A stretch of DNA of 64,000 nucleotides, from contig FIZJ01000016.1 of NCBI GenBank assembly GCA_900019385.1, positions 139,380-203,379 of the forward strand, given 5' to 3'. The stretch comes from an uncultured Clostridia bacterium (GTDB lineage: Bacteria; Bacillota; Limnochordia; Darwinibacteriales; DTU012). Positions 1 to 64,000 of this stretch are shown one piece after another. The first letter of the stretch is position 1, and each line of letters opens with the position of its first letter. The notes beneath the pieces were generated by a model. It was not told the origin of the DNA and did no database searches. It saw nothing but the letters and a program-made list of their open reading frames with translations. Both the position numbers and the translations under genes were made by a program.

Positions 1-1
1 G

Positions 2-1435
2 CTCCACATTACATCCCTACCCAGCCCATTCGGCATCGGAGACCTGGGTCCATGCGCCTACCGATTCGTGGACTTTCTAAAAGCGGCAAAGCAAAAGCTT
101 TGGCAAGTGCTGCCCCTTGGGCCGGTCGAACCGTTCGGTTCGCCCTATGCCCCGTATTCCGCCTTTGCCGGCAACCCCTGTCTTATCAGCCCTGAGCTCC
201 TGATTGAAGATCAGCTTTTATCCCCATCCGAGCTTGCCGAACCCTTCATCTCGGCATCTGCCCACAGATCAAACCTGATTACTTTGGTTCACAGCCGCTT
301 TCAATCGTCTCGCCCTCCTTCGCTCCTTGCCGAATATCATGCTTTCTGTCATGCCAACCGGTTTTGGCTCTCTGACTACGCACTGTTTATGGCTCTCAAA
401 GGCCACTTCGCCAAGGCTTCTTGGGTTCAATGGCCTGAGGATACAGCCAGGCGCAGCCCCAGAGCACTTACTTACTGGCGCAGAAAACTGGCTCGCCAGA
501 TCCAGGAGCATAAATTCGCCCAGTTTTTGTTCTACCACCAATGGCAAAAGCTGAAGGCTTACGCCCGCCGCAAAGGCATTGCCATCATCGGCGATCTGCC
601 TTTGTTTGTCGCCCATGACAGTGCTGATGTCTGGTCAAAACCTTATCTGTTTCAGCTTGACAAACGTGGAATGCCGGTCTTTGTGGCGGGAGTGCCCCCG
701 GATTATTTCAGCGAAACGGGACAGTTGTGGGGCAACCCTGTCTACGACTGGCAGATGCATTATCAGGAACGTTTTCTGTGGTGGCGCCGGCGGATTGGCA
801 CATTGCTCAGGCTTGTGGATCTGATCCGCCTCGACCATTTCCGGGGATTTGAAGCTTGCTGGCGAATACCGTTCGGATCGCCGACAGCGGCCGATGGGCG
901 CTGGATGCCGGGCCCCGGCAGTGATTTCTTTGCCGCCGTAAAAGCAGGAGTCGGCCGCCTTCCCTTCATCGCTGAAGACCTTGGCTTTATAGACGCCAAG
1001 GTGGTTAAACTGCGTCAGCGGTGGAATCTGCCTGGTATGCGGGTCCTGCAGTTTGGTTTTGAGGCGTTGAAACCAAACCTGCACAGCCCGCACAACTATC
1101 CCCGGGGCTGTGCAGCGTATACCGGCACCCACGACAATGACACCGCTGTCGGTTGGTACCGCAAGGCTGATCCGGCAGTGCAGGACTATACCCGCCGCTA
1201 TTTGGGCACGAGCGGAGCTGACATCGCGTGGGATCTGATCCGGGCTGTATTGGCGTCACCGGCGAATATCGCCATTGTCCCGGCGCAAGATCTGCTCTCG
1301 CTGGACAGTGAAGCCCGGATGAACACACCTGGGACGATAGACGGCAACTGGCAGTGGCGGTGCCCAGACGGAGCGTTAAATAAAGAGCTCAGCCTCCGTT
1401 TGGCTGAGCTGACTTCCCTCTATGGACGGGACTGA
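2..1435 (+). CDS. malQ: 4-alpha-glucanotransferase (amylomaltase), 5' end cut by window
   Basis: GH77 disproportionating enzyme that moves maltodextrin units between alpha-1,4-glucans in the cytoplasm. The reading frame is open from base 2, where it encodes LHITSLPSPFGIGDLG, the usual GH77 N-terminus, so only a few residues are missing. The GTG at 68 is internal, not the start. Visible family motifs are IIGDLPLFVAHDSADVW, the nucleophile region RLDHFRGFEACWRIP, the acid/base segment AEDLG and the late THDND motif. About 478 residues are present, a normal length for bacterial MalQ. It converges on the flavo-diiron gene with about 20 bp between stops. No partner glycogen or maltose genes are visible in the window. 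Very confident. Confidence 0.96.
   Translation, partial: LHITSLPSPFGIGDLGPCAYRFVDFLKAAKQKLWQVLPLGPVEPFGSPYAPYSAFAGNPCLISPELLIEDQLLSPSELAEPFISASAHRSNLITLVHSRFQSSRPPSLLAEYHAFCHANRFWLSDYALFMALKGHFAKASWVQWPEDTARRSPRALTYWRRKLARQIQEHKFAQFLFYHQWQKLKAYARRKGIAIIGDLPLFVAHDSADVWSKPYLFQLDKRGMPVFVAGVPPDYFSETGQLWGNPVYDWQMHYQERFLWWRRRIGTLLRLVDLIRLDHFRGFEACWRIPFGSPTAADGRWMPGPGSDFFAAVKAGVGRLPFIAEDLGFIDAKVVKLRQRWNLPGMRVLQFGFEALKPNLHSPHNYPRGCAAYTGTHDNDTAVGWYRKADPAVQDYTRRYLGTSGADIAWDLIRAVLASPANIAIVPAQDLLSLDSEARMNTPGTIDGNWQWRCPDGALNKELSLRLAELTSLYGRD
1378..1410 (-). terminator. Terminator of the flavo-diiron gene, inside the malQ 3' end
   Basis: A 9-bp perfect stem (1386-1394 with 1402-1410, 7-nt loop) lies in the last codons of malQ. 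Read on the minus strand it is followed by CTTTATTT, so it probably ends the flavo-diiron transcript. On the plus strand there is no U-tract. Confidence 0.5.
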
Positions 1436-1455
1436 CACTTGTGGCGCGTTCAACC

Positions 1456-2643
1456 TTAGTCTTCCTTGATCATGGCTTGAGCAAAGGTTTTGCCAAATTC
1501 CACACACCGCTGCCGATCTTGGTCCGACAAGCCAAAGCGAACCTTGAGCCCAGGCTGCACTATGGCCATGCGCATCCTTTCCAACCTGTTCTCCAAGAGG
1601 CCGACCGCCTCTCCGCTCCAGCCGTAGTTGCCGAAAGCTGAGGCGAGTTTGCCTTTGGCGTTGATGGCACTCACATAGCTCAGCGCCCGCCATACAGGTT
1701 CCACCACATCAGCGTTGATGGTGGGAGAACCGATGATCAATCCGTCAAAATCTGACATCACACGTTTTATCTCTGCGTCGCTGGCACCGCCGAAGTCAAG
1801 CTGGATCACTTCAAAACCACCTTGGCTCTGCACACCGGAAGCAATCAGCTCCGCCATTGCCCTGGTGTGGCCATAGGCGCTGACAAAGCCGATCACCACT
1901 TTAGGCCGTTCCTTAACCGGGGCGTCGCTCCATTCCTCGTACAAATCCACAATCCGCCAGAAATTCTGGTCCAGGATTGGTCCGTGGCCTGTGGCGATCA
2001 TGCGGATGGGCAGGCTCCGGATTTTGGCGACCGCTTCCAGCACTTTAGGCTTGAACGGGCTCATGATCGAGTCATAGTAATGCTTGACCGCGGCAGTGAA
2101 ATCGTCAACCTCGCTTGCGAACATCCTGCCTTGACGGTCGCAGTAGTGGCTGCCGAACCCATCGCAGGTAAAGAGAATCTGGTCCTCTTCCAGATAAGTG
2201 AACATAGTGTCCGGCCAGTGGAGAAACGGCGCCATGATGAACCGCAGCCGTTTGTTCCCCAAATCCAGGGTGTCGTTGTGTTCAACCACCACAGCGTTAA
2301 AGTCACGCTTGACCTGCTCCTTCAGGAATTGAATACCTGCTCTCGTACCATACACCGTGATTCCGGGAACTCGCTCCAAAAGAGCTCCCACAGCTCCGGA
2401 ATGATCCGGTTCCGTGTGGTTGACGACCAGGTACTGGATCTGGTCCAGATCAATCTCCCGTTCCAGCTTTTCCAAAAAGACCTTGGTGAAATTTGCTTTC
2501 ACTGTATCAATCAGACAAGGGCGCTCTGCTTTGATCAGGTACGAGTTGTACGTCGTGCCCCAAATCGTGGGAATGACTACGTCAAAAACTTCCAGATCGG
2601 GATCCAACACTCCAACCCAACTGATGTCTTTTGTTACCTGCAT
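1456..2643 (-). CDS. FprA-family A-type flavoprotein (flavo-diiron protein)
   Basis: Soluble flavo-diiron protein that reduces O2 to water and/or NO to N2O in anaerobes, usually fed electrons by rubredoxin. The N-terminal metallo-beta-lactamase-like half carries the diiron ligand motif HTEPDH (His76, Glu78, Asp80, His81), then FLHWPDTM and TCDGFGSH. The C-terminal half (from about residue 248) is a flavodoxin domain starting VVIGFVSAYGHTRAMAE with the FMN phosphate loop. At 395 residues it is full length for a class A enzyme, with no extra rubredoxin or flavin reductase domain. The start has a good AGGGAGGT ribosome site. Together with the rubrerythrin at 27.3 kb it points to an oxygen-sensitive host. 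Whether O2 or NO is preferred cannot be told from sequence. Confidence 0.94.
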   Translation of the reverse strand: MQVTKDISWVGVLDPDLEVFDVVIPTIWGTTYNSYLIKAERPCLIDTVKANFTKVFLEKLEREIDLDQIQYLVVNHTEPDHSGAVGALLERVPGITVYGTRAGIQFLKEQVKRDFNAVVVEHNDTLDLGNKRLRFIMAPFLHWPDTMFTYLEEDQILFTCDGFGSHYCDRQGRMFASEVDDFTAAVKHYYDSIMSPFKPKVLEAVAKIRSLPIRMIATGHGPILDQNFWRIVDLYEEWSDAPVKERPKVVIGFVSAYGHTRAMAELIASGVQSQGGFEVIQLDFGGASDAEIKRVMSDFDGLIIGSPTINADVVEPVWRALSYVSAINAKGKLASAFGNYGWSGEAVGLLENRLERMRMAIVQPGLKVRFGLSDQDRQRCVEFGKTFAQAMIKED

Positions 2644-2714
2644 GGGTCAACCTCCCTTGTAATATCTAAGTAACTAGCTAAATATTAGCATATTACTCAG
2701 AATTATACAAGGGG

Positions 2715-3674
2715 CTAAAACTCAAACTTGACCGGCCGCATGTACAAGTTCAACAGTACTTCCTTGGCATTTTTCTTTTCATTGACAATCCTGTAGACGC
2801 TCTCGCAAATGGGCAGTTCAATCTCATACCGCTCCGATAACAGCATCAAAGCCTTGCATGTCGACACACCTTCCGCCAGCTTGGTGAAAGGCCTGCCCTG
2901 GACAAAGGCTTCACCAAAGGCCCGGTTGTGGCTGTACGGAGAGTACAAGGTGGCTGAGTAATCCCCAAGGTGGCTGAGGCCGTACACCGTCAATTCGTTG
3001 CCGCCCATGGCCCGTACCAACCGGGATATTTCCCTGGCACCCCTCGCCATCAGCGCCCCTTTGAGGCTGGAATAATTGTAACCGTCCAGCATCCCGGCGG
3101 CGATCCCGATCACATTCTTGGCGGCTGCCCCGACTTCGTTGCCGATCAGATCCTGCCCGTAATAGAAGCGGATCAACTCACTACCGAACGCCTGCACCAG
3201 TTCCTTGGTGGTATTAATGTTGTCCGAGCCGATCACCATGCAGTTGGGTATGCCGTTGAGGTAATCCTGGACATGGCCTGGGCCTACCCAGATGGCAACC
3301 GCACAATTCTGCGCGACCTCCTCGTTGAACACTTGAGTGAGACGCTTGCCTGTATTCTCCTCAAGCCCTTTCATACATAGAACAAAGGTCTTGCCTGTCA
3401 CCGCATGTCGATTGATCTCTCGCGCCAGGTCTCTCAGACTCTGTGACGGAATGCTGATTACTATTGTGCTGCCAAATGCGAGTGCTTGATCCAATTCAGT
3501 AGTCAGTCTTACTGCCGGCGGCAGAGCAAGATATTCGTTGCGGCGGGTCTCCATCAGTTCCGCGTAGTTTCGCGAATCGGCCCTGCCCCAGATCATGACC
3601 TGGTGGCCCAGGCGGTGAAGGTACCAGGACAGAAACGCGCCCCAGCGCCCGGCCCCCAATACGGTTACATGCAT
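2715..3674 (-). CDS. gpsA: NAD(P)H-dependent glycerol-3-phosphate dehydrogenase
   Basis: Reduces dihydroxyacetone phosphate to sn-glycerol 3-phosphate for phospholipid synthesis. The N-terminal Rossmann motif is GAGRWGAFLSWYL, a variant of the usual GAGxWGTALA. Further family blocks are CMKGLEE (normally CxKGxE), WVGPGH, EVGAAAKNVIGIAAGMLDG with the catalytic lysine, and the late LGDYSATLYSPYSHNRAFG, where most family members have GDLxxTCxSxxSRN. The replacement of Thr-Cys by Ser-Ala suggests a divergent GpsA branch. At 319 residues it is slightly shorter than typical (about 330). A GGAG site precedes the ATG. The flavo-diiron gene follows 71 bp downstream on the same strand, so cotranscription is possible. 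Confidence 0.9.
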   Translation of the reverse strand: MHVTVLGAGRWGAFLSWYLHRLGHQVMIWGRADSRNYAELMETRRNEYLALPPAVRLTTELDQALAFGSTIVISIPSQSLRDLAREINRHAVTGKTFVLCMKGLEENTGKRLTQVFNEEVAQNCAVAIWVGPGHVQDYLNGIPNCMVIGSDNINTTKELVQAFGSELIRFYYGQDLIGNEVGAAAKNVIGIAAGMLDGYNYSSLKGALMARGAREISRLVRAMGGNELTVYGLSHLGDYSATLYSPYSHNRAFGEAFVQGRPFTKLAEGVSTCKALMLLSERYEIELPICESVYRIVNEKKNAKEVLLNLYMRPVKFEF

Positions 3675-3723
3675 AACCCAGCTCCTTCCTGAACCTATAA
3701 TCAGCTTGGCTACCCCAATTATA

Positions 3724-3772
3724 ACATAAACGGGCCTTGCTTCCCATCAGCACCGTGAGACAGCAAGGCCCG
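3724..3772 (-). terminator. Hairpin terminator after the 132-residue unknown gene
   Basis: An 11-bp perfect inverted repeat (3731-3741 with 3762-3772, 20-nt loop) lies between the unknown gene and gpsA. On the minus strand it is followed by TTTATGTTAT, a weak U-rich tail. It probably separates the two genes; the long loop and weak tail keep confidence modest. Confidence 0.45.
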
Positions 3773-3826
3773 GCTACCAGAATTCAACCATCAATTATCC
3801 TCCTGTATCCTGCCGCGGTATTACAG

Positions 3827-4225
3827 CTAAGAGACAATCCTGCCGATAAGCTGAATGCTTCGTCTCAGCCATCTGAAGAATTCCACTGCGTACCCTTCGG
3901 CAATCAGAATCCTTTCTTCACCCTGGCTGAGCGTCAAAGCGCACTCAGCCTCATCATACGGGCTCCAGCCGAAAACAATGCTCTCATCCCTCAACACCGC
4001 GACGCCGACAATCATTTCCACTTCCAGCTGACCATGTTTGGTGATCAGGGTTTCGGTAATCCCTTTGATCACTGAGCCGCTTTCGTCCCACGAAAACTCT
4101 ATCGTCCCCGATCCGGACGGATTGGCGGCTGTAAGCGCGATTACCAGGTCAGCCTCATGCCCAACGATCGCCAATTGACTCGAATGCTCCCCTGCAGACC
4201 ATTCACTGATTAGATGTCTGTGCAT
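3827..4225 (-). CDS. Hypothetical protein, 132 residues
   Basis: I do not recognise this family. The product is a small soluble protein without signal peptide or membrane segment. It is rich in beta-type hydrophobic stretches (QLAIVGHEADLVIALTA, QLEVEMIVGVAVL) and ends in a basic amphipathic tail with two neighbouring arginines. It looks like a compact beta-sandwich, but that is impression, not evidence. The gene is well supported: a near-perfect promoter at 4312-4340, an AGAGGAG ribosome site before the ATG, and a hairpin after the stop. Being monocistronic with a strong promoter suggests a protein made in quantity or under its own control. Neighbours give no clear hint of function. Confidence 0.75.
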   Translation of the reverse strand: MHRHLISEWSAGEHSSQLAIVGHEADLVIALTAANPSGSGTIEFSWDESGSVIKGITETLITKHGQLEVEMIVGVAVLRDESIVFGWSPYDEAECALTLSQGEERILIAEGYAVEFFRWLRRSIQLIGRIVS

Positions 4226-4311
4226 ACATTTTCTCCTCTCTTACGCAGCGGTACACCTCCTGTCATGCAGTACTTATGTGCAACAATCCCTGTTCTAGCT
4301 GGTAGTTTTTA

Positions 4312-4340
4312 ATAATAGCACAAAACCTTTCCCTTGTCAA
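4312..4340 (-). promoter_or_regulatory. Sigma-A type promoter for the 132-residue gene
   Basis: TTGACA (4335-4340) and TATTAT (4312-4317) on the minus strand, separated by exactly 17 bp. The leader to the ATG at 4225 is about 80 nt and contains a second AGGAGG-like stretch about 35 nt upstream of the real ribosome site. Confidence 0.7.
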
Positions 4341-4351
4341 ACCATAATATT

Positions 4352-5137
4352 TTACCGTTCCAGCTCGCCGCTCCGGCTTAGTTCATTTAAGGCGCTGCTG
4401 ATCTCGACTACAAACTCGGGAATCCCCAGGGCGGATGGGGCGATCGAGTTGGCGTCGAAGTAGATAATGATCTTGTTTTCGCTGATATAAAAAGACTGAA
4501 GGTTGATCAAGTCCGATGAGCTGAACTCAGTTACAAAATACGCACTGGGATTTTTCTTGAGCTGGTTGTTGATGGTCTTAATCAGGATGCTTCTCTCCTG
4601 TTCGGTGGCGAACAAGTCGGCCAACTCAATGATTCTCCCAGTCGTCAAGTCGACATTCACAGTCTCCATGAACTGTGATCGCTGGTTGAAACCGAATGCA
4701 TGTGTGAAACGGACGGTCAGGCTCAATATGCCTCCGGAGTTGTAGTTGACTTTGAAGTCCACTTCTGTGCTGTGGCTGGGCAGCTGCTGTCCGAGCAGCG
4801 TGTTTTCCTGCAGGAATCTATTGGTTATGGTTTCCATCTCTTCGTCGAAATGCAAAATGCCGTCGTAAAACATGCTGTTCAGCTGCTCATAAAGTTCCTG
4901 ATTCTGGAGGCCGTGAATCACAGGGATTAACAGAACACTGGAGTACGAGGGGCTGACCTTTTCGTAGACGCGGCTCAAGATCACCACATCGGTATTGGGG
5001 AGCCCACCGATAATCCGGTACCAGTAGGGGTTCACCTTGTGTTCCACCGGCGCTGGGTTCGCGGCATGGCCGATGCTCGCAGCTGTGATCAAGATCATCA
5101 CAAACACCATTGTTCCCTTACACTTTGCGAGATGCAC
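4352..5137 (-). CDS. Secreted DUF4163/DUF3298-type protein
   Basis: Probable exported or lipid-facing protein of the DUF3298 family (the fold seen in RsiV and PdaC C-terminal regions). Residues 1-25 form a signal peptide (GTMVFVMILITAASIGHA). The DUF3298 hallmark region is ELADLFATEQERSILIKTINNQL followed by FYISENKIIIYFDANSIAPSALGIPEF. The part before it (about 40-150) matches the DUF4163-like segment. It has no enzyme domain and no extra transmembrane helix, so it is neither a full RsiV anti-sigma factor nor a deacetylase. The start is GTG with a GGGAGGG site. It lies 64 nt after the GGDEF/HD-GYP gene on the same strand and may be its operon partner. Ligand and role are unknown; lysozyme binding as in RsiV is only a loose analogy. 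Confidence 0.75.
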   Translation of the reverse strand: MHLAKCKGTMVFVMILITAASIGHAANPAPVEHKVNPYWYRIIGGLPNTDVVILSRVYEKVSPSYSSVLLIPVIHGLQNQELYEQLNSMFYDGILHFDEEMETITNRFLQENTLLGQQLPSHSTEVDFKVNYNSGGILSLTVRFTHAFGFNQRSQFMETVNVDLTTGRIIELADLFATEQERSILIKTINNQLKKNPSAYFVTEFSSSDLINLQSFYISENKIIIYFDANSIAPSALGIPEFVVEISSALNELSRSGELER

Positions 5138-5201
5138 CGTGATCCCTCCCGCTAACAGTAATCGAAACTAAAATCATTGATGTGTCCGTAAACACGACGG
5201 C

Positions 5202-6992
5202 TTATATTACCTCGCTGTTCAGCTCGTTCAGTATTGGGATCGCAATCTCGACAAGTTGAGGATCAAACTGGATGCCGGCATTTTCCTTTAGCTCTTTGAT
5301 GGCTTCGTCATGTCCAAGCGGCTGCCGGTAGGGCCGGAACCCGGTCATGGCGTCATAAGCGTCGGCAATGGCCAAGATTCTGCATTCGACAGGGATCTCA
5401 GTCCCCGACAAGCCAAGCGGATATCCGTTGCCGTCCCAGCGCTCGTGGTGGCAGAGAATTAAGCGGGAAATCCCGGCCAAGTGGGGCGAAGCAGAGGCAA
5501 TGCGGTAGCCCTTTTCCGGATGCTGCCTCATAATCTTTTGTTCCGCCTCCGACAGCTCTCCGCGCTTGTTTAAAACACTGTCGGGAATGCCCACTTTGCC
5601 TAGATCATGGACTTGTGCCAAAAGGGCCAGATCAGCCTGCTGCGCCTCGGACAGCCCAAGTTTCTTGGCGATGGCCAGGCAGATCTTTTCGATCCGCGCC
5701 GCATGCCCGTGGGTGATGTAATCCCGTTCCGCCAAAGCCGCCGTCAGAATCATGACAATCTCCGATTTCATACTGGCGCTGCGGTATAGCTTGTCGTGAA
5801 GCATATGGTCATCGGCTCTCCGGTATAGTTCCGTAAGCGTGGTGGATCCGTCCGACGCAGTGGCATAGCCCAGTGAAATACTAAGCGGCAGAGTCGGGTT
5901 GTCCTGATTGTAATGATCGACTGCGCTGCGGATTATTTCCACCAGAGTCGCCACCCGGCGCCGGCCATAATTGGGCAGAAGCACGCCGAACTCGTCGCCC
6001 CCCAAACGGGCGATCACCCCATTGTCGCCCACGCAGTCGGATAGAATATGGGCAAAGGACCGCAGCAGTTGATCCCCGCAGTGATGCCCCATGCTGTCGT
6101 TGATGATCTTCAAGCCGTCCAAATCCGCCACCAGCACCGACAGCGGATATGCGTGCGGTTCCACCTCTCTGGCGATGTATTCTTCGAAGTAGCTGCGGTT
6201 GTAAACGCCGGTGAGCACGTCGTGCATACTTAAAAACTCCAACCGCTGCTGGTAATCGATGCGCTCAGTAATATCCCTGACCAGCCCGCAGAAACCCGTG
6301 ACAGCTCCGCTTCTGTCCGTAATCAGCCCGATGGATGCTTCTGCGTACAAAATCGTGCCGTCCCTGCGCCGCATTTTGATTGTGTTCACTCGCCGCGGCT
6401 GCTTCTTTTCCCATACCTTGCGGAAAGTCCGGAAAACTCGGCGCCGGTCGACGCAAAAATGAAGCATGTTGACCCCCGCCAGCTCACTGGACGAGTAACC
6501 CAAAAGCTCGTACAAAGACTGGTTGCAGAATACGATGCGGCCTGAGAGATCGATCTCATAGTACCCTTCCTGCATATTGGCAAGAATGTCCCGGTATTTC
6601 TGCTCCGACAACAAAAGCGATTCTTTGATCTCCTTACGGGCCAGCGCGTCCTCCAGGCTGCGGGCAAAGATGGTGTACAGCCTTTGTTTTTGAATGGAAA
6701 GCGGCTCTTTTTGCTCCATATAAAGATATCCAGCTGCATTGCTGAAACGGTGCAGGTAACTGTTGGGCATATCCTTGTGGATCACTTCGTAAGGGTCTTC
6801 ATGCCACATAAACCCCCAACAGCCGCTGCAGTTGGACAATACCGGGTTAGCCAGCGAAAGAATCAGTTTCTGAACCCCAAGAAGCCGGCTTGCTTTTTCG
6901 ATCACCTGTTGGAACAGATCATCGCCAGGCAGCTCACTGTCAAAAGCGGAAATGTCCATGATCTGCAGCAGTTCATAAACATGCATGCTCAT
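5202..6992 (-). CDS. PAS-GGDEF-HD-GYP cyclic-di-GMP signalling protein
   Basis: Soluble dual c-di-GMP protein. Order: a GAF-like region (about 10-120), a PAS domain (about 130-245), a GGDEF diguanylate cyclase (about 255-405) with intact RLGGDEF, and a C-terminal HD-GYP phosphodiesterase (about 410-590) with HDLGKVGIPD, HPEKGY and HHERWDGNGYP. Both catalytic signatures look intact, so it may make and break c-di-GMP. No RxxD inhibitory site is visible five residues before GGDEF. A short cysteine-containing stretch (NCSGCWGF) in the GAF-like region could bind a metal or sense redox state; this is inference. The start overlaps the stop of the FIST gene as ATGA, so the two are translationally coupled. 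The c-di-GMP riboswitch near 56.3 kb is a plausible downstream reader. Confidence 0.93.
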   Translation of the reverse strand: MSMHVYELLQIMDISAFDSELPGDDLFQQVIEKASRLLGVQKLILSLANPVLSNCSGCWGFMWHEDPYEVIHKDMPNSYLHRFSNAAGYLYMEQKEPLSIQKQRLYTIFARSLEDALARKEIKESLLLSEQKYRDILANMQEGYYEIDLSGRIVFCNQSLYELLGYSSSELAGVNMLHFCVDRRRVFRTFRKVWEKKQPRRVNTIKMRRRDGTILYAEASIGLITDRSGAVTGFCGLVRDITERIDYQQRLEFLSMHDVLTGVYNRSYFEEYIAREVEPHAYPLSVLVADLDGLKIINDSMGHHCGDQLLRSFAHILSDCVGDNGVIARLGGDEFGVLLPNYGRRRVATLVEIIRSAVDHYNQDNPTLPLSISLGYATASDGSTTLTELYRRADDHMLHDKLYRSASMKSEIVMILTAALAERDYITHGHAARIEKICLAIAKKLGLSEAQQADLALLAQVHDLGKVGIPDSVLNKRGELSEAEQKIMRQHPEKGYRIASASPHLAGISRLILCHHERWDGNGYPLGLSGTEIPVECRILAIADAYDAMTGFRPYRQPLGHDEAIKELKENAGIQFDPQLVEIAIPILNELNSEVI

Positions 6993-8089
6993 GCCCGGTC
7001 ACCTCCAATGGTGACAGTCAGCGCACTGTTGTGAAATATCGGGACACCAAAAGAACTGTCGATCTGGCCGAAGGTCAGCACTCCCACTGCCGGCAGGCCC
7101 TCCAGAGTGCGGAAGGTATTCCGCGATTCTTGAGCGAAACTGTCCTTAAGCAAACTCTCCCGGGACACGCCGTCGAACAGAAGCGCGAACTTCGGCGCTG
7201 GATGCTGATGAAGCGCTTCCTCCGTGATTCGCTTGGCAATCGCCGGCAGCGCCAGAATACTTGTTGTCATCAAAGTCACCATGGACTTGGAAGGGATGGC
7301 GGTGACACACACCAACGCCTCGTCCTCGATGCGCATGATGTTGCGGATCACATACTCACCGTTCCCGCAGGGTATTCCCAGCTGGTAGCTTGATCCGATC
7401 ATCTCACTGTTTCCCTTTTCCAGTTGGTTGACAGCAGTGCGAAAACGAACGGCCGCCGGCTGCCCGTCCAATTCCCAAATGCGATTGCCTTCAGTGCGCG
7501 TAACCAGCATCGGCTCGCCGAAAGGAATCCACCCGTGGCCGATGCCGTACGTGAAATGCACATCTCTGATCAGAGCCGCTGCGACTCCGTCACTGGCACA
7601 CCCTTCCTCGGTAAACTGCACACCGGTCCCCGCGCCGATATATTGAAACTGTGGGCCCAGCCTGGAATAGACTCCACGGATCAATGCCGCCAGCCTAGGA
7701 TTCCTGACATTGGGAAAGACCATGACTGTCCCCGTCTGAGTTTCATCCTCTATCAAGGCCATGCCGGCGGTTTGGCCTACATCGTAGGCTTTTTGACCGT
7801 CAATGCTCACCAGCTTGGTTCGGGCGTTTATACCGTAGAGCGACAATACCGCCACACCCAGGCGGTACACCTCTTGCCCGGTGAAAATCCCATGTACCCA
7901 TCCACCGATAAAGGGGCTGCCTGCCAGTTTGCCGCTGGCTGACCTCCACAGAGTGTCAGGATCATAGCCGCCGGCATAGAAAACCACAGTCAAGTCTGGC
8001 AGCGGCCCGTGCACAAGGCTTTGCTCCAATGCTTCATAAACCGCAGCGCTTGGATCTTGGTTTTGACTTATTCCGATTCCAATCTGCAT
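6989..8089 (-). CDS. FIST-domain signal transduction protein
   Basis: Stand-alone FIST sensor (366 residues). The N-terminal FIST_N region (about 20-200) includes LTVVFYAGGYDP and the glycine-rich GGWVHGIFTGQEVY; the FIST_C region (about 215-355) includes LLFDGVSRESLLKDS and the closing GVLTFGQIDSSFGVPIFHNSALTV, trimmed here. FIST domains are known sensory modules thought to bind small ligands such as amino acids, commonly linked to GGDEF, EAL or chemoreceptor proteins. It has no output domain of its own but is coupled by a 4-bp stop/start overlap to the GGDEF/HD-GYP gene, so it probably modulates that enzyme. The start has an AAGGGAG site. It is probably the first gene of a three-gene unit. 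Confidence 0.9.
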   Translation of the reverse strand: MQIGIGISQNQDPSAAVYEALEQSLVHGPLPDLTVVFYAGGYDPDTLWRSASGKLAGSPFIGGWVHGIFTGQEVYRLGVAVLSLYGINARTKLVSIDGQKAYDVGQTAGMALIEDETQTGTVMVFPNVRNPRLAALIRGVYSRLGPQFQYIGAGTGVQFTEEGCASDGVAAALIRDVHFTYGIGHGWIPFGEPMLVTRTEGNRIWELDGQPAAVRFRTAVNQLEKGNSEMIGSSYQLGIPCGNGEYVIRNIMRIEDEALVCVTAIPSKSMVTLMTTSILALPAIAKRITEEALHQHPAPKFALLFDGVSRESLLKDSFAQESRNTFRTLEGLPAVGVLTFGQIDSSFGVPIFHNSALTVTIGGDRA

Positions 8090-8160
8090 CGCTAATCTCC
8101 CTTGGTCGCCTTTGGGTTTGACCCAAGTACAGAATTCTCTTTCTAAACTGCGATTTCCTG

Positions 8161-8193
8161 CACACGAAAATAACCCCTTGAGCTCAAGGGGTT
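8161..8193 (-). terminator. Terminator of the GH43-to-araA operon
   Basis: A perfect 22-bp palindrome at 8172-8193 (AACCCCTTGAG and its complement) starts just after the araA stop. On the minus strand it is followed by ATTTTCG. With no loop in the palindrome centre, the actual hairpin would open 4 nt. Confidence 0.65.
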
Positions 8194-8210
8194 ATCCACC
8201 AATCAGGGCT

Positions 8211-9698
8211 TTATCTGTAATATGCCTGGTTCCAGCGCAGTTCTTTCTTGAACTGATTCAAATCTGTGCGCTCGTCAATGACCACGCACTCAATCCCGGC
8301 TATTTCGGCAAAATCGACCATGTGCTCTACCGTCAAGGCTTGGCTGAAGCTGGTGTGGTGCGCTCCACCGGCGAGAATCCACGCCGCGGCTGCGGTAGGC
8401 AGATCCGGTTTCGGAACCCAGAGCACCCTGGCCACAGGCAGCTTCGGTAAAGGTTTGGCTTCCACCACTTCCACTTTATTGACAATCATCCGGAACCGGT
8501 GGCCTAGATCGATTACAGTCACGGCTACAGCCGGTCCAGGTGGCGCGGCGAAGATGGCTCTGACCGGATCTTCCTTGCCGCCAATGGACAGCTGATGAAT
8601 CTCCAAAGCCGGCTGTTCGGCGGCGAGAGATTCACAAATTTCAAGCATATGGGCGCCGAGGATCTTCATGTTGCCCGGTTCCAAATGATAGGTATAGTCT
8701 TCCATGAAAGAAGTGCCGCCCTGCAGGCCGCTGGCCATCACCTTCATGGCCCGCAGCAGAGCCGCCGTCTTCCAGTCTCCTTCCGCGCCGAAGCCGTAGC
8801 CTTTATTCATCAGGCGCTGCACTGCCAATCCCGGCAGCTGCGGCAGCCCATGCAGGTTCTCAAAAGTTGTGGTAAAGCCTGTGTATCCCCCTTTACGGAG
8901 GAATTTTTCGATCGCCAGCTCAATCCTGGCCTGGACTACCAAAGCATCCCGTTTATCACCGCCCGGTTTCAGGCAGTCCATCATAGGATAAGTGCGGTCA
9001 TACTCATCGAGGAGCGCCTGAAGCTCATCCTGATCAACCTGATTGTACAGGGATACCAGATCGCCAAGGCCGTAGCCGTCGACGGCAAAACCAAACTGGA
9101 TGTGCGAGCTGACCTTGTTTCCTTCAGTCACAGCCACTTCCCGCATATTGTCGCCGAACCTGGCAATTTTCACCCGCTGCCACTCGTGCCAGCCGACTGC
9201 AGCCCGCATCCAGCCTGCCAACTGCCGCTGCACCTCTGTGTCCTGCCAGTAGCCGACGATCACTTTGCGGTCGATCCCCAGGCGGGTGACAATAAAGCCG
9301 AACTCCCGATCGCCGTGGGCGGATTGGTTCAGATTCATGAAATCCATGTCAATTTCCTGCCAAGGTATGTCGCGGTTATACTGGGTGTGGAGATGCACAA
9401 ACGGTTTTTGCAGCCTTTTAAGGCCGTTGATCCACATCTGAGCCGGAGAGAAAGTGTGCATCCAAGCAATCAGCCCGACACAATTCTCCGCACTGTTGGC
9501 TTCCAGGCAAATCTTGGTGATGGCTTCGGCAGTGGTCAGCACTGGTTTGAAGACAATCCGGCAGGGAATATGCCCGCACTCATTCAGCTGATCGACCATG
9601 GCGCGGGAATGTTCCGCCACCTGTCTCAAGGTTTCATCGCCGTAAAGATGCTGGCTTCCAGTAACAAACCACACTTCGTATTGCTTCAGGTCAACCAT
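8211..9698 (-). CDS. araA: L-arabinose isomerase
   Basis: Converts L-arabinose to L-ribulose, the first step of arabinose breakdown, as a Mn-dependent cytoplasmic oligomer. Recognisable blocks are [16 protein letters not shown] at the N-terminus, [33 protein letters not shown] and SFMEDYTYH with the catalytic glutamates, GAHMLEI with a metal-binding histidine, and GGAHHTSFS near the end. The 495-residue length is standard. It is the last gene of the minus-strand unit GH43, VCBS protein, RND exporter, araA, and overlaps the RND gene by 8 bp. Its partner genes araB and araD are not here but at 17-19 kb, beyond birA-bioY. No AraR repressor gene is visible in the window. Confidence 0.97.
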
Positions 9699-11973
9699 GA
9701 TAAATCCTCCTTGGAAGTTTATTTCTCAATGCCTGCAGCATTGCCGGCAGAACAGTGACGGTGGCAATGCTGCTGATGCCCATGGCCAGAGCCATAAGCA
9801 TGCCAAACATGGACAAGGTGGAAAAGATGGAAAAACACAACATCAGGAACCCGGCAATCAAAGTGCCGGCATTGATCACTATGGCATGGCCCGCCGTGCT
9901 GACGCTGACTTCACAGGCGGCTGTCAGATCCCGGCCTGCTTTTAGTTCGTGATGAACCCGGCTGAGGAAGTGAATCGAATAATCAATACCCATGCCGATG
10001 GCAATGCTGCCGATCAATACCGTCGCCGCGTCCAGCGGAAAACCGAACCAGCCCATGATCCCAAAGTTGACAACAATAGTGAATACCAGAGGAACCATGG
10101 ACAACAGCCCTTCGAAAAACGAACCGGTAAAGATGATCAACAACGCCAGCACGGCCAATACCGAGGCCAAAGTGCTGTAAACCTGGCTTTCGGAAAAACG
10201 CTGCATATGGTGCTGCACAATCTTGGGAATCCCTGTGATAATGACTGAAACCCCGTCGGGCACTCGCTCGTTGAGGCCGGCCTCCATCTCTACCAGTGTC
10301 TTGGCCAATTGGGTAGTGTTCGAACTTCTCAGCCAGGCATAGATCATCACCTTCTGCTGCTGATTTCTGCTCAAAAAGACACTGGTCAAATCCTGCGGCA
10401 GCTGCTGAAAAGCCAAGGGAACAAAAGCCGCGTGCAGTTCCCCATCGGGACTGACATCCCTGGCGATTGACGCTATGGAAGATGTGTGGCTCACCAGCGG
10501 AAATGTCTGGACATACTGCTCCAGCTGATCCACAAGTGGGATGAACTCGGGGTTGATTCCGCCATGGGGCTGGTTGGTGTCCACCACAATCAATGCCTGC
10601 TGATAGCCACCAAAGTGTTCCTCATAAATCCGGATTCCTTCCGCGACAGAGCTGGAACGGCGAAAATAGCGGGCGATGTTCGCTTCCACCGAGATTCTCC
10701 CCAAGCCCAGAACCATGATCAAAACAACCACAGTCCCCGTAATGGCCACTGCAGAACTGTTGTTCACAACCCATCTGGCGACTCTGCCCAGAAGAACAGT
10801 ATCCCATGGGTCTTTGCGCTGCTGGGAAACCCAACTGCCGCGAGGCGCCGGGAGGACCGTCAGCATCGCCGGTATGCCAACCACAGTGAACAGGAAACTA
10901 ACCATGACACCAATCCCGGAAAATGTACCGAAGTCTTTCACCGGAATCACAGTTGATGTCCGCAGCGAAAACAAACCTACCGCAGTGGTCAGGGCAGCCA
11001 CGGCGCACGGAGGGACAATTTGCTCCATCGCGGCTTTAACAGCCCCCGCTTTGTCCGTCTCTCTCTGCAGGCTGAGTTCTTCCCGGTATTTGTGCAGGAC
11101 ATGGATTGCAGAGGCAGAGCCTACCACGATAATGATCACCGGCAGTACCACGCTGACAATCGTCAGCGGATACCCCAGCCAAGCCATCAAGCCAATGGAG
11201 ACGATCAGCGCCACCAGCACAGTCGCCCCTGGAACCAGAAAGCCCAGCCAGCTCCGGAAACTGAGAATCAAGAACACGACCACGACAATGGACGCCAGTG
11301 GGAACAACAGCAGCACATCCCGCCTGATGCTCTGATCCATAGCATGGGCCAAATAGCATATTCCAGTCATACTGAACTGCTTTTCGTCCCATTTTTCCTT
11401 GAGGATCCCCTCAATCTGCTTCACCGCCGCTTTGCCTCGGCTGCTGTAGCTGCCCCAGATATATACTTCCAGCAGCATAGCTCTGCCGTTTTCACTGATC
11501 ATCCGCTTGCCGAACGGGCTTTGGGCAAGGAGGCTCCGGAACTGCTCGACCTCTGATGCTGTCGTGGGAATACGGGGCGCCACAGGGTACGCTTGAATCA
11601 CAAACCCCGCCAGTCCATAATATGACATGTCAAAGGGGCTGATAACTTGAATGACATCCGGCAGTTGGCGGATTGCGTCGCTTACTTCCGACGCTCTCTG
11701 CAAAACCGCAGGACTGCTCATGTCACCCTCCAGCACAATATACAGTGGATCGCCCACCGTGAAGTCTCTGGCGGCTGTCTCGATCGCCCGTGTTTCGCCT
11801 TCGCTTCCGGTGGTCAGTTTGGCCACATCGGTGTCAATATAAAGTTTCGGCAGCTGCATGCTGAAGAGAGCTGTGATCAAGACGAACAAGGCAATGACAA
11901 TCCACGGGTGTTTCACTGCAAAGCCTGGCAAAGTCCTTTTAAAGAGAGTTTTCGTCCAGTGTACCATTCTCAA
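9691..11973 (-). CDS. RND/MMPL-family exporter (HAE2-like)
   Basis: Large membrane transporter of the MMPL/RND superfamily (760 residues). It has the doubled layout of the family: TM1 at about 23-42, a first extracytoplasmic loop (about 45-205), six helices (about 210-425), a second loop (about 450-590) and a second six-helix block to the end. The sterol-sensing-like blocks are visible in each half ([18 protein letters not shown] and [21 protein letters not shown]), with GIDYSIHF typical of proton-relay helix 4. Such proteins export lipids, hopanoids or other hydrophobic compounds. No membrane fusion protein accompanies it, as is normal for MMPL types. Placement between glycosidase-type genes and araA, with an 8-bp overlap, is unusual. 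Substrate unknown. Confidence 0.88.
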
Positions 11974-12010
11974 CTTCCTTCGTTCCCTTCTTCTCCCCCA
12001 ATAGTAATTC

Positions 12011-13945
12011 TCACCGCGGTAGAGATATTTGAGCCCTGTAATTGGACATATTGTAATCGGGCTGCCTCAGCGGCCGGTAACACGGCTGCGGCCCTGGGCG
12101 GTCCTGGGTATAGATCCAGATCGAATGCTGATCCCAAAGCAGGATCTCGTCCCTGGCGTCACCAGTCAAATCCGCCGGCTCACAGCACAAGAAAGGATGG
12201 CCGTCATCGGGAAAGACAACGACGCGGTCAAAATCACTGTCAATCATACCGCCTTCGCTGTGATGCCCGGAGATCAACAGCAGTTCTTTGCCGGATCCAT
12301 CCCAGTTCACCGGCGACAGGGCGGTCCCCCTCGGCGCGATTAACTCCTTCCGCCGCAGAAGATTGCCTTCAGCATCGAAAAGGATAATGATTCCCGGATT
12401 TCCCCAAAACGTCACTGTTGCAACCTGCAGTCCCTGGCCTGCTCCTGCGAACTGAGCAATGGTCGCTGTTTGGCTGTGGCCTATGTTCCAATGCTTCAAA
12501 ATCCGCCCAGACTGATCAACCCAGTACATTCCCTCGTCACTGGCAGCAATGATCAGCTGCCACTCCAGGCCGCCGCTGAATTTGCCGACAGCCACCCCGT
12601 CGGCATGATCGCCAATCTCCAGTGACCACAGGACGCTCCCGTCATGATCCAGCAAGGTGTAACCGATGAGAATCTCATCCTTGCCGTCTTGATCAATGTC
12701 GCAAGCCATGGGATAGTGCCCGCAGTTGCCCTGGTGATGCCAGATCGGCTTAAGATCCCAGGTGTACGCCCAGACATTGTTGTAGCGATCTTTGATCAGT
12801 ATGTCCTGATCCCGGCCGGCACCGGAGAGATCGCAAAAATAGAGCGAATCACCACAGATGCGGTCATATTGGTCTTCCGGCATTCTGGATCCCTGATGCG
12901 CCGGAGCCATGGGCGTGGAAGATTGGTATTGCAGCTTTCCCGTCGCGCCGTCCACAACATGTATGCGGAAATCTTTGCAGAAAATCACTTCTTGGCGGCC
13001 GTCCTGATCCAGATCATGAATCTGAACCGGCAGGTCATTGGTAACCAGCGCGTTGTCAGGATTGGGCTCGCCGAACTGCCACAGGACATTGCCGTCGAGA
13101 TCGATTGCTGTCAGGCAGCTGATCTCGCTGAAGTTGTCACCCCGCATCCGGCGGATGTTTTGCGCAAGTAGAATTTCTTTCCTGCCGTCTCCGTTCAGAT
13201 CTCCAAAGCGGATACTTTTTCCGGCTCCAAAACCGGGAGTGTCGATCACCTTCCACAGCCGCGGCTGTGGATACGCATCCCGTTTCTTCCGCTCTCTTTC
13301 CGACTCTGCTTCCTGTCTCTGGCGGCAAGCTTGCCAAACCTGAGGTTCCATCCACACTTCCAGGGGGCCGAAACGCACCGGGTGGGTGCCGGCAAAACCG
13401 ACCTTGCCCCGCTGATAGCTTGAATCCACAGCCTCCAGCCGGTACCGCCCGACACAAGCTTCAAATCTGGTTCCTTTGGCGATCAATTTGACATCATAAT
13501 ACTGATCACAGTCAAAATCCACTTCCACTTGGGCCAAAGTCTTGATGCCGCCGTCGCAGCGGGCGATCAGCTTTAAACAGCCGTAAGAATACCAAAGGGC
13601 ATAATAATGCCTGCTGGTTGTGTAACGGAAAACTACCCCGAATTCTCCTCTCGTAGTGAGCAGGCGCAGCTTGGTATTGAGAGTAAGATCATCCCAGTCC
13701 TCACCGGTGATCAGCATAGGCACCGCTCTCTGCCGGACAGTGGCCAACTCCAACACTCTCCGCCCATCCTCAGTGGTGACAATCCAAGACGGATTGCCGC
13801 GCCAAGAATGGTGGACAGTAGTAGCCTTCCACCTGCCGGTTTCACCTTCAAGCTCAAGCCAGTGATACTCTCCCAGAGGAGAATAATCCTGAGGGAAGGC
13901 TCCTACCTTAAGGCTGCTGTAGTCCTCATACCATACCCGCTTCAC
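12011..13945 (-). CDS. VCBS/FG-GAP repeat protein with jelly-roll N-domain
   Basis: Probable carbohydrate-associated protein of 644 residues. The N-terminal part (about 1-200) resembles a LamG/DUF1080-like jelly roll (GRWKATTVHHSW, EFGVVFRYTTSRHYYALWYS). From about 230 come FG-GAP/VCBS calcium-binding blades, with DLNGDGRKEILLA, DLDQDGRQEVIF and DIDQDGKDEILIG, giving a likely beta-propeller. This resembles rhamnogalacturonan lyases (PL11-type propellers), but I cannot identify lyase catalytic residues. No signal peptide is visible, which is odd for a polysaccharide-acting protein; a cytoplasmic role on imported oligosaccharides would fit. It directly follows the GH43 gene (stop and start abut) and lies 37 bp before the RND exporter. 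A pectin or arabinan link is inference from context. Confidence 0.72.
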   Translation of the reverse strand: MKRVWYEDYSSLKVGAFPQDYSPLGEYHWLELEGETGRWKATTVHHSWRGNPSWIVTTEDGRRVLELATVRQRAVPMLITGEDWDDLTLNTKLRLLTTRGEFGVVFRYTTSRHYYALWYSYGCLKLIARCDGGIKTLAQVEVDFDCDQYYDVKLIAKGTRFEACVGRYRLEAVDSSYQRGKVGFAGTHPVRFGPLEVWMEPQVWQACRQRQEAESERERKKRDAYPQPRLWKVIDTPGFGAGKSIRFGDLNGDGRKEILLAQNIRRMRGDNFSEISCLTAIDLDGNVLWQFGEPNPDNALVTNDLPVQIHDLDQDGRQEVIFCKDFRIHVVDGATGKLQYQSSTPMAPAHQGSRMPEDQYDRICGDSLYFCDLSGAGRDQDILIKDRYNNVWAYTWDLKPIWHHQGNCGHYPMACDIDQDGKDEILIGYTLLDHDGSVLWSLEIGDHADGVAVGKFSGGLEWQLIIAASDEGMYWVDQSGRILKHWNIGHSQTATIAQFAGAGQGLQVATVTFWGNPGIIILFDAEGNLLRRKELIAPRGTALSPVNWDGSGKELLLISGHHSEGGMIDSDFDRVVVFPDDGHPFLCCEPADLTGDARDEILLWDQHSIWIYTQDRPGPQPCYRPLRQPDYNMSNYRAQISLPR

Positions 13946-15472
13946 CTACAGCCCTCCTTCCACCTTGAACCAGGCAAAATCGGCGTATCCCAGCTCCTGG
14001 CTTGAGAGGGGATCAAAGCTGAACAGGCCGATTTTGGAGCCGATCCAGTGCCCTTTTACAGCTTGGAACTGGCTTCCCAGCACATGGAACTGCTGGTTGT
14101 CCAAGCTGTAGGAAAATGCGCACACTGCCGGCTCGCTCACTGCCACCCGGAGATATACAGTGTTCGAACCTAGCTCAACAGCCTTTTCCAGCTGATCCTG
14201 ATCTTGTTCTTTGTTCCCCAGCCACTTTTCCAGCCGCCAGCCTGAGCCCGACTGCGCCAAGGCAAGATACGCATAGCTGTTTCCAGTGACCACCATGCCA
14301 GCCTTTTCGCTGCTGGACTTAGGCGCAAAGCTAAGCTTCACTGTGACAGTGAACTCCGGCGCAGGAAATTTCTGGGCCAAAATATTAGGCACACCCCACA
14401 TGGTCCTAAGCGGCCCAGGTATTGGCTGGGTAAACAGTCGCAAACCTGATTCCCTGATGCTGTACCAATCGTCCTTGTGATTGGCGAACCACTGCCACTG
14501 CAGCCCCAAACGCTTCTGGTCAAATTTGTCAGAGGTTGGTATCGTTTCCGCCGGGTACTCTCGGCCAACTGCCGGTTTTGTGTGGCGCAGCACTGGTTCA
14601 CCGTTGTCCCCCATGATCGGCCAGTCGTCAATCCAGCGCACCGGCTGCAGATGGACGATCCTGCCGTAAGCGTTTCGATCCTGGAAATGGATGAACCATC
14701 CTTCGCCTGACTCCAGCTCTATGTATCCGCCCTGGTGCGGCCCGTTGACGCTGGTACCGCCCTGACGCAGGACAATGCGGTCCTCGTACGGCCCCCAAAT
14801 GGATCGCGAGCGCAGCACTGTCTGCCAGCCGTTGGTAACGCCGCCGGCAGGGGCCATAATATAATAGTAGCCGTTCCGCTTGTACAGCTTCGGCCCTTCC
14901 AGTGTCGGGTGGTTGGCGGTGCCGTCGAAAACAATGGTGCCTTCATCCAAGACTCGGCTGCCGCAAGGATCCATCCGGTGCAGAATCAGCTTGCTTTTAA
15001 TGCCGCAGCGGCTGGCGGCGAAAGCGTGAACCAGATAGGCTTGGCCGTCTTCGTCCCAGAACGGGCACGGATCGATCCAGCCGCGGCCGGGTTTGACACA
15101 GGACAAAGGAGACCACTCACCGAAAGGGTCTTCGGCAGTGGTCATGTAAATGCCCTCGTCCGGCAAGCCGACAAAGATCCAGAACAACCCTGCATGGTAT
15201 CTGATGGACGGTGCCCAAACACCGCACCCATGCCTGGGCTGATCATAACCGGGCAGGTCCAGGTTCTTTATGGCATAGTTGACCAGGCGCCAGTTCACCA
15301 GGTCTTTGGAATGCAGAATCGGCAGCCCCGGAGTACAGTTGAAACTGGAAGCGGTCATAAAAAAATCGCCGCCAACACGAATCACATCAGGGTCTGAATA
15401 ATCCAAATGAAGTATGGGGTTAAGGTAAGTTCCGTCGCCTTGATCTGATTTCCAGACTGGATGAGTCGACAT
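13946..15472 (-). CDS. Glycoside hydrolase family 43 (beta-xylosidase / arabinofuranosidase)
   Basis: Inverting five-bladed propeller glycosidase of 508 residues, XynB-like. The N-terminal catalytic domain (about 1-310) shows NPILHLDYSDPDVIRVGGDF with the general-base Asp, GWIDPCPFWDEDGQ with the pKa-tuning Asp, and the acid Glu in LEGPKLYKRNGYYYIMAPAGG. The C-terminal part (about 325-508) is the concanavalin-like beta-sandwich common to GH43 xylosidases (KRLGLQWQW, LSFAPKSSSEKAGMVV). No signal peptide, so it acts in the cytoplasm on imported oligosaccharides. First gene of a four-gene unit ending in araA, which favours arabinose-containing substrates. Beta-xylosidase versus alpha-L-arabinofuranosidase cannot be settled from motifs. 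Confidence 0.93.
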   Translation of the reverse strand: MSTHPVWKSDQGDGTYLNPILHLDYSDPDVIRVGGDFFMTASSFNCTPGLPILHSKDLVNWRLVNYAIKNLDLPGYDQPRHGCGVWAPSIRYHAGLFWIFVGLPDEGIYMTTAEDPFGEWSPLSCVKPGRGWIDPCPFWDEDGQAYLVHAFAASRCGIKSKLILHRMDPCGSRVLDEGTIVFDGTANHPTLEGPKLYKRNGYYYIMAPAGGVTNGWQTVLRSRSIWGPYEDRIVLRQGGTSVNGPHQGGYIELESGEGWFIHFQDRNAYGRIVHLQPVRWIDDWPIMGDNGEPVLRHTKPAVGREYPAETIPTSDKFDQKRLGLQWQWFANHKDDWYSIRESGLRLFTQPIPGPLRTMWGVPNILAQKFPAPEFTVTVKLSFAPKSSSEKAGMVVTGNSYAYLALAQSGSGWRLEKWLGNKEQDQDQLEKAVELGSNTVYLRVAVSEPAVCAFSYSLDNQQFHVLGSQFQAVKGHWIGSKIGLFSFDPLSSQELGYADFAWFKVEGGL

Positions 15473-15504
15473 TGTTGCCTCCTGCTGCTCTGTTTGTCGT
15501 TTTC

Positions 15505-15532
15505 ATAATATATTCTGCCTCAGGGACCGCAA
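15505..15532 (-). promoter_or_regulatory. Possible promoter of the GH43-araA operon
   Basis: TTGCGG (15527-15532) and TATTAT (15505-15510) on the minus strand with a 16-bp spacer, about 33 bp before the GH43 ATG. Moderate match to sigma-A; no AraR-like operator recognised. Confidence 0.35.
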
Positions 15533-15553
15533 ATTCCTGCCGTTTTCCAATTC

Positions 15554-15582
15554 TTGACATCTTTTCTTTCCTTTTTTATGAT
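15554..15582 (+). promoter_or_regulatory. Promoter of birA-bioY
   Basis: TTGACA (15554-15559) and TATGAT (15577-15582) separated by 17 bp, a near-consensus sigma-A promoter. The predicted start site (about 15589) is only a few bases before the annotated GTG of birA, so the message would have almost no leader, or translation begins further in. Confidence 0.7.
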
Positions 15583-15593
15583 CATACAAAGGG

Positions 15594-16364
15594 GTGGTTG
15601 CAATCGCCGCGGACGTGAAATATACAATAATTTCGTTTGACGAAGTCACTTCCACCAACGACGTGGCCAGGGAACACGCTAAAGGCGGCTGCCCTGAGGG
15701 CCTGGTGATAACCGCCGCACGGCAGACAAAGGGACGGGGCAGGCGTGGACGTTCCTGGCATTCAGAGTCTGGTGGATTGTATTTTTCTATTCTACTTAAA
15801 CCCAATCTGCCTTCAGCTCGAGTTTCCCTGATCACCCTCGCGGCCGGGGCGGCAGTAGTGGAAGTGCTGCGGGAACAGTATCAGCTGCCGGCTGAGCTGA
15901 AATGGCCCAATGATGTGGTGGTTTTCGACAGGAAAACAGCTGGTGTGCTGTGCGAAGGATTCCATCACCCGGGCGGCAGCTCGATCATTGTTGGGATTGG
16001 TGTCAACACCAACCAGCCCATTGCCAGCCTCCCGGAACCGCTCCAGGCTGCTGCCGGATCAGTTCGCGCCCTGACTGGGCTGGAAGTGGACAACGATTTC
16101 CTTCTTAAGCAGATTCTCGCCCGCTTCAAGCATCACTACCACTCACTGCATGCAGACGGAGGCCGCAGTGTACTGGAATCCGCAAGGCAGTATACCGCCA
16201 TGCTCGGCAAGGAAGTCACAGTAATCACCGAAACCGAGATCTACACCGCCATAGCCTGCGGCTTAAGCGATCAAGGGGCATTGGTGGTTGAAAAGAGCGA
16301 CGGAAGCCAGGAAGAACTCTGGGCTGCCGATGTTTCGATACAAACAAAGAAGGGTGAAGATTGA
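15594..16364 (+). CDS. birA: Biotin--[acetyl-CoA-carboxylase] ligase, single-domain
   Basis: Activates biotin to biotinyl-5'-AMP and attaches it to the carboxyl-carrier lysine. The 256-residue product has the catalytic core and small C-terminal domain but no N-terminal winged helix, so it is a non-repressor (class I) BirA. Motifs: SFDEVTSTNDVAREHA, the biotin/ATP loop KGRGRRGRSWHS, LKWPNDVVV, AGVLCEG and VGIGVNTNQP. The start is uncertain: GTG at 15594 sits right after AAGGGG and close to the predicted transcription start, while an in-frame GTG at 15615 lies too far from that site. bioY follows with no gap (TGA then ATG), so the unit couples biotin uptake and use. Without an HTH, it cannot be the regulator of this operon. 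Confidence 0.95.
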   Translation: MVAIAADVKYTIISFDEVTSTNDVAREHAKGGCPEGLVITAARQTKGRGRRGRSWHSESGGLYFSILLKPNLPSARVSLITLAAGAAVVEVLREQYQLPAELKWPNDVVVFDRKTAGVLCEGFHHPGGSSIIVGIGVNTNQPIASLPEPLQAAAGSVRALTGLEVDNDFLLKQILARFKHHYHSLHADGGRSVLESARQYTAMLGKEVTVITETEIYTAIACGLSDQGALVVEKSDGSQEELWAADVSIQTKKGED

Positions 16365-16904
16365 ATGACCGCAAAACGTTTGGTTCTGGTGGGTCTCTTT
16401 GCCTGTCTGACCGCACTCGGAGCGTTGATCTCCATCCCGACCCCTCTGTCGGTGGTCCCCATCACGCTCCAAATCCCTTTTACCCTCTCTGCCGGGTTTG
16501 TGCTGGGGCCTAAGGACGGCGCCCTCAGCCAGCTGTTATACCTTCTGGTGGGAGCCGTCGGTTTGCCGGTCTTTTCCCGTCAGTTGGGCGGGTTTACAGT
16601 GTTAGTCGGCCCCACCGCAGGCTTCCTGTGGGGATTTGTGCTCAGTGCCGCTCTGACCGGCCTGATCAACCGCCGCTTCCGCCCGCGGACAGTCTCGGCC
16701 ATCTTCTTGTGCCTCTCCCTCGGTTTGCTGGCCATCTACAGCCTAGGTGCAGCAGGTTTGATGATCGTCCTCAACTACAATATCATCCAGGCGGCTGCCG
16801 CCGGGGTGGCTCCATTTGTAATAGTGGATTTGATCAAGCTGCTTGCCGCCGCTTACCTGATCAACAGACTGATCAAAGCCAAGATCATAAGGGCAGCATC
16901 CTGA
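16365..16904 (+). CDS. bioY: Biotin transporter BioY
   Basis: Substrate-binding S component of an energy-coupling-factor biotin importer, 179 residues with about six membrane helices. Family blocks: the first helix LVGLFACLTALGALISIP, then PITLQIPFTLSAGFVLGPKDG, LYLLVGAVGLPVF, and GGFTVLVGPTAGFLWGF, the conserved biotin-pocket region. The start abuts the birA stop and no separate ribosome site is needed if coupled. No BioM/BioN (EcfA/EcfT) genes are nearby; the protein probably shares the housekeeping ECF module or acts alone. The stop codon lies inside the loop of a terminator hairpin. Confidence 0.95.
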   Translation: MTAKRLVLVGLFACLTALGALISIPTPLSVVPITLQIPFTLSAGFVLGPKDGALSQLLYLLVGAVGLPVFSRQLGGFTVLVGPTAGFLWGFVLSAALTGLINRRFRPRTVSAIFLCLSLGLLAIYSLGAAGLMIVLNYNIIQAAAAGVAPFVIVDLIKLLAAAYLINRLIKAKIIRAAS

Positions 16905-16918
16905 CGGATGCTGCCTTT
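16892..16918 (+). terminator. Terminator of birA-bioY
   Basis: Perfect 10-bp stem (16892-16901 with 16906-16915) whose loop TGAC contains the bioY stop, followed by TTTAG. It also sits just beyond the araD stop and could act on the minus strand, but the tail there is CTTATG. Confidence 0.65.
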
Positions 16919-16925
16919 AGAACCT

Positions 16926-17621
16926 TTAAACCTGCCCATAGTAGGCATTCTTGCCGTGTTTGCGGAAATAGTGCTTATCCAGCAAGTATTGAGGGACCGG
17001 TTTGGCATACGGGTTGATGCCCAAAGCGACACTCGCCATCTTAGCCACCTCTTCCAAGACCACGCTGTTTTTCACCGCGTCCATGGGATCCTTTCCCCAG
17101 GTAAACGGGCCGTGCTGAGAAACCAGCACAGCAGGGACTGCGTCTGGATCCAGTCCGGCAAAAGCTTCCACGATCACCTTGCCGGTGTTGTGTTCATACT
17201 CATGTTCCACTTCATCCTGTGTCAGGGCTCTGGCACAGGGGACCGGACCGTAGAAATGATCCGCATGGGTCGTGCCCAGACACGGGATCTCCATCCCAGC
17301 CTGTGCCCAGGCAGTGGCAAACGGCGAATGAGTGTGAGCCACTCCCCCGATGTTTGGAAAGCGGCGGTATAATTCCAAATGGGTTGGTAGATCGGACGAA
17401 GGCCTGAGGCTGCCCTCAACAGTTTCTCCATCGAGTGTGACAACCACCATCTGGTCAGCGGTCATAGTTTCATAGTCAACACCGCTTGGTTTGATCACCA
17501 CCAGGCCGCGGCCGCGGTCAATACCGCTGACATTGCCCCACGTATAGACCACAAGCCCCTTGCGGTTCAATTCCAGGTTTGCTTCGAAAACTTGTTTCCG
17601 CAGTTCTTCCAGCATCGGCAT
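16926..17621 (-). CDS. araD: L-ribulose-5-phosphate 4-epimerase
   Basis: Class II aldolase-type epimerase that converts L-ribulose 5-phosphate to D-xylulose 5-phosphate. Full length at 231 residues. Visible family features: [25 protein letters not shown] with the phosphate-binding region, the zinc ligands in [12 protein letters not shown], a third metal histidine in [12 protein letters not shown], and the conserved tail ending [15 protein letters not shown]. It follows araB with 6 bp between stop and start codons, so the two form an araB-araD operon. AraA is encoded elsewhere in the window. The closely related fucose-aldolase family is excluded by the C-terminal KHGxxAYYGQ signature. Confidence 0.96.
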
Positions 17622-17627
17622 TCACCC

Positions 17628-19289
17628 TTACAATTTCTTCAATATGTCCTCAAGCAAGCCGCCAATCTGCAAGTACTTGTGGTAAATCTCCCGGTACTTG
17701 GCGGCCTGTTCCGGCCTGGGCCGGTATGTCTCGCTGAACTCGGTGCCCATGTGAACTTGAGCTGTTTGAACATCGGGATACACTTTGGCGGCCGCCGCCG
17801 CGAACATGGCTGCGCCCAACGCGCATGCCTGGTCGGATCTGGCCACCTTGATGGGCATGTCAAACACGTCGGCTGTCACCTGCATGACAAACGGATTCTT
17901 CTTCGGAATACCGCCTAGGGCAATCACTTCATCGATCTTAACACCTTCTTCGGCGAACCGATCGATTACCGCCTTGGAACCAAAGGCGGTGGCTTCCACA
18001 AGAGCCCGGAAGACCCGCGGCGCGTCAGTGCCCAGGCTTAGACCTGCCAAGGCTCCCTTGAGAGTCTGATCCGCATCCGGAGTTCTTCTGCCGTTAAGCC
18101 AATCCAAGGCAACAACTTGGGTGTCTTCGACAGACAGGGCCTCCGCCGCCTTGGTAAGCCGCGGCAGTATCTGGTCTTTGACTTGCTCTGCTTGTTCCGG
18201 CTTGATCAATCCGCTTTCTGTCAATTCCTCTAGAGGCCACATCAAGACCTGCCTGAACCAGGCAAAGACGTCACCAAAGGCCGACTGCCCTGCTTCCAGC
18301 CCCACCATGCCGGGGATCACCGAGCCGTCAACCTGCCCGCAGATACCGCGGACCAGTTTGCCCTGCATTACCTCGTAAGGCGCAACCATTATATCGCATG
18401 TGGAAGTCCCCATGATCTTCACAAGGACCCGCTCGGCGACTCCGCCGCCGACAGCGCCCATATGAGCGTCAAAAGCTCCTACGGCAATGGCAATGCCGGG
18501 CTTCAGGCCAAGTTTCTCCGCCCATTCCGCGCACAAGGTGCCGGCCAGCTGATCCGACGGATATGTATGGCGGTACATGTTTTTGGTTACCCCTTTCAGC
18601 AGGGGATCGATTGCCGCGAAGAATTCATCGGCGGGGAGCCCGTTCCACTCTTCGTGCCACATGGCCTTATGCCCGGCGGCACAGCGGCTGCGTTTAATCT
18701 CCTCCACAGACTTGACACCGGACAAAAGCGCCGGCATCCAGTCACAGTGTTCAACCCAGGAGTATGCCGCTTCTCGGACTGCCGGGTCGTGACGATACAC
18801 ATGGAGTATTTTCGCCCAAAACCATTCTGATGAGTATATGCCTCCCACATACTTCGTGTAGTCGATGGGAGAATGATTCCACGCTTGATCATTGATCTCG
18901 GCGGCTTCATTCACCGCTGTATGATCTTTCCAGAGGACAAACATGGCATTGGGGTTGTCGCTGAATTCAGGCAGCAGTGCCAAAGGCGTGCCTGCCCGGT
19001 CAACCGGGCACGGTGTGGATCCAGTAGTGTCGATGCCGATGCCCACAATCTGTGAGCGCACTTCAGCCGGCACCTGTGACAACGCTTCCGTTATACTCTC
19101 CGTCAGCCCTTCGATGTAGTCCAGTGGGTGCTGGCGAAACTGGTTTTTGCTGGGATCACAGTAGAGGCCCTGCGCCCACCGTTTGTAGTACGCCACCGCC
19201 GATGCAGCTTCTTCACCCGTCCGAGTGTTCACAAGCAAAGCCCGCACCGAATCGGTGCCAAAATCCACTCCAATGACATACTTATCCAT
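17628..19289 (-). CDS. araB: Ribulokinase
   Basis: FGGY-family kinase that phosphorylates L-ribulose with ATP. Key blocks: YVIGVDFGTDSVRALLVN (phosphate-1 loop), GIGIDTTGSTPCPVD, NPNAMFVLWKDHTA, GAFDAHMGAVGGG, and the adenosine motif VIALGGIPKKNPFVMQV. The start is placed at the ATG 19289 (553 residues), because AAGGAG lies 8 nt upstream; a longer TTG-started frame to 19319 has no support. araD follows directly. An AT-rich inverted repeat at 19321-19341 lies 32 bp before the start and may be an operator. The PHP gene is 73 bp upstream on the same strand. Confidence 0.96.
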   Translation of the reverse strand: MDKYVIGVDFGTDSVRALLVNTRTGEEAASAVAYYKRWAQGLYCDPSKNQFRQHPLDYIEGLTESITEALSQVPAEVRSQIVGIGIDTTGSTPCPVDRAGTPLALLPEFSDNPNAMFVLWKDHTAVNEAAEINDQAWNHSPIDYTKYVGGIYSSEWFWAKILHVYRHDPAVREAAYSWVEHCDWMPALLSGVKSVEEIKRSRCAAGHKAMWHEEWNGLPADEFFAAIDPLLKGVTKNMYRHTYPSDQLAGTLCAEWAEKLGLKPGIAIAVGAFDAHMGAVGGGVAERVLVKIMGTSTCDIMVAPYEVMQGKLVRGICGQVDGSVIPGMVGLEAGQSAFGDVFAWFRQVLMWPLEELTESGLIKPEQAEQVKDQILPRLTKAAEALSVEDTQVVALDWLNGRRTPDADQTLKGALAGLSLGTDAPRVFRALVEATAFGSKAVIDRFAEEGVKIDEVIALGGIPKKNPFVMQVTADVFDMPIKVARSDQACALGAAMFAAAAAKVYPDVQTAQVHMGTEFSETYRPRPEQAAKYREIYHKYLQIGGLLEDILKKL

Positions 19290-19320
19290 GTTACCGCTCC
19301 TTACTTTTGAACTTGTCAAA

Positions 19321-19341
19321 TGATTATTTCAGCAATAATCA
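19321..19341. promoter_or_regulatory. AT-rich inverted repeat upstream of araB
   Basis: Perfect 8-bp arms TGATTATT and AATAATCA with a 5-bp centre. It could be an operator for araB-araD or a weak hairpin ending the PHP transcript. A TTGACA next to it (19315-19320) has no matching -10 box, so I do not call a promoter. Confidence 0.35.
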
Positions 19342-19362
19342 CCGGGTTTCCTGCCGCCGGCA

Positions 19363-20043
19363 TCACGGCCAGCGGCCGATCAAACGCGGTAGGTCCAGAT
19401 CGTCCAAGGCACGTACAAGGTCTCGGTTATCTGCCGGCCGGTCGTCGAGAATGATTCCGCCGGAAGCCAGATCAACGATTTGGTGGAAATCCGACCCGGA
19501 CACCATCTTCAACCCCCGCGCCTTGGCGTAAACCAGAGCCAAGTGATTGCGGGAATTATGGCGCGGATTGCCGTTGAACACCTCGATCCCGTCCAGCAAC
19601 GCCGGATCAACCCGGTCCATGTAGTTCCGGAACGGATGGGCCTGATACAGCAGCATGCCGTTAGTTCTGAGAAGTCTGTAGAGCTGCTCAAGTTCCAACT
19701 GGTACAGAGCCGGATATTCGAGGAGGAACTCTTCGTTCACCCCATAGACGAGATAGTCGTTGAGGCTGTTGTTAAGTTTCAGCTCAGCCCCGAGAAAGAC
19801 ATCGACGCCTAGTTTCTCCCCTGCCTTTTTAGCCAGGTGATATCCTTCCAGGTACCGGGCGATCTTGTCGCGCCAGGGCAGCGGTTCCAAGCGCTGAAAA
19901 AAACGATCATAATAGTGATCGGTGATCACTATTCCTGTGTATCCTGCCTGGGCATAAAGCCTGACAACTTCCTCCGCCTGAACATGGGCGCATGGGCTGA
20001 CATTGCTGGTGTGAACATGCAAATCATAGTGGTACAAAGTCAT
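19363..20043 (-). CDS. PHP-domain metal-dependent phosphoesterase
   Basis: Member of the polymerase-and-histidinol-phosphatase (PHP) superfamily. The N-terminal metal motif is HYDLHVHTSNVSPCAHV, followed by YTGIVITDHYYDRF, LGAELKLN with the bridging glutamate, LYQAHPFRNYM and the late VSGSDFHQ. These are the usual PHP metal ligands, so it is probably an active phosphatase or nuclease-like esterase. The start is placed at ATG 20043 (226 residues), with AAGGAG 12 nt upstream; the longer frame to 20106 has no ribosome site. It precedes araB by 73 bp on the same strand and may be read through into it. Substrate unknown; a sugar phosphate would fit the setting but is not shown. Confidence 0.85.
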   Translation of the reverse strand: MTLYHYDLHVHTSNVSPCAHVQAEEVVRLYAQAGYTGIVITDHYYDRFFQRLEPLPWRDKIARYLEGYHLAKKAGEKLGVDVFLGAELKLNNSLNDYLVYGVNEEFLLEYPALYQLELEQLYRLLRTNGMLLYQAHPFRNYMDRVDPALLDGIEVFNGNPRHNSRNHLALVYAKARGLKMVSGSDFHQIVDLASGGIILDDRPADNRDLVRALDDLDLPRLIGRWP

Positions 20044-20107
20044 TATCTCGTATTGCTCCTTATCAGCGATCTCTACTAAAATTATAGCATTAATATACAG
20101 CTCCATG

Positions 20108-20145
20108 CCATAAAAGACAGAGCCAGCTTCTGCAAGCTAGCTCTG
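20108..20145 (-). terminator. Terminator of the activase-LysM operon
   Basis: A 12-bp stem with one mismatch (20118-20129 with 20134-20145, CTGC-type loop) overlaps the last codons of the LysM gene. On the minus strand it is followed by TCTTTTATGG. Confidence 0.6.
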
Positions 20146-20796
20146 GGGAATGATGATCTTCTGCCCAATCTGCAGTTTGGTCGGGTCACTGATCATGTTG
20201 TACTCCATAATCCGATCGATTAAGGCTTTGCTTGGGGGATTCTCATACTGCGACGCCAGTTCCCATATTGTGTCTCCTTTACGTACGGTGACAGTGGTAA
20301 CACCGGATGAGCTCAGAATACTGTCAATCCTGGACACGAACTGCTGGTCGAACCTGTGGCTGATTTTTTGCTCCATTTCATCAATGGCGCTGAGCACTGA
20401 CTGCTGCAGGGCAGATATGACATCCAGAATTCCCGCCACCTGCTCCGGCTGTGCCTGCACAGCCTCCTGGACCAGCTTCAGCTCTGTCTCCAGCTCATCC
20501 AATTTTGCCAAGGCGGCCAAAACTTCCTCGGAATTTCCCGTGACATGGGACAAATCAAGAATCTTCTGTTCAAGGATCAGCAAGCGCTGATCGATGCTGG
20601 ATACCCGGCTGCCGAGATCGTCGCCCAGTTTTTCAACAGCTGCCAGTGTGGGATCGGAAGCGTCTTCGTTCATGTAGACGCTCCACAAAACCCATGTGTT
20701 GATGGCAATGCAGACAATGGCCAAGATCAGCGCCACCCTGATGGCAAGATAGGTATATGTGCTGTAGGAACTCTGATTATTGGCGCTCTGCTTCAT
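20137..20796 (-). CDS. Membrane-anchored LysM-domain protein
   Basis: Small protein of 219 residues with one N-terminal membrane helix ([24 protein letters not shown]), a central coiled-coil or helical region (about 45-145, repeated Glu/Leu/Gln heptad-like stretches), and a C-terminal LysM domain (about 165-219: [14 protein letters not shown] ... [11 protein letters not shown]). The LysM should bind peptidoglycan, so the protein probably sits outside the membrane anchored by its N-terminus. The start is ATG 20796, because GGAGGG lies 6 nt upstream; the ATG two codons earlier touches that site. It overlaps the end of the activase gene by 20 bp, which implies coupled expression, yet no functional link between the two is obvious. 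Confidence 0.82.
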
Positions 20797-23700
20797 AAAC
20801 ATCCCTCCAATCCTGGTTTCCTCCAGTCAGCTTCTTCACTGCGGAAGTCAGCATCAGTTTAATCCGGTTCAACTGGTTGACTTCGCTCGCTCCCGGATCG
20901 TAATCGATGGCTACGATATTGCTGTTGGGGTACACCCTCTTGATCTCCCTTAACATCCCCTTTCCCGTGACATGGTTGGGCAGGCATCCAAACGGCTGAA
21001 CGCAAATAATATTCTCAACTCCGTGCTCAATCAGCTCCACAATCTCTCCCGTCAACAGCCAGCCTTCGCCGGTTTGATGGCCCAAAGAGAGGATTTTCTG
21101 GGCTGCGGAGGCTTTTTCGTAAATTGATCGCGGCGGTAAAAACCGTTGGCTCGCGGCCAGGGCGCGCCGGCAGGCGCCGCGGTACATCTCCATGACTCTG
21201 ATTGCCGCTCTTGACACCACTTGATCCAGTTTTGACCCGGCGAGGTACTGATGCCTGAAGTCAAGGCCGAAGGCAGAATACATCAAAAAGTCGAGGAGAT
21301 CCGGCACAACCGCTTCGCAGCCTTCCGACTCCACCAAGTGGACAACATTGTTGTTGGCGGTGGGATGATACTTGACCAGAATTTCTCCGACTATACCCAC
21401 CTTCGGTTTCCTCTCATCCACAATGGCGAATTGCTCGAAATCGCGGATGATCTTGGTTATCAACCGCCGGAACCGCGCGACCGAGATGCTTTCCAAGGCA
21501 TCTTTGCAGCGTCCAATCCATTTTTCGTACAGCTTGTTGGCTGCACCCTTCACCTGTTCATACGGCCGCACCCGGTGCAGCAGCTTCATCAGCAAATCGC
21601 CGTAAACCAGCGCCATCATGGAGCGGTGAACCAGCGGCAGAGTGATCTTGAATCCTGGATTGCGCTCCATTCCACTAGGGTTGAGACTGATAACCGGCAC
21701 CTGAGGGAAGCCGGCGTCAACCAGCGCTTTGCGCAGAAAGCCAATATAGTTGGTAGCGCGGCAGCCACCACCGGTCTGGGTAATCAGGACGCTCGTGCTG
21801 TCACAATCATATTCGCCTGACTTGAGAGCTTTAATCAGCTGCCCTAAAGCGATAATCGCCGGATAGCAGGCATCATTGTTAACGTACTTAAGCCCCTCGT
21901 CTATGGCAGCCCGATCGATCGCCGGGCACACCACCACTTGATACCCTGCCAGGTTAAAAGCTTTCTGCAGCAGCTCGAAATGGATCGGCGCCATGTTGGG
22001 GGCCAAAACTGTGTGCCGGCGTTTCATTTCTTTGGTAAATCTTTGCTTTTTGTATTTAGATTCGTTTTTTTTACGATAATATCCTTTTGCTTCTCTTTCA
22101 ATAATCGCCGCTTTCAGCGAACGCAGCCTAATGCGGGCCGGGCCGAGATTGTGTCCTTCATCAATCTTCAAAACAGTATAGAGCTTGGAGTGCTGTTCCA
22201 AGATCTCCTGAACTTGATCTGTGGTCACAGCGTCCAACCCACAGCCGAAAGAATTGAGCTGCACCAGTTCAATACGATCGTTCTCGGCGGCAAAGGCCGC
22301 AGCCGCGTACAAGCGGGAATGATAAGCCCATTGATCCACGACCCTAAGGGGCCGTTCCACCTTGCCGAGATGAGCAACGGAGTCTTCGGTAAGCACCGCC
22401 ATTCCCAGCTGGTTGATCAGTTCAGGGATACCGTGATTGATTGCCGGATCGATGTGATAGGGCCTGCCGGCCAGAATAACGGCATGCCCCTGATTTTCCT
22501 CAAGCCAGGCCAAAGCCTTTTCCCCTTGCTCCTGGATGTCGCGGCGAAAGCGCTGCTGTTCGCGCCACGCTATTTCCACCGCCCGGGAGACCTCTCCAAT
22601 AGAGATTCCCAGTCCCTGCAGTTCTTCACACAACCTCCGTGCCAACCGCTGTTTGTGGTTGAAAGGAAGAAATGGGTGCAGCATCTTCACATCAAGCCGG
22701 CGGAAAACGTCAATATTCTTGGCCAACACCTCAGGGTATGACGTGACGATCGGGCAGTTGAAGTGATTGTCCGCCTCGAGCTGCTCTTTGTGTTCATGCG
22801 TGAGGCAGGGATAGAATATTAGTTTGACACCTTGCTCAATCAGGTCCATGACGTGTCCGTGGCTTAACTTCGCTGGATAGCACACCGACTCCGACGGCAT
22901 GGTCTCGATTCCTTTTTCATATACAGCTTTGGAGGAGGGCGAAGACAACCGGACAGAGAATCCCAGTTCGGTGAAGAAGGTAAACCAAAACGGATAATCC
23001 TCATACATGTTGAGCACTCGTGGAATGCCGATCACACCTCGGGGAGCATTGCCCTCCGGCAGCGGCTCGTACTGGAACAGGCGCCGGCATTTATAGGCAT
23101 ACAAGTTGGGAATCCCGCTTGAGGCGGCATCTTTGCCTAATGCCCGCTCGCATCTGTTCCCCGATATATATCGGCCTCCAGGGCCGAAATCGTTAATTGT
23201 GAGCAGACATGCGTTGCCGCAGCCGCTGCACCGAGTATGCCTAGTGGAAGCACTGAGGCGGTTCAGCTGATTCCGGGTGAGCAGTGTCGTCTCATGCCCA
23301 GGAAGGTAGCGCTCCCTCGCCAGCAGCGCAGCGCCGAAGGCACCCATCACCCCGGTGATATCCGGACGGACCACTTCGCAGCCGGCCAACAGCTCAAAGC
23401 TGCGCAAAACCGCGTCGTTGGCGAACGTGCCGCCTTGGACCACGATCCTTTGGCCCAACTGATCGGTGGTTCTCAACTTGATAACTTTGAACAAGGCATT
23501 TTTGATTACTGAATAGGCAAGCCCTGCGGAGATCTCCCCGATGGAAGCGCCCTCTTTCTGGGCCTGCTTGACTCGGGAATTCATGAACACTGTGCAGCGT
23601 GAGCCGAGGTCGACAGGGTTGGGGGCAAACAAGGCTTCTTGGGCGAATTCCTGAATTTCAAGGTTTAGGGAATTTGCGAAGGTTTCCAAAAACGAGCCGC

Positions 23701-25045
23701 AGCCTGAAGAACAGGCTTCGTTGAGCATAATGTGCTCGATCACCCCATTTTTGATCTGCATGCATTTCATATCCTGGCCGCCAATATCCAGGACAAAATC
23801 CACCCCAGGGCAGAAAAAATCCGCTGCTTTATAATGGGCTATCGTCTCTATTTCACCTATATCCACCTGCAAAGCAGCTTTCACTAGCCCTTCGCCGTAG
23901 CCGGTCACCGCCGCGTTGGCGATCCTGGCTTTGGCCGGCAGCTGTTCATAGAGAGCCTTCAGGGCTTGGACAGCACTATTCAAGGGATCACCCTGGTTTT
24001 TGCCGTACCAGGTGTAAAGCAGCGAACCATCATCGGCGATCAAGGCGAGCTTTGTCGTAGTCGACCCCACATCAAGCCCCAAAAAGCAGTCGCCTGTATA
24101 CTCGGGCAGACTTCTTTTCGGGACAGTGTTTCGGCTGTGACGCGACCTAAATTGAAGCCACTCCTGTTCATTGGCGAAGAGCGGCCGCAATCTTTGTGTT
24201 TCGCTGAACCGGGCAGGATCCAAGCCCGCAACCTTGTTAATCAGGCCGGACAGGCTCACCGCATCACTGCCAACAGAGGCCAGAGCTGCACCCAGGGCGA
24301 TGAATAGGTGCGGATTCTCCGGGATTATCATCTGCTCCTCTTTAATATTCAAGACTCTGGCGAAGTGCCGGCGTAGTTCAGGCAAAAAATGCAGCGGCCC
24401 GCCCAGAAAAGCCACGTTGCCCCTAATCGGGCGCCCGCAGGCCAATCCACTTATCGTCTGGATGACAACAGCATTCAGGACTGACGCTGCTATGTCTTCC
24501 TTGGCGGCCCCTTCATTGAGCAGGGGTTGGATGTCGGACTTGGCGAACACGCCGCACCGGGCGGCAATCGGATAGATGATCTTGTAACCTTTGGCCAGTT
24601 CATTCAACCCTTGAGCGTCAGTTTTCAGCAAGGCGGCCATCTGGTCGATAAAGGCGCCGGTACCTCCGGCGCAAATGCCGTTCATCCGTTGGTCAAGCCC
24701 ATCTCGGAAAAAAGTGATCTTGGCATCTTCTCCACCGAGCTCGATGACCACATCCGTTTGAGGATAGTATTTTTCCACAGCGTGGGTGAAGGCCGCCACC
24801 TCTTGGGTGAAACCGACTCCCAACGCTTTGGCGATGCCGATTCCTCCCGAACCGGCAGCCGCCACGGTGACCTGATCGGAGGCCAGCCGCTGGCGGGCGG
24901 CTTCGAGGATGGACAACAAAGAGTTTTTCAGATCGGCATAATGGCGCTGATATGCGCTGAATACCACATTCAGGCACTGGTCAAGCACCACGAGTTTGAC
25001 CGTGGTTGATCCGACATCTATACCGAAGTGGAGCAAGCCGCCCAT
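20777..25045 (-). CDS. Acyl-CoA dehydratase activase fusion (two ASKHA activase domains, DUF2229, HgdB-like)
   Basis: Giant 1422-residue protein of the 2-hydroxyglutaryl-CoA dehydratase activase group. Domain 1 (about 1-270) and domain 2 (about 318-570) are both BadF/BcrA-type ATPases: [16 protein letters not shown] and [16 protein letters not shown]. Domain 2 carries [15 protein letters not shown]; domain 1 has [14 protein letters not shown]. Cysteine-rich [13 protein letters not shown] follows at about 610, then DUF2229 (about 660-890) and an HgdB/HgdA-like region (about 1000-1400) with NDACYPAI and [12 protein letters not shown]. Activases use ATP to inject an electron into dehydratase iron-sulfur clusters; here activator and dehydratase-like parts are in one chain. 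Long fusions like this are known in anaerobic Bacillota but their reaction is unassigned. Start has GAGGAGG. Overlaps a LysM gene downstream. Confidence 0.9.
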
Positions 25046-25211
25046 TTTCCCAGCCTCCTCTTCCTTCGCCCCGAGTTATACATCATATTCGCATCATTAA
25101 GACAAACTCCTTGTTTATAGAACTTCGCAATCTTGAAAAAGGTTTTTGCCATGCAATGATGAATACTTCATATACAAGCATTAGACAGATTTTTCGAATG
25201 GGGGAATTGCA

Positions 25212-27242
25212 ATGGCAGTCGATGAATCTAGGCCGAGGAATAGTCGCTGCTGGGTTCTTAAACTAGGTGGGCTCCTAGTGGTCGTCTACTGGCTGATTGC
25301 CACAGTGAAAAGCACCCTGCTGGTGGAAAACAGCAGATTCCTTGTGAATCTGTACAACCCAGGGTTGTGGGACTTGCTCTTGCGGATTGCCACTGCGGTG
25401 GCGATTTTAGGTGTCTGCTTTGTCATTCAGAGACGGATGACGTCAACTCAAGCCGAGAACTCCCGCCTAGACAAAGAGCTGGCAAGCCTGGAGTATCTGC
25501 TGGAAGCGGCCGATTATCCCATCGTTGAGCTGGATCAACAGCTTCGAATCAAAAGCCTCAGCAAAGCCGCCGCCAGCCTTGTGGGCGTAAAAGGCGGCGA
25601 GCTGGATTATCAGTATGTGGTACCGGCTTTATTCTATTCGGAAGACCACGACGAGATCAAAGCGCTCTTGGAGGATACACGGACAGAAACGGAAAGCAGA
25701 GTCTTCCGCCTCAAGGTGCGGCGCCTCCAGCCCTGCTACGCGGTTCTCAATTTCAGCAAAGAAGTCGCCGACGGCAAGATCACTCGCCAACTGCTCTTCA
25801 TCAATGATGTCAGCGAATCCAAAGCCAAGCTCGATACCGCTGAAAAACGGGCTGCGGAAATGCGCGCCCAAGCAGCCAGCCATCCACTCCCAATCGCAGT
25901 GTTCGACCTTAAGCATTTGCGCTTTGCCAACGAAGCCATGCATAGCCTGCTTAACATACCTGAGGGTGATATCAGTTATGAAAGACTGGTGGAACTGCTA
26001 AAATCAGCCTGTGGGGGTTGCGAGACTTTGGTGGCGGCCATTGCCCAAACTCTGCAGGAAAAGGCAGGCCAAAAAGCAGATGCCGTTTTGCATACCGGCG
26101 GGCAGCTTCGGCATGTGCGTGTGAACCTGCGCCCGTATGGACACGAGGAGTCAGGGGTGCTGATGTGGTTTGAGGACATTACAGAACTTGCAGGCAAAGA
26201 CGATGAAATCAGACGTTTGGAACAGGAAGTGGATATTCTCCGCAAAAACGAGCTTGAACTGAGGTCGGAGTTTGAGGAGCACAACGAAAAATGCAGCACC
26301 GAAAGGAGCCGCCTCCTGGACGAGTTGAGCAGCGAACAGCATCAGGCGGCCAGGCTGCGGGAAGAGCTCAACACAGCCAATCAACAGACGGCTGATCTGA
26401 AACAGCAGTTGGATAGTCTCGCGGCGGAAAACCATCAGCTCAAAGAGGAGGTAAGCCGGTTACAAGAAGACAACACTGCTCTGGCCAACAGCGTTGCGCA
26501 GTTGGAGTATCAATGGGATGAGCTTAAACTTCCGATCATGCTAATCGATGAGGAAGGCCGGCTGATCCGGGTCAATCCGGAGGCCAGATCTCTTCTTGGG
26601 CTGAGAGAAGACACTTTGCTTCGGTCTTACCTCTTCCGGGACGAACAACAGCAGAGACTGGCCTCACTTCTTGCGGGATTGTCCGGCGAAACCCAACGAG
26701 AGCCTGTGGAACTTGAGTTTTATTGCAACGGCCATCAGATAACTGTCAACTGCCACGGCATCAAACTGCGTAAACCAGAAGGCCAGTTCTTGATTCTTGG
26801 ATACGACATTACAACCCTCAAACAAGCCCAGGCTGAGCTGGCCATGACTCTGGACAACAATCGTTTTGAACTGGAGGATGTGCTGAATGAGGTAGAAATC
26901 GAGCGGGAACGGATGAACGCGATCTTAGCAGGGATCAGCGACGGTATTGTCATCACCGACATGTACAACCGTGTGATCAAGATGAACCCGGCAGCCGAAG
27001 ACATGCTTGGGATCCGCCTCAGCCAGGCGCTGGAAAGGCCGGTTCATTTCATCATCCGCAACCCCGAGATCATCGGCCATATTCAGCAGACTGTGAGAGA
27101 AAAGCTGTTCAACCATCAGTTCGACATTGATGTTCTCGATCCTGACAGTCAGTCTCCCATGACTCTGTCGTGCAGCACAACGGTGATCCATGATCGCAAT
27201 CTCTACGATCAAGGAGTGATTATCCAGCTCCGCAAAGCCTAA
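25212..27242 (+). CDS. Membrane protein with four PAS-like domains and coiled coil, no kinase
   Basis: Sensor-like protein of 676 residues. Two N-terminal membrane helices (about 15-33 and 52-71) are followed by PAS 1 (about 90-190, YLLEAADYPIVELDQQLRIK), PAS 2 (about 215-310, HPLPIAVFDLKHLRFANEA), a long coiled coil (about 325-435), PAS 3 (about 440-545, LPIMLIDEEGRLIRVNPEARSL) and PAS 4 (about 560-676, ILAGISDGIVITDMYNRVIK). PAS 4 is the type that normally precedes HisKA and ATPase domains in histidine kinases, but the frame stops right after it and a strong terminator follows 13 bp later. So the protein has input domains and no visible output. It is transcribed divergently from the activase gene. 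Either a domain-lost kinase or a scaffold that signals by contact. Confidence 0.85.
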   Translation: MAVDESRPRNSRCWVLKLGGLLVVVYWLIATVKSTLLVENSRFLVNLYNPGLWDLLLRIATAVAILGVCFVIQRRMTSTQAENSRLDKELASLEYLLEAADYPIVELDQQLRIKSLSKAAASLVGVKGGELDYQYVVPALFYSEDHDEIKALLEDTRTETESRVFRLKVRRLQPCYAVLNFSKEVADGKITRQLLFINDVSESKAKLDTAEKRAAEMRAQAASHPLPIAVFDLKHLRFANEAMHSLLNIPEGDISYERLVELLKSACGGCETLVAAIAQTLQEKAGQKADAVLHTGGQLRHVRVNLRPYGHEESGVLMWFEDITELAGKDDEIRRLEQEVDILRKNELELRSEFEEHNEKCSTERSRLLDELSSEQHQAARLREELNTANQQTADLKQQLDSLAAENHQLKEEVSRLQEDNTALANSVAQLEYQWDELKLPIMLIDEEGRLIRVNPEARSLLGLREDTLLRSYLFRDEQQQRLASLLAGLSGETQREPVELEFYCNGHQITVNCHGIKLRKPEGQFLILGYDITTLKQAQAELAMTLDNNRFELEDVLNEVEIERERMNAILAGISDGIVITDMYNRVIKMNPAAEDMLGIRLSQALERPVHFIIRNPEIIGHIQQTVREKLFNHQFDIDVLDPDSQSPMTLSCSTTVIHDRNLYDQGVIIQLRKA

Positions 27243-27250
27243 GCTGCAAT

Positions 27251-27288
27251 AAAACGCCCGCCTGGGCAAACCCCAGGCGGGCATTTTT
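27251..27288. terminator. Bidirectional terminator between PAS protein and rubrerythrin
   Basis: Perfect 11-bp GC-rich stem (27256-27266 with 27272-27282, loop CAAAC), followed by ATTTTTG on the plus strand and GTTTTATT on the minus strand. Serves both convergent genes. Confidence 0.9.
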
Positions 27289-27297
27289 GTTGTTCCT

Positions 27298-27894
27298 TTA
27301 GTATGTCTCTTTGAACACCTCAAAGAATCCTTGCGGATGCAGGCATGCCGGGCACAGCTTGGGTGCTTCAGGCCCTTCGTGAACATAGCCGCAGTTGCCG
27401 CACTTCCACTGCACAGGCTCTGGCTTTTTGAACACTGTCCCGTTGGCGATGTTGTCCGCCAGCTTAAGGAAGCGGATTTCATGGCGCCGTTCAGCCTCGA
27501 TAATAAACCGGAAAGCGTTGGCAACTTCTGGAAAACCTTCTTCTTCCGCAGTCTTGGCGAATTCTGGATACATATGCTCCCATTCATGATTTTCGCCTCT
27601 GGCTGCCGACTTCAGGTTCTGCATTGTATCTCCCTGATCCACAGGATAGGACGCATCATTGATGGTGACGTCCACCGGAAGCTCGCCCTCGAAACCTTCG
27701 AGCAGCAGTTTCCAGAACCTCTTTGCGTGTTCTTTTTCGTTGTCAGCTGTTTCGATGAAGATATTGCGAATCTGCTTGTAGCCTTCTTTGTCCGCAATCG
27801 ACGCATAATATGTGTACCGGTTGCGGGCCTGCCCTTCTCCAGCAAAAGCCTTAAGCAGATTCTCGGCGGTTTTGGTTCCCTTCAGGCTCTTCAT
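27298..27894 (-). CDS. Rubrerythrin
   Basis: Peroxide-scavenging non-heme iron protein of anaerobes. The N-terminal ferritin-like four-helix bundle (about 1-145) has the two EExxH-type diiron sites ([41 protein letters not shown]). The C-terminal rubredoxin domain (about 155-198) has [12 protein letters not shown] and [12 protein letters not shown], the four-cysteine Fe site. The start is placed at the ATG at 27894, because AAGGAGGT lies 6 nt upstream; the ATG at 27900 touches that site. Domain order is classical, not reversed. It shares a terminator with the convergent PAS gene. With the flavo-diiron protein it forms an oxygen and peroxide defence set. No clear promoter seen. Confidence 0.96.
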
Positions 27895-28035
27895 TTGCAT
27901 ACCTCCTTGTGAGAATAGTGTTTCTTAAAACGGCACCTTTCGGGCGCCGATCCGGCGACGGATATTGCTACTAGTTATCATTCTTCGTCTTCCACCGGAT
28001 AATTCCTCCTTTTTCCAGCAAATATTTTGGATTGA

Positions 28036-28065
28036 TTGACATCCGGATCAGGGCTGCACTATACT
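28036..28065 (+). promoter_or_regulatory. Promoter of marR-RND operon
   Basis: TTGACA (28036-28041) and TATACT (28060-28065) with an 18-bp spacer, 52 bp before the marR ATG. Predicted start near 28072, just upstream of the candidate operator. Confidence 0.7.
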
Positions 28066-28077
28066 AGAAGAAAATGG

Positions 28078-28089
28078 TTCGTATGCGAA
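28078..28089. promoter_or_regulatory. Candidate MarR operator
   Basis: TTCGTATGCGAA, a near-palindrome with 4-bp perfect outer arms, located just downstream of the predicted transcription start of marR. Position and form fit an autorepressor roadblock site; binding is inference. Confidence 0.45.
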
Positions 28090-28116
28090 TTATTTCAGCG
28101 ACAGGGAGGTGTGGAC

Positions 28117-28584
28117 ATGCGGGGCCAGCTGCCGAGGAGAATCCTGGACCTACTCCAGGAAGCCAGGAGAAATTTCGAGAGACTACTGCGCAGGGCTTTT
28201 GAGCAATACCAGCTCACCATCCCCCAGATTGCTGTGATCGTTTTACTTAACGAGCACAAAGAAATGAGTATCTCGGACATCAGCCAGAAGATGGGGCTGT
28301 CCAAAAGCACGGTCAGCGGCATTATCGACCGGATGGAACGAATGGGTATTGTCAGGCGAAAACGCAGCGATCAGGACCGCCGCATCGTTGCGGCTGTCCT
28401 TACTGAACAGTTTCAACGGCATGGTTCAGAGTTGGAGCAAAGCTTCAATGCATTGCTGTGCGGCGTTTTCAGCACTGTTTCCGAACAAGCGTTGATGGAA
28501 ATAGTCAAGGGCTTGGAAATGTTCAACGAAATCATCAGTGCCAGCATCAACTCTTTTGCCGCCAATGAAATCAGCGGAGCTTAA
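28117..28584 (+). CDS. MarR-family transcriptional regulator
   Basis: Winged-helix dimeric regulator of 155 residues. The core is QLTIPQIAVIVLLNEHKEMSISDISQKM, recognition helix GLSKSTVSGIIDRMERMG, and the wing IVRRKRSDQDRRIVAAVLTE, all classic MarR features including the DxR wing motif. The start at ATG 28117 is chosen because GGGAGGTG lies 6-7 nt upstream; the longer frame begins inside the promoter. It precedes the RND exporter by about 20 bp on the same strand, so it very likely represses its own operon and is relieved by a toxic ligand. The near-palindrome at 28078-28089 is the best operator candidate. Confidence 0.93.
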   Translation: MRGQLPRRILDLLQEARRNFERLLRRAFEQYQLTIPQIAVIVLLNEHKEMSISDISQKMGLSKSTVSGIIDRMERMGIVRRKRSDQDRRIVAAVLTEQFQRHGSELEQSFNALLCGVFSTVSEQALMEIVKGLEMFNEIISASINSFAANEISGA

Positions 28585-28606
28585 CTGAACGATTGGAGTG
28601 GTAACA

Positions 28607-31600
28607 TTGTTTGCAGAATACAGTGTCAAGCGTCCATATACTGTAGTCGTAGGCCTGATTGTCGTGTTGATCCTGGGTATCATATCGGTTTACAACACCA
28701 CAACCGATCTGCTGCCGAACATCAACCTCCCTTACGCTGTGATTATCACTACGTATCCGGGCGCAAGCCCCGAACTGATCGAACTCGGTGTCACCCGGCC
28801 CATTGAGCAGACCATGCTCACCCTGGGCAACATCCAGAATGTCTATTCGATGTCTTCAGACAACGTCTCCATCGTGATTCTCGAGTTCAGCGAGATAACC
28901 AACATGGATTCGGCCATGGTTGAGATCCGGGAAAATCTGGACATGATCGCCGCGTTCATGCCTAAAGAAGTCAGCACGCCGATGATCATGCGGATCAACC
29001 CGAACCTTCTGCCGGTGGCAGTGGTATCAGTGGCCGTGGCGGATCAGGCGCTTACCGATACCAGCCAGTTTGTCACCGATGTGATTATCCCCGCATATGA
29101 GCGGATTGTGGGAGTCGCTTCGGTGACGGCAACCGGGCTGGTAAACCGGGAAATCCACATATCTCTCAATCGTGACAAAATGGATATGCAAAAACAAAAG
29201 CTCGAGGACATGATCAACTCCATGCTGTTCCTCCCAGGCTTGTTCATGCAGGGTGCAGATATGACGGCCTTGCTTAAACAAGCAGGGATTGATCTCCAAG
29301 AGCTCCAGGAATTAGAACTGACTCAAGAGATGATCAGCGGGATTATCCAAGGACATAACTTAAACATGCCCGCAGGTTATCTCACAGACTCCGGCGATTC
29401 ATACCTGGTGAGGGTAGGCGAAGGCATTTATTCGATTGAAGAGCTGAAACAGCTGCCTTTACTTGTCCTGCCCTTCCCCGGCCAGCAGCCGATCACCCTC
29501 GCCGACATCACCGACATCGAGATTGTCAGCAGCACCGGCGGCACTTACACGCGCGTCAACGGTGAGGAGGCCATTATGCTGGTCTTTCAGAAACAGACCG
29601 ATTACTCAACCGCGGATATTGCCAAGCAAATCCGGCGGCAGTCCCAAGCACTTCAGAATAAGTATGACGGGCTGCAGATCACCACTTTGATGGATCAAGG
29701 CGTTTATATCGATCGCGTCATGGGTTCGGTGAGCGACAATATTATCTACGGAGCTTTGCTGGCAGTCGCAGTCCTGATCCTGTTCCTGCGGAACATAAAG
29801 CCCACCTTTGTTGTGGCCGTTTCCATACCGGTGAGCATCATCACCACCTTTGTCCTGATGTATTTCAGCAATGTCAGCCTCAATATCATCTCCCTCGGCG
29901 GTTTGGCCTTGGGTGTGGGCATGCTTGTGGACAACTCGATCGTTGTGATTGAAAACATCTACCGGATGCGAAGCGAAGGCCGATCTGCCCAAACCTCCGC
30001 TGTCGAGGGAACCAACCAGGTGGCCGGTGCGATCACCGCCTCGACCTTGACAACAATCGCCGTGTTTCTGCCGATTGTGTTTACATACGGCATTACGAGA
30101 GAGATCTTTACCGACATGGCCCTTGCTATTACTTACTCTCTCGCCGCCAGCCTGTTGGTTGCCTTAACCTTTGTGCCGATGATCTCATCGCGGCTTTTGA
30201 AGCAAGAAGTGCCGAAACCGGGCCGCATCACACAACGGATGACCGCCTTTTACGCCCGCTTGGTCCAGGGGGCGCTCCGGAGAAAAGCGCTGATTATTGT
30301 CGGTGTTCTAGTGCTGTTTATCGCGAGTGCCGCAGGCGTATGGCGGATGGGCACGGAGTTCCTGCCCACAAGCGACAGCAACCAGATCATGATGCAGATC
30401 GAGCTGCCGCCTGATCTTGTCTCCAGTGAGGCTGCGGCAATCATCGACGAGCTCACCCGGATTCTGGAGACTGTCGACGATATCGACACCATCGGCATCA
30501 GCTCAAGCGGCTCCATGCTCGGTCTTGGCTTCGGCAGCGCCGGAAGCAGCAAAAACTATTCCGCTTATCTGCTGTTAAAGGACCGCCGAACCCAGACCAG
30601 CACCCAGATTGCGCAGAAGATTAGAGAGCTGACAGAAGGCCTGAACGCCAAGATCACAATCAGCGCGTCCGGTATTGATTTTACGGCCCTGACCGGAAGC
30701 CCGGTAGCCTTGAACATCATGGGCCAGGATCTTGACACCCTGCAGCGGATCGCCAAGGATGTGGCGGAAATCGTCGCCGGCATACCTGGAACAGTCGAAG
30801 TGTCCGACGGCCTGGAAGACACAGCTCCGGAACTCCGGATCATTGTTGACAAGCAGAAAAGTATAGCCAAAGGGATCACTGTCGGCCAGGTGCTGCTGGC
30901 GGTGAGCCAGAAGCTGAATTCCGCGTCCGCGGCGACCACTTTAAGGGTTGGCAATACGGAATACAGTGTCTACGTCACCGATCCCGACGCTGCCATCCGC
31001 AATCGGAGCGACCTTATGGAACTGGCCATCGATTCATTCACCGGCGAACCGGTGCGCCTCGGCGAAATTGCCAGTCTGGAAGAAGGTAAAGGTCTTGCCA
31101 CGATCATGCGCCAGAATCAGCAGCGGTATGTCACTGTGTCGGCGAATGTGGATCAAGGTTTCAATATCGGGAACATCACAAGGGAGATCGACCGCAGCCT
31201 TGCCGGCTACCAGCTCCCGGAGGGGTACAGAATTGAATACGGCGGAGAACAGCGGTTGATTGCTGAATCATTTGACGACCTGACCTTGGTTTTGATTGTG
31301 GGCGTAATCCTAATCTACCTCGTGATGGTGGCGGAGTTTCAATCCTTGCTGTCGCCGCTGATCGTGATCGGCACTGTTCCCCTAGCCTTTACCGGCGGTT
31401 TTATCGGATTGATTCTGACCGGCAATCCGCTGAGCATGGTCGCTTTCATCGGTTTGATCATTTTGACTGGTGTAGTGGTCAACAACGGTATTGTGCTGAT
31501 CGACTACATCAACCAACTTCGCCACATGGGAATGTCCAAGCAGGAAGCGATCGTGGAAGCCTGCCGGGTCAGGCTGCGCCCGATTTTGATGACCGCCCTT

Positions 31601-31759
31601 ACCACGATCTTCGGCTTGTCTACCATGAGCCTGGGAGTGGGCATAGGGACCGACATGATTCAGCCCATGGCCATCACCGCAGTTTCAGGTTTGATCTACG
31701 CTACAATCCTGACACTGTTTGTTGTCCCGATCTTGTACGATATTACCAACCGCGGATAG
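28607..31759 (+). CDS. AcrB/HAE1-type RND efflux transporter
   Basis: Multidrug or solute efflux pump of about 1050 residues with 12 membrane helices in two halves. N-terminus FAEYSVKRPYTVVVGLIVVLILGIISVYN is the usual first helix after a (E/K)xSVKRP start. Loop porter domains follow (TYPGASPELIELGVTRPIEQ); helix 4 carries the proton-relay acidic pair region GGLALGVGMLVDNSIVVIENIYR; the second half contains FIGLIILTGVVVNNGIVLIDYINQLR and a late MTALTTIFGL. The start is placed at TTG 28607, since GGAG is 8 nt upstream. A membrane fusion partner would normally be next to it, but none is present. In a single-membrane cell it would act alone or with a distant partner. Controlled with MarR. Confidence 0.94.
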   Translation: MFAEYSVKRPYTVVVGLIVVLILGIISVYNTTTDLLPNINLPYAVIITTYPGASPELIELGVTRPIEQTMLTLGNIQNVYSMSSDNVSIVILEFSEITNMDSAMVEIRENLDMIAAFMPKEVSTPMIMRINPNLLPVAVVSVAVADQALTDTSQFVTDVIIPAYERIVGVASVTATGLVNREIHISLNRDKMDMQKQKLEDMINSMLFLPGLFMQGADMTALLKQAGIDLQELQELELTQEMISGIIQGHNLNMPAGYLTDSGDSYLVRVGEGIYSIEELKQLPLLVLPFPGQQPITLADITDIEIVSSTGGTYTRVNGEEAIMLVFQKQTDYSTADIAKQIRRQSQALQNKYDGLQITTLMDQGVYIDRVMGSVSDNIIYGALLAVAVLILFLRNIKPTFVVAVSIPVSIITTFVLMYFSNVSLNIISLGGLALGVGMLVDNSIVVIENIYRMRSEGRSAQTSAVEGTNQVAGAITASTLTTIAVFLPIVFTYGITREIFTDMALAITYSLAASLLVALTFVPMISSRLLKQEVPKPGRITQRMTAFYARLVQGALRRKALIIVGVLVLFIASAAGVWRMGTEFLPTSDSNQIMMQIELPPDLVSSEAAAIIDELTRILETVDDIDTIGISSSGSMLGLGFGSAGSSKNYSAYLLLKDRRTQTSTQIAQKIRELTEGLNAKITISASGIDFTALTGSPVALNIMGQDLDTLQRIAKDVAEIVAGIPGTVEVSDGLEDTAPELRIIVDKQKSIAKGITVGQVLLAVSQKLNSASAATTLRVGNTEYSVYVTDPDAAIRNRSDLMELAIDSFTGEPVRLGEIASLEEGKGLATIMRQNQQRYVTVSANVDQGFNIGNITREIDRSLAGYQLPEGYRIEYGGEQRLIAESFDDLTLVLIVGVILIYLVMVAEFQSLLSPLIVIGTVPLAFTGGFIGLILTGNPLSMVAFIGLIILTGVVVNNGIVLIDYINQLRHMGMSKQEAIVEACRVRLRPILMTALTTIFGLSTMSLGVGIGTDMIQPMAITAVSGLIYATILTLFVVPILYDITNRG

Positions 31760-31768
31760 AAGTGATGC

Positions 31769-31806
31769 AAAAAAGGAGCCCTGGCGCAAAACCTGCGTCA
31801 GGGCTC
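31769..31806 (-). terminator. Terminator between RND gene and rpiA
   Basis: A 13-bp stem (31776-31788 with 31794-31806, one G-U pair, loop AAACC) overlaps the rpiA stop. On the minus strand it is followed by TTTTTT (31769-31774); the plus-strand tail ATCTTTTC is weaker but may serve the RND gene. Confidence 0.85.
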
Positions 31807-32478
31807 ATCTTTTCGCGGCAGTTCTTTGGCTGTGCCATCGTGGTACCCCACGATCACCAGGCTGGCATAACCGATAAACAATCCATTGTCCACAACGCCC
31901 ACCATGCTGTTGATCCGGTCGTGAATCTGGCCCGGCCTGTCTATTAGTCCAATTCGGCAGTCCAGGATATAATTGCCGTTGTCTGTGACGTACGGCTTTC
32001 CATTTTCGGTGCGGAGCCGCGGATTATACCCCAAGTCGGCGAGTTTGCGCATGGTCAGCTCCCAGCCAAACGGCACAACTTCTACCGGCAGCGGAAACAG
32101 TCCCAGGCGCTGGACGACTTTGCTCTCGTCCACGATGATGATCAATCTCCGGGAGGCTGCCGCCACTATTTTCTCCCGCAGCAAAGCACCGCCTCCGCCT
32201 TTGATTAAATTCCATTCCGGATCCACCTCATCAGCACCGTCAATGGTAAGATCGATCTGATCAATGTCGGCGAAAGCGACCAATTGAATGCCCAATTCCT
32301 TGGCAAGCGTCTCGGAACGCGTCGAAGTGGCTACCGCCTTTATTTTGAGGCCCTGCTTCACCATCTCGCCGAGTTTATGAATAGCATAGGCTGTTGTCGA
32401 GCCTGTGCCCAGGCCTACCGTCATTCCATCCGCAACATATTCGACAGCTTTTTCTGCCGCCACTCTTTTGGCTTCCAT
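31798..32478 (-). CDS. rpiA: Ribose-5-phosphate isomerase A
   Basis: Interconverts ribose 5-phosphate and ribulose 5-phosphate in the pentose phosphate pathway. The 226-residue product has the hallmark blocks MTVGLGTGSTTAYAIHKLGE, the active-site DLTIDGADEVDPEWNLIKGGGGALLREKIVA with Asp, Lys and Glu, and the later LGLFPLPVEVVPFGWE. Full length. It links to the arabinose genes in this window, since xylulose 5-phosphate from AraD enters the same pool, but it is not in their operon. It is transcribed 22 bp after the VTT-domain gene. Start is ATG at 32478 with an AGGTGAGGT-type site. Confidence 0.97.
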   Translation of the reverse strand: MEAKRVAAEKAVEYVADGMTVGLGTGSTTAYAIHKLGEMVKQGLKIKAVATSTRSETLAKELGIQLVAFADIDQIDLTIDGADEVDPEWNLIKGGGGALLREKIVAAASRRLIIIVDESKVVQRLGLFPLPVEVVPFGWELTMRKLADLGYNPRLRTENGKPYVTDNGNYILDCRIGLIDRPGQIHDRINSMVGVVDNGLFIGYASLVIVGYHDGTAKELPRKDEP

Positions 32479-32500
32479 TACCTCACCTCATATCCATCAA

Positions 32501-33205
32501 TCAATTGTCTTTTTTCTGGAAAACACGGAATCTCTGCAGCCAATCCAGGAGGCGGTCCCGGTAGAAAAGGCCGAGCAAGAAAAAGGCCACTGCTGCTGCT
32601 GACAGTATCACCACCGTAAGATAATCCCGCTCCTGTAGATTGGCGCCAATGTAAGCGGAAACAAGCATCCCCGGAATCCTGGCAATGCTGGCGATAACAA
32701 TAAAGTGCAGCGGCTTCACAGGGGTCAACCCGCCGATATAGGTCAGCAAATCCTTTGGCAGGCCAGGGATGAGAAAAAGGGTAAATATGACGCTGTATGC
32801 CTTCTGGCTTGAGAGCAAACTGGTATAGTGCACCAGTTTTTCTTCGGAAATCAACTGTTTGATCAAGGTATAACCAAGCAGACGGGCGAGCCAAAAAGCA
32901 GCCAGCGAGCCTAGGATGACTCCAATCAGCAGATATGCGGCTGCCGGCCATGTGCCGTAGATATATCCTCCGGCGACTTGGACAACCTCCCCTGGAATGG
33001 CAGTGATGATTACCTGCACAATTTGCAGGCCGATAAACACCAGCACACCAAGGCGGCCGTATGCCAGAATACGCATCCGCAGATGCTCGGGATTGCCGGC
33101 CAGCTCTGTGATCGCCGGCGCGTATGCGATGGTGAGCCAGATCATTACCGCCAAGAAAGCGGCAGCCAAAAGCAGCTTCACTGCCAACCCTCTGGTAGGC
33201 TGCAA
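32501..33205 (-). CDS. VTT/TVP38-family membrane protein (DedA-like)
   Basis: Integral membrane protein of 234 residues in the VTT (SNARE-associated, TVP38/DedA) family. Hydrophobic helix at 9-29, then the family core: QIVQVIITAIPGEVVQVAGGYIYG with the conserved re-entrant proline region, LIGVILGSLAAFWLARLLG, and FLIPGLPKDLLTYIGGLTP, the F/YxPGxPxD/E signature. Family members are linked to lipid (undecaprenyl phosphate or phospholipid) flipping in recent work. The start is TTG 33205 with GGAGTGA 8-9 nt upstream; no ATG fits. It precedes rpiA by 22 bp, likely cotranscribed without an obvious functional link. A competing frame that runs to 33215 is a shadow without family motifs. Confidence 0.88.
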   Translation of the reverse strand: MQPTRGLAVKLLLAAAFLAVMIWLTIAYAPAITELAGNPEHLRMRILAYGRLGVLVFIGLQIVQVIITAIPGEVVQVAGGYIYGTWPAAAYLLIGVILGSLAAFWLARLLGYTLIKQLISEEKLVHYTSLLSSQKAYSVIFTLFLIPGLPKDLLTYIGGLTPVKPLHFIVIASIARIPGMLVSAYIGANLQERDYLTVVILSAAAVAFFLLGLFYRDRLLDWLQRFRVFQKKDN

Positions 33206-33270
33206 AAAGAATCACTCCATTCCACTAACACTATAACGTATTCTGAGCCAAATTTCAAAGCTGTCCCGAT

Positions 33271-33308
33271 ATAAAACAGGAGCCTAAGCAGATATCGCCC
33301 TAGGCTCC
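33271..33308 (-). terminator. Hairpin terminator after the PAS-chemoreceptor gene
   Basis: GGAGCCTA (33279-33286) and TAGGCTCC (33301-33308) with a 14-nt loop; on the minus strand followed by TGTTTTAT. Position just after the PAS-MCP stop supports it. Confidence 0.55.
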
Positions 33309-33368
33309 CTCGCTGTCACGTTTGCACATTACATAAGCCGCGGAATTGCCTGCTGTGTGCAGGCGAGC

Positions 33369-34160
33369 TTACTTCTCCTGTTTAACTTCCTCCCACAACT
33401 GCAGGATCTTTTGCACCAGCGAATTGACCTCTTCGATCGCTTCTCTCACCTGGATCGTCGCTTTTTGGGATTGATCGGACAGCTGCCCAACCTCACGGGC
33501 TACAATCTCAAACCCCCTACCGTATTCTCCGACTCGGGCCGCTTCTATCGCGGCATTAATCGCCACCATTTTGGTTTGTTTGGCGATATTGGCGATCCCG
33601 TCCACAAGGTTTTCGATTTTCACCGGTATGGCCGAAAGATCAACGATCATCTGCTCGACCATATCCCGCTGTTCCTCGATTTTCTTCGACGCAAGGGTCT
33701 TTTCTTTCTCCAGGTTTTTCTGAGCAGTAATATCGTGCCCAAAGCCGAACAAACCTACTATGCCGCCTTCATCATCATAGATTGGGTATTTCTCCGTCAC
33801 CTGCCAGCGTTCTTTGCCGTCGGTGGCGATAACCTGCTCCACCCGGTTGGTGATAGATTCCCCGTTCTTCAGCACCCTGCAGTCATCTTCATAGAATTTT
33901 TCCGCCAAATGCCTGGGAAACATTTCGAAATCAGTCTTGCCGATTACATCTTCCGCTTTCTCAAACCCAGCCTGCTGGTAGTTGGCTTTGTTGGCCAGGA
34001 TCTTTCTGGCCTCGTAATCCTTAACATAAACTGAACTAGGCAAATGATCCAGGATTGTATATAAAATGCGCCGTTCCCAGTTGAGTATTTTTCGCAGCTC
34101 TTCAATTGTCTCTTCGCCGGTGAGATCCTTGAATAGATTGGTGATATTGACCGCAGCCAT
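33369..34160 (-). CDS. Minimal soluble PAS chemoreceptor-like protein
   Basis: A 263-residue protein with a short helical lead (1-35), one PAS domain (about 36-150: LDHLPSSVYVKDYEARKILAN ... GHDITAQKNLEKE) and a truncated methyl-accepting chemotaxis signalling hairpin (about 150-263). The kinase-contact tip is present as IANIAKQTKMVAINAAIEAARVGEYGRGFEIVA, close to the usual MCP tip sequence (trimmed). There are no membrane helices, so it is cytoplasmic, and the signalling arms are far shorter than in standard receptors; adaptation sites are probably missing. Monocistronic. The PAS could bind heme, flavin or a small ligand. No chemotaxis genes are visible in the window, so its partner CheW/CheA would be elsewhere. 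Confidence 0.85.
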   Translation of the reverse strand: MAAVNITNLFKDLTGEETIEELRKILNWERRILYTILDHLPSSVYVKDYEARKILANKANYQQAGFEKAEDVIGKTDFEMFPRHLAEKFYEDDCRVLKNGESITNRVEQVIATDGKERWQVTEKYPIYDDEGGIVGLFGFGHDITAQKNLEKEKTLASKKIEEQRDMVEQMIVDLSAIPVKIENLVDGIANIAKQTKMVAINAAIEAARVGEYGRGFEIVAREVGQLSDQSQKATIQVREAIEEVNSLVQKILQLWEEVKQEK

Positions 34161-34277
34161 ACCAACACTCCCTATTTTGTGATATTTGGGATTTTCCGGT
34201 AATTTATTGTTTCTACCACGAACGGATGATTTCCTCTATGATTTCATTGTTTTGTCCATCCTTAATTGGTCAATTAG

Positions 34278-34286
34278 TGCTATAAT
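34278..34286 (+). promoter_or_regulatory. Extended -10 promoter for the deacetylase gene
   Basis: TGC TATAAT (34278-34286), an extended -10 element, 51 bp before the ATG. No good -35 box at 16-18 bp. Confidence 0.5.
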
Positions 34287-34337
34287 AGCCTTAGCGATCA
34301 TCATACTCGTTTAAACCGCTGGTAAGGAGTGAATTGG

Positions 34338-35135
34338 ATGAGAATAGTAAAATGCTTTCCCGGTGGGAAGTTTAAGGCATTGACGCTGAGCTATGACGAC
34401 GGCAAAGACGCCGATCGAAAACTTGTTGAAATCCTAAACCGCTTTGGCATCAAGGGCACTTTCCATCTCAATTCGGGGCTCCTGGGCCAAAACGGCAGGA
34501 TACATGCGGACGAAGTCAAGAGCCTGTATCAGGGGCATGAAGTCGCGGCCCATTCCGCAACCCACCCCACCATTGCCCGCTGCCCGCAGGAGCAGATGGT
34601 CCACGAGCTTTTCCAGGATCGCATCGCCCTGGAAGCACTTGTGGGCTATCCAGTCAGGGGATTGTCATATCCCAACGGGTCACACAGCCCTAACATTAGG
34701 GCGATGCTGCCCCTTCTCGGCTTTGCTTACGCCAGGGTTGTCGGGAGCACCCACGGGTTCGGTCTGCCAGAGGATTGGTACCAGTGGCAGTCCACCTGCC
34801 ATCACAACCACAATCTGATCGACAACGCCAAGAAGTTTGTGAGCTTCAACAAGACGCAGTATTTGTACCTGATGTATGTCTGGGGCCACAGCTACGAGTT
34901 CGACCTTGATCAGAACTGGCACTTGATCGAGGAGTTCTGCAAAATCACAGGCAACCGTGACGACATCTGGTACGCAACCAACATTGAAATAGCCGACTAT
35001 CTGGCCGCCTGCGACAGGCTCCAATTCGCCGCGTCGCTGGAGTTTGTCTACAACCCGTCGGCACTGCCAGTCTGGTTGAATGTCGACGGCACTGTTGTGG
35101 AAATCAAGGGCGGGCAGCAGGTCTGGCTGGCTTAG
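34338..35135 (+). CDS. Polysaccharide deacetylase (NodB) family protein
   Basis: Carbohydrate esterase 4-type protein of 265 residues. Motif 1 is LTLSYDDGKDADRKL with the catalytic base and metal aspartates, followed by KGTFHLNSG; motif 2 is the metal-binding HSATHP; then VRGLSYPNGSHSPNIRAM and YLMYVWGHSYEFD. No signal peptide or membrane helix is visible, so it acts inside the cell or on intermediates, unlike cell-wall deacetylases. The start is ATG 34338 with AAGGAG 8 nt upstream. Related cytoplasmic members occur in carbohydrate-use clusters of Bacillota and may act on small acetylated sugars; that is inference. It converges on the rsm22 gene with a single base between stops. Confidence 0.87.
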   Translation: MRIVKCFPGGKFKALTLSYDDGKDADRKLVEILNRFGIKGTFHLNSGLLGQNGRIHADEVKSLYQGHEVAAHSATHPTIARCPQEQMVHELFQDRIALEALVGYPVRGLSYPNGSHSPNIRAMLPLLGFAYARVVGSTHGFGLPEDWYQWQSTCHHNHNLIDNAKKFVSFNKTQYLYLMYVWGHSYEFDLDQNWHLIEEFCKITGNRDDIWYATNIEIADYLAACDRLQFAASLEFVYNPSALPVWLNVDGTVVEIKGGQQVWLA

Positions 35136-35136
35136 C

Positions 35137-36099
35137 TTAGAAAGACGAACCCCACTTTAGTTTCCTAGCCTGCCGGTATGCTTCCTTGTCACTCTTGGCA
35201 GCGATCCGGGTGCCGATACCCTCTGCAGTGCAGATCGTGAAAACGAGGTGCCCCTTGCGCACCTGAGGACGACGAAGAACTCTGGCGTTGGCCCGCCCGC
35301 CTGGCAAGCGGCTGGCAGCGAGATATGCGAATTTCTCATCTTCGTAGGCCAGTTCGCCGCTTTTCACCAACCGGTGCAGCCTGGTACGGGAAACTCTTGC
35401 AGCAAAGTGGCACCAGTCGCCCTCCTCCATCGGGCAGGGGCGATCATGTGGGCAGGGAGCAAGAATCACCGCTCCCTGCTCGATCAACCTCTGGCGCATC
35501 TGTTTGATGCGCTCAAAACCTCGAGGCGTTCCCGGCTCGATGACAGCCAGCACACCGCGGGTGTTCCGCCAGAGCCGTTCCAAGACAGCCTGGCGGGTAT
35601 TCTCATTAAGCTCCCCCAGAACATAGGCGGCGGTCACCAGATCATGGCCTGAAACGTGACCATCCCGGCTTAAGTCGGTTTTGATCCAACGAGCCGCCCG
35701 GATGCTTTCCTCGCCTTTTTGCGCCAAACGCCGGCCGAGATCAATCATGGCTGCTTCTCGTTCCAGAAGAGTGATGCTGTCAAAACTCCAGCCCACAGCT
35801 GCCGCGGCCCACATGACCGTTCCTGGGCCGGCTCCCACGTCCAGCAAGGTCTGAGGGGCCCACTGGGGAAGCGCCGTCCGGACTGCTTCCAATACCATAT
35901 AGGCTGCCGCAAACGTGGCAGGCATGCGGAAAGCGGCATAAGCCCGGACATCGGCCGCGTTCCTGATCAGTGTTCTCCCGTCCGAAGGATCTTTACGGTA
36001 ACGCAGCGAAAGCTCGCTGGTGGTTCTAGCGAGCTTCTTCGGCGCAGCGTGATGCAGTTCAGCCTCGAGGGCTTGCTGCAATGCCCCGGGCAGTTCCAT
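35137..36099 (-). CDS. Rsm22-family ribosome-associated methyltransferase-like protein
   Basis: SAM-dependent methyltransferase fold of 320 residues, homologous to mitochondrial small-subunit assembly factor Rsm22. SAM loop: TLLDVGAGPGTVMWAAAAV; acidic LLEREAAMIDLGRRL; then AAYVLGELNE. The family-specific C-terminal block is ILAPCPHDRPCPMEEGDWCHFAARVSR followed by AYEDEKFAYLA (trimmed in part), with three clustered cysteines (CPHDRPC...WC) plus probably one upstream, a likely zinc or Fe-S site. Bacterial members are annotated small ribosomal subunit Rsm22 family but their substrate is not known to me. It lies 28 bp after trpS, so it shares the Trp T-box control, which links it to translation. 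Confidence 0.88.
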   Translation of the reverse strand: MELPGALQQALEAELHHAAPKKLARTTSELSLRYRKDPSDGRTLIRNAADVRAYAAFRMPATFAAAYMVLEAVRTALPQWAPQTLLDVGAGPGTVMWAAAAVGWSFDSITLLEREAAMIDLGRRLAQKGEESIRAARWIKTDLSRDGHVSGHDLVTAAYVLGELNENTRQAVLERLWRNTRGVLAVIEPGTPRGFERIKQMRQRLIEQGAVILAPCPHDRPCPMEEGDWCHFAARVSRTRLHRLVKSGELAYEDEKFAYLAASRLPGGRANARVLRRPQVRKGHLVFTICTAEGIGTRIAAKSDKEAYRQARKLKWGSSF

Positions 36100-36127
36100 C
36101 CGTCAACTTCCCCTTTCTTGGCAGGCC

Positions 36128-37114
36128 CTAGGCCACCGGCATTTTGAAGCCCATTGCCTCCCGCACTTCCTCCATTGTCGCCTGGGCAAGCTTCCGGGCC
36201 TGCTTGGCGCCGGCATCGAGAATTTCCATCAATTCTGCTTGCTTGGCCAATAGATCAAATGTCCGCTCCCTGATTGGTGCCAGAGCCCTGACGATAGCTT
36301 CGCCGAGTTCATACTTTAAATCGGCGTAGCGGAGAGTCTGATTGGCATAGTCTGCCCGGAATCGCTCAACCAGCGCTGGTTCGGCGAAGGCTTCCAGGAG
36401 TGTGAAAAGGTTCTTCACACCCGGCCCCATCTCTCCGCCCTGCGGGCCCACATCCGTCACTGCGCGGCGGATTTTCTTGCGGATCGTGTCATCATCGTCG
36501 TCCATGGCAATATAACTGCCTTCGATACTCTTTGACATTTTGCTGGTGGGATCGTTCAAAGCCATGATCCGGGCAGTTTTGGTCAAAATCGGCTGCGGCT
36601 CTGGAAACACCTCCCCAAACATGGAGTTGAACCGCCTCGCGATTTCTCTGGTCAGCTCCAAATGCTGGATCTGGTCTTCCCCAACCGGTACAACTTCCGC
36701 TTTATAGATCAAAATATCTGAGGCCATCAAAACCGGATAATTCATCAACCCGGCAAAAACAGCTCCCTTATGCCGTTCCGCTTTTTCCTTGAACTGAGTC
36801 ATCCGCTCCAATGCGCCGATAGATGTGATACATGTGAACAGCCAGGTCAGTTCTGTGTGTTCCGGTACCGATGACTGGACGAACAAAACAGACTTCTCCG
36901 GATCGATTCCTGACGCTATCAAAGTGGCAGCCAGCTCCAAAACACGCTTGTGAAGCAGCTCTGGCTCATACTCAACTGTAATGGCGTGGTAATCCACGAT
37001 ACAGAACAAGCTTTCATACTTGTGCTGCAGTTCCACCCAGTTTTTGATCGCCCCCAGGTAATTGCCGATATGGATGTTTCCCGTTGGTTGAATCCCTGAA
37101 AAGACTCTCTGCAT
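36128..37114 (-). CDS. trpS: Tryptophanyl-tRNA synthetase
   Basis: Class I synthetase that charges tRNA-Trp. The N-terminal QRVFSGIQPTGNIHIGNYLG contains the HIGH-like HIGN; the second signature is NDPTSKMSKSIEGSYI (KMSKS). Also typical are ILIYKAEVVPVGEDQIQHLE and the tail with RERTFDLL. The start is at ATG 37114 (328 residues), the normal TrpS length, with GAGGAGGAAGG upstream. The longer frame to 37270 runs through the T-box leader and is not translated. Expression should respond to uncharged tRNA-Trp through the T-box at 37148-37417. rsm22 is downstream in the same unit. Confidence 0.97.
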   Translation of the reverse strand: MQRVFSGIQPTGNIHIGNYLGAIKNWVELQHKYESLFCIVDYHAITVEYEPELLHKRVLELAATLIASGIDPEKSVLFVQSSVPEHTELTWLFTCITSIGALERMTQFKEKAERHKGAVFAGLMNYPVLMASDILIYKAEVVPVGEDQIQHLELTREIARRFNSMFGEVFPEPQPILTKTARIMALNDPTSKMSKSIEGSYIAMDDDDDTIRKKIRRAVTDVGPQGGEMGPGVKNLFTLLEAFAEPALVERFRADYANQTLRYADLKYELGEAIVRALAPIRERTFDLLAKQAELMEILDAGAKQARKLAQATMEEVREAMGFKMPVA

Positions 37115-37147
37115 TGTTCCTTCCTCCTCATGCTGATCTAACGCCAT

Positions 37148-37178
37148 AAAAAAGATCCCGCCCCAAAGGGACGAGATC
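37148..37178 (-). terminator. Intrinsic terminator of the trpS T-box
   Basis: An 11-bp stem (37168-37178 with 37054-side partner 37154-37164, including G-U pairs) with a 3-nt loop, followed on the minus strand by TTTTTT (37148-37153). It competes with the T-box antiterminator. Confidence 0.9.
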
Positions 37179-37417
37179 ATCACTCGCGGTGCCACCCTAG
37201 TTAACTTATCCGAGATAAGTTCCCTCTTCGCCCGGTAACGGAGGCTTCCGGACCAGCCTACTTGCTGCATCAGGCAGGTTTCGGTGGACAGCTCCCGGGC
37301 CCATTCCCCAACTCCGCCTTACCGGTTTGCACCGCCCACCGGCTCTCTTAAAAGACTGGAATCAGGTACTCGCCCCTATCATCGCCATTTCGGATCTAGC
37401 GTTCCATTGCACTGCAC
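37148..37417 (-). ncRNA. T-box leader, tryptophan-specific
   Basis: The minus strand between csoR and trpS folds as a T-box riboswitch. The T-box itself is AGGGTGGCACCGCG (37185-37198). Stem I has the GCGAGTA bulge, the distal AGAGAG...GGTGGGCGGTGCAAACCGG features, and a specifier loop GAATGGGCCC with the codon TGG (Trp) at 37301-37303. The bulge UGGC pairs with the GCCA end of tRNA-Trp. It is followed by the terminator at 37148-37178. Uncharged tRNA-Trp should stabilise the antiterminator and turn on trpS and rsm22. Confidence 0.95.
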
Positions 37418-37423
37418 ACACTT

Positions 37424-37452
37424 ATTATAATCAATCCAATGGACAAACGCAA
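37424..37452 (-). promoter_or_regulatory. Promoter of the T-box/trpS transcript
   Basis: TTGCGT (37447-37452) and a perfect TATAAT (37424-37429) on the minus strand with a 17-bp spacer. It lies in the gap after csoR, so trpS is separate from the copper operon. Confidence 0.7.
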
Positions 37453-37475
37453 GTACAACCAGGTAAAAGCCCGCC

Positions 37476-37742
37476 TCACCCTTTCAGCAGCTGATCAATG
37501 ACCGCCATCACTTCGTCGATTTTCTCCTGGGCTGCACCAGCTGTGAACGCCTCTTTCACACAGTGGTTCAAATGGCCGTGCAGAACTTCCTTGCTCACCT
37601 TTCGCAGCACCGCCTGGACTGCCATAATCTGATGGGCGATGTCAATACAGTAGCGGTCATCTTCAACCATCTTGATCAGTCCGTCGATTTGGCCTCTGGC
37701 GGTTTTCAGCATTTTTATCACGTATTGTTGATCTGATCTCAT
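37476..37742 (-). CDS. csoR: CsoR-type copper-sensing repressor
   Basis: Small all-helical DUF156 repressor of 88 residues. The Cu(I) ligands of CsoR (Cys, His, Cys) are visible: Cys32 in [11 protein letters not shown], then His and Cys in HLNHCVKEA. The N-terminal helix [21 protein letters not shown] is highly typical. Binding of Cu(I) releases it from DNA. Its ATG overlaps the copA stop as ATGA, so it is translated together with copA. A G/C-tract inverted repeat at 40067-40087, just after the copA promoter, is the probable operator. Sister families (FrmR, RcnR, CstR) are less likely given the copA partner. Confidence 0.94.
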
Positions 37743-40048
37743 ACAGTTCGACTCCTCCGCTCATCTGTTTTAACTCTGCTGGGTTGAAAACGCCGCAATC
37801 GCAAGGCGTTGGAAACAACAAACACAGAGCTGAGGCTCATGGCAGCCGCCCCGATCATTGGGCTCAGCGTCCAGCCGAAAAACGGGTAAAACACTCCAGC
37901 GGCCAGTGGAATACCCAAGATGTTGTAGAAGAAGGCCCAGAACAGATTCTGTTTGATGTTGCGGACTGTGGCGCGGCTTAGTTCAAGCGCGGTGACTGCA
38001 TCCTGGAGATCGCTTCTGACCAGCACAATATCGGCAGACTCAATGGCCACATCAGTACCGGCGCCGATGGCTATGCCCACATCGGCCCGGGCCAATGCCG
38101 GCGCATCGTTAATCCCGTCGCCGACCATCGCCACCCGCCTTCCGCTCTGCTGCAGTTCACGGATCACTTTTTCTTTATCCTGTGGCAGCACCTCGGCTGT
38201 GACTTGATCGAGACCCAGTTGTCTTTGAATTGCCGCGGCCGTCCTTTTATTGTCTCCAGTGAGCATCACGACAGTGATCCCCTTGGCCTTTAACTGATCC
38301 ACCGCCTGCTTGCTTGTGGGTTTTATTACATCCGCAGCGGCTATGATCCCCAAAAGCCTCTTGTCGTTAGCGAAGTAGAGAGGTGTTTTTCCCTCTTCCG
38401 CCAAGCGCCGCGAAAGATCTTGCCAAGCGGAAGTGTCTATCTGGTGTTCCTCCATCAAGGCCAAGTTTCCCCCAATGTACCTTTGTCCATCGATTTCCGC
38501 GACGATCCCTCTGCCGGGAACCGCTGCAAAGGCTTGAGTGGGCTTTGGTTCAATCCCCATTTCCGCAGCCTTGGCCTGAATAGCTTCAGCCAGCGGGTGC
38601 TCGGAGGAGCTCTCCATCGACGCCGCGATCGTCAGAAAATCCACTTCTGTCAGCGCTCCGGTCACCACAACATCGGTAACCTTCGGCCGGCCTTCAGTTA
38701 TGGTACCGGTTTTATCCAGTACTACCGTGTCCACTTTATGGGCGGTTTCCAAAGCTTCCGCCGACTTGATTAGAATGCCATTCGCCGCGCCTTGCCCTGT
38801 GCCAACCATAATGGCCACCGGAGTCGCCAAACCTAAGGCGCACGGACACGATATCACCAAAACCGAAATTCCGATCGACAAAGCAAAGGCCGCCCCGGCT
38901 CCAAAAGCCAGCCAAACCACCGCTGCCGCCGCAGCGATCAGGATCACAATAGGGACAAAAATACCGCTGATTTCATCCGCCAGCTTGGCAATTGGCGCCT
39001 TGGAAGCGCTCGCTTCTTCCACCAGCCGGATAATCTGGGCCAGAGTGGTGTCTTCCCCTACTTTTTCGGCTCTAAACTTGAAAAAACCTACTTTGTTGAT
39101 AGTTCCCGACACTACCCGGTCTCCCACCCGTTTTTCAACTGGAATGCTTTCGCCGGTCAGCGCTGACTGATCGACGGCAGAGCTGCCTTCGATGATTATC
39201 CCGTCCACCGGAACACTCTGGCCGGGTCGCACTACAATGATGTCGCCAACAACAATATGCTCAACGGGAATCTCCTGTTCCTGGCCCTCGCGGATGACGA
39301 AAGCGGTTTTCGGCGCCAGATCCAGGAGTCGGGAAATAGCCTCGGACGTCTTGTTCTTCGAGCGGGCTTCCAAGAATCTGCCCAAGGTAATCAGGGTGAG
39401 GATCATCGCTCCGGTTTCAAAATAGATGTCATGCCGATAGTGTCCCGCAAGACCCAGCTCACCTCGCCCAAGTGCGGCCCCGATCCGGAAAACAGTGATA
39501 ATTCCGTAAACCACCGCCGCCGACGACCCGATAGCAATCAGGGAGTCCATGTTTGGCGCGCGGTGCCACAGGGCTCTAAATCCTGCTTGAAAATACCTGC
39601 GGTTGACATAGACAATCGGCAGCGTGAGCAGAAACTGGGCAAAGGCGTGACTAACCGCGTTTTCAGGCCCGTCAAGCCAACCCGGCAGCTGAAGGCCGAG
39701 CATATCACCCATGGCAAGGTACATCAACGGAACTAGAAAAAAGAATGAAACCAACACTCGCACCTTCAATTCCCAAGTCTCTGCGGCCAACGCTTGATTC
39801 CGCCGGGCCTCGGCGGCGTTGGCGAAAGCAGGCTCCGGCTGTGGTTCCCGAGCTTCATAACCAGCATCGGATACAGCCTTGATGATCGCCTGCGAATCAG
39901 TGACCGTTTCGTCAAATTCCACAACCATCTGCTTTGCCAGCAGGTTTACATTAACCGCGCCGACGCCTGCCAGCTTTTTGACACTCCGTTCCACAGCTGC
40001 TTGGCAGGCTGCACAAGTCATACCCAATACTTCAAATTTCTTCTGCAT
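37739..40048 (-). CDS. copA: Copper-translocating P1B-type ATPase
   Basis: Exports Cu(I) from the cytoplasm using ATP. From the chosen start there are 769 residues. One N-terminal heavy-metal domain (1-70) with GMTCAAC; membrane helices from about 100; actuator TGES in [12 protein letters not shown]; the metal-path CPC in [12 protein letters not shown]; phosphorylation site DKTGT in [13 protein letters not shown]; the SSEHPLAEA motif for ATP binding; and [11 protein letters not shown]-terminal helices have the WAFFYN and MSLSSV-type Cu(I) residues. Start is ATG 40048 with AGGGGAG upstream; the longer frame to 40099 reads through the operator. Operon copA-csoR, probably induced by copper. No CopZ chaperone gene adjoins. 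Confidence 0.96.
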
Positions 40049-40066
40049 GTCTTCACTCCCCTCGTA

Positions 40067-40087
40067 TACCCCTCCCCGGTGGGGTGA
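40067..40087. promoter_or_regulatory. CsoR-like operator upstream of copA
   Basis: TACCCC-N8-GGGGTGA, with ACCCC and GGGGT arms around a C/G-rich centre, matches the form of CsoR sites (G-tract inverted repeats). It sits just downstream of the predicted transcription start, ideal for repression by the operon's own CsoR. Confidence 0.75.
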
Positions 40088-40094
40088 TGTCTTA

Positions 40095-40123
40095 AGCATA
40101 CATCCTTACTGTTGGCTTGTCAA
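40095..40123 (-). promoter_or_regulatory. Promoter of copA-csoR
   Basis: TTGACA (40118-40123) and TATGCT (40095-40100) on the minus strand, spacer 17 bp. The expected start (about 40088) is directly next to the CsoR-like operator. Confidence 0.75.
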
Positions 40124-40195
40124 GAGGTTTCCAGACATGATACCTCACTTAATCAGCATATAAATCTACAAACACTGACGAATGGAAGTGAGTCT

Positions 40196-41740
40196 GTGCG
40201 GAAACAATCCTTGCTTCAAGGCGCATTTGTCCTTACAGCCGCCGGGTTTGTGACCAAAATCCTTGGTTTCGCCACCACCATTTTGCAGTCACGTATCCTC
40301 GGAGCGGAAGCGATCGGGCTGCAGATGATGGTGATGCCATATGCAGGATTGCTGATGACTGTCACCACCCTCGGCATGCCTGTCGCTGTTTCCAAAGTGG
40401 TGGCGGAGGCGGAGGCTTCAGGAGACAGGCAGAAAATCAGAAGAATCCTGTTTGTTTCCCTTGCCGTCACTTTGGCGGCGGCATCGGCCTTGACGTTTGG
40501 CCTTGCTTACTTCGGCCAAGCTATCGCCGCCAGGTTCCTCGCCGACCAGCGGGCTTACTATTCACTGATGGCACTGATCCCTATGATTCCGATCCTTGCC
40601 GTCTCAGGCATCGTCCGCGGATACTTCCAAGGGCGCCAGAATATGAATCCCCTCGCCATTTCCCAAGTGATTGAACAGATCATCCGCATCGCTCTGCTTT
40701 ATATTCTTGTTCAGCTTCTGGCAGCCCGGGGGTTGGAATACGCCGCGGCCGGCGCTGTCTTGGCCGGCGCCGCGGGCGAGCTGGCAAGTCTGATATATCT
40801 ATTATTCTCCTTCCGCCCCACTTCCATCTACCGGATCGTCAAAAACAGGTATCACCGTTCGTCTCAGTCGAGAATAGAACTGCTGGAACTTGCCAAGATC
40901 GGCATTTCCCAAACCGGCAACCAGTTCTTCCGCTCACTGCTCCGGGCTGTACAGCCAACAGTAATCAGCCGCAGCCTGCTTTCAGCCGGCCTTGACCCCT
41001 CGGCCGTAGCCGCGCAGTATGGAATGCTGACAGGTTATGTCTATCCACTTCTGTTCTTCCCCGGCTTTGTCAATTACTCGCTTGCCGTGGCACTGGTACC
41101 CGCCATCAGCGAAGCGGGAGCCAAACACCAGTACCGGTTGGTGACCCGGCGTGTCTCTCAGGCAATCCGGGCTTCTCTGTTGATCGGCATTCCCAGCAGC
41201 ATGATCCTGTTTGTCTTTGCCGAGCAGATCCTTGCCTTTTTTTACCGGGCGCCGGAAGCGGCTGGATTGCTCCGGCTCACAGCCCCGTTTTACCTGTTTC
41301 AGTATTTCCACTCACCCCTTCAGTCATCTCTTATCGGGCTCGGCCATGCGGCACTGGCGATGGTTAACAACGTGATCCCCCGCTGTATCAGCCTGGCGCT
41401 GATCTATCCTCTCAGTGTACAGTTGAACTTGGGAATCGCAGGTGTGGCTGTCGCTTCCAGCCTGGCGGTGGTTTTAGAGACGATCCTGCAGTACCTTGCT
41501 CTTCACCGGTACGCCGGGCCTTGCCTTCGCATTTCCGATGTTGCGAAAATGGCCGGCTGCGGCATTCCTGCCTCGCTCTTCGGTTATATTACCTATGACA
41601 CACTCCGCTTGTACCAGGTTGGCGAATCAGTATCCGCTTTAGGAGGAATCGCAGCTCTTCTCTTTTTGTACTTTTCCCTCATTTTTCTCACCAAGACAGT
41701 GCGGTTAAGTTCGATCATGGTGGCTTTGAAACGGCGGTAA
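40196..41740 (+). CDS. SpoVB/MurJ-like polysaccharide or lipid II flippase (MATE-like)
   Basis: Multi-helix membrane protein of about 514 residues in the MVF/MATE-like flippase group with around 14 helices. The N-terminus KQSLLQGAFVLTAAGFVTKILGF is the typical SpoVB lead, followed by GLQMMVMPYAGLLMTVTTLGMPVAVSKVVAEAEA and MIPILAVSGIVRGYFQGRQNMNPLAISQV, highly characteristic of stage V sporulation protein B and relatives. The start is GTG 40196, preceded by GGAAGTGAG; the upstream frame has no membrane sequence. Several paralogues usually occur per genome, acting in cortex or vegetative wall synthesis, so the sporulation role is not certain. It is divergent from copA and ends in a large hairpin. 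Confidence 0.9.
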   Translation: MRKQSLLQGAFVLTAAGFVTKILGFATTILQSRILGAEAIGLQMMVMPYAGLLMTVTTLGMPVAVSKVVAEAEASGDRQKIRRILFVSLAVTLAAASALTFGLAYFGQAIAARFLADQRAYYSLMALIPMIPILAVSGIVRGYFQGRQNMNPLAISQVIEQIIRIALLYILVQLLAARGLEYAAAGAVLAGAAGELASLIYLLFSFRPTSIYRIVKNRYHRSSQSRIELLELAKIGISQTGNQFFRSLLRAVQPTVISRSLLSAGLDPSAVAAQYGMLTGYVYPLLFFPGFVNYSLAVALVPAISEAGAKHQYRLVTRRVSQAIRASLLIGIPSSMILFVFAEQILAFFYRAPEAAGLLRLTAPFYLFQYFHSPLQSSLIGLGHAALAMVNNVIPRCISLALIYPLSVQLNLGIAGVAVASSLAVVLETILQYLALHRYAGPCLRISDVAKMAGCGIPASLFGYITYDTLRLYQVGESVSALGGIAALLFLYFSLIFLTKTVRLSSIMVALKRR

Positions 41741-41776
41741 AAAAAGCTTCACCGGCAGTCTATGCCGGTGAAGCTT
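41739..41776 (-). terminator. Terminator at the end of the ABC importer operon
   Basis: Perfect 14-bp stem (41744-41757 with 41763-41776, loop GTCTA). On the minus strand it is followed by TTTTT, ending the solute-binding protein operon. It starts 3 bp after the flippase stop and probably also stops plus-strand transcription, although its plus-strand tail is poor in T. Confidence 0.88.
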
Positions 41777-41802
41777 CTGCAAAAGTTGGTCATTACCCAG
41801 GT

Positions 41803-43116
41803 TTACTTGTTGAATAATGCGTCGATCTGCGATTGAGCTACAGGGGCTTTTGCCTCAAGATGGGTGCGCGGCACGACATCACCCCTGAACAGCGGCGCGA
41901 GGTCTTGACTCCAGCTTACAGACACTTCAGGGCTGTCCAAGCCATTCACCCATTCCACGTCGCCCTGCCAGTTCTGCAGAGCATACAGCAGGTGGTCAGC
42001 CGATTCGCGGTTCGGATAACGGGATGCGATGGTGGATGCCAGCCAGCTGTCGAAATCCAAGTCCTCTTTCTGGAAGAGGAAATCATGTACCGCAACCAAC
42101 CATTCAGGGTTGACAGCAGTGACCGGTATGGCCGCGAACTTGACCGCCCATTCCGGATAGACATAGTGATCGGTATGAGGACCCATTGGAATCGGAGCAT
42201 AGACGATAATATCACCATTATTGGCTGCGCCGCCGTTTTCCGCATGGTCAGAACCAAACTGCATAGCCACTGTGCCGTGCTGAATTCTGTTGGCACCGTC
42301 GAGGTCGGAAGGTACGATGTAACCCTCGCGGTACCACTCGGCAATCTTGTCGAAGACCCAAATCGCTTCTTCGTCAGCCCAGCCGTAGCGGTATCTGCCG
42401 TCGGGCTCGATCTTGATGAAGCGGGCGTTGTTCATGTAGATGGCATAGTCGATCCGGCGCCAGGCAAAGCCCCATTGGTCGATTTCGCCATCGCCGTTGG
42501 TGTCTCTTGTAACATTTATGGCGATTTGTTCAGCATCTTCCCAAGTCCAGACTCCGTTTTTCCACAGATCATAAATATCCGGCTGGCCTTCCCGCTCCAG
42601 CATACTCTTGTTGTAAACCATGGCAGTCGGCCGCCAGTTGTTGCCGTAGTGATGGCCAAAAGAGTAAATATTGTCCCTGATGGCCAGGATCTGTGTGTGT
42701 ATCAGATTGTCTGTCGGGTAGAGGTAATCGAAGTATTCTGGCGGCAGAATTTCATTCAAGGGTACCAGCATGCCGAAAGCTGCCATAGTGAAATACTCGT
42801 CACGCCAGTCTCTGTGAATGATGTCGTGTGTGGCTTCGCCAGTCATGATTCTAGCCATGGAGACGTCGACACTAGGCCTGTACAGGAACTCAAACCCACC
42901 GATGTTGAACAGCTCCATTGCCTCCTGCAGCCGACCTGCTTTGGCTGTGTCGTCGCCGAAGTGGTTTGCGTCGACACCGCCGACAATGGTGATCACAGCA
43001 CCGCCGAAATCAATCTTGTCCGGGCTCACCACACCCGGGCTGGGCACATAGTCTTGAGCCACTGCTGTTCCAACCAGCATCAATGCCAAGGCAACCGATA
43101 ACAACAGCTTTTTCAT
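41803..43116 (-). CDS. Sugar ABC transporter extracellular solute-binding protein
   Basis: Family 1 solute-binding protein of about 437 residues. A signal peptide (KKLLLSVALALMLVGTAVAQD) has AxA-type cleavage and no lipobox cysteine, so anchoring is unclear in a single-membrane cell. The body has family features such as FNIGGFEFLYRP, WTWEDAEQIAINVTRDTNGDGEIDQWGFAW and a late KEDLDFDSWLAS. The Trp/Glu/Asp-rich middle (NGDGEIDQWGF) is typical of binding proteins for plant oligosaccharides. The start is ATG 43116 with GAGGAGGT. Last gene of the five-gene operon; an 84-nt gap with a GC-rich stretch before it could allow a higher message level. Ligand unknown. Confidence 0.9.
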   Translation of the reverse strand: MKKLLLSVALALMLVGTAVAQDYVPSPGVVSPDKIDFGGAVITIVGGVDANHFGDDTAKAGRLQEAMELFNIGGFEFLYRPSVDVSMARIMTGEATHDIIHRDWRDEYFTMAAFGMLVPLNEILPPEYFDYLYPTDNLIHTQILAIRDNIYSFGHHYGNNWRPTAMVYNKSMLEREGQPDIYDLWKNGVWTWEDAEQIAINVTRDTNGDGEIDQWGFAWRRIDYAIYMNNARFIKIEPDGRYRYGWADEEAIWVFDKIAEWYREGYIVPSDLDGANRIQHGTVAMQFGSDHAENGGAANNGDIIVYAPIPMGPHTDHYVYPEWAVKFAAIPVTAVNPEWLVAVHDFLFQKEDLDFDSWLASTIASRYPNRESADHLLYALQNWQGDVEWVNGLDSPEVSVSWSQDLAPLFRGDVVPRTHLEAKAPVAQSQIDALFNK

Positions 43117-43200
43117 AATGAACCTCCTCTTATGTATTGGGAAACTGTTAGGATAAAGCCGCCGATTTGTTGAGACTCCCACCCCCCCCGGCTTGGCACA

Positions 43201-44130
43201 TTATTGTCCTGTGATACCTGTGCGCTGCACGCTTTCCACGAAGAAACGCTGCAGGAATACATAGAGAATGACCAGCGGCGCAATCAACAGCAAACTGCCG
43301 GTATTGTTCAAAAGCGATGTTTCCGGCAGTGACGCCTCCCAGCGCATGCCCAGGACACTGTTGGGCAGCTTGTCAAGCATCATCGGCAAGGTGGTCGCGC
43401 TGCTGTAGAACATCTGAGTCATATAATAGTCGTTCCACTGCCAAACAAAGGCAAACAGAAACACTGTCACCATGGCCGGAACCGCAGCCGGCAGCATGAT
43501 TTTGGAAAAAGTCCGGAAGGCTCCCGCTCCGTCCACATAGGCGGCTTCCTCCAAATCTCTGGGCATCCCTTTGAAGTACTGCCGCATGATGTAAATGAAC
43601 AAACCGTTGCGGGGGCCAGTGCAGGTAGCCGCCGTAATCACTGCCGGCCAAACCGTGTTGATGAAATTCAGCTGCACAGGCAAGAGCCCGAGAAAGTCAA
43701 AATAGCGGAAATTTAAGTACAGCGGTATGATAAACAGCTCCGGCGGCACCACCAGTGTGATGATCGCCAAAGTGAACAGGACCTTGGCACCTTTGAAGTG
43801 AAACCGTGCGATCCCGTAGCCCACGAGTGTGCTGGAAGCAAGCTGGAGAGCACTGACAAGGACTGCCAGTTTCACCGAATTCCAGAAGGCAGTAGGGTAA
43901 TTCATGTAATTCCAGGCCAGTTCATAGTTGCGCAGAGTCGGATGACGGGGAATCCACGCCACTGTCGTATCCCACAGATCGCTGCGGGACATGAAGGAAG
44001 ATGCGAGCTTGCTGAGAACCGGAAAGATCACGATATAGCAGACCCCGATCAGAATCACCGCCCGGGCCAGCGACCATCCATATCTGAACAAGCTGCGCTT
44101 CCAGTGCAATCTGTGCTCCATCACACCCAT
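43201..44130 (-). CDS. Carbohydrate ABC transporter permease (MalG-type)
   Basis: Inner-membrane permease with six helices, 309 residues. Helix 1 is SLARAVILIGVCYIVIFPVLSKLASSFM (trimmed). The cytoplasmic ATPase-contact EAA loop is present as YFKGMPRDLEEAAYVDGAGAFRTFSKIMLPAAVPA, which is the CUT1 permease signature. It pairs with the upstream MalF-type permease 22 bp away and the downstream solute-binding protein. No ATPase gene is in the operon, a common CUT1 arrangement where a shared MsmX-like ATPase energises several importers. Start is ATG with a GGGAGGG site. Confidence 0.93.
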   Translation of the reverse strand: MGVMEHRLHWKRSLFRYGWSLARAVILIGVCYIVIFPVLSKLASSFMSRSDLWDTTVAWIPRHPTLRNYELAWNYMNYPTAFWNSVKLAVLVSALQLASSTLVGYGIARFHFKGAKVLFTLAIITLVVPPELFIIPLYLNFRYFDFLGLLPVQLNFINTVWPAVITAATCTGPRNGLFIYIMRQYFKGMPRDLEEAAYVDGAGAFRTFSKIMLPAAVPAMVTVFLFAFVWQWNDYYMTQMFYSSATTLPMMLDKLPNSVLGMRWEASLPETSLLNNTGSLLLIAPLVILYVFLQRFFVESVQRTGITGQ

Positions 44131-44152
44131 ACCTAATCCCTCCCTTGCCCCC

Positions 44153-45070
44153 TCACTCGTGGTAGAATACCAATCGGGAAAAAATCACGAACGTGATCAC
44201 CAGGATCCCTCCAATCACACCGAAGTACACCCAGGACATCGCCGAACCAATACCGTATCCCAGTGTCCCGAACGCCGCCGCCCGGATGTTGCTCACGATT
44301 AGATTGGATGTGGATGTGAAATAGTCGACGATTGTGTAGACGATGTTGGTCAGGATCAACGGGCTGACCATGGGCAGTGTGATTAACCAGAAGTTTTCCC
44401 AACCAGTGGCCCCTTCCACTTCCGACGCTTCATACAATGATCTGGGAATGGCCTGTAAACCTGCCAGCAGGACCAGGATCTGGATTCCTGAACTCCTGAT
44501 GATATTGGGCAGCGACTCGATGGCCGCCAGAATATTGGTGATCAAGGCATCCGGCAGCTGAAACTTGGAAAGATAAACACTCAACGCCGGCGTGACCAGA
44601 AATGCGGAAACCGACTCCATACCATATTCCAGTATTCCGGTCATATAGTCCCTGGCCTCGATTTTCAGGATGATTCCCGATGCCATGACAATTGGGAGGA
44701 ACAAAACCGCCCGGGCGATCAGCCTCCCCCGGAAATTCTGGTTGAGAATTATGGCCGCGAAGAAACTGAAGACCAGAATCCAAAACGCCTGCGACAGCAT
44801 GTTTATGGTTGTTTCGGTCAAGTCTCTGATGAAAGTGGGATGGACGCGAAAGACATGGCGGTAGTTTTCCAGTCCCACATACTTCAGTTCATACCCGGTC
44901 TTGGTGATTACCAGTTCATTGAAGCTGAAGACAGCCGAGAGAATCGTGGGATAGAGAAACACAAACAGAAATCCCAAAATGAAAGGGAGTGAAAACAAGT
45001 ATCCAGCCAGAGTGTTCTGCTGGCGCAAAGTCAGAGAAAACAACCGCCGCTTCGGCTTGCGCATCTTCAT
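44153..45070 (-). CDS. Carbohydrate ABC transporter permease (MalF-type)
   Basis: Six-helix CUT1 permease of 305 residues with a basic N-terminus (KMRKPKRRLFSL) then LAGYLFSLPFILGFLFVFLYP. The EAA loop appears as LQAIPRSLYEASEVEGATGWENFWLITLPMVSPLILT, matching the family consensus. Its ATG overlaps the DUF5696 stop by one base (TAATG), so it is translationally coupled to that gene. It works with the MalG-type permease and the binding protein downstream. A basic 89-residue frame over its 3' end is a shadow. Confidence 0.93.
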   Translation of the reverse strand: MKMRKPKRRLFSLTLRQQNTLAGYLFSLPFILGFLFVFLYPTILSAVFSFNELVITKTGYELKYVGLENYRHVFRVHPTFIRDLTETTINMLSQAFWILVFSFFAAIILNQNFRGRLIARAVLFLPIVMASGIILKIEARDYMTGILEYGMESVSAFLVTPALSVYLSKFQLPDALITNILAAIESLPNIIRSSGIQILVLLAGLQAIPRSLYEASEVEGATGWENFWLITLPMVSPLILTNIVYTIVDYFTSTSNLIVSNIRAAAFGTLGYGIGSAMSWVYFGVIGGILVITFVIFSRLVFYHE

Positions 45071-47841
45071 TACTCTCCCCCTGTCACGAGATAACCTTTG
45101 GCATCAATGATGAGATCCCCAACCTGGACCGGTTCCGTGTTGTAATTAACGATAATCTTCGTCCCATCTTCATAGGTGGTTTCAAACACCCTGTCCGCCA
45201 ACTGCCTGTGGCCGATCAGTGTCTGCCCCTGCAGCGGCGCGAGTACGTTGTTCAGTTCTTTATAGTAGGCAGCGGCCACATCGATCCAAGACCGGTAGTT
45301 GATCGACAGCAAGTACTGGAACGGTGTGTCTTTTAACAGTGACGAGTCTTCATATGACCATATGAAATACGGACTGGCACCGATCTCCAATGCCTTCAGC
45401 AGAGCGTCCCGATAATCGACTGCGTAGTTCAGCGCTGCGCCGGCATAATTTACATACCCCCGAACAACCAGTTGGTAGAACGGCACTTCCTGATCGCAGA
45501 TGACAAAGCCGCTGGAACCGAGAGGCATGTTCAGAATGTGATCCGCATGGACCAATGCGTACACGTTGGGACTGTTCATCATCAAAGAAAGATTCCGGCT
45601 CAGTTTCTCGATCTGGGCGATGGTAATCTGTTTGGCTTGTTCCCGATCGATCAGCAAGTGTTCTTTTTCCTGGAAATCGGAATTGAGAGCAGCGCCCAAA
45701 TCACGCAGCGACAGCGCCCCAATCTGATATTTTTCATAGTCCTTGAGAAAACCATCGACCTGCGCTGCTAGACTGCCGGGCGACACCACCCACGCATTTG
45801 TTCCGGTTGTGAGCTGCCTCTGCACATAGTACTTATTCAGCGAATAGGCCGCGTCGCTGTGGACGCTGAACCCATCTCCCAGCCGATCTCTGGCCGCCAA
45901 GGTCTGGGTTATGTCAGGATAGAGAGCGACGCCCTTGCTGTTCAGCGACGCGATGAGATCCAGCAAGCCGGCTTTGCCTCCCAACGCCTTCTCCACCTGT
46001 ACCCGATTGGGATAGATGTGTTCCACCCCGCCGGACAACCACCCGGTGTAGCGCAGTTTGATGTTTTGCACACCAAGGTTTATGAGCTCATCGAGAATAG
46101 CCTCTGCCTGCGCGAAGGTCGTCATAGGTCTGACCACTTCCCGGGGAATGCCAAGAATCGGCTGTTGGAGATGAACTGCGCCAATCAGCTCAAGATACAG
46201 TGGAATGCCCGGTTCCGGATCGACCCTTTTCCATCCATGGCGCCCGATCAAATACTGCTGGTAAAGGCGGGCCATGCCTACATAATCCGCGTCTTCCCCT
46301 TCCAAAAACATGTAGCGGACTTGGAGATCAGAACTGACCAAGCGCTGCTGGTATGTGTTGATGTTGGCGCCGCCGCCACCCCTCGAGCTGACGGCAAGCT
46401 GCACCGCACCCACGGGCATCACATTGAAGCGGGCATAAACCGTATCGACTGGATTCACTCGCCCGGCTGTTTTCACCACAATGCTGGCAACGGCGTCCCC
46501 CTCCTCGATGACAGCCAGAAACGCCCCATCGCCACACTTCATGCCGAACACCGGCAGCTGCTGAGGCTGGAAATGGCGGCGCAGCTCCATTTCAGACTGA
46601 ATATCCGTCGCAGTGCTCAAGTTTGACAGGTTTTCGCCGTAAAGCCTGTGCTGAAGGGTGAGATCTTCAGTCTGACGCACCCGATCCGCAGACAGGTTGA
46701 TCAAGGCTCCAGACCCGTCCGGTATGAGGATGTATCCTGATTCAGCCTGGCTGGGAGCCCCAAAATAAGGCAGTAGGTTGATGGCATGGAGCGGAAAAGT
46801 CACTAAGCCGCCTCCGCCGATACCGCCGAAGGCATTCATCAGCAGTTCGTCCTGAATGACCGTCCAGTGGACGCCCCGCAAGCCCCAAACATCGCTGGTG
46901 TACACATCCTTAGGGTACTTCACTTCTTCCATGGGAACCCTGGCCACCAGGCTGGCCCCTTCCAACCGGTACTCGACTGGAATTGTGAAATTCTCTACTT
47001 TTCGTTCCGGCGGTTCCAAGCCATATTCTGCATTGTCCACTTGTTTGTCGTAAGGGGTGTAGCCGGCAGCCTTGAGAATCTTCGCCATATCTTCCAGATC
47101 CCACGGCAGAAGGTTTGGCTTACGCACGTATGTGGGATTGTCGATGAAGTACACCACCATCTCCGGCTTGAGCTGGGACAACGATCCGGCGTCATTGCGC
47201 CACGCCACAATCGAGTTCAAGACATGGCGGATGAAATCGCCTTTCTGCCGGCCGGCAAGATTGGTTTCTGTCATAATCGTGTAAGGCCCGAACAAAGCGT
47301 CCTTGTCCAGATTGCTGACAGCGACGCGCTGATAACCCTCGGGAATTCTTTCCAATGAGAAACGGACGAAGTTACTCCGGACAAAGTTCCGCTCCTTCTC
47401 ATTCTCGATTTTGGAAAGAATTAGTTCATTGAAGCGCTCTTCAGAGATAAATACCGGCAGGTAATCCTCAGTGGTCCACTCTTCGCCCAGGACATACACA
47501 ATCTTGACACCGTTCTCCAGTGGTGTAATATCGAACTGGCCGTAAGCGACACTGTCAGCCCGGTTGTTCATCGTCCGCGCATCATCACGGGGTGTAAAGT
47601 ATTCAATCAGGAACTGCTCCTGTGCCTTGGTGTTGTTGGGATTGCTGTACCATACCCGGCCGCTCGCCCGGTTGGCCACAGCGATCTCAGTGGTGCTCTC
47701 GTTCAGATATAACTGCAGGTATTCGTTTTCCGCCACCACGACATACCCATTGGGCAGTTCCTGTCCATAAGCCGCCAACTCTGCATCCAAGCACAACAAG
47801 GAGAACAGGATCAGCAATAACCATAGAGAAAGCCGCCGCAC
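45070..47841 (-). CDS. Secreted DUF5696 family protein
   Basis: Large exported protein of about 923 residues. Signal peptide RRLSLWLLLILFSLLCLDAELAA. The body matches the DUF5696 family found with sugar ABC transporters: early repeats of beta type (YLQLYLNESTTEIAVANRASGRVWYSN), and a later half with the look of a TIM-barrel glycosidase-like fold (NIKLRYTGWLSGGVEHIYP, ALYPDITQTLAARDRLGDGFSV, GASPYFIWSYEDSSLL). I cannot name catalytic acids with certainty. GTG 47841 is chosen as start since GGAGGG lies 6 nt upstream; the frame from 47868 overlaps the YIP1 stop. Coupled to the downstream permease. A role in trimming or sensing an extracellular glycan before import is inference. Confidence 0.78.
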   Translation of the reverse strand: MRRLSLWLLLILFSLLCLDAELAAYGQELPNGYVVVAENEYLQLYLNESTTEIAVANRASGRVWYSNPNNTKAQEQFLIEYFTPRDDARTMNNRADSVAYGQFDITPLENGVKIVYVLGEEWTTEDYLPVFISEERFNELILSKIENEKERNFVRSNFVRFSLERIPEGYQRVAVSNLDKDALFGPYTIMTETNLAGRQKGDFIRHVLNSIVAWRNDAGSLSQLKPEMVVYFIDNPTYVRKPNLLPWDLEDMAKILKAAGYTPYDKQVDNAEYGLEPPERKVENFTIPVEYRLEGASLVARVPMEEVKYPKDVYTSDVWGLRGVHWTVIQDELLMNAFGGIGGGGLVTFPLHAINLLPYFGAPSQAESGYILIPDGSGALINLSADRVRQTEDLTLQHRLYGENLSNLSTATDIQSEMELRRHFQPQQLPVFGMKCGDGAFLAVIEEGDAVASIVVKTAGRVNPVDTVYARFNVMPVGAVQLAVSSRGGGGANINTYQQRLVSSDLQVRYMFLEGEDADYVGMARLYQQYLIGRHGWKRVDPEPGIPLYLELIGAVHLQQPILGIPREVVRPMTTFAQAEAILDELINLGVQNIKLRYTGWLSGGVEHIYPNRVQVEKALGGKAGLLDLIASLNSKGVALYPDITQTLAARDRLGDGFSVHSDAAYSLNKYYVQRQLTTGTNAWVVSPGSLAAQVDGFLKDYEKYQIGALSLRDLGAALNSDFQEKEHLLIDREQAKQITIAQIEKLSRNLSLMMNSPNVYALVHADHILNMPLGSSGFVICDQEVPFYQLVVRGYVNYAGAALNYAVDYRDALLKALEIGASPYFIWSYEDSSLLKDTPFQYLLSINYRSWIDVAAAYYKELNNVLAPLQGQTLIGHRQLADRVFETTYEDGTKIIVNYNTEPVQVGDLIIDAKGYLVTGGE

Positions 47842-47869
47842 GCCATTCCCTCCCATTCCTGCCGGCACA

Positions 47870-50062
47870 CTATAATCGGTATCTAAGCTCAGAATAGATC
47901 GTCAGAACAAAGCGAGTGATATGGTCAACAACACTGGTGAACAAGAGAGCCACAAACAGCGCCGCCGCAATCCCACCTACGATCAGCACCGCTGTCACCA
48001 GAGTTTTTAGCACGCTGTATTCATGCAGTGTCATAGTCCCTGCCAAAAGCAGCAGCAGCGCCCAGATCACCGAGACAACCCGCGCCAGAATCAGCAAGCT
48101 CCCTTCGCTTTGGACCAGCATATGGCTGACAATAGTCGCTGGAATGTTCACTATTATGATCGGAGTAAGGGCGTACGCTGACATGATGTAGATCTCTTTC
48201 ACAGTGCCTTTGCCTTCCATCAAAGTTGTGAAAGCCCAGTTGACCCCCACCCACAGCAGGAACGGCACCAGCACACTTATGGCGTCAGCGAAGAGATTGA
48301 CTTCGGATACCTTCAGTGTGTTGAATGGAAACGCAGTGTACTGCCGGATGATCACATAAGTGAGGACCTCCAATGCCAGCAAAATGTTGGCGGCTGCAAG
48401 TGTGCCCCTTCGCTCATGTTTCAGATCCCAGAAACCGTCAAAAGGATGAAAGATCACATGCAGCGAGTACAGCAAGCTGTCGGCCAATTTGCGGACGGCA
48501 TACTCCCGTTTTTTCCTCGTCGGCACGGCATGAGGCGGTACAGTCTCCAGCATGGCACTCATTTCTGCCAATACTTTGGGATTGTCGGCAAAGCCCGACC
48601 ATTTGCCGATCCGTTCGCCAATTCTCAGTTTGGGCCCGGCGAACAGCAGCACAAACACAGCAAAGACACCCAGCATGATTCCGGCGATATGATCATTGAC
48701 AAACTGCTGACGCAGGTATAAAAAAACTTGGGAATAGCCAGCCCGGTCTTGTCCCAACCGGAAATAAGCCAGGGCAGTGTCATAATCCCGCTCCAACGCT
48801 GCGGTGGCGGCAATCCAATTGTAGGCGATCTCAAATCCGGGATTCTGATCCAGGACCAGCCGCCATTTCTCCGCCGCTTCTTTATAAAAACCGCGGTCGT
48901 AATAGGACAGAGCTTCGTGAATTGCCTGGGCGTAAGCTGTCGGCTCAAACAAGGTCAACCCCCGGCTGTCCAGCACAACCAGGTGTCCATTGAGCTCTCC
49001 CAAGGCTGCCGGATTGCGGAACCGTCCCAGCACATCACCGATTCCGCCAAAGACATACAGCAGGTTTCCGCTGTGGTCATATGTGAACACCCGGCCTCGT
49101 GTAGCGTCGAGGACGCTGAACATGCCGAAATCTCTACCGAGCACGTCCACAAACGCTGAATCGGCGATGAAGTCATTCCCGGAAACTGTGATATCGCCGA
49201 TGATCGGCAGCCGGCTTGAGCGCCGCATGATATCCGAACCCATCGGATTAAGCAGCTTCACAATTTCATGGTTCTTATTGACGGCTGTTTCCCGGAGCAC
49301 GGCATAGAGCATTCCGTCGGCGCTCAGTCCGATGTTTGCATACTCTATGGGCAGCAAAAGCTGAAACTGGGCCCGCTGCTCCTCTGTGGCGAGCCACATC
49401 CAAAAGAGATCCGCCGCTGAAACCTTCACCCGCGGAGCACCGATGAACCCCACGAAGGAGCCGTCTTGGTCAAACTGGAAAATTCCTTCGTAGACATTGG
49501 CCGCCAACACGTAGATACGGCCAAGCGGATCGACTTCCACCTTGAGGGGGCGGTAGATATAGTCTTCTTTGATCAATGCCTTCGCCGATGAGCTTGGTTC
49601 CGCAACAATCCGGATCAGGTTTCCGTCTGGATCCAACACCACAAGCCTGCCGTTGTCCGTATCGGCAATGTACAGGTGGTTGCTTTCTGTCACTGTGATG
49701 CCGCTGGGGTTGCGTAACGAATCGATGCTGGCTCCGTTGTCAAACGTCTTGATCTCACGCTCAAACTCAAGATCCGGCGACAGGCGGATCACCCGGTTGT
49801 TGCCTGAGTCGGCGATATAGACCCTAAGATCAGGGCCGATAGCCAAATCTTGCGGCCGCCGCAGCGGGCCGACACCGAGGGATTGTCCGTCCACCAGTTT
49901 CAATGGGATATAGGCTTGAGGCGCCGGGACTCTCTCGCCCCAGAAATTGAACAGATAGCTGTCATAAGGGGCCGCCGCCAGCACAAGGTTCGCCGCTGCG
50001 AACACAAGTGCCGCAAGCACTATAGTGGTTTTTAGAGCTTTGCTTCCGTCCACACGCCACAC
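47870..50062 (-). CDS. NHL-repeat / TPR / YIP1 membrane protein
   Basis: Multidomain protein of 730 residues. A signal or anchor helix (about 8-29, TTIVLAALVFAAANLVLAAAPYD) is followed by NHL-type beta-propeller repeats (about 55-345: RPQDLAIGPDLRVYIADSGNNRVIRL, NPSGITVTESNHLYIADTDNGRLVVLD, trimmed), a TPR pair (about 385-450: ALSYYDRGFYKEAAEKWRLVLDQNP), one helix (about 465-485), and a C-terminal YIP1 domain with five helices (about 540-730, LYSLHVIFHPFDGFWDLKHERRG). The propeller should face outside. First gene of the DUF5696-ABC importer operon, ending 2 bp from the next possible start. Its role is not known; it may organise or sense glycans at the importer. Confidence 0.82.
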   Translation of the reverse strand: MWRVDGSKALKTTIVLAALVFAAANLVLAAAPYDSYLFNFWGERVPAPQAYIPLKLVDGQSLGVGPLRRPQDLAIGPDLRVYIADSGNNRVIRLSPDLEFEREIKTFDNGASIDSLRNPSGITVTESNHLYIADTDNGRLVVLDPDGNLIRIVAEPSSSAKALIKEDYIYRPLKVEVDPLGRIYVLAANVYEGIFQFDQDGSFVGFIGAPRVKVSAADLFWMWLATEEQRAQFQLLLPIEYANIGLSADGMLYAVLRETAVNKNHEIVKLLNPMGSDIMRRSSRLPIIGDITVSGNDFIADSAFVDVLGRDFGMFSVLDATRGRVFTYDHSGNLLYVFGGIGDVLGRFRNPAALGELNGHLVVLDSRGLTLFEPTAYAQAIHEALSYYDRGFYKEAAEKWRLVLDQNPGFEIAYNWIAATAALERDYDTALAYFRLGQDRAGYSQVFLYLRQQFVNDHIAGIMLGVFAVFVLLFAGPKLRIGERIGKWSGFADNPKVLAEMSAMLETVPPHAVPTRKKREYAVRKLADSLLYSLHVIFHPFDGFWDLKHERRGTLAAANILLALEVLTYVIIRQYTAFPFNTLKVSEVNLFADAISVLVPFLLWVGVNWAFTTLMEGKGTVKEIYIMSAYALTPIIIVNIPATIVSHMLVQSEGSLLILARVVSVIWALLLLLAGTMTLHEYSVLKTLVTAVLIVGGIAAALFVALLFTSVVDHITRFVLTIYSELRYRL

Positions 50063-50131
50063 CTCAACTTCGCGACATTGTTAAAATAACATCAATTTGT
50101 ATAAGTTCTGATTAAATATGTATAGGTTATT

Positions 50132-50143
50132 GAAATTATACCA
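50132..50143 (-). promoter_or_regulatory. Extended -10 promoter of the YIP1-DUF5696-ABC operon
   Basis: TGG TATAAT on the minus strand (TATAAT at 50135-50140), about 73 bp before the YIP1-gene ATG. No clear -35 box at normal spacing. Confidence 0.5.
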
Positions 50144-50238
50144 CAACTGCTTCTGCGGTACTATACAGATCATGCTCACTTGCATTTTAATCAACATATT
50201 TTGATGTTCGCGGCACAAATCTTACATGGTTTCGATGT

Positions 50239-50266
50239 AAAAAAAACGAGCCCCTTATCGAGGCTC
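50239..50266 (-). terminator. Terminator of the zupT-like / AI-2E / relQ unit
   Basis: A 7-bp stem GAGCCTC...GGGGCTC (one G-U pair, 5-nt loop) at 50248-50266 on the minus strand, followed by eight T residues (50239-50246). Confidence 0.8.
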
Positions 50267-50309
50267 TTCCTATTTGCAAGCTTGGACGCAGGTTATACAA
50301 TATGTTGCT

Positions 50310-51062
50310 TCAATCCTTTTTCGGGCTGTGATCCTGTTCTTTGAGCATGTTCAGAAACGCTTTGGGCACATGAAACCGCTGATTGTTGATCCACAGTTCT
50401 TCCAGTGGGCTTTCACCCTTATGGGACGCCTTGAAATGATTCACTTCCCTGTTAATCTTTTCCATCCTGGCGTCCAGCACGGCGATGGATTCGGCCGCTT
50501 CTCTCAGTTCATTGAGAAGTGGTTCCGGGATCTGGTAATTGTACTTGTAATTCAGTTTATGTTCGAGGCTGGCCCAAAAATCCATGGCGATGGTCCGCAT
50601 TTGGATCTCTGCCCAGACTTTCTCGATCCGTCCAGATGTGGCGACAGGGACTTGGACAATCAAATGCAGGCTGCGGTACCCACTGGGCTTTGGGTGTTGG
50701 ATATAGTCTTTACATTCGGCTATCTCAAGATCAGAATGATTTCGCAGCATTTCACCGACTTTGTAGATGTCGGATACGAATGGGCAGATGATACGCAGGC
50801 CGGCGATGTCGCGGATGTTTTCCTTGATTGCGGGTAAACTGAGGGGAACACCTTTACGGCAGGCTTTCTGCAAGATGCTTTCCGGGCTCTTCAAGCGGCT
50901 GGTTACATGGTCAATCGGGTTATAACCGTGGAGATACTCTGACTCTTGTTTTAAAATCTCGATCCTCGTCGTAAGTTCCTCGATGGCGAACTTGTACACC
51001 ATCATAAAGCGTATAATTTCCTGTTTCAACCGTTCCAATTGGCAAGCATCCATAGGCAGCAT
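50310..51062 (-). CDS. Small alarmone synthetase (RelQ/YjbM-like GTP pyrophosphokinase)
   Basis: Single-domain (p)ppGpp synthetase of 250 residues without hydrolase or regulatory domains. Blocks: IDHVTSRLKSPESILQKACRKG with the ATP-binding arginine/lysine, RDIAGLRIICPFVSDIYKVGE, DYIQHPKPSGYRSLHLIVQVPV with the G-loop, and AEIQMRTIAMDFWASLEHKLNYKY. The C-terminal helices match RelQ-type proteins that form tetramers. Makes ppGpp or pppGpp from GTP/GDP and ATP in stress. GGAG lies just before two in-frame ATGs (51062 and 51053), so the exact start is unsure. Third gene after the ZIP transporter and AI-2E permease, 30 bp spacing. Confidence 0.92.
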   Translation of the reverse strand: MLPMDACQLERLKQEIIRFMMVYKFAIEELTTRIEILKQESEYLHGYNPIDHVTSRLKSPESILQKACRKGVPLSLPAIKENIRDIAGLRIICPFVSDIYKVGEMLRNHSDLEIAECKDYIQHPKPSGYRSLHLIVQVPVATSGRIEKVWAEIQMRTIAMDFWASLEHKLNYKYNYQIPEPLLNELREAAESIAVLDARMEKINREVNHFKASHKGESPLEELWINNQRFHVPKAFLNMLKEQDHSPKKD

Positions 51063-51092
51063 AGCTCCAATCCAGATATTTGCCGGCAGCCG

Positions 51093-52190
51093 TCACTGGT
51101 TTAAGCGGTACTCTCTGATCAGCCGTTTGGCAAAAGTGAAAGTGTGAGTGACAATCACTTTTAAAATGGCGTACGCCGGCACCCCAAGAATCACCCCAAG
51201 CAATCCTCCAAAACTGCCGGCAGTCAACAGCACGACAATGATGGTCACAGGATGAATCCTCAGTTTCTTGCCGAGCACCAGCGGCGCGATCAAATGGTTC
51301 TCCACATAATTGGCGATCACCATGATCAGGACGACTTCCAAGGCTTTCCACGGTGATGTCATCAGCGCCACAATCGCGGCCGGGATCGTGCCGATGACAG
51401 GGCCAAAATAAGGAATGAAGTTGAGGATCACGGTGGTCGCCGCCAGCAGCAGAGCATAGTCCAAACCGATAATCAAAAAGCCGATGTACACCATAAACCC
51501 GATGCAGAGGCTGACGATAACCATTCCTTGAATATAGAGGCGGATCGTTTCGTTCATCTCCGCCAGGACATCTTGGGCTTCCCTTCGATATTGTTCAGGG
51601 AAGAAACTGACAATTCTGGGGGTGAGGCGAAAACCTTCCTTCAACATGTAAAACAAGATCAGCGGTATGGTGAGCGCGACCATGACAAAGTTGGCCACAG
51701 ATCCGATAAACGCCCACAGATTCTGGCTGATCGTGGCGACCACACCATCGACGAGCTTGGCATAGTCGTACCCGGTTAGGTTTTGGAAGAACTCGAACCG
51801 CTCGAATTCAGCAAAGAAAGTGGACTCCTGCAGTTCCTGCAGCTTTTGGTTCATCTCTGTGAGAATCCTGGGGATATTCGCAATCAGGCTGGTCATCTGC
51901 CGCTGTAAAATCGGTGCCAGAATCAAGATCAAGAAAAGCAGCAAAAGGCCGCAGATCACGAAAATCAGAAGGATAGCGGCGGTCCGGGGGATCTTCCACG
52001 TTGTAAGCCGATCCACAACCGATATGGTCAAATAATAGAAAAAACCGGCCACCACAACGGGAAAGAAGATGGTCTTGACAAGAATAATCAACGGCTGGAA
52101 AATGTAGCCGATATGCTGCGCGATCCAGATGATCAAGAATATGAGCAGAACCCAGACGGTTATTTGGAAGGCTTTCGACTTGAGCAGAAT
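51093..52190 (-). CDS. AI-2E family transporter
   Basis: Polytopic membrane protein of the AI-2E/PerM family with about eight helices. Core blocks: FPVVVAGFFYYLTISVVDRLTTWKIPRTAAIL, YIQGMVIVSLCIGFMVYIGFLIIGLDYALLLA, ILNFIPYFGPVIGTIPAAIVALM and ENHLIAPLVLGKKLRIHPVTIIVVLLTAG (typical, shown in part). An obvious start codon is the TTG at 52136, but it has no ribosome site and would cut the first helix. The frame stays open upstream with STILLKSKAFQITVWVLLIF, a normal family N-terminus, and GAGGGG lies 7 nt before an ATT at 52190. I therefore extend it to this rare ATT start; the true start may be another codon close by. Substrate unknown; Na+/H+ antiport has been shown for some relatives. Confidence 0.88.
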   Translation of the reverse strand: MLLKSKAFQITVWVLLIFLIIWIAQHIGYIFQPLIILVKTIFFPVVVAGFFYYLTISVVDRLTTWKIPRTAAILLIFVICGLLLLFLILILAPILQRQMTSLIANIPRILTEMNQKLQELQESTFFAEFERFEFFQNLTGYDYAKLVDGVVATISQNLWAFIGSVANFVMVALTIPLILFYMLKEGFRLTPRIVSFFPEQYRREAQDVLAEMNETIRLYIQGMVIVSLCIGFMVYIGFLIIGLDYALLLAATTVILNFIPYFGPVIGTIPAAIVALMTSPWKALEVVLIMVIANYVENHLIAPLVLGKKLRIHPVTIIVVLLTAGSFGGLLGVILGVPAYAILKVIVTHTFTFAKRLIREYRLNQ

Positions 52191-52207
52191 GGTGGATCCC
52201 CTCTTTT

Positions 52208-53029
52208 CTAGAATAGGCCTAGGCTCGCAGCCATGACAGCCATGCCGGCTACCAAACCATAGATGGCGATGTGGTGAAAGCCGTATTTCTCCGCAGTGGG
52301 CAGAAGCTCATCCAGGGAAATGTACACCATGATGCCTGCCACCATGGCAAAGACAATACCGAACATGACATCGCTCGCGAATTGCAAGAGCGCGAAGTAA
52401 CCCACAATCGCCCCCAGAGGCTCGGACAATCCAGACAGAAACGAATACACAAATGCCTGTTTTCTTGATCCGGTGGCGTAGTAGATGGGCACCGACACAG
52501 CTATGCCTTCGGGAATATTGTGGATCGCGATGGCGACGGCGATGCTGATTCCCAATGTAGGCTCCTGTATGGCGCTGATGAAAGTGGCCAAGCCTTCGGG
52601 GAAATTGTGGATGGCGATGGCCAGCGCCGAAAACAGCCCCATCCGGAGCAGTTGTTTCTCGGCGTTGAGTTTTTGCAGCTGCTGATCAGTCATTTCGCTG
52701 ACATCACGGATCTCATGGGGGTTTTCCCCTTTGGGGACAAACTTGTCGATCAGAGCAATCAAAAGAATCCCTAAAAAGAAGGCGACAACAGTAACCCAGT
52801 ACCCTTTGCCCTCCCCGTAAGCGTGAGACAGAGCATCGTTGGCTTTGGCGAATATTTCCACAAACGAAACGTAGATCATCACTCCCGCGGAAAACCCAAG
52901 GGTGCCCGACAAGAACTTCTGGTCAGTCTGCTTGGTGTAGAAAGCCAAAGCACTGCCGATACCAGTGGACAAGCCTGCCAGCAGCGTCAGCCCAAAAGCA
53001 AACAAGATTTCGCCTGCAGAAACATCCAT
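52208..53029 (-). CDS. zupT: ZIP-family divalent metal transporter (ZupT-like)
   Basis: Membrane importer for Zn2+ and related metals, 273 residues with about eight helices. Conserved helix 4 [17 protein letters not shown] and helix 5 [21 protein letters not shown] carry the HNxPEG metal-site motifs of the GufA/ZupT branch. A cytoplasmic loop (about 88-125) is charged ([18 protein letters not shown]). The start is placed at the ATG 53029 ([13 protein letters not shown]), with GGAAGGAAG upstream; the longer frame adds a non-membrane lead. It stands first in the unit with AI-2E and relQ. No Zur site recognised. Confidence 0.93.
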
Positions 53030-53099
53030 ACCATTCTTCCTTCCCACTTGCAAATGCAACGTTATCATCATATGACGGGAACGATCACCATGTTCCTGT

Positions 53100-54251
53100 T
53101 CAAGTCAAGGCGTCATGCGCGTCCTGCAGGTATTGAATGATCTTCAGATTCTGCGGGCACACCGACTCGCAGCTGCCGCATTCGACACAGCGGGAGGCAT
53201 CGCGGCCTTCTTTGATCAGATGGCTGTACTGCCTTTTCCCTTCTTCGAGAACATTGTATATGGAGGCATGGTTAAAGATGCTGAAAACACGGGGAATACT
53301 CACTCCCTGCGGGCAGGGCATGCAGTAGCGGCAATCCGTGCAGTTGACCTTAACCCGCTGCTGGTAAAGCTGCCTGGCCTGCTCTATTAAATCTAGCTCT
53401 TCCTTGGACAAGGACATCGGCTTGGCATCAGCCATGGTGTTGAGATTCTCTCTAACTTCATCCAGCCTTCCCATGCCACTCAAGATCACTGATACTTCCG
53501 GAAAATTGGCTACCCACCGGAATGCCCATTCTGCCGGACTGCGCTTCACAGGGGCTTGATTCCAGACGGCCTGGATTTCGTCAGGGACATTCTGGGCAAG
53601 CCTCCCTCCCCGCAGCGGCTCCATGATCACCACGGCCAAACCTTTGTCAGACGCATAGCGCAGCCCTTCAACACCAGCCTGGTATTCCTGATCCATGTAG
53701 TTCAGCTGGATTTGGCAAAAATCCCAGCCATATCCATCCACTATTTCTTTGAATGTGTCAAGGTCATCGTGAAACGAAAATCCCGCGTGTTTGATCCGGC
53801 CGTCGGCCACAGCCCGATCCAAAAAGGACAGGATGTTGTGTTTCTTGACCTTGTCCCGCCAGGTGTTCTTGTTCAATGCATGGAGCAGATACATGTCCAC
53901 GTGGTCTGTCCCCAGTTTTGCCAGCTGCTCATTGAGAATTCGATCACAGTCCGCTTCCGATTCCACCAGCCACACCGGGAGCTTGGTCGCAAGATTAACT
54001 CGGCTACGGTAGCCGCCGGCCAGCGCTTTTCCAACCAAGACCTCGCTCTTGCCGCCATGGTAATTGTACGCTGTGTCAATGTAACTTACACCGTAGTCGA
54101 TGGCATGGCGGATCAGGAAAATGGCCTGCTGCTCATCGATGTTGCCCACATCACTGTCGAGCCTGGGTTCGGCCACAGTAGGCAAACGCATACACCCAAA
54201 GCCCAGCAGTGACACTTCCAGTCCTGTTCTGCCAAATTTACGCCGCTGCAA
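53100..54251 (-). CDS. Aldo/keto reductase with C-terminal 4Fe-4S domain
   Basis: NADP-linked aldo/keto reductase (about 383 residues). The TIM barrel has [24 protein letters not shown], the active-site [19 protein letters not shown] with Asp and Tyr, and the catalytic His region in [10 protein letters not shown]. The C-terminal 80 residues carry two cysteine clusters, [13 protein letters not shown] and [13 protein letters not shown], a ferredoxin-like pair of 4Fe-4S sites seen in the large anaerobe-specific branch. The start is placed at TTG 54251, with AAGGAG 9 nt upstream; the longer frame to 54290 or 54386 lacks a ribosome site and would run into fapA. The gene follows fapA by 104 bp, so it may be co-controlled by the c-di-GMP riboswitch. 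Confidence 0.92.
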
Positions 54252-54354
54252 TTGCTTACTCTCCTTTTCCAAAATCCTTGTTGTGTCCATATCTATAATA
54301 CGATGAGCAGCAGGGCAAATCCTGCCGGATGAAGATACAGGCAGTGCCAGGGTT

Positions 54355-56223
54355 CTAGACCGTAAGCTTTCTGGTGTAATTGGCAACTATCTTCTCGTCC
54401 TGGAGAGTGAATGCCACCTGCGACATTTCATAAGGCACTGGATATGTATAGATGCCAAACTGAAGATTCACATTGGAATGGATCAAGTCGGCCTTGACCG
54501 TGCCGTCAGCCGCTACCCTGACGTGAGTGATCGTGCCTCCGGGGCAGCCGAGCACATGGGAGGCGATTCCCGTTTGAGCATTCAACGATCCGCCGCGGCA
54601 TTCCCCTTGGATCCAGATGGAGTCTCCCGCTGTGAGCTTCGAATTGTACACCAATTCGCCCGTGGCTGTGATCTTGCCTGTCGCTTCAATCTCACTGTTC
54701 TGACAGTAATCGATTTCCACATCCACCTCGCTGGTGAGTTCAGCTTTTATCTCTTCCTGCAGCTCGAGGCATTCATCATAGAGTTCCTCGATGCATCTGA
54801 ATGAATCCAGTTTACAGTCCAGGTTCGCGATCCTGTGGAGAATCGGGTTGCCCAGGTCGATCAAGCTGCCTTTAAGCTGTTCCAGTGTTTTGAGATTCTT
54901 GTCCAAAGTAGCGAACTTCATTTCCAGAAGCAGCCTGATCAAGTACTCTTCGCCCCATGCCGCCGATTTTGTCTTTTCGAAATAAGGTTCCAGCTGTCTG
55001 CCTGCCTGGATCAACTCGGGCAGCTGAATAATTAGGCGCCCCAGGATCGAACCGATTTGGACCAGCCTGGTTTGGTCGGATCCGGCTATGATCTTGCTGC
55101 CGATCACCTTGCCGTGGACGGCTATATTGCCGTTGGCCACGATCTCGGCTTGATAGACATCTCCAACAACCACCACCCGGCCGCCGGCATGCACCTTCAG
55201 GCTTTCGTTGACATTGCCTCTAACCAGGACATCACCATAGAATTCAATATGGCCTGTGGTCAGATCAACATCCCCATTGATTTCCAGAAGTGGGATCACG
55301 CTCAAGCGCAGATCAGGCCCGCTTAGGCATGGACGGCCGTCAATGGTTGCCACGGCGATCCGCCCGTTGTCGATGAGCTGGACACCAGGGCCAACTTTGA
55401 GCACTTTGTTTTTTGGATCTCTTGGCTCGATTACTTCGCCGAACACCGACAGCCCGGGTTCGCCAAGCACAGGCGGCGTCCAGAACGCCAGGACGGTTCC
55501 TGCCTGGACACAGTTGATTGCTCCTTTGTTGTAATAATCGATCCGCTCGCTGTCGTCATTTTCCACCGGCAGCCGTTCGTCAAAACTGCAGACGTATTCC
55601 ACTTTGCCGTCTTGCGAAGGGCTGGGCGCCTTCCCTCTGGCAATGACAACGTCTTGATCTGCACAGCCTTGGCATGCCGCCTGGATCACCTTCCGCATAA
55701 TAGGCGCCTTGATGCCCAGACGCTTAAGTTCAGCGTGCACCAAACCCTCGTCAATAGGTTCAGGCGGGATCTCGCCGGCAGCCTGCCCGTCAATCCTCAA
55801 ACGCTGTGCCGGCAGGCAGTCAGGCGCCCGGTAAATTTTGCCCGGCACAAAACGCACTGACAGCACGACTTCCGTCCGGTCCTCGGAAACATGAACCTTG
55901 AACCTACTGACCGGTGCCTTTTGGGCAGGTACAACCTGCAGCAGATTCCCGTCGAAAACCACAGTCGGTTGGGTGACAAGCTGATTGTCATAATATACTG
56001 AAACATTTCGGCCTGGTATGATCACAGGCCATTTACCTTTCCCAGCCGGCTTCGTGTGGCTGATCACACCGCCGCTGACTGCGATCGTGCCGTCTCTGTC
56101 CAGATCCGGCTCTGCCCCGCCTTCGCCTGCCTGCATCGGCAAGTGCTCGTCCGCACAGGATTCTGCGCCACCCCGGCGCTGAGTGAGACGGACAACATTG
56201 CTCACTCTTTTCATTTCAACCAT
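54355..56223 (-). CDS. FapA family protein (DUF342, polymer-forming-type beta-helix)
   Basis: About 622 residues. The N-terminal quarter includes KPAGKGKWPVIIPGRNVSVYYDNQ; the DUF342 core (about 195-470) has the glycine/valine ladder typical of a right-handed beta-helix (VLVRGNVNESLKVHAGGRVVVVGDVYQAEIVANGNIAVHGKVIGSKI, in part), then a coiled coil (about 415-515, LIRLLLEMKFATLDKNLKTLEQL) and a second ladder (ATGKITATGELVYNSKLTAGD). FapA proteins are linked to flagellar assembly and to membrane or polymer scaffolds; direct activity unknown. The start is ATG 56223, 8 nt after GAGGAG. Upstream stands a c-di-GMP-I riboswitch, which makes motility or surface-structure control plausible. Confidence 0.86.
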   Translation of the reverse strand: MVEMKRVSNVVRLTQRRGGAESCADEHLPMQAGEGGAEPDLDRDGTIAVSGGVISHTKPAGKGKWPVIIPGRNVSVYYDNQLVTQPTVVFDGNLLQVVPAQKAPVSRFKVHVSEDRTEVVLSVRFVPGKIYRAPDCLPAQRLRIDGQAAGEIPPEPIDEGLVHAELKRLGIKAPIMRKVIQAACQGCADQDVVIARGKAPSPSQDGKVEYVCSFDERLPVENDDSERIDYYNKGAINCVQAGTVLAFWTPPVLGEPGLSVFGEVIEPRDPKNKVLKVGPGVQLIDNGRIAVATIDGRPCLSGPDLRLSVIPLLEINGDVDLTTGHIEFYGDVLVRGNVNESLKVHAGGRVVVVGDVYQAEIVANGNIAVHGKVIGSKIIAGSDQTRLVQIGSILGRLIIQLPELIQAGRQLEPYFEKTKSAAWGEEYLIRLLLEMKFATLDKNLKTLEQLKGSLIDLGNPILHRIANLDCKLDSFRCIEELYDECLELQEEIKAELTSEVDVEIDYCQNSEIEATGKITATGELVYNSKLTAGDSIWIQGECRGGSLNAQTGIASHVLGCPGGTITHVRVAADGTVKADLIHSNVNLQFGIYTYPVPYEMSQVAFTLQDEKIVANYTRKLTV

Positions 56224-56244
56224 CAAATACACTCCTCTTAGCAG

Positions 56245-56274
56245 AAATAATCATGGGCACCAAAAACGCCCACG
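56245..56274 (-). terminator. Hairpin between riboswitch aptamer and fapA
   Basis: CGTGGGC (56268-56274) pairs with GCCCATG (56252-56258), loop 9 nt, then ATTATTT on the minus strand. It fits the expression platform of the riboswitch as a weak terminator, ending about 22 nt before the fapA start. Confidence 0.5.
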
Positions 56275-56280
56275 GGTTAT

Positions 56281-56360
56281 TTCCGGCAGCTGGCTGGCCA
56301 CCAATTCTGATGGCCCCTATAGCTTTGCGTCCTTAGATTACTCTAAGTTTGCCCACGGAG
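56281..56360 (-). ncRNA. Cyclic-di-GMP-I (GEMM-I) riboswitch
   Basis: Minus-strand aptamer upstream of fapA. It has the conserved GGGCAAAC (56347-56354), a P2-type stem CTTAGA/TCTAAG closed by the GNRA tetraloop GTAA (56338-56341), the invariant GACGCAAAGC (56322-56331), and a second hairpin with GGCCATC...GGTGGCC and AGCCAGCTGCC, the tetraloop-receptor and 3' pairing arm. All match the class I consensus. The hairpin at 56245-56274 follows as the probable switch element. Direction of control (on or off) is not certain. Confidence 0.93.
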
Positions 56361-56369
56361 ACCACAAGA

Positions 56370-56398
56370 ATTATACTCAAATTGCCAAAGGGCGTCAA
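56370..56398 (-). promoter_or_regulatory. Promoter of the riboswitch-fapA transcript
   Basis: TTGACG (56393-56398) and perfect TATAAT (56370-56375) on the minus strand, spacer 17 bp. Transcription would start about 56362, directly before the aptamer. Confidence 0.85.
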
Positions 56399-56477
56399 CC
56401 ATTTCCACAGAGCGAGGCTAAATTTTTAGACTTATCTAACATCAATGTCATTTATATTAATTATTTCCTTTTTGTCG

Positions 56478-56506
56478 TTGTCTACGAGCGCAACGTATGT
56501 TATACT
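56478..56506 (+). promoter_or_regulatory. Promoter of the ArsB/NhaD-type transporter gene
   Basis: TTGTCT (56478-56483) and TATACT (56501-56506), spacer 17 bp, 55 bp before the ATG. The 56224-56561 gap thus holds this promoter and, on the other strand, the fapA promoter and riboswitch; nothing else seen. Confidence 0.65.
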
Positions 56507-56561
56507 AAGTGTTGTGTTATTGCACTTGAATACAAAAAAATAGTGGCAGAGGAGAATCTAA

Positions 56562-57836
56562 ATGTCGTTGAAGATTGTGGCTCTCATCTTGTTTGGTTTG
56601 ACCTACATACTGCTGCTCAGTCTTCCAAAACACCGCGCCTACGTTGCTCTGTGCTCGGCGGCGATTTTTGTAATTCTCGGCATTGTGCCGTTCAAAGAAG
56701 TATTAAGCGCCATTGACTGGAATGTAATCATGATGATCGCCGGCACCATGGGTATCGTGTCCCTCTTTACAGAATCGAAAATGCCAAATCTGCTGGCGGA
56801 CATGCTGATCGAGAAAACAGCGACTGTAAAGTGGGCGATCATCGCCTTGTCACTTTTCGCCGGTATCATCTCCGCCTTTATCGACAATGTGGCAACTGTG
56901 CTGATGATTGCGCCTGTGGCCTTGACCATTGCGAGCAAACTGGGCATTTCACCTGTATCAAGCATCATCGCAATATCGATTGCATCCAATCTGCAAGGTG
57001 CGGCGACTTTAGTGGGAGATACCACTTCCATCTTGCTCGGCGGGCATGCCGACATGAACTTCATGGATTTCTTTGTCTTCCACGGCAAAATGGGATTGTT
57101 CTGGGTGGTTCAGCTTGGGGCGTTGGTTTCTACCGTGATTTTGCTTGTGGTTTTCCGCAAGGAAAAGCAGAAGATCCACGCCATGGAACGGACCAAGGTC
57201 ACAAACTATTTCCCAAGCATCCTCTTGGTGGCAATGGTACTGCTTTTAATCATCGCATCATTTATCCCCAACACCCCTAAGACCATCAATGGTATCATCT
57301 GCGTCAGCCTGTTCGTGGTCGGCTTAATCGAGAATGTGATCCGCACAAAATCACCTGACATGGTTACCACTGCTTTCGCCGAAATCGACTATTTCACCAT
57401 ATTGCTTCTCTGCGGGTTGTTTGTGGTGATCGGCGGCATTACCAACGTTGGGGTCGTGACCGATATCAGCAACTTGTTTGTCAGGATGAGTGGGGACAAT
57501 CTCTTCCTGATCTACACCTTGATCGTCTGGGCGTCGGTGCTGTTTTCGGCCTTCATCGACAATATCCCCTATGTGGCCACGATGCTGCCGGTCTGCGGCG
57601 AGATCGCCGGGCTCATGGGAGTTTCTCCGTACATCCTGTACTTCGGGCTTTTGGTAGGGTCCACCCTCGGCGGAAACCTCACACCAATAGGCGCCTCGGC
57701 AAACATCACCGGAATCGGTATCCTGAGAAAAGAAGGGTATGAGGTGAGCGCAGGACAGTTCATGAAGATTTCCGTACCCTTTACTCTGGCCGCAGTCACC
57801 ACTGGGTATATCCTGGTCTGGCTGCTGTGGAGCTAA
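56562..57836 (+). CDS. ArsB/NhaD-type (SLC13, ion transporter superfamily) permease
   Basis: Membrane permease of 424 residues, about 11-12 helices. The inverted repeats with a break region are visible: MMIAGTMGIVSLFTESKMPNLLADML and IISAFIDNVATVLMIAPVAL in the first half, LFSAFIDNIPYVATMLPVCGEIAG and GSTLGGNLTPIGASANITGIGIL in the second. The paired SAFIDN motifs and GGNLTPIGASANI are typical of the ArsB/NhaD/citrate branch. Substrate could be Na+/H+, dicarboxylate or arsenite; no arsR or arsC is near, so arsenite is less likely. Monocistronic, with a GAGGAG site, its own promoter and a strong terminator. Confidence 0.88.
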   Translation: MSLKIVALILFGLTYILLLSLPKHRAYVALCSAAIFVILGIVPFKEVLSAIDWNVIMMIAGTMGIVSLFTESKMPNLLADMLIEKTATVKWAIIALSLFAGIISAFIDNVATVLMIAPVALTIASKLGISPVSSIIAISIASNLQGAATLVGDTTSILLGGHADMNFMDFFVFHGKMGLFWVVQLGALVSTVILLVVFRKEKQKIHAMERTKVTNYFPSILLVAMVLLLIIASFIPNTPKTINGIICVSLFVVGLIENVIRTKSPDMVTTAFAEIDYFTILLLCGLFVVIGGITNVGVVTDISNLFVRMSGDNLFLIYTLIVWASVLFSAFIDNIPYVATMLPVCGEIAGLMGVSPYILYFGLLVGSTLGGNLTPIGASANITGIGILRKEGYEVSAGQFMKISVPFTLAAVTTGYILVWLLWS

Positions 57837-57864
57837 AGCAGTTAGAAGCTCATCTTAAATTTTA

Positions 57865-57901
57865 AAGCACCGATCGTCAAGCACGATCGGTGCTTCTTTT
57901 T
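57865..57901 (+). terminator. Terminator after the ArsB/NhaD-type gene
   Basis: Perfect 12-bp stem AAGCACCGATCG (57865-57876) with its complement (57884-57895), loop TCAAGCA, followed by CTTTTT. May also serve the DUF4340 gene ending at 57915, though the minus-strand tail is weak. Confidence 0.9.
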
Positions 57902-57914
57902 AATTGGGCCTTCG

Positions 57915-59387
57915 TTATTCCTGGTCAAGCTCAGCCAGCCTTGACGCCAATTCCGCCTTGGCTTGATCCACCTTTTCCTTGGCGATTACAAACTCGGTCA
58001 CACCTTCAATACGCGCAGCATAGAGATCTCGGCTGTACGGCAGCAATTCGACAGTAAAGGGTGTTGTTTCCGGATTATTGTGGTAATAGACAATCGTCAT
58101 CACTGGCTCGCCTGATAAAGGCTCCCCTTCAATCAGCGCGTCCACAGTCAAACCGATGATTGTGCCGTAGAGTCTCCGGAACGATCTCTCCTCGGCTGCC
58201 ATCCCGTTGATGTAGAACGTCTCCTTGAGCTCAGCCTTGGGTTCACCATCTGCATCCTCCGGTTCCACTACCACTTGTTCCCTTTTCATGTCCAGTTGAT
58301 AATGCTGATCATCCCAGAATATTTCTACGCGGCGGATGTCATCGATGCTCGCCATATACAAAAACTTGTTCACCCAATCAAAGGGGTTGGCATTGCGGAT
58401 GCGGATTAGGTTTTTGTAGATTGTAAAGACCGCATGGCCGTCTTTGAGCATGGCATAGACTTCAGTCTCGTTGCGATCAGCTCCCAGCAGCAGGTGGACC
58501 GAGTCGCGGCTGTCGGCGACCGCCAGTTCTCCCCGGGGCTGATCCAATCCGTATTGATTGAGGTCTACTGGATCAAGGTCGACAAATTCCCTCACCCGCA
58601 GTGTCAGAACCGGGCTGCCGTCCAAAGTAAAGTCAGGATAGTTCTCCAGGTGGGCTACCCTGTACGGCGTCTTATAGGGGCTTACGAACCGCAGGCGGTC
58701 CATGCCGAGCATGCTTGGTGACCGGGATTCGCCGGTGACAATCTCAATTGGCGCCTGCCCCGCGTTGCGGATCAAAAGATACTGCAGATCGATCAGATCA
58801 ATCGCCGCCAACTCACGGATGAGGAAATCTTCAACCTTGGATTGGAAGGCGACACCGTACATGCCATTGACGGCATAGACCGCCTCGTCGCCATCGATCT
58901 GGGCATAAAACAGATACTCTGTCGGGTGGCGGTTTCCCAGGTAAACCACTTTCTCGCTTCCATCTCCCAATTTGGCCCGGGCCGTTGTGCCGGGCTTGTC
59001 CAGCCCATACTTTGTCAAATCACTGGGTTTTTCCTCAAGTTTATGGCTCGCCTCCAAAGTGGCAAACCGCCGGACAACCGTCTGCACCTGTGCTTGGTCG
59101 AGAAGCGCCGGATCAACATCGTTCACCAGCCACTGGCCGTCGGCATTGGTGATTTCAATCTGGCCGGGGCCGATCAAAGTCAGCTGAGCAATGTCGTTTT
59201 CCGTCAAATCCCAAAACCGGCCTATCTGCTCAACCAATGCAGGGGTCTCCGGCTCTGTCGCTGGCTGCTTAACGAATATCCCCACAAGAATATTTATATT
59301 GAACAAACCGTTGACGCTCCCATACACGAACAGCAGCAGCGCCAGGCACAGCGTCAAAACGATCAACCACTGGAGCCGCTTTCTCAC
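57915..59387 (-). CDS. DUF4340 domain membrane protein
   Basis: Extracytoplasmic protein of 490 residues with an N-terminal membrane anchor (LQWLIVLTLCLALLLFVYGSV). The body has repeated DUF4340-type segments: IGRFWDLTENDIAQLTLIG, LDKPGTTARAKLGDGSEKVVYLGNRH, DLNQYGLDQPRGELAVADSRDSVHLLLG. DUF4340 proteins typically sit at the end of Gld-like ABC exporter operons and are thought to be accessory to the transporter. The start overlaps the GldG stop by 4 bp (ATGA), so expression is coupled. Substrate unknown. Confidence 0.88.
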   Translation of the reverse strand: MRKRLQWLIVLTLCLALLLFVYGSVNGLFNINILVGIFVKQPATEPETPALVEQIGRFWDLTENDIAQLTLIGPGQIEITNADGQWLVNDVDPALLDQAQVQTVVRRFATLEASHKLEEKPSDLTKYGLDKPGTTARAKLGDGSEKVVYLGNRHPTEYLFYAQIDGDEAVYAVNGMYGVAFQSKVEDFLIRELAAIDLIDLQYLLIRNAGQAPIEIVTGESRSPSMLGMDRLRFVSPYKTPYRVAHLENYPDFTLDGSPVLTLRVREFVDLDPVDLNQYGLDQPRGELAVADSRDSVHLLLGADRNETEVYAMLKDGHAVFTIYKNLIRIRNANPFDWVNKFLYMASIDDIRRVEIFWDDQHYQLDMKREQVVVEPEDADGEPKAELKETFYINGMAAEERSFRRLYGTIIGLTVDALIEGEPLSGEPVMTIVYYHNNPETTPFTVELLPYSRDLYAARIEGVTEFVIAKEKVDQAKAELASRLAELDQE

Positions 59388-60796
59388 AAGCTACGCCTCC
59401 TCTTCCAAACAATAAACCCGGTTAAAAACACCAACAACGGCAAAGCAACCACGAACACGCCCGCTAAAATCAGCTGCTGCATATACGTGATGGACAAATA
59501 GGTGTCTTTGAACGGTTTCGGCCGGACCGTGATGTTTTGCTTGGCCTCGTTGAGCCAGTTGAAGCTGTTGATAATAAAGTCTGTGTTGGCACCGCGGCTC
59601 AGCTGATCGAACTGATCAACCAGCACCCCCGATGTGGAGATGACAACCAGCTTAGCCGGTGTCGGGCCGTACTCATCCCCGTCTGTGACGGACACAGCCA
59701 CATTGAACGGGCCAACGGGATCTCCTTCGCTCCAGTTGTAAGTCAAGTCTTCAAAGTTGGATTTTGCCCAGGAATTGTCGCTGGAAGTCAGAAGCGGTTC
59801 GATCCTAAGGCTTGCTCTGCGGGCCTGCAGGATAGTGACAGGCTGAGCGACCGGCATCACCATCAGATGGCGCGCAGCCACCAGCGGTTCAGTAAGGGCA
59901 TGATCCTTATACTTGGGAATGAGCCAGAAAGGATTGTTGGTGACCCTTGACGCATTATCGCCTTCGATCACAAACTGTTTCTCGACCCTGAGCCCATAGC
60001 TGGCAAGCAGCCCGTCCAGATAAGGGCGCTCCTCCAGTGTATAATCCAAGATAATGATCATCCTGCCGCCGTTTTTCAGGTAATCCCTGAGTTTCTGATC
60101 CTCTACTTCAGTCAAATCCTTCTCAGGCGCCAGCAGCAGCACCATGGCGGCGTCATCAGGGACAGCATCCACAGTCAACAGATCCAGATCCTCAATTCTG
60201 TAGTTCTCCTTCTTGGCCAAATCGACAAAACTCGAGCTCAGTTCCACCTCATTGTGCCCCACAAGGCGGTAGACCACCGGCACTTGATCCGTGGTAACAT
60301 ATGCGATGGCACTGGTGATCTGCTGCTCAATGGCAATCGATTCAGGCAGCATTTGATAGTAATAATAAGCATAGTTCACGAAATCATTCGGCTGCAGCAC
60401 CATAAACCGCTCGCCGCTGGCAACGATCACACTGCCCAGATCAGGAGTGACTTCTCCTCCCTTGTACTGTTCCACAAACTGAGGGTTCAGCAGTGGATCC
60501 ACAATCTCAAAACTAACTCGGTCTGATGCATTCACATATTGGTTGATTACTTCCGACACAGTCTGATTCTGTCTACCGGTGCGGTACAAAGCATATATAG
60601 TGACATCCCGGTCCAGCTGTTTCAGAAGCTGCTGCGACTGGGTTGACAGCGAAAAAAGCTTGTTGGCGGTCAAATCGAGCCGGAAATCAAAAGAGCCGAC
60701 AACCAGATTAAGCACAACCAGGACCGCTACCACCAAAGCGACAAGCAGTGCAGCGCTGCCGCCGTATCTTACCAATCGAAATCGGCTATCATTCAT
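59384..60796 (-). CDS. GldG-family ABC transporter accessory protein
   Basis: Membrane-anchored protein of 470 residues. N-terminal helix LLVALVVAVLVVLNLVVGSFDFRLDLTANKLFSLS is the classic lead of the GldG/IFT52-like family, followed by DVTIYALYRTG and VSFEIVDPLLNPQ. A middle DUF4350-like region (LDLLTVDAVPDDAAMVLLLAPEKDLTEVEDQKLRDYLKNGGRMIIILD) sits outside, and a second helix (ILAGVFVVALPLLVFLTGFIVW) with basic tail RRRSL ends the protein. It works with the ABC-2 permease and ATPase encoded upstream. In gliding bacteria the analogue supports motility; in Bacillota the cargo is unknown. Confidence 0.88.
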   Translation of the reverse strand: MNDSRFRLVRYGGSAALLVALVVAVLVVLNLVVGSFDFRLDLTANKLFSLSTQSQQLLKQLDRDVTIYALYRTGRQNQTVSEVINQYVNASDRVSFEIVDPLLNPQFVEQYKGGEVTPDLGSVIVASGERFMVLQPNDFVNYAYYYYQMLPESIAIEQQITSAIAYVTTDQVPVVYRLVGHNEVELSSSFVDLAKKENYRIEDLDLLTVDAVPDDAAMVLLLAPEKDLTEVEDQKLRDYLKNGGRMIIILDYTLEERPYLDGLLASYGLRVEKQFVIEGDNASRVTNNPFWLIPKYKDHALTEPLVAARHLMVMPVAQPVTILQARRASLRIEPLLTSSDNSWAKSNFEDLTYNWSEGDPVGPFNVAVSVTDGDEYGPTPAKLVVISTSGVLVDQFDQLSRGANTDFIINSFNWLNEAKQNITVRPKPFKDTYLSITYMQQLILAGVFVVALPLLVFLTGFIVWKRRRSL

Positions 60797-60829
60797 CGCT
60801 ATTCCCTCCCCTTAATTCCACTAGCTGGT

Positions 60830-61693
60830 TCAGCTCCAACGCCTTTTTTCCAAAATCTGCACAGTCAAGAACAGCACCAGCACTGCAAGGCTGAGATAGT
60901 ACACGATGGAGCTCAAAGCCAGCACGCCCCGCTGGAAGTTGCCAAAATGATAAAACACGGAGAACCAACCTAAAAGATGATAGACAAAACCATGGTACAG
61001 TTCAGGTTTGAGCCAAAAGACCAGCCCTACCGAACCCAAGCCCACTGCCGCCACGGCGATCCCCAACACATGGCTGCGTGTCATGCGGTACACCCAAAAG
61101 GCGACGCCTAAGGCCAAAATCGCTGCGAACACCGCGTTGGGATTGGCTTCCACAGGATAGATCGACCGGAATGAATCAATAAACAGGATTGCCAGAAGAG
61201 CTCCGAAAGTCCCAATCGCCGCACTTACCAGATTGTCGGTGATGGTGGAAATCATCACGCCAATAGCGATGGATACACAACCTAAGAGGAAAAACCCGAT
61301 CATGCCGCCGACAATCTCCCAGATCGCCAGGTTACCGAAAAAGCTGATGGCAAACGGATATAGGCAGGTCAAAAGCAATGTGACGGCAAACACAGTCACT
61401 GCGGCGAAATACTTGCCCAGTACGATCTCGCTGAAAGATATCGGAGCGGTAAACAGCAGATGATCCGTTTTCTGAGTGACCTCATCGGTCATCAGGCGCA
61501 TGGTGAGAATCGGCACAACAAGAATAAAGATAAAGAGAATGTTTCCTAAAGTGTTGTTGAAATCTGCGTTAGCGCTGAAAACATTCCCGGTTATATAAAA
61601 GACGCTGGTGATCAATAAAAAGACGCTCATGAAAACATAGCCGGAGAATGTGCGGAAATATGCCGCAAGATCCTTAAGATACACTGCTAACAT
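60830..61693 (-). CDS. ABC-2 type transporter permease (GldF-like)
   Basis: Six-helix permease of 287 residues. Opening LAVYLKDLAAYFRTFSGYVFMSVFLLITSVFYI is typical of GldF/NosY-like permeases, followed by TLGNILFIFILVVPILTMRLMTDEVTQKTDHLLFTAPIS, with the ExTDHLL motif characteristic of this branch. The start is ATG 61693 with AGGAGGG; the longer frame lies inside the ATPase gene. It overlaps the ATPase gene by 20 bp, which supports a two-gene exporter core with GldG and DUF4340 downstream. Confidence 0.92.
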   Translation of the reverse strand: MLAVYLKDLAAYFRTFSGYVFMSVFLLITSVFYITGNVFSANADFNNTLGNILFIFILVVPILTMRLMTDEVTQKTDHLLFTAPISFSEIVLGKYFAAVTVFAVTLLLTCLYPFAISFFGNLAIWEIVGGMIGFFLLGCVSIAIGVMISTITDNLVSAAIGTFGALLAILFIDSFRSIYPVEANPNAVFAAILALGVAFWVYRMTRSHVLGIAVAAVGLGSVGLVFWLKPELYHGFVYHLLGWFSVFYHFGNFQRGVLALSSIVYYLSLAVLVLFLTVQILEKRRWS

Positions 61694-62636
61694 CGTCGCT
61701 TCCCTCCTGTGGATCTTGAGTAACTTGCAGGAAAATCTCCTCAAGTGTCAAATCAAAAGGCTTCATGGTCAAAAGCGGGAGCTCAGCCTTGCTGAAGGCG
61801 AAGAAGATGTCTGAACGGGCATCCCTTTCCGACTTTACCAAAAGATCGACCGTGCCCGGCTCCCTTTCACCCATGACTTCCACATCGCTGATATCACTCA
61901 CGGCTTGCAGCACTCTCACAGCCGCCTCAGCTTGTCCAGGAACGCGAATCACCAAATCATTGCCGCCGCCGAGCCTTTGGGATAGGTTGTCAGGAGTATC
62001 GCTGGCGACAATCCGCCCCCGGTTGATAATCACGATTCGTTCACAAATGGCGCTCACTTCCGGCAGGATGTGAGAGCTGAGGATCACAGTATGGGTTTCC
62101 CCCAACTCTTTGATCAAGTTACGGATCTCGATGATCTGCTTCGGATCCAGGCCGACTGTTGGCTCATCAAGAATCAAAACCTCGGGGTTGCCGATCATGG
62201 CGGCAGCAAGCCCAACTCTCTGCCGGTATCCTTTCGACAAATTGCGGATCAAACGCCGGCGGACATCTGCGATCTGAACTTTTTCCATGATTTCCCCGAT
62301 ATGCTGCCTGCGCTCCCTGCGGGGAACATGCTTGACTCTGCTGACAAAGGTACAGTATTCCTCTACGGTCATATCGCCGTACACAGGCGGGACTTCGGGC
62401 AGATACCCTATCTTGCGCCGGACTTCGTGGCCGTTTTCCACAACATCAAGGCCATCGACAGTAACTCTGCCCCCCGTCATGGGGATGTACCCGGCGATGA
62501 TGTTCATGACCGTCGTCTTACCTGCGCCGTTAGGGCCGAGAAAGCCCAGGACTTCTCCTTTGTCCACTTTGAAGCTGACTCGGTCCACGGCCAAGTGTTT
62601 TCCGTAGCGTTTGGAAACATCAATGACTTCAATCAT
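61674..62636 (-). CDS. ABC transporter ATP-binding protein (GldA-like)
   Basis: Cytoplasmic ATPase of 320 residues. Walker A GPNGAGKTTVMN, Q-loop GYLPEVPPVYGDMTVEEY, signature LSKGYRQRVGLAAAMIG, Walker B LILDEPTVGLDPKQ and H-loop ILSSHILPEV are all intact. The C-terminal 100 residues form the regulatory tail (LVIRVPGQAEAAVRVLQAVSDISDVEVMGE) common in ABC-2 exporters. First gene of the operon with permease, GldG and DUF4340; promoter at 62665-62693, AAGGAG ribosome site before ATG. Confidence 0.95.
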   Translation of the reverse strand: MIEVIDVSKRYGKHLAVDRVSFKVDKGEVLGFLGPNGAGKTTVMNIIAGYIPMTGGRVTVDGLDVVENGHEVRRKIGYLPEVPPVYGDMTVEEYCTFVSRVKHVPRRERRQHIGEIMEKVQIADVRRRLIRNLSKGYRQRVGLAAAMIGNPEVLILDEPTVGLDPKQIIEIRNLIKELGETHTVILSSHILPEVSAICERIVIINRGRIVASDTPDNLSQRLGGGNDLVIRVPGQAEAAVRVLQAVSDISDVEVMGEREPGTVDLLVKSERDARSDIFFAFSKAELPLLTMKPFDLTLEEIFLQVTQDPQEGSDDVSSVS

Positions 62637-62664
62637 AACCGGCTCTCCTTTCTGTTATAACATT

Positions 62665-62693
62665 ATTGTAACAAGCATATTGCATATCTGCAA
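62665..62693 (-). promoter_or_regulatory. Promoter of the Gld-like ABC operon
   Basis: TTGCAG (62688-62693) and TACAAT (62665-62670) on the minus strand with 17-bp spacing, about 28 bp before the ATP-binding protein start. Confidence 0.5.
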
Positions 62694-62700
62694 TCGAATC

Positions 62701-63774
62701 CTATTCCCAGCGCCAGAAACGGATTGCCAGAATCAAGGACACCGTCAGCCATCCGCCCAGAATCAAGAGATCCGTCGTCAATCCAAAAGCATATGGAGTC
62801 CCGATGAGCACAGAACGGAGTATGTCACCGAGATATGTCAAGGGAATGGCCCGCACGACCGGTTTCAGAAAAGCCGGCAGGAACTCCAGCGGGAAGAAGA
62901 TTCCAGAAAGGAACATCATGGGAAACTGCACTACCTGGATGATTCCATGTCCGCTTTCTTCTGTCTTGGCGAAAGTGACCAGCATATAACCAATACTGAC
63001 AAAGACGGCGGCACCGAAGAAAACCGCACCCAGAACCTGCCACCAACTGCCCACGATTTTCACATCGAAGACAAAATGGCCGATGAGAATAATCAGCGTA
63101 GTCTGGACGGCAGCCATCAGCAGCCGGATAACAATCTCACTGAAGACAATGTGAGTCCGGGGAAGCGGTGTTGCCCCCAAAGACTTTAGAATCCGCTTCT
63201 GCCTTAAATAGACCAGTCGCACAGACCCAAACAAGCCCAACTGCATCAAAGCCATGGACAGTATGCCGGGCAGAAGATAGTCCACGTCTCTTAAGGATTC
63301 GGCTTGAACAGGCTTGGCGTCAACGGTGAAGATTCTGGCTCGGTTCTGCATCCCCCTTTCCACATGATTGAAGATTTCGCTCAGCATAAAGATCAGCACT
63401 TTGTTGGCTTGATTTGACGCATCGTAGTAAACAGGAACGGCAATCTCCTCATCAGAACCAAACTGCACCTGAGGCAGCACCAGCACCGCATTGCGCTTTT
63501 GTTGGCCCAGCGCCTCGAGTTCTCCCTCCAGTGTCCCATGGTGCACAGTGAGCATTTCCACCTGCCCGAGATTGGCCAGAAATGCCTGGGAAAAGAAATC
63601 CGGCTGCTCCACCACTACTCCAAGATCAAAATTTACATTTCCCGAACCACCGGAAAAAATCATCCCAAAAAGAAACATAAACAGAACCGGAAAGAGAATG
63701 AACCAGAAAATGGTCATCTTGTCCCGGACCATGTCTTTTAGAGTAGCCACAACAAGATTGAGAAAGATCTTCAT
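62701..63774 (-). CDS. ABC-2 type transporter permease (second system)
   Basis: Membrane permease of 357 residues of the YhgE/DrrB-like ABC-2 family. N-terminal helix MTIFWFILFPVLFMFLFGMIFSGG is followed by a long extracytoplasmic domain (about 45-170), then five helices. The segment QRILKSLGATPLPRTHIVFSEI is a family hallmark (KRLxxTPL), followed by VVQFPMMFLSGIFFPLEFLPAFLKPV, the final typical block. Its ATG overlaps the preceding ATPase stop as ATGA. The cargo is not evident; such pairs export drugs, peptides or lipids. It is not part of the Gld-like operon, which has its own promoter. Confidence 0.92.
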   Translation of the reverse strand: MKIFLNLVVATLKDMVRDKMTIFWFILFPVLFMFLFGMIFSGGSGNVNFDLGVVVEQPDFFSQAFLANLGQVEMLTVHHGTLEGELEALGQQKRNAVLVLPQVQFGSDEEIAVPVYYDASNQANKVLIFMLSEIFNHVERGMQNRARIFTVDAKPVQAESLRDVDYLLPGILSMALMQLGLFGSVRLVYLRQKRILKSLGATPLPRTHIVFSEIVIRLLMAAVQTTLIILIGHFVFDVKIVGSWWQVLGAVFFGAAVFVSIGYMLVTFAKTEESGHGIIQVVQFPMMFLSGIFFPLEFLPAFLKPVVRAIPLTYLGDILRSVLIGTPYAFGLTTDLLILGGWLTVSLILAIRFWRWE

Positions 63775-64000
63775 TGCCGGATGCTCCTCCCCGTAAGTTT
63801 CAGGAACACGTCCTCAAGGCTGGCCTTGCGGATTGCCAAGTCGTTCACGGCCAGACGGTTCTCCGCCTCAAGCTGCATCAGCTCGCGGATGGTCGCTTCC
63901 ACATTGGTGGAATACAGTGTGATCTGGTTGTGGGCTGCCTGAACCTTTGTTACTCCCGGCAGTTTCTCAAGGATAGCTTCGTCACAGCCGTCCATTGCAG
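63771..64000 (-). CDS. ABC transporter ATP-binding protein, C-terminal part only
   Basis: The reading frame runs open to the window end; only the last 76 or so residues are seen. The tail (LEKLPGVTKVQAAHNQITLYSTNVEATIRELMQLE and IRKASLEDVFLKLTGRSIRQ) is the standard end of DrrA/CcmA-type ABC ATPases, with the (S/P)LEDVFLxLTG motif. It is the ATPase of the permease directly downstream, overlapped by 4 bp. Walker motifs lie outside the window. The ATG at 63995 is internal. Confidence 0.85.
   Translation of the reverse strand, partial: AMDGCDEAILEKLPGVTKVQAAHNQITLYSTNVEATIRELMQLEAENRLAVNDLAIRKASLEDVFLKLTGRSIRQ

Follow-up and report, generated by a model that had tools for sequence, protein, structure and literature searches.

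The FIST gene and its c-di-GMP enzyme partner

The window (the whole 64,000-nucleotide stretch of DNA analyzed here) carries a gene for a solo FIST sensor that is directly followed, on the same strand, by a gene for a c-di-GMP enzyme (Table 1). The 366-residue FIST protein matches Pfam families PF08495 (FIST; 88.5 bits, cut-off 23.2) and PF10442 (FIST_C; 55.9 bits, cut-off 28.5) and contains no other Pfam domain, and the draft genome (2.17 Mb) has no FIST match besides its gene. No PDB chain similar to this protein was detected with phmmer at E <= 1.

Table 1. Features of the FIST locus (positions in the window)
Feature	Position	Strand	Basis
Flavodiiron-type gene	1456-2643		Pfam scan
c-di-GMP enzyme gene (N-terminal GAF-like domain, PAS, GGDEF, HD-GYP)	5202..6992	-	Pfam and motifs
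HD-GYP (HD_5) domain, enzyme residues 419-580	5253..5738	-	Pfam PF13487; motif
GGDEF domain, enzyme residues about 251-402	5787..6242	-	Pfam PF00990; TIGR00254 (251-402)
PAS domain, enzyme residues about 129-250	6243..6608	-	Pfam PAS_9/PAS
N-terminal 130-aa GAF-fold domain (class A), proposed to dock FIST	6603..6992	-	AF2 model; PDB matches; gene linkage
ATGA overlap, FIST stop/enzyme start	6989..6992	-	Sequence; tight junctions in relatives
Solo FIST sensor gene (FIST_N and FIST_C; HGW motif with H185)	6989..8089	-	Pfam

The 596-residue partner contains GGDEF (122 bits) and HD_5 (141 bits) domains as well as a PAS domain, overlooked in the first-pass annotation, between the N-terminal domain and GGDEF. 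The predicted diguanylate cyclase motif (ARLGGDEF, conforming to GG(D/E)EF) and the predicted HD-GYP phosphodiesterase motifs (HDLGKV and HHERWDGNGYP, conforming to HD and HHE..GxGYP) are intact, and together with the Pfam matches they uphold the original reading of this protein as a probable bifunctional GGDEF/HD-GYP enzyme. The inhibitory I-site (RxxD) is absent in the enzyme and in five proteins read from the family of the window that share its N-terminal domain (hereinafter class A), the respective position being occupied by G..G, K..G or S..A; RxxD is kept in most class-A proteins outside this family. The draft genome as a whole yields 9 GGDEF, 5 HD_5 and 1 PilZ matches.

The two genes have four bases in common, which read ATGA on the minus strand, as had been noticed at the outset. 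By itself, an ATGA overlap is frequent in bacteria. In the window, a good ribosome-binding site, GGAGGTGA, lies directly before the ATG of the enzyme, within the FIST gene. Among 28 FIST/class-A pairs from other genomes with a FIST frame of at least 330 aa, the start of the partner lies between -31 and +7 nt from the FIST stop in 27; in the remaining pair the start is at -73 and the partner is broken. With a loose pattern, a G-rich stretch can be recognized close to the FIST stop in all 28 pairs; it is little informative by itself because the FIST protein ends in a Gly-rich sequence. It is the recurrence of the tight junction, not the ATGA overlap alone, that exceeds chance as judged from these comparisons, and conserved translational coupling of the two genes would be its natural reading.

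The N-terminal domain adopts a predicted GAF fold

The first ~130 residues of the enzyme match no Pfam family above its cut-off, and a scan up to E 10 returned no row for GAF (PF01590 and relatives) in the domain of the window. In one class-A relative (L020), GAF reaches 12.8 bits, below the cut-off of 22.4. The Pfam family DUF3369, which gives partial, below-cut-off matches to class A (19.7 of 27.2 bits in L063), was not adopted. An AlphaFold2 model of the class-A domain based on 26 sequences (A2; pLDDT 87.7, pTM 0.81) has two helices and a small sheet and ends in a helix of 30 residues. In a Foldseek comparison with the PDB, the top chains mostly contain GAF domains (probability 0.99, E 0.04, none <= 0.001), and VIA-align superimposes the model on the GAF domain 4g3k with Z 10.6 and rmsd 3.1 over 125 residues, the best Z being typically 7 to 8 for models without a clear match. 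Because GAF domains are the best matches in both comparisons, the first-pass description of the enzyme start as GAF-like proves right as to the fold, and the class-A domain is, in the predicted model, a GAF fold.

Class-A domains are linked to one clade of FIST proteins

When 398 genomes of the phylum were searched with profile A1 (nine rows, selected by domain similarity alone), 34 proved to encode the class-A domain, in 35 genes including that of the window (two rows from one broken gene in G105 were merged). Twenty-nine of these genes immediately follow a FIST gene of the same orientation, five do not (G369:C30, G329, G389:C8, G101, and G373), and one, a fragment at a contig end in G356, was counted as undecided. 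The seven genes that are themselves rows of A1 all follow FIST; among the remaining 28, this is the case for 22. Three of the 29 adjacent pairs are broken (G105, G315, and G400). Since FIST is present in just 97 of the 398 genomes, chance adjacency would be almost nil. The scan of named genomes with A1 found at least nine class-A loci; among the matches listed, eight have a FIST gene upstream and one, in Moorella sulfitireducens (L153), does not. The four nearest named contigs, again among the matches listed, belong to metagenome-assembled Bacillota. Many other solo FIST genes adjoin genes that encode no such GAF-like domain. Given that the class-A domain is mostly found directly behind FIST genes, its distribution suggests a docking site of the FIST sensor.

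The phylogeny of the FIST proteins points in the same direction. In a tree of 70 FISTs, restricted to ORFs of 330 aa or more, the 29 class-A-linked FISTs, including that of the window, fall into a single set of 32 rows with support of 92/97, just under the starred level. As for the unlabelled rows of this set, L061 terminates at a contig end, L060 is a second FIST copy in a genome (G422) that has another, paired one, and L079 comes from a genome (G369) in which the class-A protein is encoded on a different contig. The sister set consists of 11 FISTs, 10 with partners of another class (class B, groups N1 and N2; see below) and one from Halorubrum, and the union of the two sets (43 rows) is supported at 99/98. 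The class-A label changes four times on the tree, compared to a mean of 22.6 when shuffled, and none of 500 shuffles gave so low a value, a figure inflated by near-copies.

The two sets also share a histidine. All 29 class-A-linked FISTs and all 11 FISTs of the class-B set, the Halorubrum FIST included, have His at the position aligned with H185 of the window FIST, so that an HGW or HSW histidine is found in 40 of 40 FISTs of both groups (followed by GW in 38 and by SW in two) vs 6 of 30 other FISTs; among these six are all three unlabelled members of the class-A set and a Microvirga FIST that adjoins a kinase. The position of G307 is occupied by Cys in 65 of the 70 FISTs and by Gly in the window FIST and three close relatives. 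Taken together, the conserved gene order, the close spacing of the two genes and the FIST phylogeny give good support to the first-pass proposal of a split receptor in which FIST would act on the c-di-GMP enzyme.

A second class of partners and exchangeable outputs

The partners of the sister FIST clade carry another GAF-fold domain at their N-termini. The class-B model is a clear GAF (pLDDT 90.0, best Foldseek E 3.6e-6), and the outputs attached to it include kinases (L098, L106), a hybrid kinase (L109), GGDEF-EAL (L100) and GGDEF-HD-GYP (L101). Haloarchaeal kinases encoded behind FIST have an N-terminus homologous to group N2 (hhalign 98%, E 3e-13), and N1 matches the set of these N-termini at 88%. 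HATPase_c is present in all four haloarchaeal FIST-partner proteins. On three of the four haloarchaeal plasmids that were read, the FIST and kinase genes share four bases; on the fourth, the annotated kinase start is 254 bases later and an open frame extends upstream of it across a similar N-terminal sequence. In the 398 genomes, 11 of 15 strong matches to the class-B profile A4 adjoin a FIST gene by coordinates; six of the 11 are themselves rows of this profile that had been picked as FIST followers, which leaves an independent count of 5 of 9. Eight A4 matches with E above 1e-9 were excluded as probable general GAF similarity, and all four matches to the other class-B profile, A3, are its own rows.

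Class A and class B may be related, as is suggested by the common predicted fold and a weak sequence match. With the larger class-B set, hhalign gives full-length alignments at 24% and 69%, depending on direction, and with smaller class-B sets it gives nothing; the controls run with the class-A profile are 4.3% (PAS), 2.6% (GAF), 0.4% (GGDEF), and 0.1% (HD). Class B matches internal GAF domains at 94%, that is, more closely than it matches class A. On the whole, FIST and a GAF-like domain seem to be inherited as a unit, with the output as the exchangeable part.

Proteins in which FIST is fused to an output fit this pattern. About fifty fused frames of at least 580 aa were counted by eye; in the four that were read (L051, L052, L055, and L056; domains named by eye, for L055 by Pfam), a linker or coiled coil connects FIST with GGDEF or PAS, and no class-A or class-B domain follows FIST. 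The best class-A profile match in these four frames (E 0.0023, 35 residues) lies inside the FIST part of L056. The absence of the domain from these frames is compatible with a class-A or class-B domain that substitutes for the covalent link.

As a tentative generalization, which we put forward with somewhat less than even confidence, there could be two classes of GAF-fold FIST receivers, one for each of the sister HGW FIST clades from bacteria and haloarchaea, combined with exchangeable outputs (GGDEF-HD-GYP, GGDEF, GGDEF-EAL, and histidine kinase), with a ligand other than heme or NO in the lineage of the window. The N-terminus of NosK may belong here as well: in Burkholderia pseudomallei this protein starts with ~130 residues that are reported to contain no recognized sensory domain (PMC12570481). 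A search for a sequence link to proteobacterial NosK yielded only two Microvirga rows, on plasmids.

A proposed two-subunit switch and its alternatives

The reading of the window pair that we consider probable is that of a two-subunit, kinase-free c-di-GMP switch in which FIST senses a ligand and docks on the GAF-like domain. The FIST protein would be the sensory subunit that binds a small cytoplasmic ligand and contacts the N-terminal domain of the enzyme. From this domain, information on the ligand would travel along its long C-terminal helix and by way of the PAS domain to GGDEF and HD-GYP, so that the ligand would set the balance between c-di-GMP synthesis by the former and breakdown by the latter, control presumably running in that direction. 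Because heme-synthesis genes were not found in the lineage of the window, an organic metabolite is favored over heme or NO as the ligand there; the small nutrient suggested in the first-pass annotation may be one candidate.

The alternative as to the ligand would be a heme-binding FIST protein that responds to NO (or to heme) and that, once NO is bound, controls the enzyme. The precedent is NosP, the characterized solo FIST protein, which binds heme, senses NO by means of it and controls kinases that feed c-di-GMP enzymes (PMC12570481, PMC8846402). In the window, this possibility gains from H185, which is invariant in the respective FIST clade, and from the flavodiiron-type gene close to the pair, which is kept in the same order in three of four genus relatives read, the fourth stretch ending before that place. 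Flavodiiron proteins are a family of NO/O2 reductases. Against it, the NosP equivalog model NF041558 gives the window FIST only 19.2 bits at a cut-off of 450, and porphobilinogen deaminase (PF01379) and ferrochelatase (PF00762) have no match in the window genome, which is 97.7% complete. Furthermore, PF01379 is missing in 11 of the 31 genomes with a FIST/class-A pair, including six of six examined from the family of the window, with H185 kept. Outside that family, the flavodiiron gene occurs in just one of 30 neighborhoods (a Moorella-type one, L192), several genomes having been entered twice in this sample and some stretches containing FIST only or class A only.

The other neighbors do not help to identify a ligand. 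The Pfam-scanned genes near the pair are araA, MMPL, DUF3298/PdaC-like, GpsA and the flavodiiron gene; positions 3827-4225 have no Pfam match, and neither a histidine kinase nor a response regulator, the components of a NosP-type two-component system, is found among these neighbors. The order MMPL-araA-FIST-enzyme is common to the window and five family relatives, and no BLAST match to araA or MMPL (E 1e-8) was obtained in the 30 stretches (up to 20 kb) from outside the family. Deduction of the ligand from neighboring genes was rejected on this ground, the araA/MMPL/flavodiiron context not being kept outside the family. As tetrapyrrole-synthesis matches are absent in the lineage of the window, the heme/NO alternative is weakened; it appears unlikely overall and doubtful for this lineage, where scavenged heme is a possible source of the ligand. 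Heme sensing could still apply to the 20 of 31 pair genomes that do possess PF01379.

Another alternative denies the contact itself: the two genes would merely be co-transcribed, FIST would have another target, and the GAF-like domain would sense its own ligand or only dimerize. GAF domains commonly dimerize or bind small ligands. Five of the 35 class-A genes lack an adjoining FIST gene and class B resembles ordinary GAF domains, such that class A and class B alike might be ordinary GAF domains located in operons with FIST by happenstance. Nevertheless, the linkage of class A to FIST extends across many families, and the outputs behind FIST vary in class B. In addition, fewer helices separate the strands in the class-A model than in the class-B model, which hints at a reduced pocket. 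Given the breadth of the linkage, we regard mere co-transcription as rather improbable. Finally, the suggestion of the first-pass annotation that the NCSGC motif of the enzyme is a redox or metal sensor, for which the two close cysteines of the window protein, C55 and C58, and those of two of four genus relatives might speak, is rejected on conservation as highly improbable: at the position of the second Cys, the five genomes of the genus have C, C, Y, C, and F, and farther relatives have Y, Y, R, and K, the conserved part of the region being WGF, along with the first Cys among the nine A1 rows only.

Relationship to known FIST and H-NOX systems

FIST is a widespread sensor family of which the ligands and the coupling to outputs are little known. 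FIST domains have been reported in fusions with GGDEF, EAL or HD-GYP and in two-component systems that feed c-di-GMP (PMC8846402). The open-access papers searched, few of which mention FIST domains, yielded no account of the N-terminal partner domain. A defined partner domain and a consistent gene order offer small FIST/130-aa pairs for binding, structure and ligand work, and a testable general rule, FIST plus a receiver domain, that may lie behind the window pair. The retention of the FIST histidine in genomes without tetrapyrrole-synthesis matches raises the question of whether FIST originally responded to heme/NO or whether this signal is a special case.

With respect to known domain families, the class-A domain resembles GAF domains in its predicted fold and differs from them in having no Pfam GAF match, a length of 130 aa and short strands. 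Fusions of the type of Vibrio cholerae CdpA likewise combine FIST input with c-di-GMP output (PMC8846402); however, these are single chains, whereas the window has two genes and the extra GAF-like N-terminal domain that is lacking in the four fused frames read. In Legionella pneumophila, Hnox1 and Lpg1057 provide the example of a separate H-NOX sensor that directly controls an adjoining c-di-GMP enzyme without a kinase (PMC8846402, PMC8738867). There the sensor belongs to a different family, the heme-binding HNOB domain, not FIST.

The NosP-NahK/NosK-NarR/NosR systems share with the window pair a solo FIST in an operon with its effector and a c-di-GMP output (PMC12570481, PMC8846402). NosP binds its partner NosK, as seen in a two-hybrid assay, and controls it (PMC12570481), whereas in the window pair control of the partner is proposed. 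In the NosP systems, FIST acts through a histidine kinase and a response regulator, whereas the adjoining partner in the window is the GGDEF/HD-GYP enzyme itself; unlike the NosP systems, the window pair misses the NosP model and comes from a genome without matches to two key heme-synthesis families. By analogy, the window pair would be a direct, kinase-free variant of the NosP-NahK/NosK arrangement.

Gene neighbourhood of the FIST pair

The gene order MMPL-araA-FIST is kept in the window and in five relatives of its family. Behind the enzyme gene, a DUF3298/PdaC gene is conserved in all four genus relatives read; its product in the window resembles the anti-sigma factor RsiV at 61 bits, below the cut-off of 250. 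Within the genus, the flavodiiron-type gene and the FIST pair share one conserved gene order. Of 30 stretches (up to 20 kb) from outside the window's family, just 1 has a flavodiiron gene close by.

Features flanking the FIST pair (window coordinates)
Feature	Position	Strand	Remarks
Flavodiiron-type protein	1456-2643	-	ODP + flavodoxin
DUF3298/PdaC protein	4352-5137	-	directly after enzyme gene
FIST gene	6989-8089	-	
Terminator-like hairpin	8174-8190		between araA and FIST gene; simple pattern scan, number near chance
araA	8211-9698		

Residue 307 of the window FIST is Gly, as in three close relatives, and a Cys is kept at this position in 65 of the 70 FIST proteins of the tree.

Separated and broken pairs

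In genome G369, the class-A enzyme gene on contig C30 (L159/L192) has no adjacent FIST gene and adjoins a flavodiiron gene assigned by Pfam, the FIST gene (L079) being on a different contig; genes for a rubredoxin-type flavin reductase and a rubrerythrin were recognized by eye in the same neighbourhood. Another class-A gene without FIST, L158 (G373, contig C226), is located downstream of ABC-transporter genes, which encode a PBP-like binding protein and an ABC ATPase (Pfam) and, judged by eye, resemble the tungstate/molybdate type. Three solo FIST genes (L076, L078, L081) are followed by IclR-type regulator genes (L078 by Pfam, the others by eye) instead of signalling enzymes. Stops or frameshifts break the FIST/class-A pairs L022 (genome G105), L082 (G400) and L066 (G315), the genes of which are still adjacent.

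Follow-up and report, generated by a model that had tools for sequence, protein, structure and literature searches.

In the DNA of an uncultured Clostridia bacterium (a stretch of 64,000 nucleotides, GCA_900019385.1 FIZJ01000016.1:139380-203379, called here the window), an operon of five genes encodes the solute-binding protein (SBP) and the two permeases of a CUT1 importer, preceded by an NHL-propeller/TPR/Yip1 membrane protein and a secreted DUF5696 protein. Its first four genes (Yip1, DUF5696, permease, permease) are a recurring core. The explanation that we favour, with a probability of about 0.5, is that of a CUT1 importer running on a shared ATPase and assisted by a mostly non-catalytic DUF5696 docking adaptor and a Yip1 anchor, the substrate being pectic in this case.

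ORF calling and family scans placed the five genes on the minus strand, at window positions 41803-50062 (Table 1), as tightly packed as in the original prediction. The first three were said to abut or overlap, and they do: one base separates the Yip1 gene from the DUF5696 gene, which overlaps the first permease gene by 1 nt. Further on, the permease genes are 22 nt apart, and 18 nt lie between permease 2 and SBP. The 923 residues first attributed to the DUF5696 protein correspond to an internal start. For the SBP, translation more likely begins at an ATG, residue 23 (MKKLLLSVALALMLVG), than at the GTG that opens the ORF. As a hairpin with a T-run lies 3′ of the upstream RelA/SpoT gene, the beginning of the operon can plausibly be put at about 50.06-50.14 kb. 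In this region, promoter-like matches were not above chance, nor were most terminator matches.

Table 1. Features of the operon and its upstream border, in window coordinates.
Feature	Position	Strand	Length	Remark	Basis
NHL-propeller/TPR/Yip1 membrane protein	47870..50062	-	730 aa		ORF, Pfam
Secreted DUF5696 protein	45070..47868	-	932 aa	from GTG	ORF, Pfam
CUT1 permease 1	44153..45070	-	305 aa	EAA loop EASEVEGATGWENFWLITLP	ORF, Pfam/NCBIfam
CUT1 permease 2	43201..44130	-	309 aa	EAA loop EEAAYVDGAGAFRTFSKIMLP	ORF, Pfam/NCBIfam
Extracellular solute-binding protein (SBP)	41803..43182	-	459 aa	from GTG	ORF, Pfam
Terminator-like hairpin and T-run	50248..50266	-		between the operon and the upstream RelA/SpoT gene	
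Asp723 codon, DUF5696 protein	45700..45702	-		aligned with NagBb nucleophile Asp435	
Asn765 codon, DUF5696 protein	45574..45576	-		aligned with acid/base NagBb Glu478, DagB Glu517	

In the Pfam scans, the first protein matched NHL (9.8e-18), TPR weakly, and Yip1 (PF04893) with 52.8 bits for a cut-off of 28.6. Judging from positive residues, which precede the initial hydrophobic stretch and follow that near residues 460-477, it probably has an N-terminal anchor and some five C-terminal Yip1 membrane helices, with the propeller and TPR outside. The second protein matched DUF5696 (PF18952) with 618.4 bits, the gathering cut-off being 25.6. BPD_transp_1 was detected in permease 2 (1.2e-17) and weakly in permease 1 (E 0.006), and EAA loops were read in the sequences of both. 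The SBP, which has a signal peptide, matched SBP_bac_8 at 8.8e-6, one bit under the Pfam cut-off. A PADLOC search for a defence role gave no match.

The operon contains no ATPase gene, a point that had been presented as remarkable. We do not retain it as an oddity. The genome encodes one MalK-type ATPase (OB_MalK match), on another contig, and sharing is established in Caldicellulosiruptor bescii, so that the absence from the operon is ordinary. The CUT1 systems of C. bescii have MsmK in common, and deletion of MsmK leads to poorer growth on xylan, pectin and cellulose (PMC8579813). The window operon resembles these MsmK/MsmX systems in having an SBP and two permeases without their own ATPase, for one MalK-type ATPase per genome, but differs from them by its constant Yip1 and DUF5696 companions.

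Searches with the DUF5696 model detected eight loci in the 2.17 Mb genome of the window. Of 60 related genomes, 43 had a match and 42 passed the cut-off; across the phylum, the figures were 32 and 25 out of 299 genomes. Genes were called in 60 further Bacillota loci, and the core was complete wherever the flank was available, leaving aside loci that ended at a contig end or at the edge of the fetched region. In a few cases a core gene seemed absent, which tblastn traced to errors of gene calling. Being recurrent in dozens of loci, the arrangement exceeds chance, and the original prediction, which was to fall if DUF5696 lacked any conserved acidic pocket and the gene order was not kept in relatives, stood on this second point. 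The co-occurrence count in other Bacillota that it had proposed was also carried out: strong Yip1 matches were found in exactly the 42 of 60 related genomes that bear DUF5696, and in none of the other 18, kinship between genomes being ignored in this count.

Variations around the core were observed. At one locus (L121), the Yip1 gene comes after the permeases, and in several lineages the NHL-repeat and Yip1 parts are two separate genes. Of the first 41 loci, 26 had a second unit before or after the core, made of a protein of about 985 aa and another permease pair; these large proteins (family f5; L066, L068, L069, L079-L102) end in an SBP domain, preceded by some 600 N-terminal residues without a confident family. 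Mirror-tree correlations were 0.49-0.62 for the core proteins, 0.27 for DUF5696-SBP and 0.59 for PERM1-SBP. Named examples of the locus lie on plasmids of Butyrivibrio fibrisolvens and Paenibacillus cellulosilyticus. No additional homologue was found in viral contigs, and our literature search found no paper naming DUF5696 or PF18952.

Two particular cases are reported here for themselves. On the P. cellulosilyticus plasmid (L141, 2320-25019), a UgpC ATPase belonging to the Yip1/DUF5696 importer is present together with four LLM-class flavin oxidoreductases, a content suggesting that the substrate is not a plain polysaccharide. At L067, L119 and L124, three tandem paralogous SBPs are placed behind one permease pair, and this suggests several specificities through one common channel.

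We then considered the enzymes encoded next to the core. In the window genome, core copies adjoin either GH29 and GH42, or GH10, GH43 and GH3, or GH28, or an arabinofuranosidase; in other genomes GH26, GH43 and GH3 were found. The glycan types concerned are diverse (xylan, mannan, fucoside, arabinan, pectin), and since adjoining enzymes differ between core copies, the Yip1/DUF5696 pair is tied to no single glycan. As to the window operon itself, downstream of its ortholog in genome G001 (permeases 80%, SBP 70% and DUF5696 71% identical) the same strand carries genes for a PcRGLX-like (rhamnogalacturonan lyase-like) protein, GH28, GH43, HEAT and HEAT-pectinesterase proteins, with an AraC regulator nearby. 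This is the nearest enzyme-bearing orthologous operon, and on this ground our best guess, to which we give about even odds, is that the window operon imports pectic (rhamnogalacturonan-type) oligosaccharides, an assignment drawn from one relative. No pectin gene adjoins the operon in the window or in L009/G003; a full-length PcRGLX-like protein is encoded elsewhere in the window genome. The view of the operon as a CUT1 glycan importer is kept, and its polysaccharide, previously left unassigned, receives a candidate from the enzymes of this orthologous operon.

A related layout was found in Caldicellulosiruptor. The xylan-induced operon of C. bescii (XDL) is written xloEFG-X-GH129-axoFGE-xynF... 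(PMC8579813), and the C. saccharolyticus locus Csac_2411-2419 has been linked to xylan transport (PMC5658599). The XDL layout, SBP-permease-permease-Yip1-DUF5696-permease-permease-SBP-GH43, is that of L094, L095 and L097, the latter ending in a XynF-like GH43-CBM-CBM6 protein of 1370 aa; from this layout we infer that L094-L097 are Caldicellulosiruptor. By the same match, X would correspond to the Yip1 protein and the gene labelled GH129 to DUF5696. The Yip1-DUF5696-permease-permease part has the order of the window, and both systems combine CUT1 permeases with a shared MsmK-type ATPase. However, the window operon has one permease pair only and no adjacent enzymes, and its DUF5696 protein counts 932 aa with an inserted domain, compared to 733-759 aa in Caldicellulosiruptor-type loci.

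A profile built from 38 DUF5696 proteins was compared by hmmsearch to the PDB sequences, and recovered DagB (5OPQ, a GH129-like anhydro-galactosidase, E 3e-12) and NagBb (5WZN, a GH129 alpha-N-acetylgalactosaminidase, 1.6e-8). The sequences of these two chains were obtained by bridging queries and then profile-aligned; with hhalign, the alignment with DUF5696 spans the whole of DagB (E 6.9e-13), and the E value for NagBb was 1.3e-10. The beta-sandwich, the TIM barrel and the Ig-like domain of the GH129 fold all aligned, which agrees with the TIM barrel guessed at the outset. Based on these profile alignments, the window protein is predicted to follow the domain plan of DagB, with an N-terminal beta-sandwich carrying an insertion of about 170 residues, a TIM barrel and a C-terminal Ig-like domain. 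In Pfam, DUF5696 alone matched, Glyco_hydro_129 giving no match in the window protein at E 0.01; a search for Glyco_hydro_129 in 199 genomes had no match, controls included. AlphaFold runs on the DUF5696 and Yip1 proteins, using two-sequence alignments, yielded pLDDT of 29 and 36, and these models were set aside.

In L058 and L059 (G066, G183), 664-aa frames gave a weak DUF5696 match over the barrel (E about 1e-5), and no confident PDB relative. They possibly represent an undescribed GH-like family.

We take D435 (nucleophile) and E478 (acid/base) to be the catalytic pair of NagBb. In every setting that aligns them, residue 765, an Asn in the window protein, is the counterpart of NagBb E478 and of DagB E517 alike. 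NagBb D435 maps to D723, while DagB D486 maps unstably between 723 and 734 (726, 731 or 734), leaving the nucleophile position uncertain (D435, D486 and E517 are named in PMC5698469). Counts over 81 near-full-length DUF5696 members gave an acidic residue at column 765 in 37 of them and Asp at column 723 in 46, as in the window protein. The inserted domain and this replaced, non-conserved acid/base Glu set the window protein apart from NagBb and DagB. Acids at both columns were present in 22 of the 81, with 11 changes of pattern on the tree. Column 765 is at the 76th percentile of barrel variability, among the less conserved, and column 723 at the 51st, close to the median. By comparison, W610, D731, R742, N768, P796, F797, G804, N814 and E828 belong to the most conserved 7% of barrel columns and are nearly invariant. 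These counts lend no support to a functional hydrolase in which the acid pair is conserved, as initially envisaged. From this alignment, the family appears to conserve a pocket-like residue set rather than the GH129 machinery. Given the ambiguous nucleophile column and the 93% conservation of D731, the family may have another active site, around D731, and a minority of members may be active, as the acid pair is kept in those 22.

The importer would work as follows. The SBP and two permeases would form a CUT1 oligosaccharide importer driven by the single shared MalK/MsmK-type ATPase of the genome. DUF5696 would descend from a GH129-like glycosidase and have lost cutting in most members, probably; having a signal peptide and no second membrane segment, it is expected outside the membrane, where it would most likely bind glycan ends. 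The NHL-TPR-Yip1 protein, with its propeller-TPR exposed, would anchor it, and the two together would hand oligosaccharides over to the SBP and permeases. The same four-gene core would be reused with other SBPs and enzymes for other plant polysaccharides.

Other explanations have to be weighed against this one. DUF5696 could be an active GH129-related exo- or endo-glycosidase, trimming oligosaccharides at the mouth of the importer via D731 (or D723) and a variable or different acid. Its full-length homology to enzymes that are active, DagB and NagBb, the GH129 annotation in the C. bescii XDL, the high conservation of D384, D413, D731 and E828, and the acid pairs kept at 723 and 765 all point in that direction. 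We nevertheless find this unlikely, as the acid/base column is not conserved, and xylan-locus members have no acid at either position (A and S in L002, S/T and T in the Caldicellulosiruptor-like L094/L097, according to the alignment). Moreover, DUF5696 is always present though the surrounding glycans differ, and such independence of the linkage is more readily expected of a helper than of a single hydrolase. Between the two, we favour reading DUF5696 as an adaptor for glycan docking that is mostly non-catalytic.

A helper might, on the other hand, have little or no contact with glycans, Yip1 and DUF5696 being mainly an assembly or regulatory module that places or gates the permeases, or signals the substrate. 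The pair always adjoins permeases, Yip1 with a propeller-TPR is an architecture typical of scaffolds, and the splitting of the Yip1 protein into two genes in some lineages is in keeping with it. The glycosidase fold is kept, however, and the conserved W610, D731 and N768 fall in predicted loops after barrel strands, which suggests ligand binding by DUF5696; we rate a purely structural or regulatory pair as quite improbable. Finally, given the shared ATPase, the three transporter genes alone make a complete CUT1 set, and Yip1 and DUF5696 might be neighbours of an ordinary importer by chance or selfish linkage. The recurrence of the core in 60 loci and the perfect co-occurrence in genomes (42 with both, 18 with neither) make this hardly credible.

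More tentatively, and with less than even confidence, the pair could be a general Bacillota glycan-docking device, in which a glycosidase turned non-catalytic receptor, held at the membrane by the propeller-TPR-Yip1 protein, serves many CUT1 importers with different polysaccharides; by analogy, it would do what SusD and surface glycan-binding proteins do. As in the SusC/SusD loci of Bacteroidota, an invariant uptake core is combined with variable enzymes, in many copies per genome; the likeness is functional alone and homology is not claimed, the system described here being an ABC importer without SusC or SusD. If the favoured explanation is right, current descriptions of many plant-polymer importers of Bacillota lack two of the components, and the GH129 annotation of a protein in a model biomass degrader probably labels it as an enzyme wrongly. 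The pair would offer a testable route to how ABC importers gather long oligosaccharides at the cell surface.

Some other features of the window were noted. On the minus strand at 57915-60796, a GldG-like ABC-associated protein (59384-60796) is encoded beside a 490-aa ORF without family. A T-box leader (130.6 bits, 37164-37391, minus strand) lies upstream of the gene at 36128-37270. A c-di-GMP-I riboswitch (60 bits, 56282-56363, minus strand) stands directly upstream of a FapA-family gene (54355-56232), which is followed by an Fe-S aldo/keto reductase and a ZupT-type transporter.

Follow-up and report, generated by a model that had tools for sequence, protein, structure and literature searches.

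A conserved c-di-GMP-I riboswitch predicted to control fapA in an uncultured Clostridia bacterium

Introduction

We propose that a c-di-GMP-I (GEMM-I) riboswitch, transcribed from its own promoter, is likely to control fapA, a gene encoding a DUF342 protein of the Flagellar Assembly Protein A type, in an uncultured Clostridia bacterium. The window that we analysed is the whole 64,000-nucleotide stretch of contig FIZJ01000016.1, and within it promoter, aptamer, hairpin, Shine-Dalgarno site and fapA follow one another in this order, all within about 180 bases. Such control, suggested by a first-pass annotation of the same DNA, is well supported by the position of the aptamer, its promoter, its covariance score and its deep conservation. 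The features to which we refer, all on the minus strand, are:

56370 to 56398, minus strand: sigma-70-type promoter TTGACG-17-TATAAT, 11 of 12 consensus positions
56282 to 56363, minus strand: c-di-GMP-I (GEMM-I) aptamer, RF01051, model positions 1-87
56243 to 56284, minus strand: hairpin GGAAAUAA-CGUGGGC-loop-GCCCAUG-UUAUUUCU, a candidate expression platform that resembles a terminator but has no clean U-tract
56232 to 56238, minus strand: Shine-Dalgarno site AGAGGAG of fapA, read from the sequence, conserved in the congener G003 and nearly so in G004
54355 to 56223, minus strand: fapA (DUF342 / Flagellar Assembly Protein A), ATG start, 622 amino acids, PF20250 and PF03961
54291 to 54326, minus strand: conserved non-coding element upstream of the reductase gene, GCAGGATTT...TCATCGTA.TATA, found whole or in part in five genomes
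53100 to 54251, minus strand: aldo/keto reductase with a C-terminal 4Fe-4S dicluster domain (PF00248, 2.5e-37; PF13187, 1.3e-8), a doubtful member of the unit

The aptamer and its ligand pocket

The covariance search that had been suggested as a check on the aptamer returned a full-length match to RF01051 (1-87 of 87 model positions) at 60.3 bits (gathering score 35), with an E-value of 2.6e-9 for the 64 kb and all families. The complete GEMM-I aptamer that had been placed at 56281-56360 is therefore real, its true span, 56282-56363, differing by a few bases. In the whole window just two Rfam matches lie above their curated cut-offs, one being this c-di-GMP-I aptamer; a T-box leader (RF00230, 130.6 bits) is found at 37164-37391 on the minus strand, just upstream of and overlapping an open reading frame (36128-37270) that looks like a tryptophan--tRNA ligase gene.

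By alignment the pocket is of the c-di-GMP type, with a G at the G20-equivalent position (56353), the conserved GCAAAGC and the 3' C. The G20-equivalent position sets ligand choice, and a G favours c-di-GMP over cGAMP (PMC9262584); specificity for cGAMP was accordingly rejected, as the selectivity position is G and not A. Judged by this alignment the window RNA is a c-di-GMP-I aptamer, with c-di-GMP as its predicted ligand.

Comparison of three congeners, namely the window and the genomes G003 and G004, shows that aptamer core and promoter are near-identical while the flanks diverge. All three carry a GUAA or GCAA tetraloop instead of GAAA (GUAA in the window), and all three lack the CUAAG...UAUG 11-nt tetraloop receptor, although a plain-helix receptor is possible in the window aptamer. 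Docking of a GNRA tetraloop into a P3 receptor is common among c-di-GMP-I riboswitches and is not known to be required. Since loss of the 11-nt receptor accompanies the tetraloop change in every one of the three, the change looks like a coordinated swap. From these alignments the genus has kept the ligand pocket and lost the GAAA/11-nt receptor contact, which is a small genus-level variation in tertiary contacts. The variant class c-di-GMP-I-UAU (RF03168) resembles the window aptamer in its GUAA tetraloop and in a plain P3 helix without the 11-nt receptor, and is the best-scoring model for the G003 copy; however, the U positions of the UAU consensus are G and C in the window. We rejected this class, because the window is called as RF01051 and even the G003 copy reaches 58.4 bits against a cut-off of 65.9.

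The leader between promoter and fapA

The promoter is conserved in both G003 and G004, where TTGACC...TATAAT occupies the corresponding place; in the window it ends 6 bases before the aptamer, so that transcription is expected to start at about the first bases of the aptamer. Two further claims of the first-pass annotation, a strong promoter directly ahead of the aptamer and a weak terminator-like hairpin after it, are thus borne out, the hairpin at 56274-56252 (minus strand) having the tail ATTATTTCTG and a poor U-tract. Counterpart hairpins are visible in G003 and G004, and across the genus GGAAAUAA-type and UUAUUUCU-type flanks pair with each other and enclose a variable core, with a clean U-tract absent throughout. 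The window hairpin region is unexceptional against shuffled sequences (z -0.33), and by eye no covariation was found for the hairpin across the three sequences, in which the changes are one-sided. From the end of the aptamer to the fapA ATG at 56223 there are 58 bases.

The CGUGGGC in the 5' strand of the window aptamer is a copy of the hairpin's own 5' arm, and with this motif present twice in the leader either the aptamer 5' strand or the hairpin arm can pair with GCCCAUG. The two predicted folds, aptamer plus hairpin (-48.9) and anti-aptamer (-49.9), lie within 1 kcal/mol of each other.

FapA and the conservation of its riboswitch

The identification of fapA by the first-pass annotation stands, both Pfam domains scoring above their cut-offs: FapA_N at 115.8 bits (E 1.9e-33, cut-off 27) and the beta-solenoid at 99.7 bits (E 2.8e-28, cut-off 31). 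The protein shares PF20250 and PF03961 with the FapA/DUF342 family, and both domains are present in all 15 subfamily members compared. Against solved structures, the solenoid gave only a short, weak match to MinC.

The pairing of a FapA gene with GEMM-I had been called unusual, a description that did not hold. Among 61 genomes of relatives, the window's own included, we found 129 RF01051 matches, spread over 50 genomes, and homologues of the window FapA in 51; comparison of coordinates places GEMM-I directly upstream of fapA on the same strand for 20 of the 129 matches, in 19 genomes, against a chance expectation of roughly 0.1%, which is our own estimate from about 2 fapA per about 2200 genes and a random fall of aptamers on genes. 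A protein profile was also used to fetch 35 fapA loci from named genomes, of which most are assemblies of uncultured Bacillota; 19 of these loci have RF01051 just upstream and 1 has the related RF03167. Several assemblies occur in both sets, so these are not independent counts. At least 5 more genomes, from 3 other, more distant families, show this arrangement in an evenly drawn sample of the phylum. Another aptamer variant occupies this position at L088:717-850, where a distant fapA is preceded by c-di-GMP-I-GGC (RF03167, 63.6 bits).

On a tree of FapA proteins the window sequence falls within a clade supported at 100/100, in which 17 of the 19 members are riboswitch-linked; the two that are not both come from the genome G001, where the switch has been lost at the locus equivalent to that of the window. 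The clustering of the riboswitch label on this tree was equalled in none of 500 shuffles. Relatives carry the same switch before the same gene, which makes the pairing a conserved unit of regulation and no oddity, and because it is common to nearly the whole FapA subfamily it is also old. On this comparative evidence the riboswitch-gene unit is genuine and conserved, and of a kind already known.

Direction of control

Outside the window's genus, a strong hairpin with a U-run and then a Shine-Dalgarno site are found in most leaders. The terminators of these relatives begin 0-14 nt after the aptamer (44 nt in G017), and their 5' arm or loop complements the aptamer 3' strand, as in CCAGCCAGUU against AACUGCCUGG. 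For nearly all leaders, the duplex between the downstream region and the aptamer 3' strand is more stable than in dinucleotide shuffles (mean z -1.35, n=24); the pooled z of -6.6 is inflated by relatedness and overstates the independence of the 24 leaders. A count of loop against aptamer variants (C-type with AGCU, 4/5; U-type with AACU, 7/15) is merely suggestive and was set aside as a measure of covariation. Terminator and antiterminator pairings are mutually exclusive in these leaders, so ligand binding should favour termination, and their anatomy makes a transcriptional OFF switch very likely for the relatives. ON behaviour found no support among the leaders examined.

A comparable system is Cd1 of Clostridioides difficile, a transcriptional OFF switch over flagellar genes, in whose antiterminator the aptamer 3' end pairs with downstream bases (PMC9262584). 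Cd1 belongs to the same aptamer family and has the 3'-end antiterminator layout of most fapA leaders examined. It differs in that it controls genes for flagellar proteins, whereas the switch in the window precedes a stand-alone fapA, and in that the window platform seems to rely on the 5' strand of the aptamer and to have a weaker terminator.

For the window leader, the mechanism that we propose would be as follows. At low c-di-GMP an aptamer strand would pair with the terminator region and transcription would read into fapA; with c-di-GMP bound the aptamer would close, the downstream hairpin would form and fapA transcription would fall, so that surface-attached cells, high in c-di-GMP, would have less of a motility-related protein. 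We lean towards this OFF direction for the window with less assurance than for its relatives, because the terminator is weak and the competing pairing (CGUGGGC/GCCCAUG) lies on the aptamer 5' strand and not on the 3' strand. Most relatives have both terminator and antiterminator, whereas the window hairpin lacks a U-tract and its competing fold differs; the 3'-strand antiterminator pairing of the relatives, when sought in the window, was not significant (z -0.41). The output direction of the genus is less certain for these reasons: a missing receptor contact, and a hairpin that is weaker and not poly-U.

Alternative explanations

If the hairpin is no terminator, the aptamer of the window's genus could control fapA at the level of translation or as an ON switch. 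The weak tail without poly-U is compatible with this, as is the aptamer-formed fold, in which a 5' CUCC and the Shine-Dalgarno GGAG are paired, so that translation would be blocked with ligand bound. However, G004 has UUUUC in place of the CUCC, for which reason sequestration of the Shine-Dalgarno site was rejected as the main mechanism; relatives clearly use terminators, and the leaders give ON behaviour no support. We consider control of this kind unlikely. Far less probable still is that the aptamer is decaying or non-functional. Its 60.3 bits compare with 86.5 and 83 for the other two aptamers of the genome, its 11-nt receptor is absent and the switch is gone from this locus in G001, but core and promoter have stayed near-identical in three congeners whose flanks diverged, and tetraloop change and receptor loss occur together in all three, as in a coordinated swap.

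The first-pass annotation had also suggested that the riboswitch might govern the reductase, whose aldo/keto reductase and 4Fe-4S dicluster domains Pfam confirms. A single operon with fapA would fit the shared strand, the 103-base gap from the fapA stop codon to the reductase start (TTG at 54251, Shine-Dalgarno AGGAGAG) and the lack of any terminator-like site found in that gap on this strand. It would also fit G003, in which aptamer and downstream reductase persist beside a fapA remnant. Yet the two genes adjoin only in the window, G004 and G003; in G001 thioredoxin-like and DsbD-type genes lie between them, in G005 a divergent spore photoproduct lyase gene does, and in other families no reductase match was found in flanks of up to 1.5 kb beside fapA. 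The reductase has, moreover, its own conserved upstream element, in which GCAGGATTT is shared and TCATCGTA.TATA is present in most genomes, the genes upstream differing between genomes; from its sequence, 54291-54326 is possibly the reductase's own promoter region. A conserved fapA-reductase operon was rejected, as synteny breaks outside close congeners, and we regard riboswitch control of the reductase as improbable: the gene is probably expressed mainly from its own promoter, with read-through from fapA possible. In G003 (L063:2494-2888) the aptamer is kept and the reductase is intact, with fapA cut to N- and C-terminal remnants; retention of the aptamer after most of fapA was lost may reflect some read-through role or a recent deletion.

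Other c-di-GMP elements

A circuit leading from a FIST sensor and a GGDEF-HD-GYP enzyme to fapA had been proposed as well. Both genes exist in the window, FIST at 8089-6989 and the PAS-GGDEF-HD protein at 6992-5202, with a 4-bp overlap; the pair lies about 48 kb from the riboswitch, and the genome holds nine GGDEF matches and three GEMM-I switches, that of the window included. We found no tie between this enzyme and the fapA switch, and the circuit is speculative and non-specific. The second GEMM-I of the genome (L001:1501-1585, 86.5 bits) is followed by a U-run hairpin that holds ACCCGUGG, the complement of its aptamer's CCACGGGU, and precedes a short pilin-like open reading frame, an A24 prepilin peptidase gene and a TadE-like gene. 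The third (L002:1501-1584, 83 bits) lies upstream of a 158-amino-acid, secreted-looking open reading frame whose N-terminus is signal-like and which matches neither Pfam nor NCBIfam.

Implications for FapA

The genome encodes a flagellar FlhA, and from its domains the window FapA is a putative motility-related protein of the flagellar-assembly type. A second FapA (L072:2058-4052) has a Jag_N domain, follows cheB- and cheR-like genes and falls outside the riboswitch-linked clade to which the window protein belongs; a riboswitch was looked for at its locus and none was found. We tentatively suggest that the two paralogs may follow different logic, the Jag_N protein belonging to a chemotaxis cluster without a riboswitch and the other, from a separate clade, being under a direct c-di-GMP riboswitch. 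Our literature search, which covered open-access papers without their supplements, found none linking FapA/DUF342 to a c-di-GMP riboswitch.

A conserved cis-regulatory RNA would thus link the poorly understood and widespread FapA/DUF342 proteins to c-di-GMP, and the pairing offers a direct clue to a role of this FapA subfamily in the decision between motile and attached life. If the two paralogs do follow different logic, the riboswitch-linked FapA would be a dedicated c-di-GMP output in the switch from the motile to the attached state.
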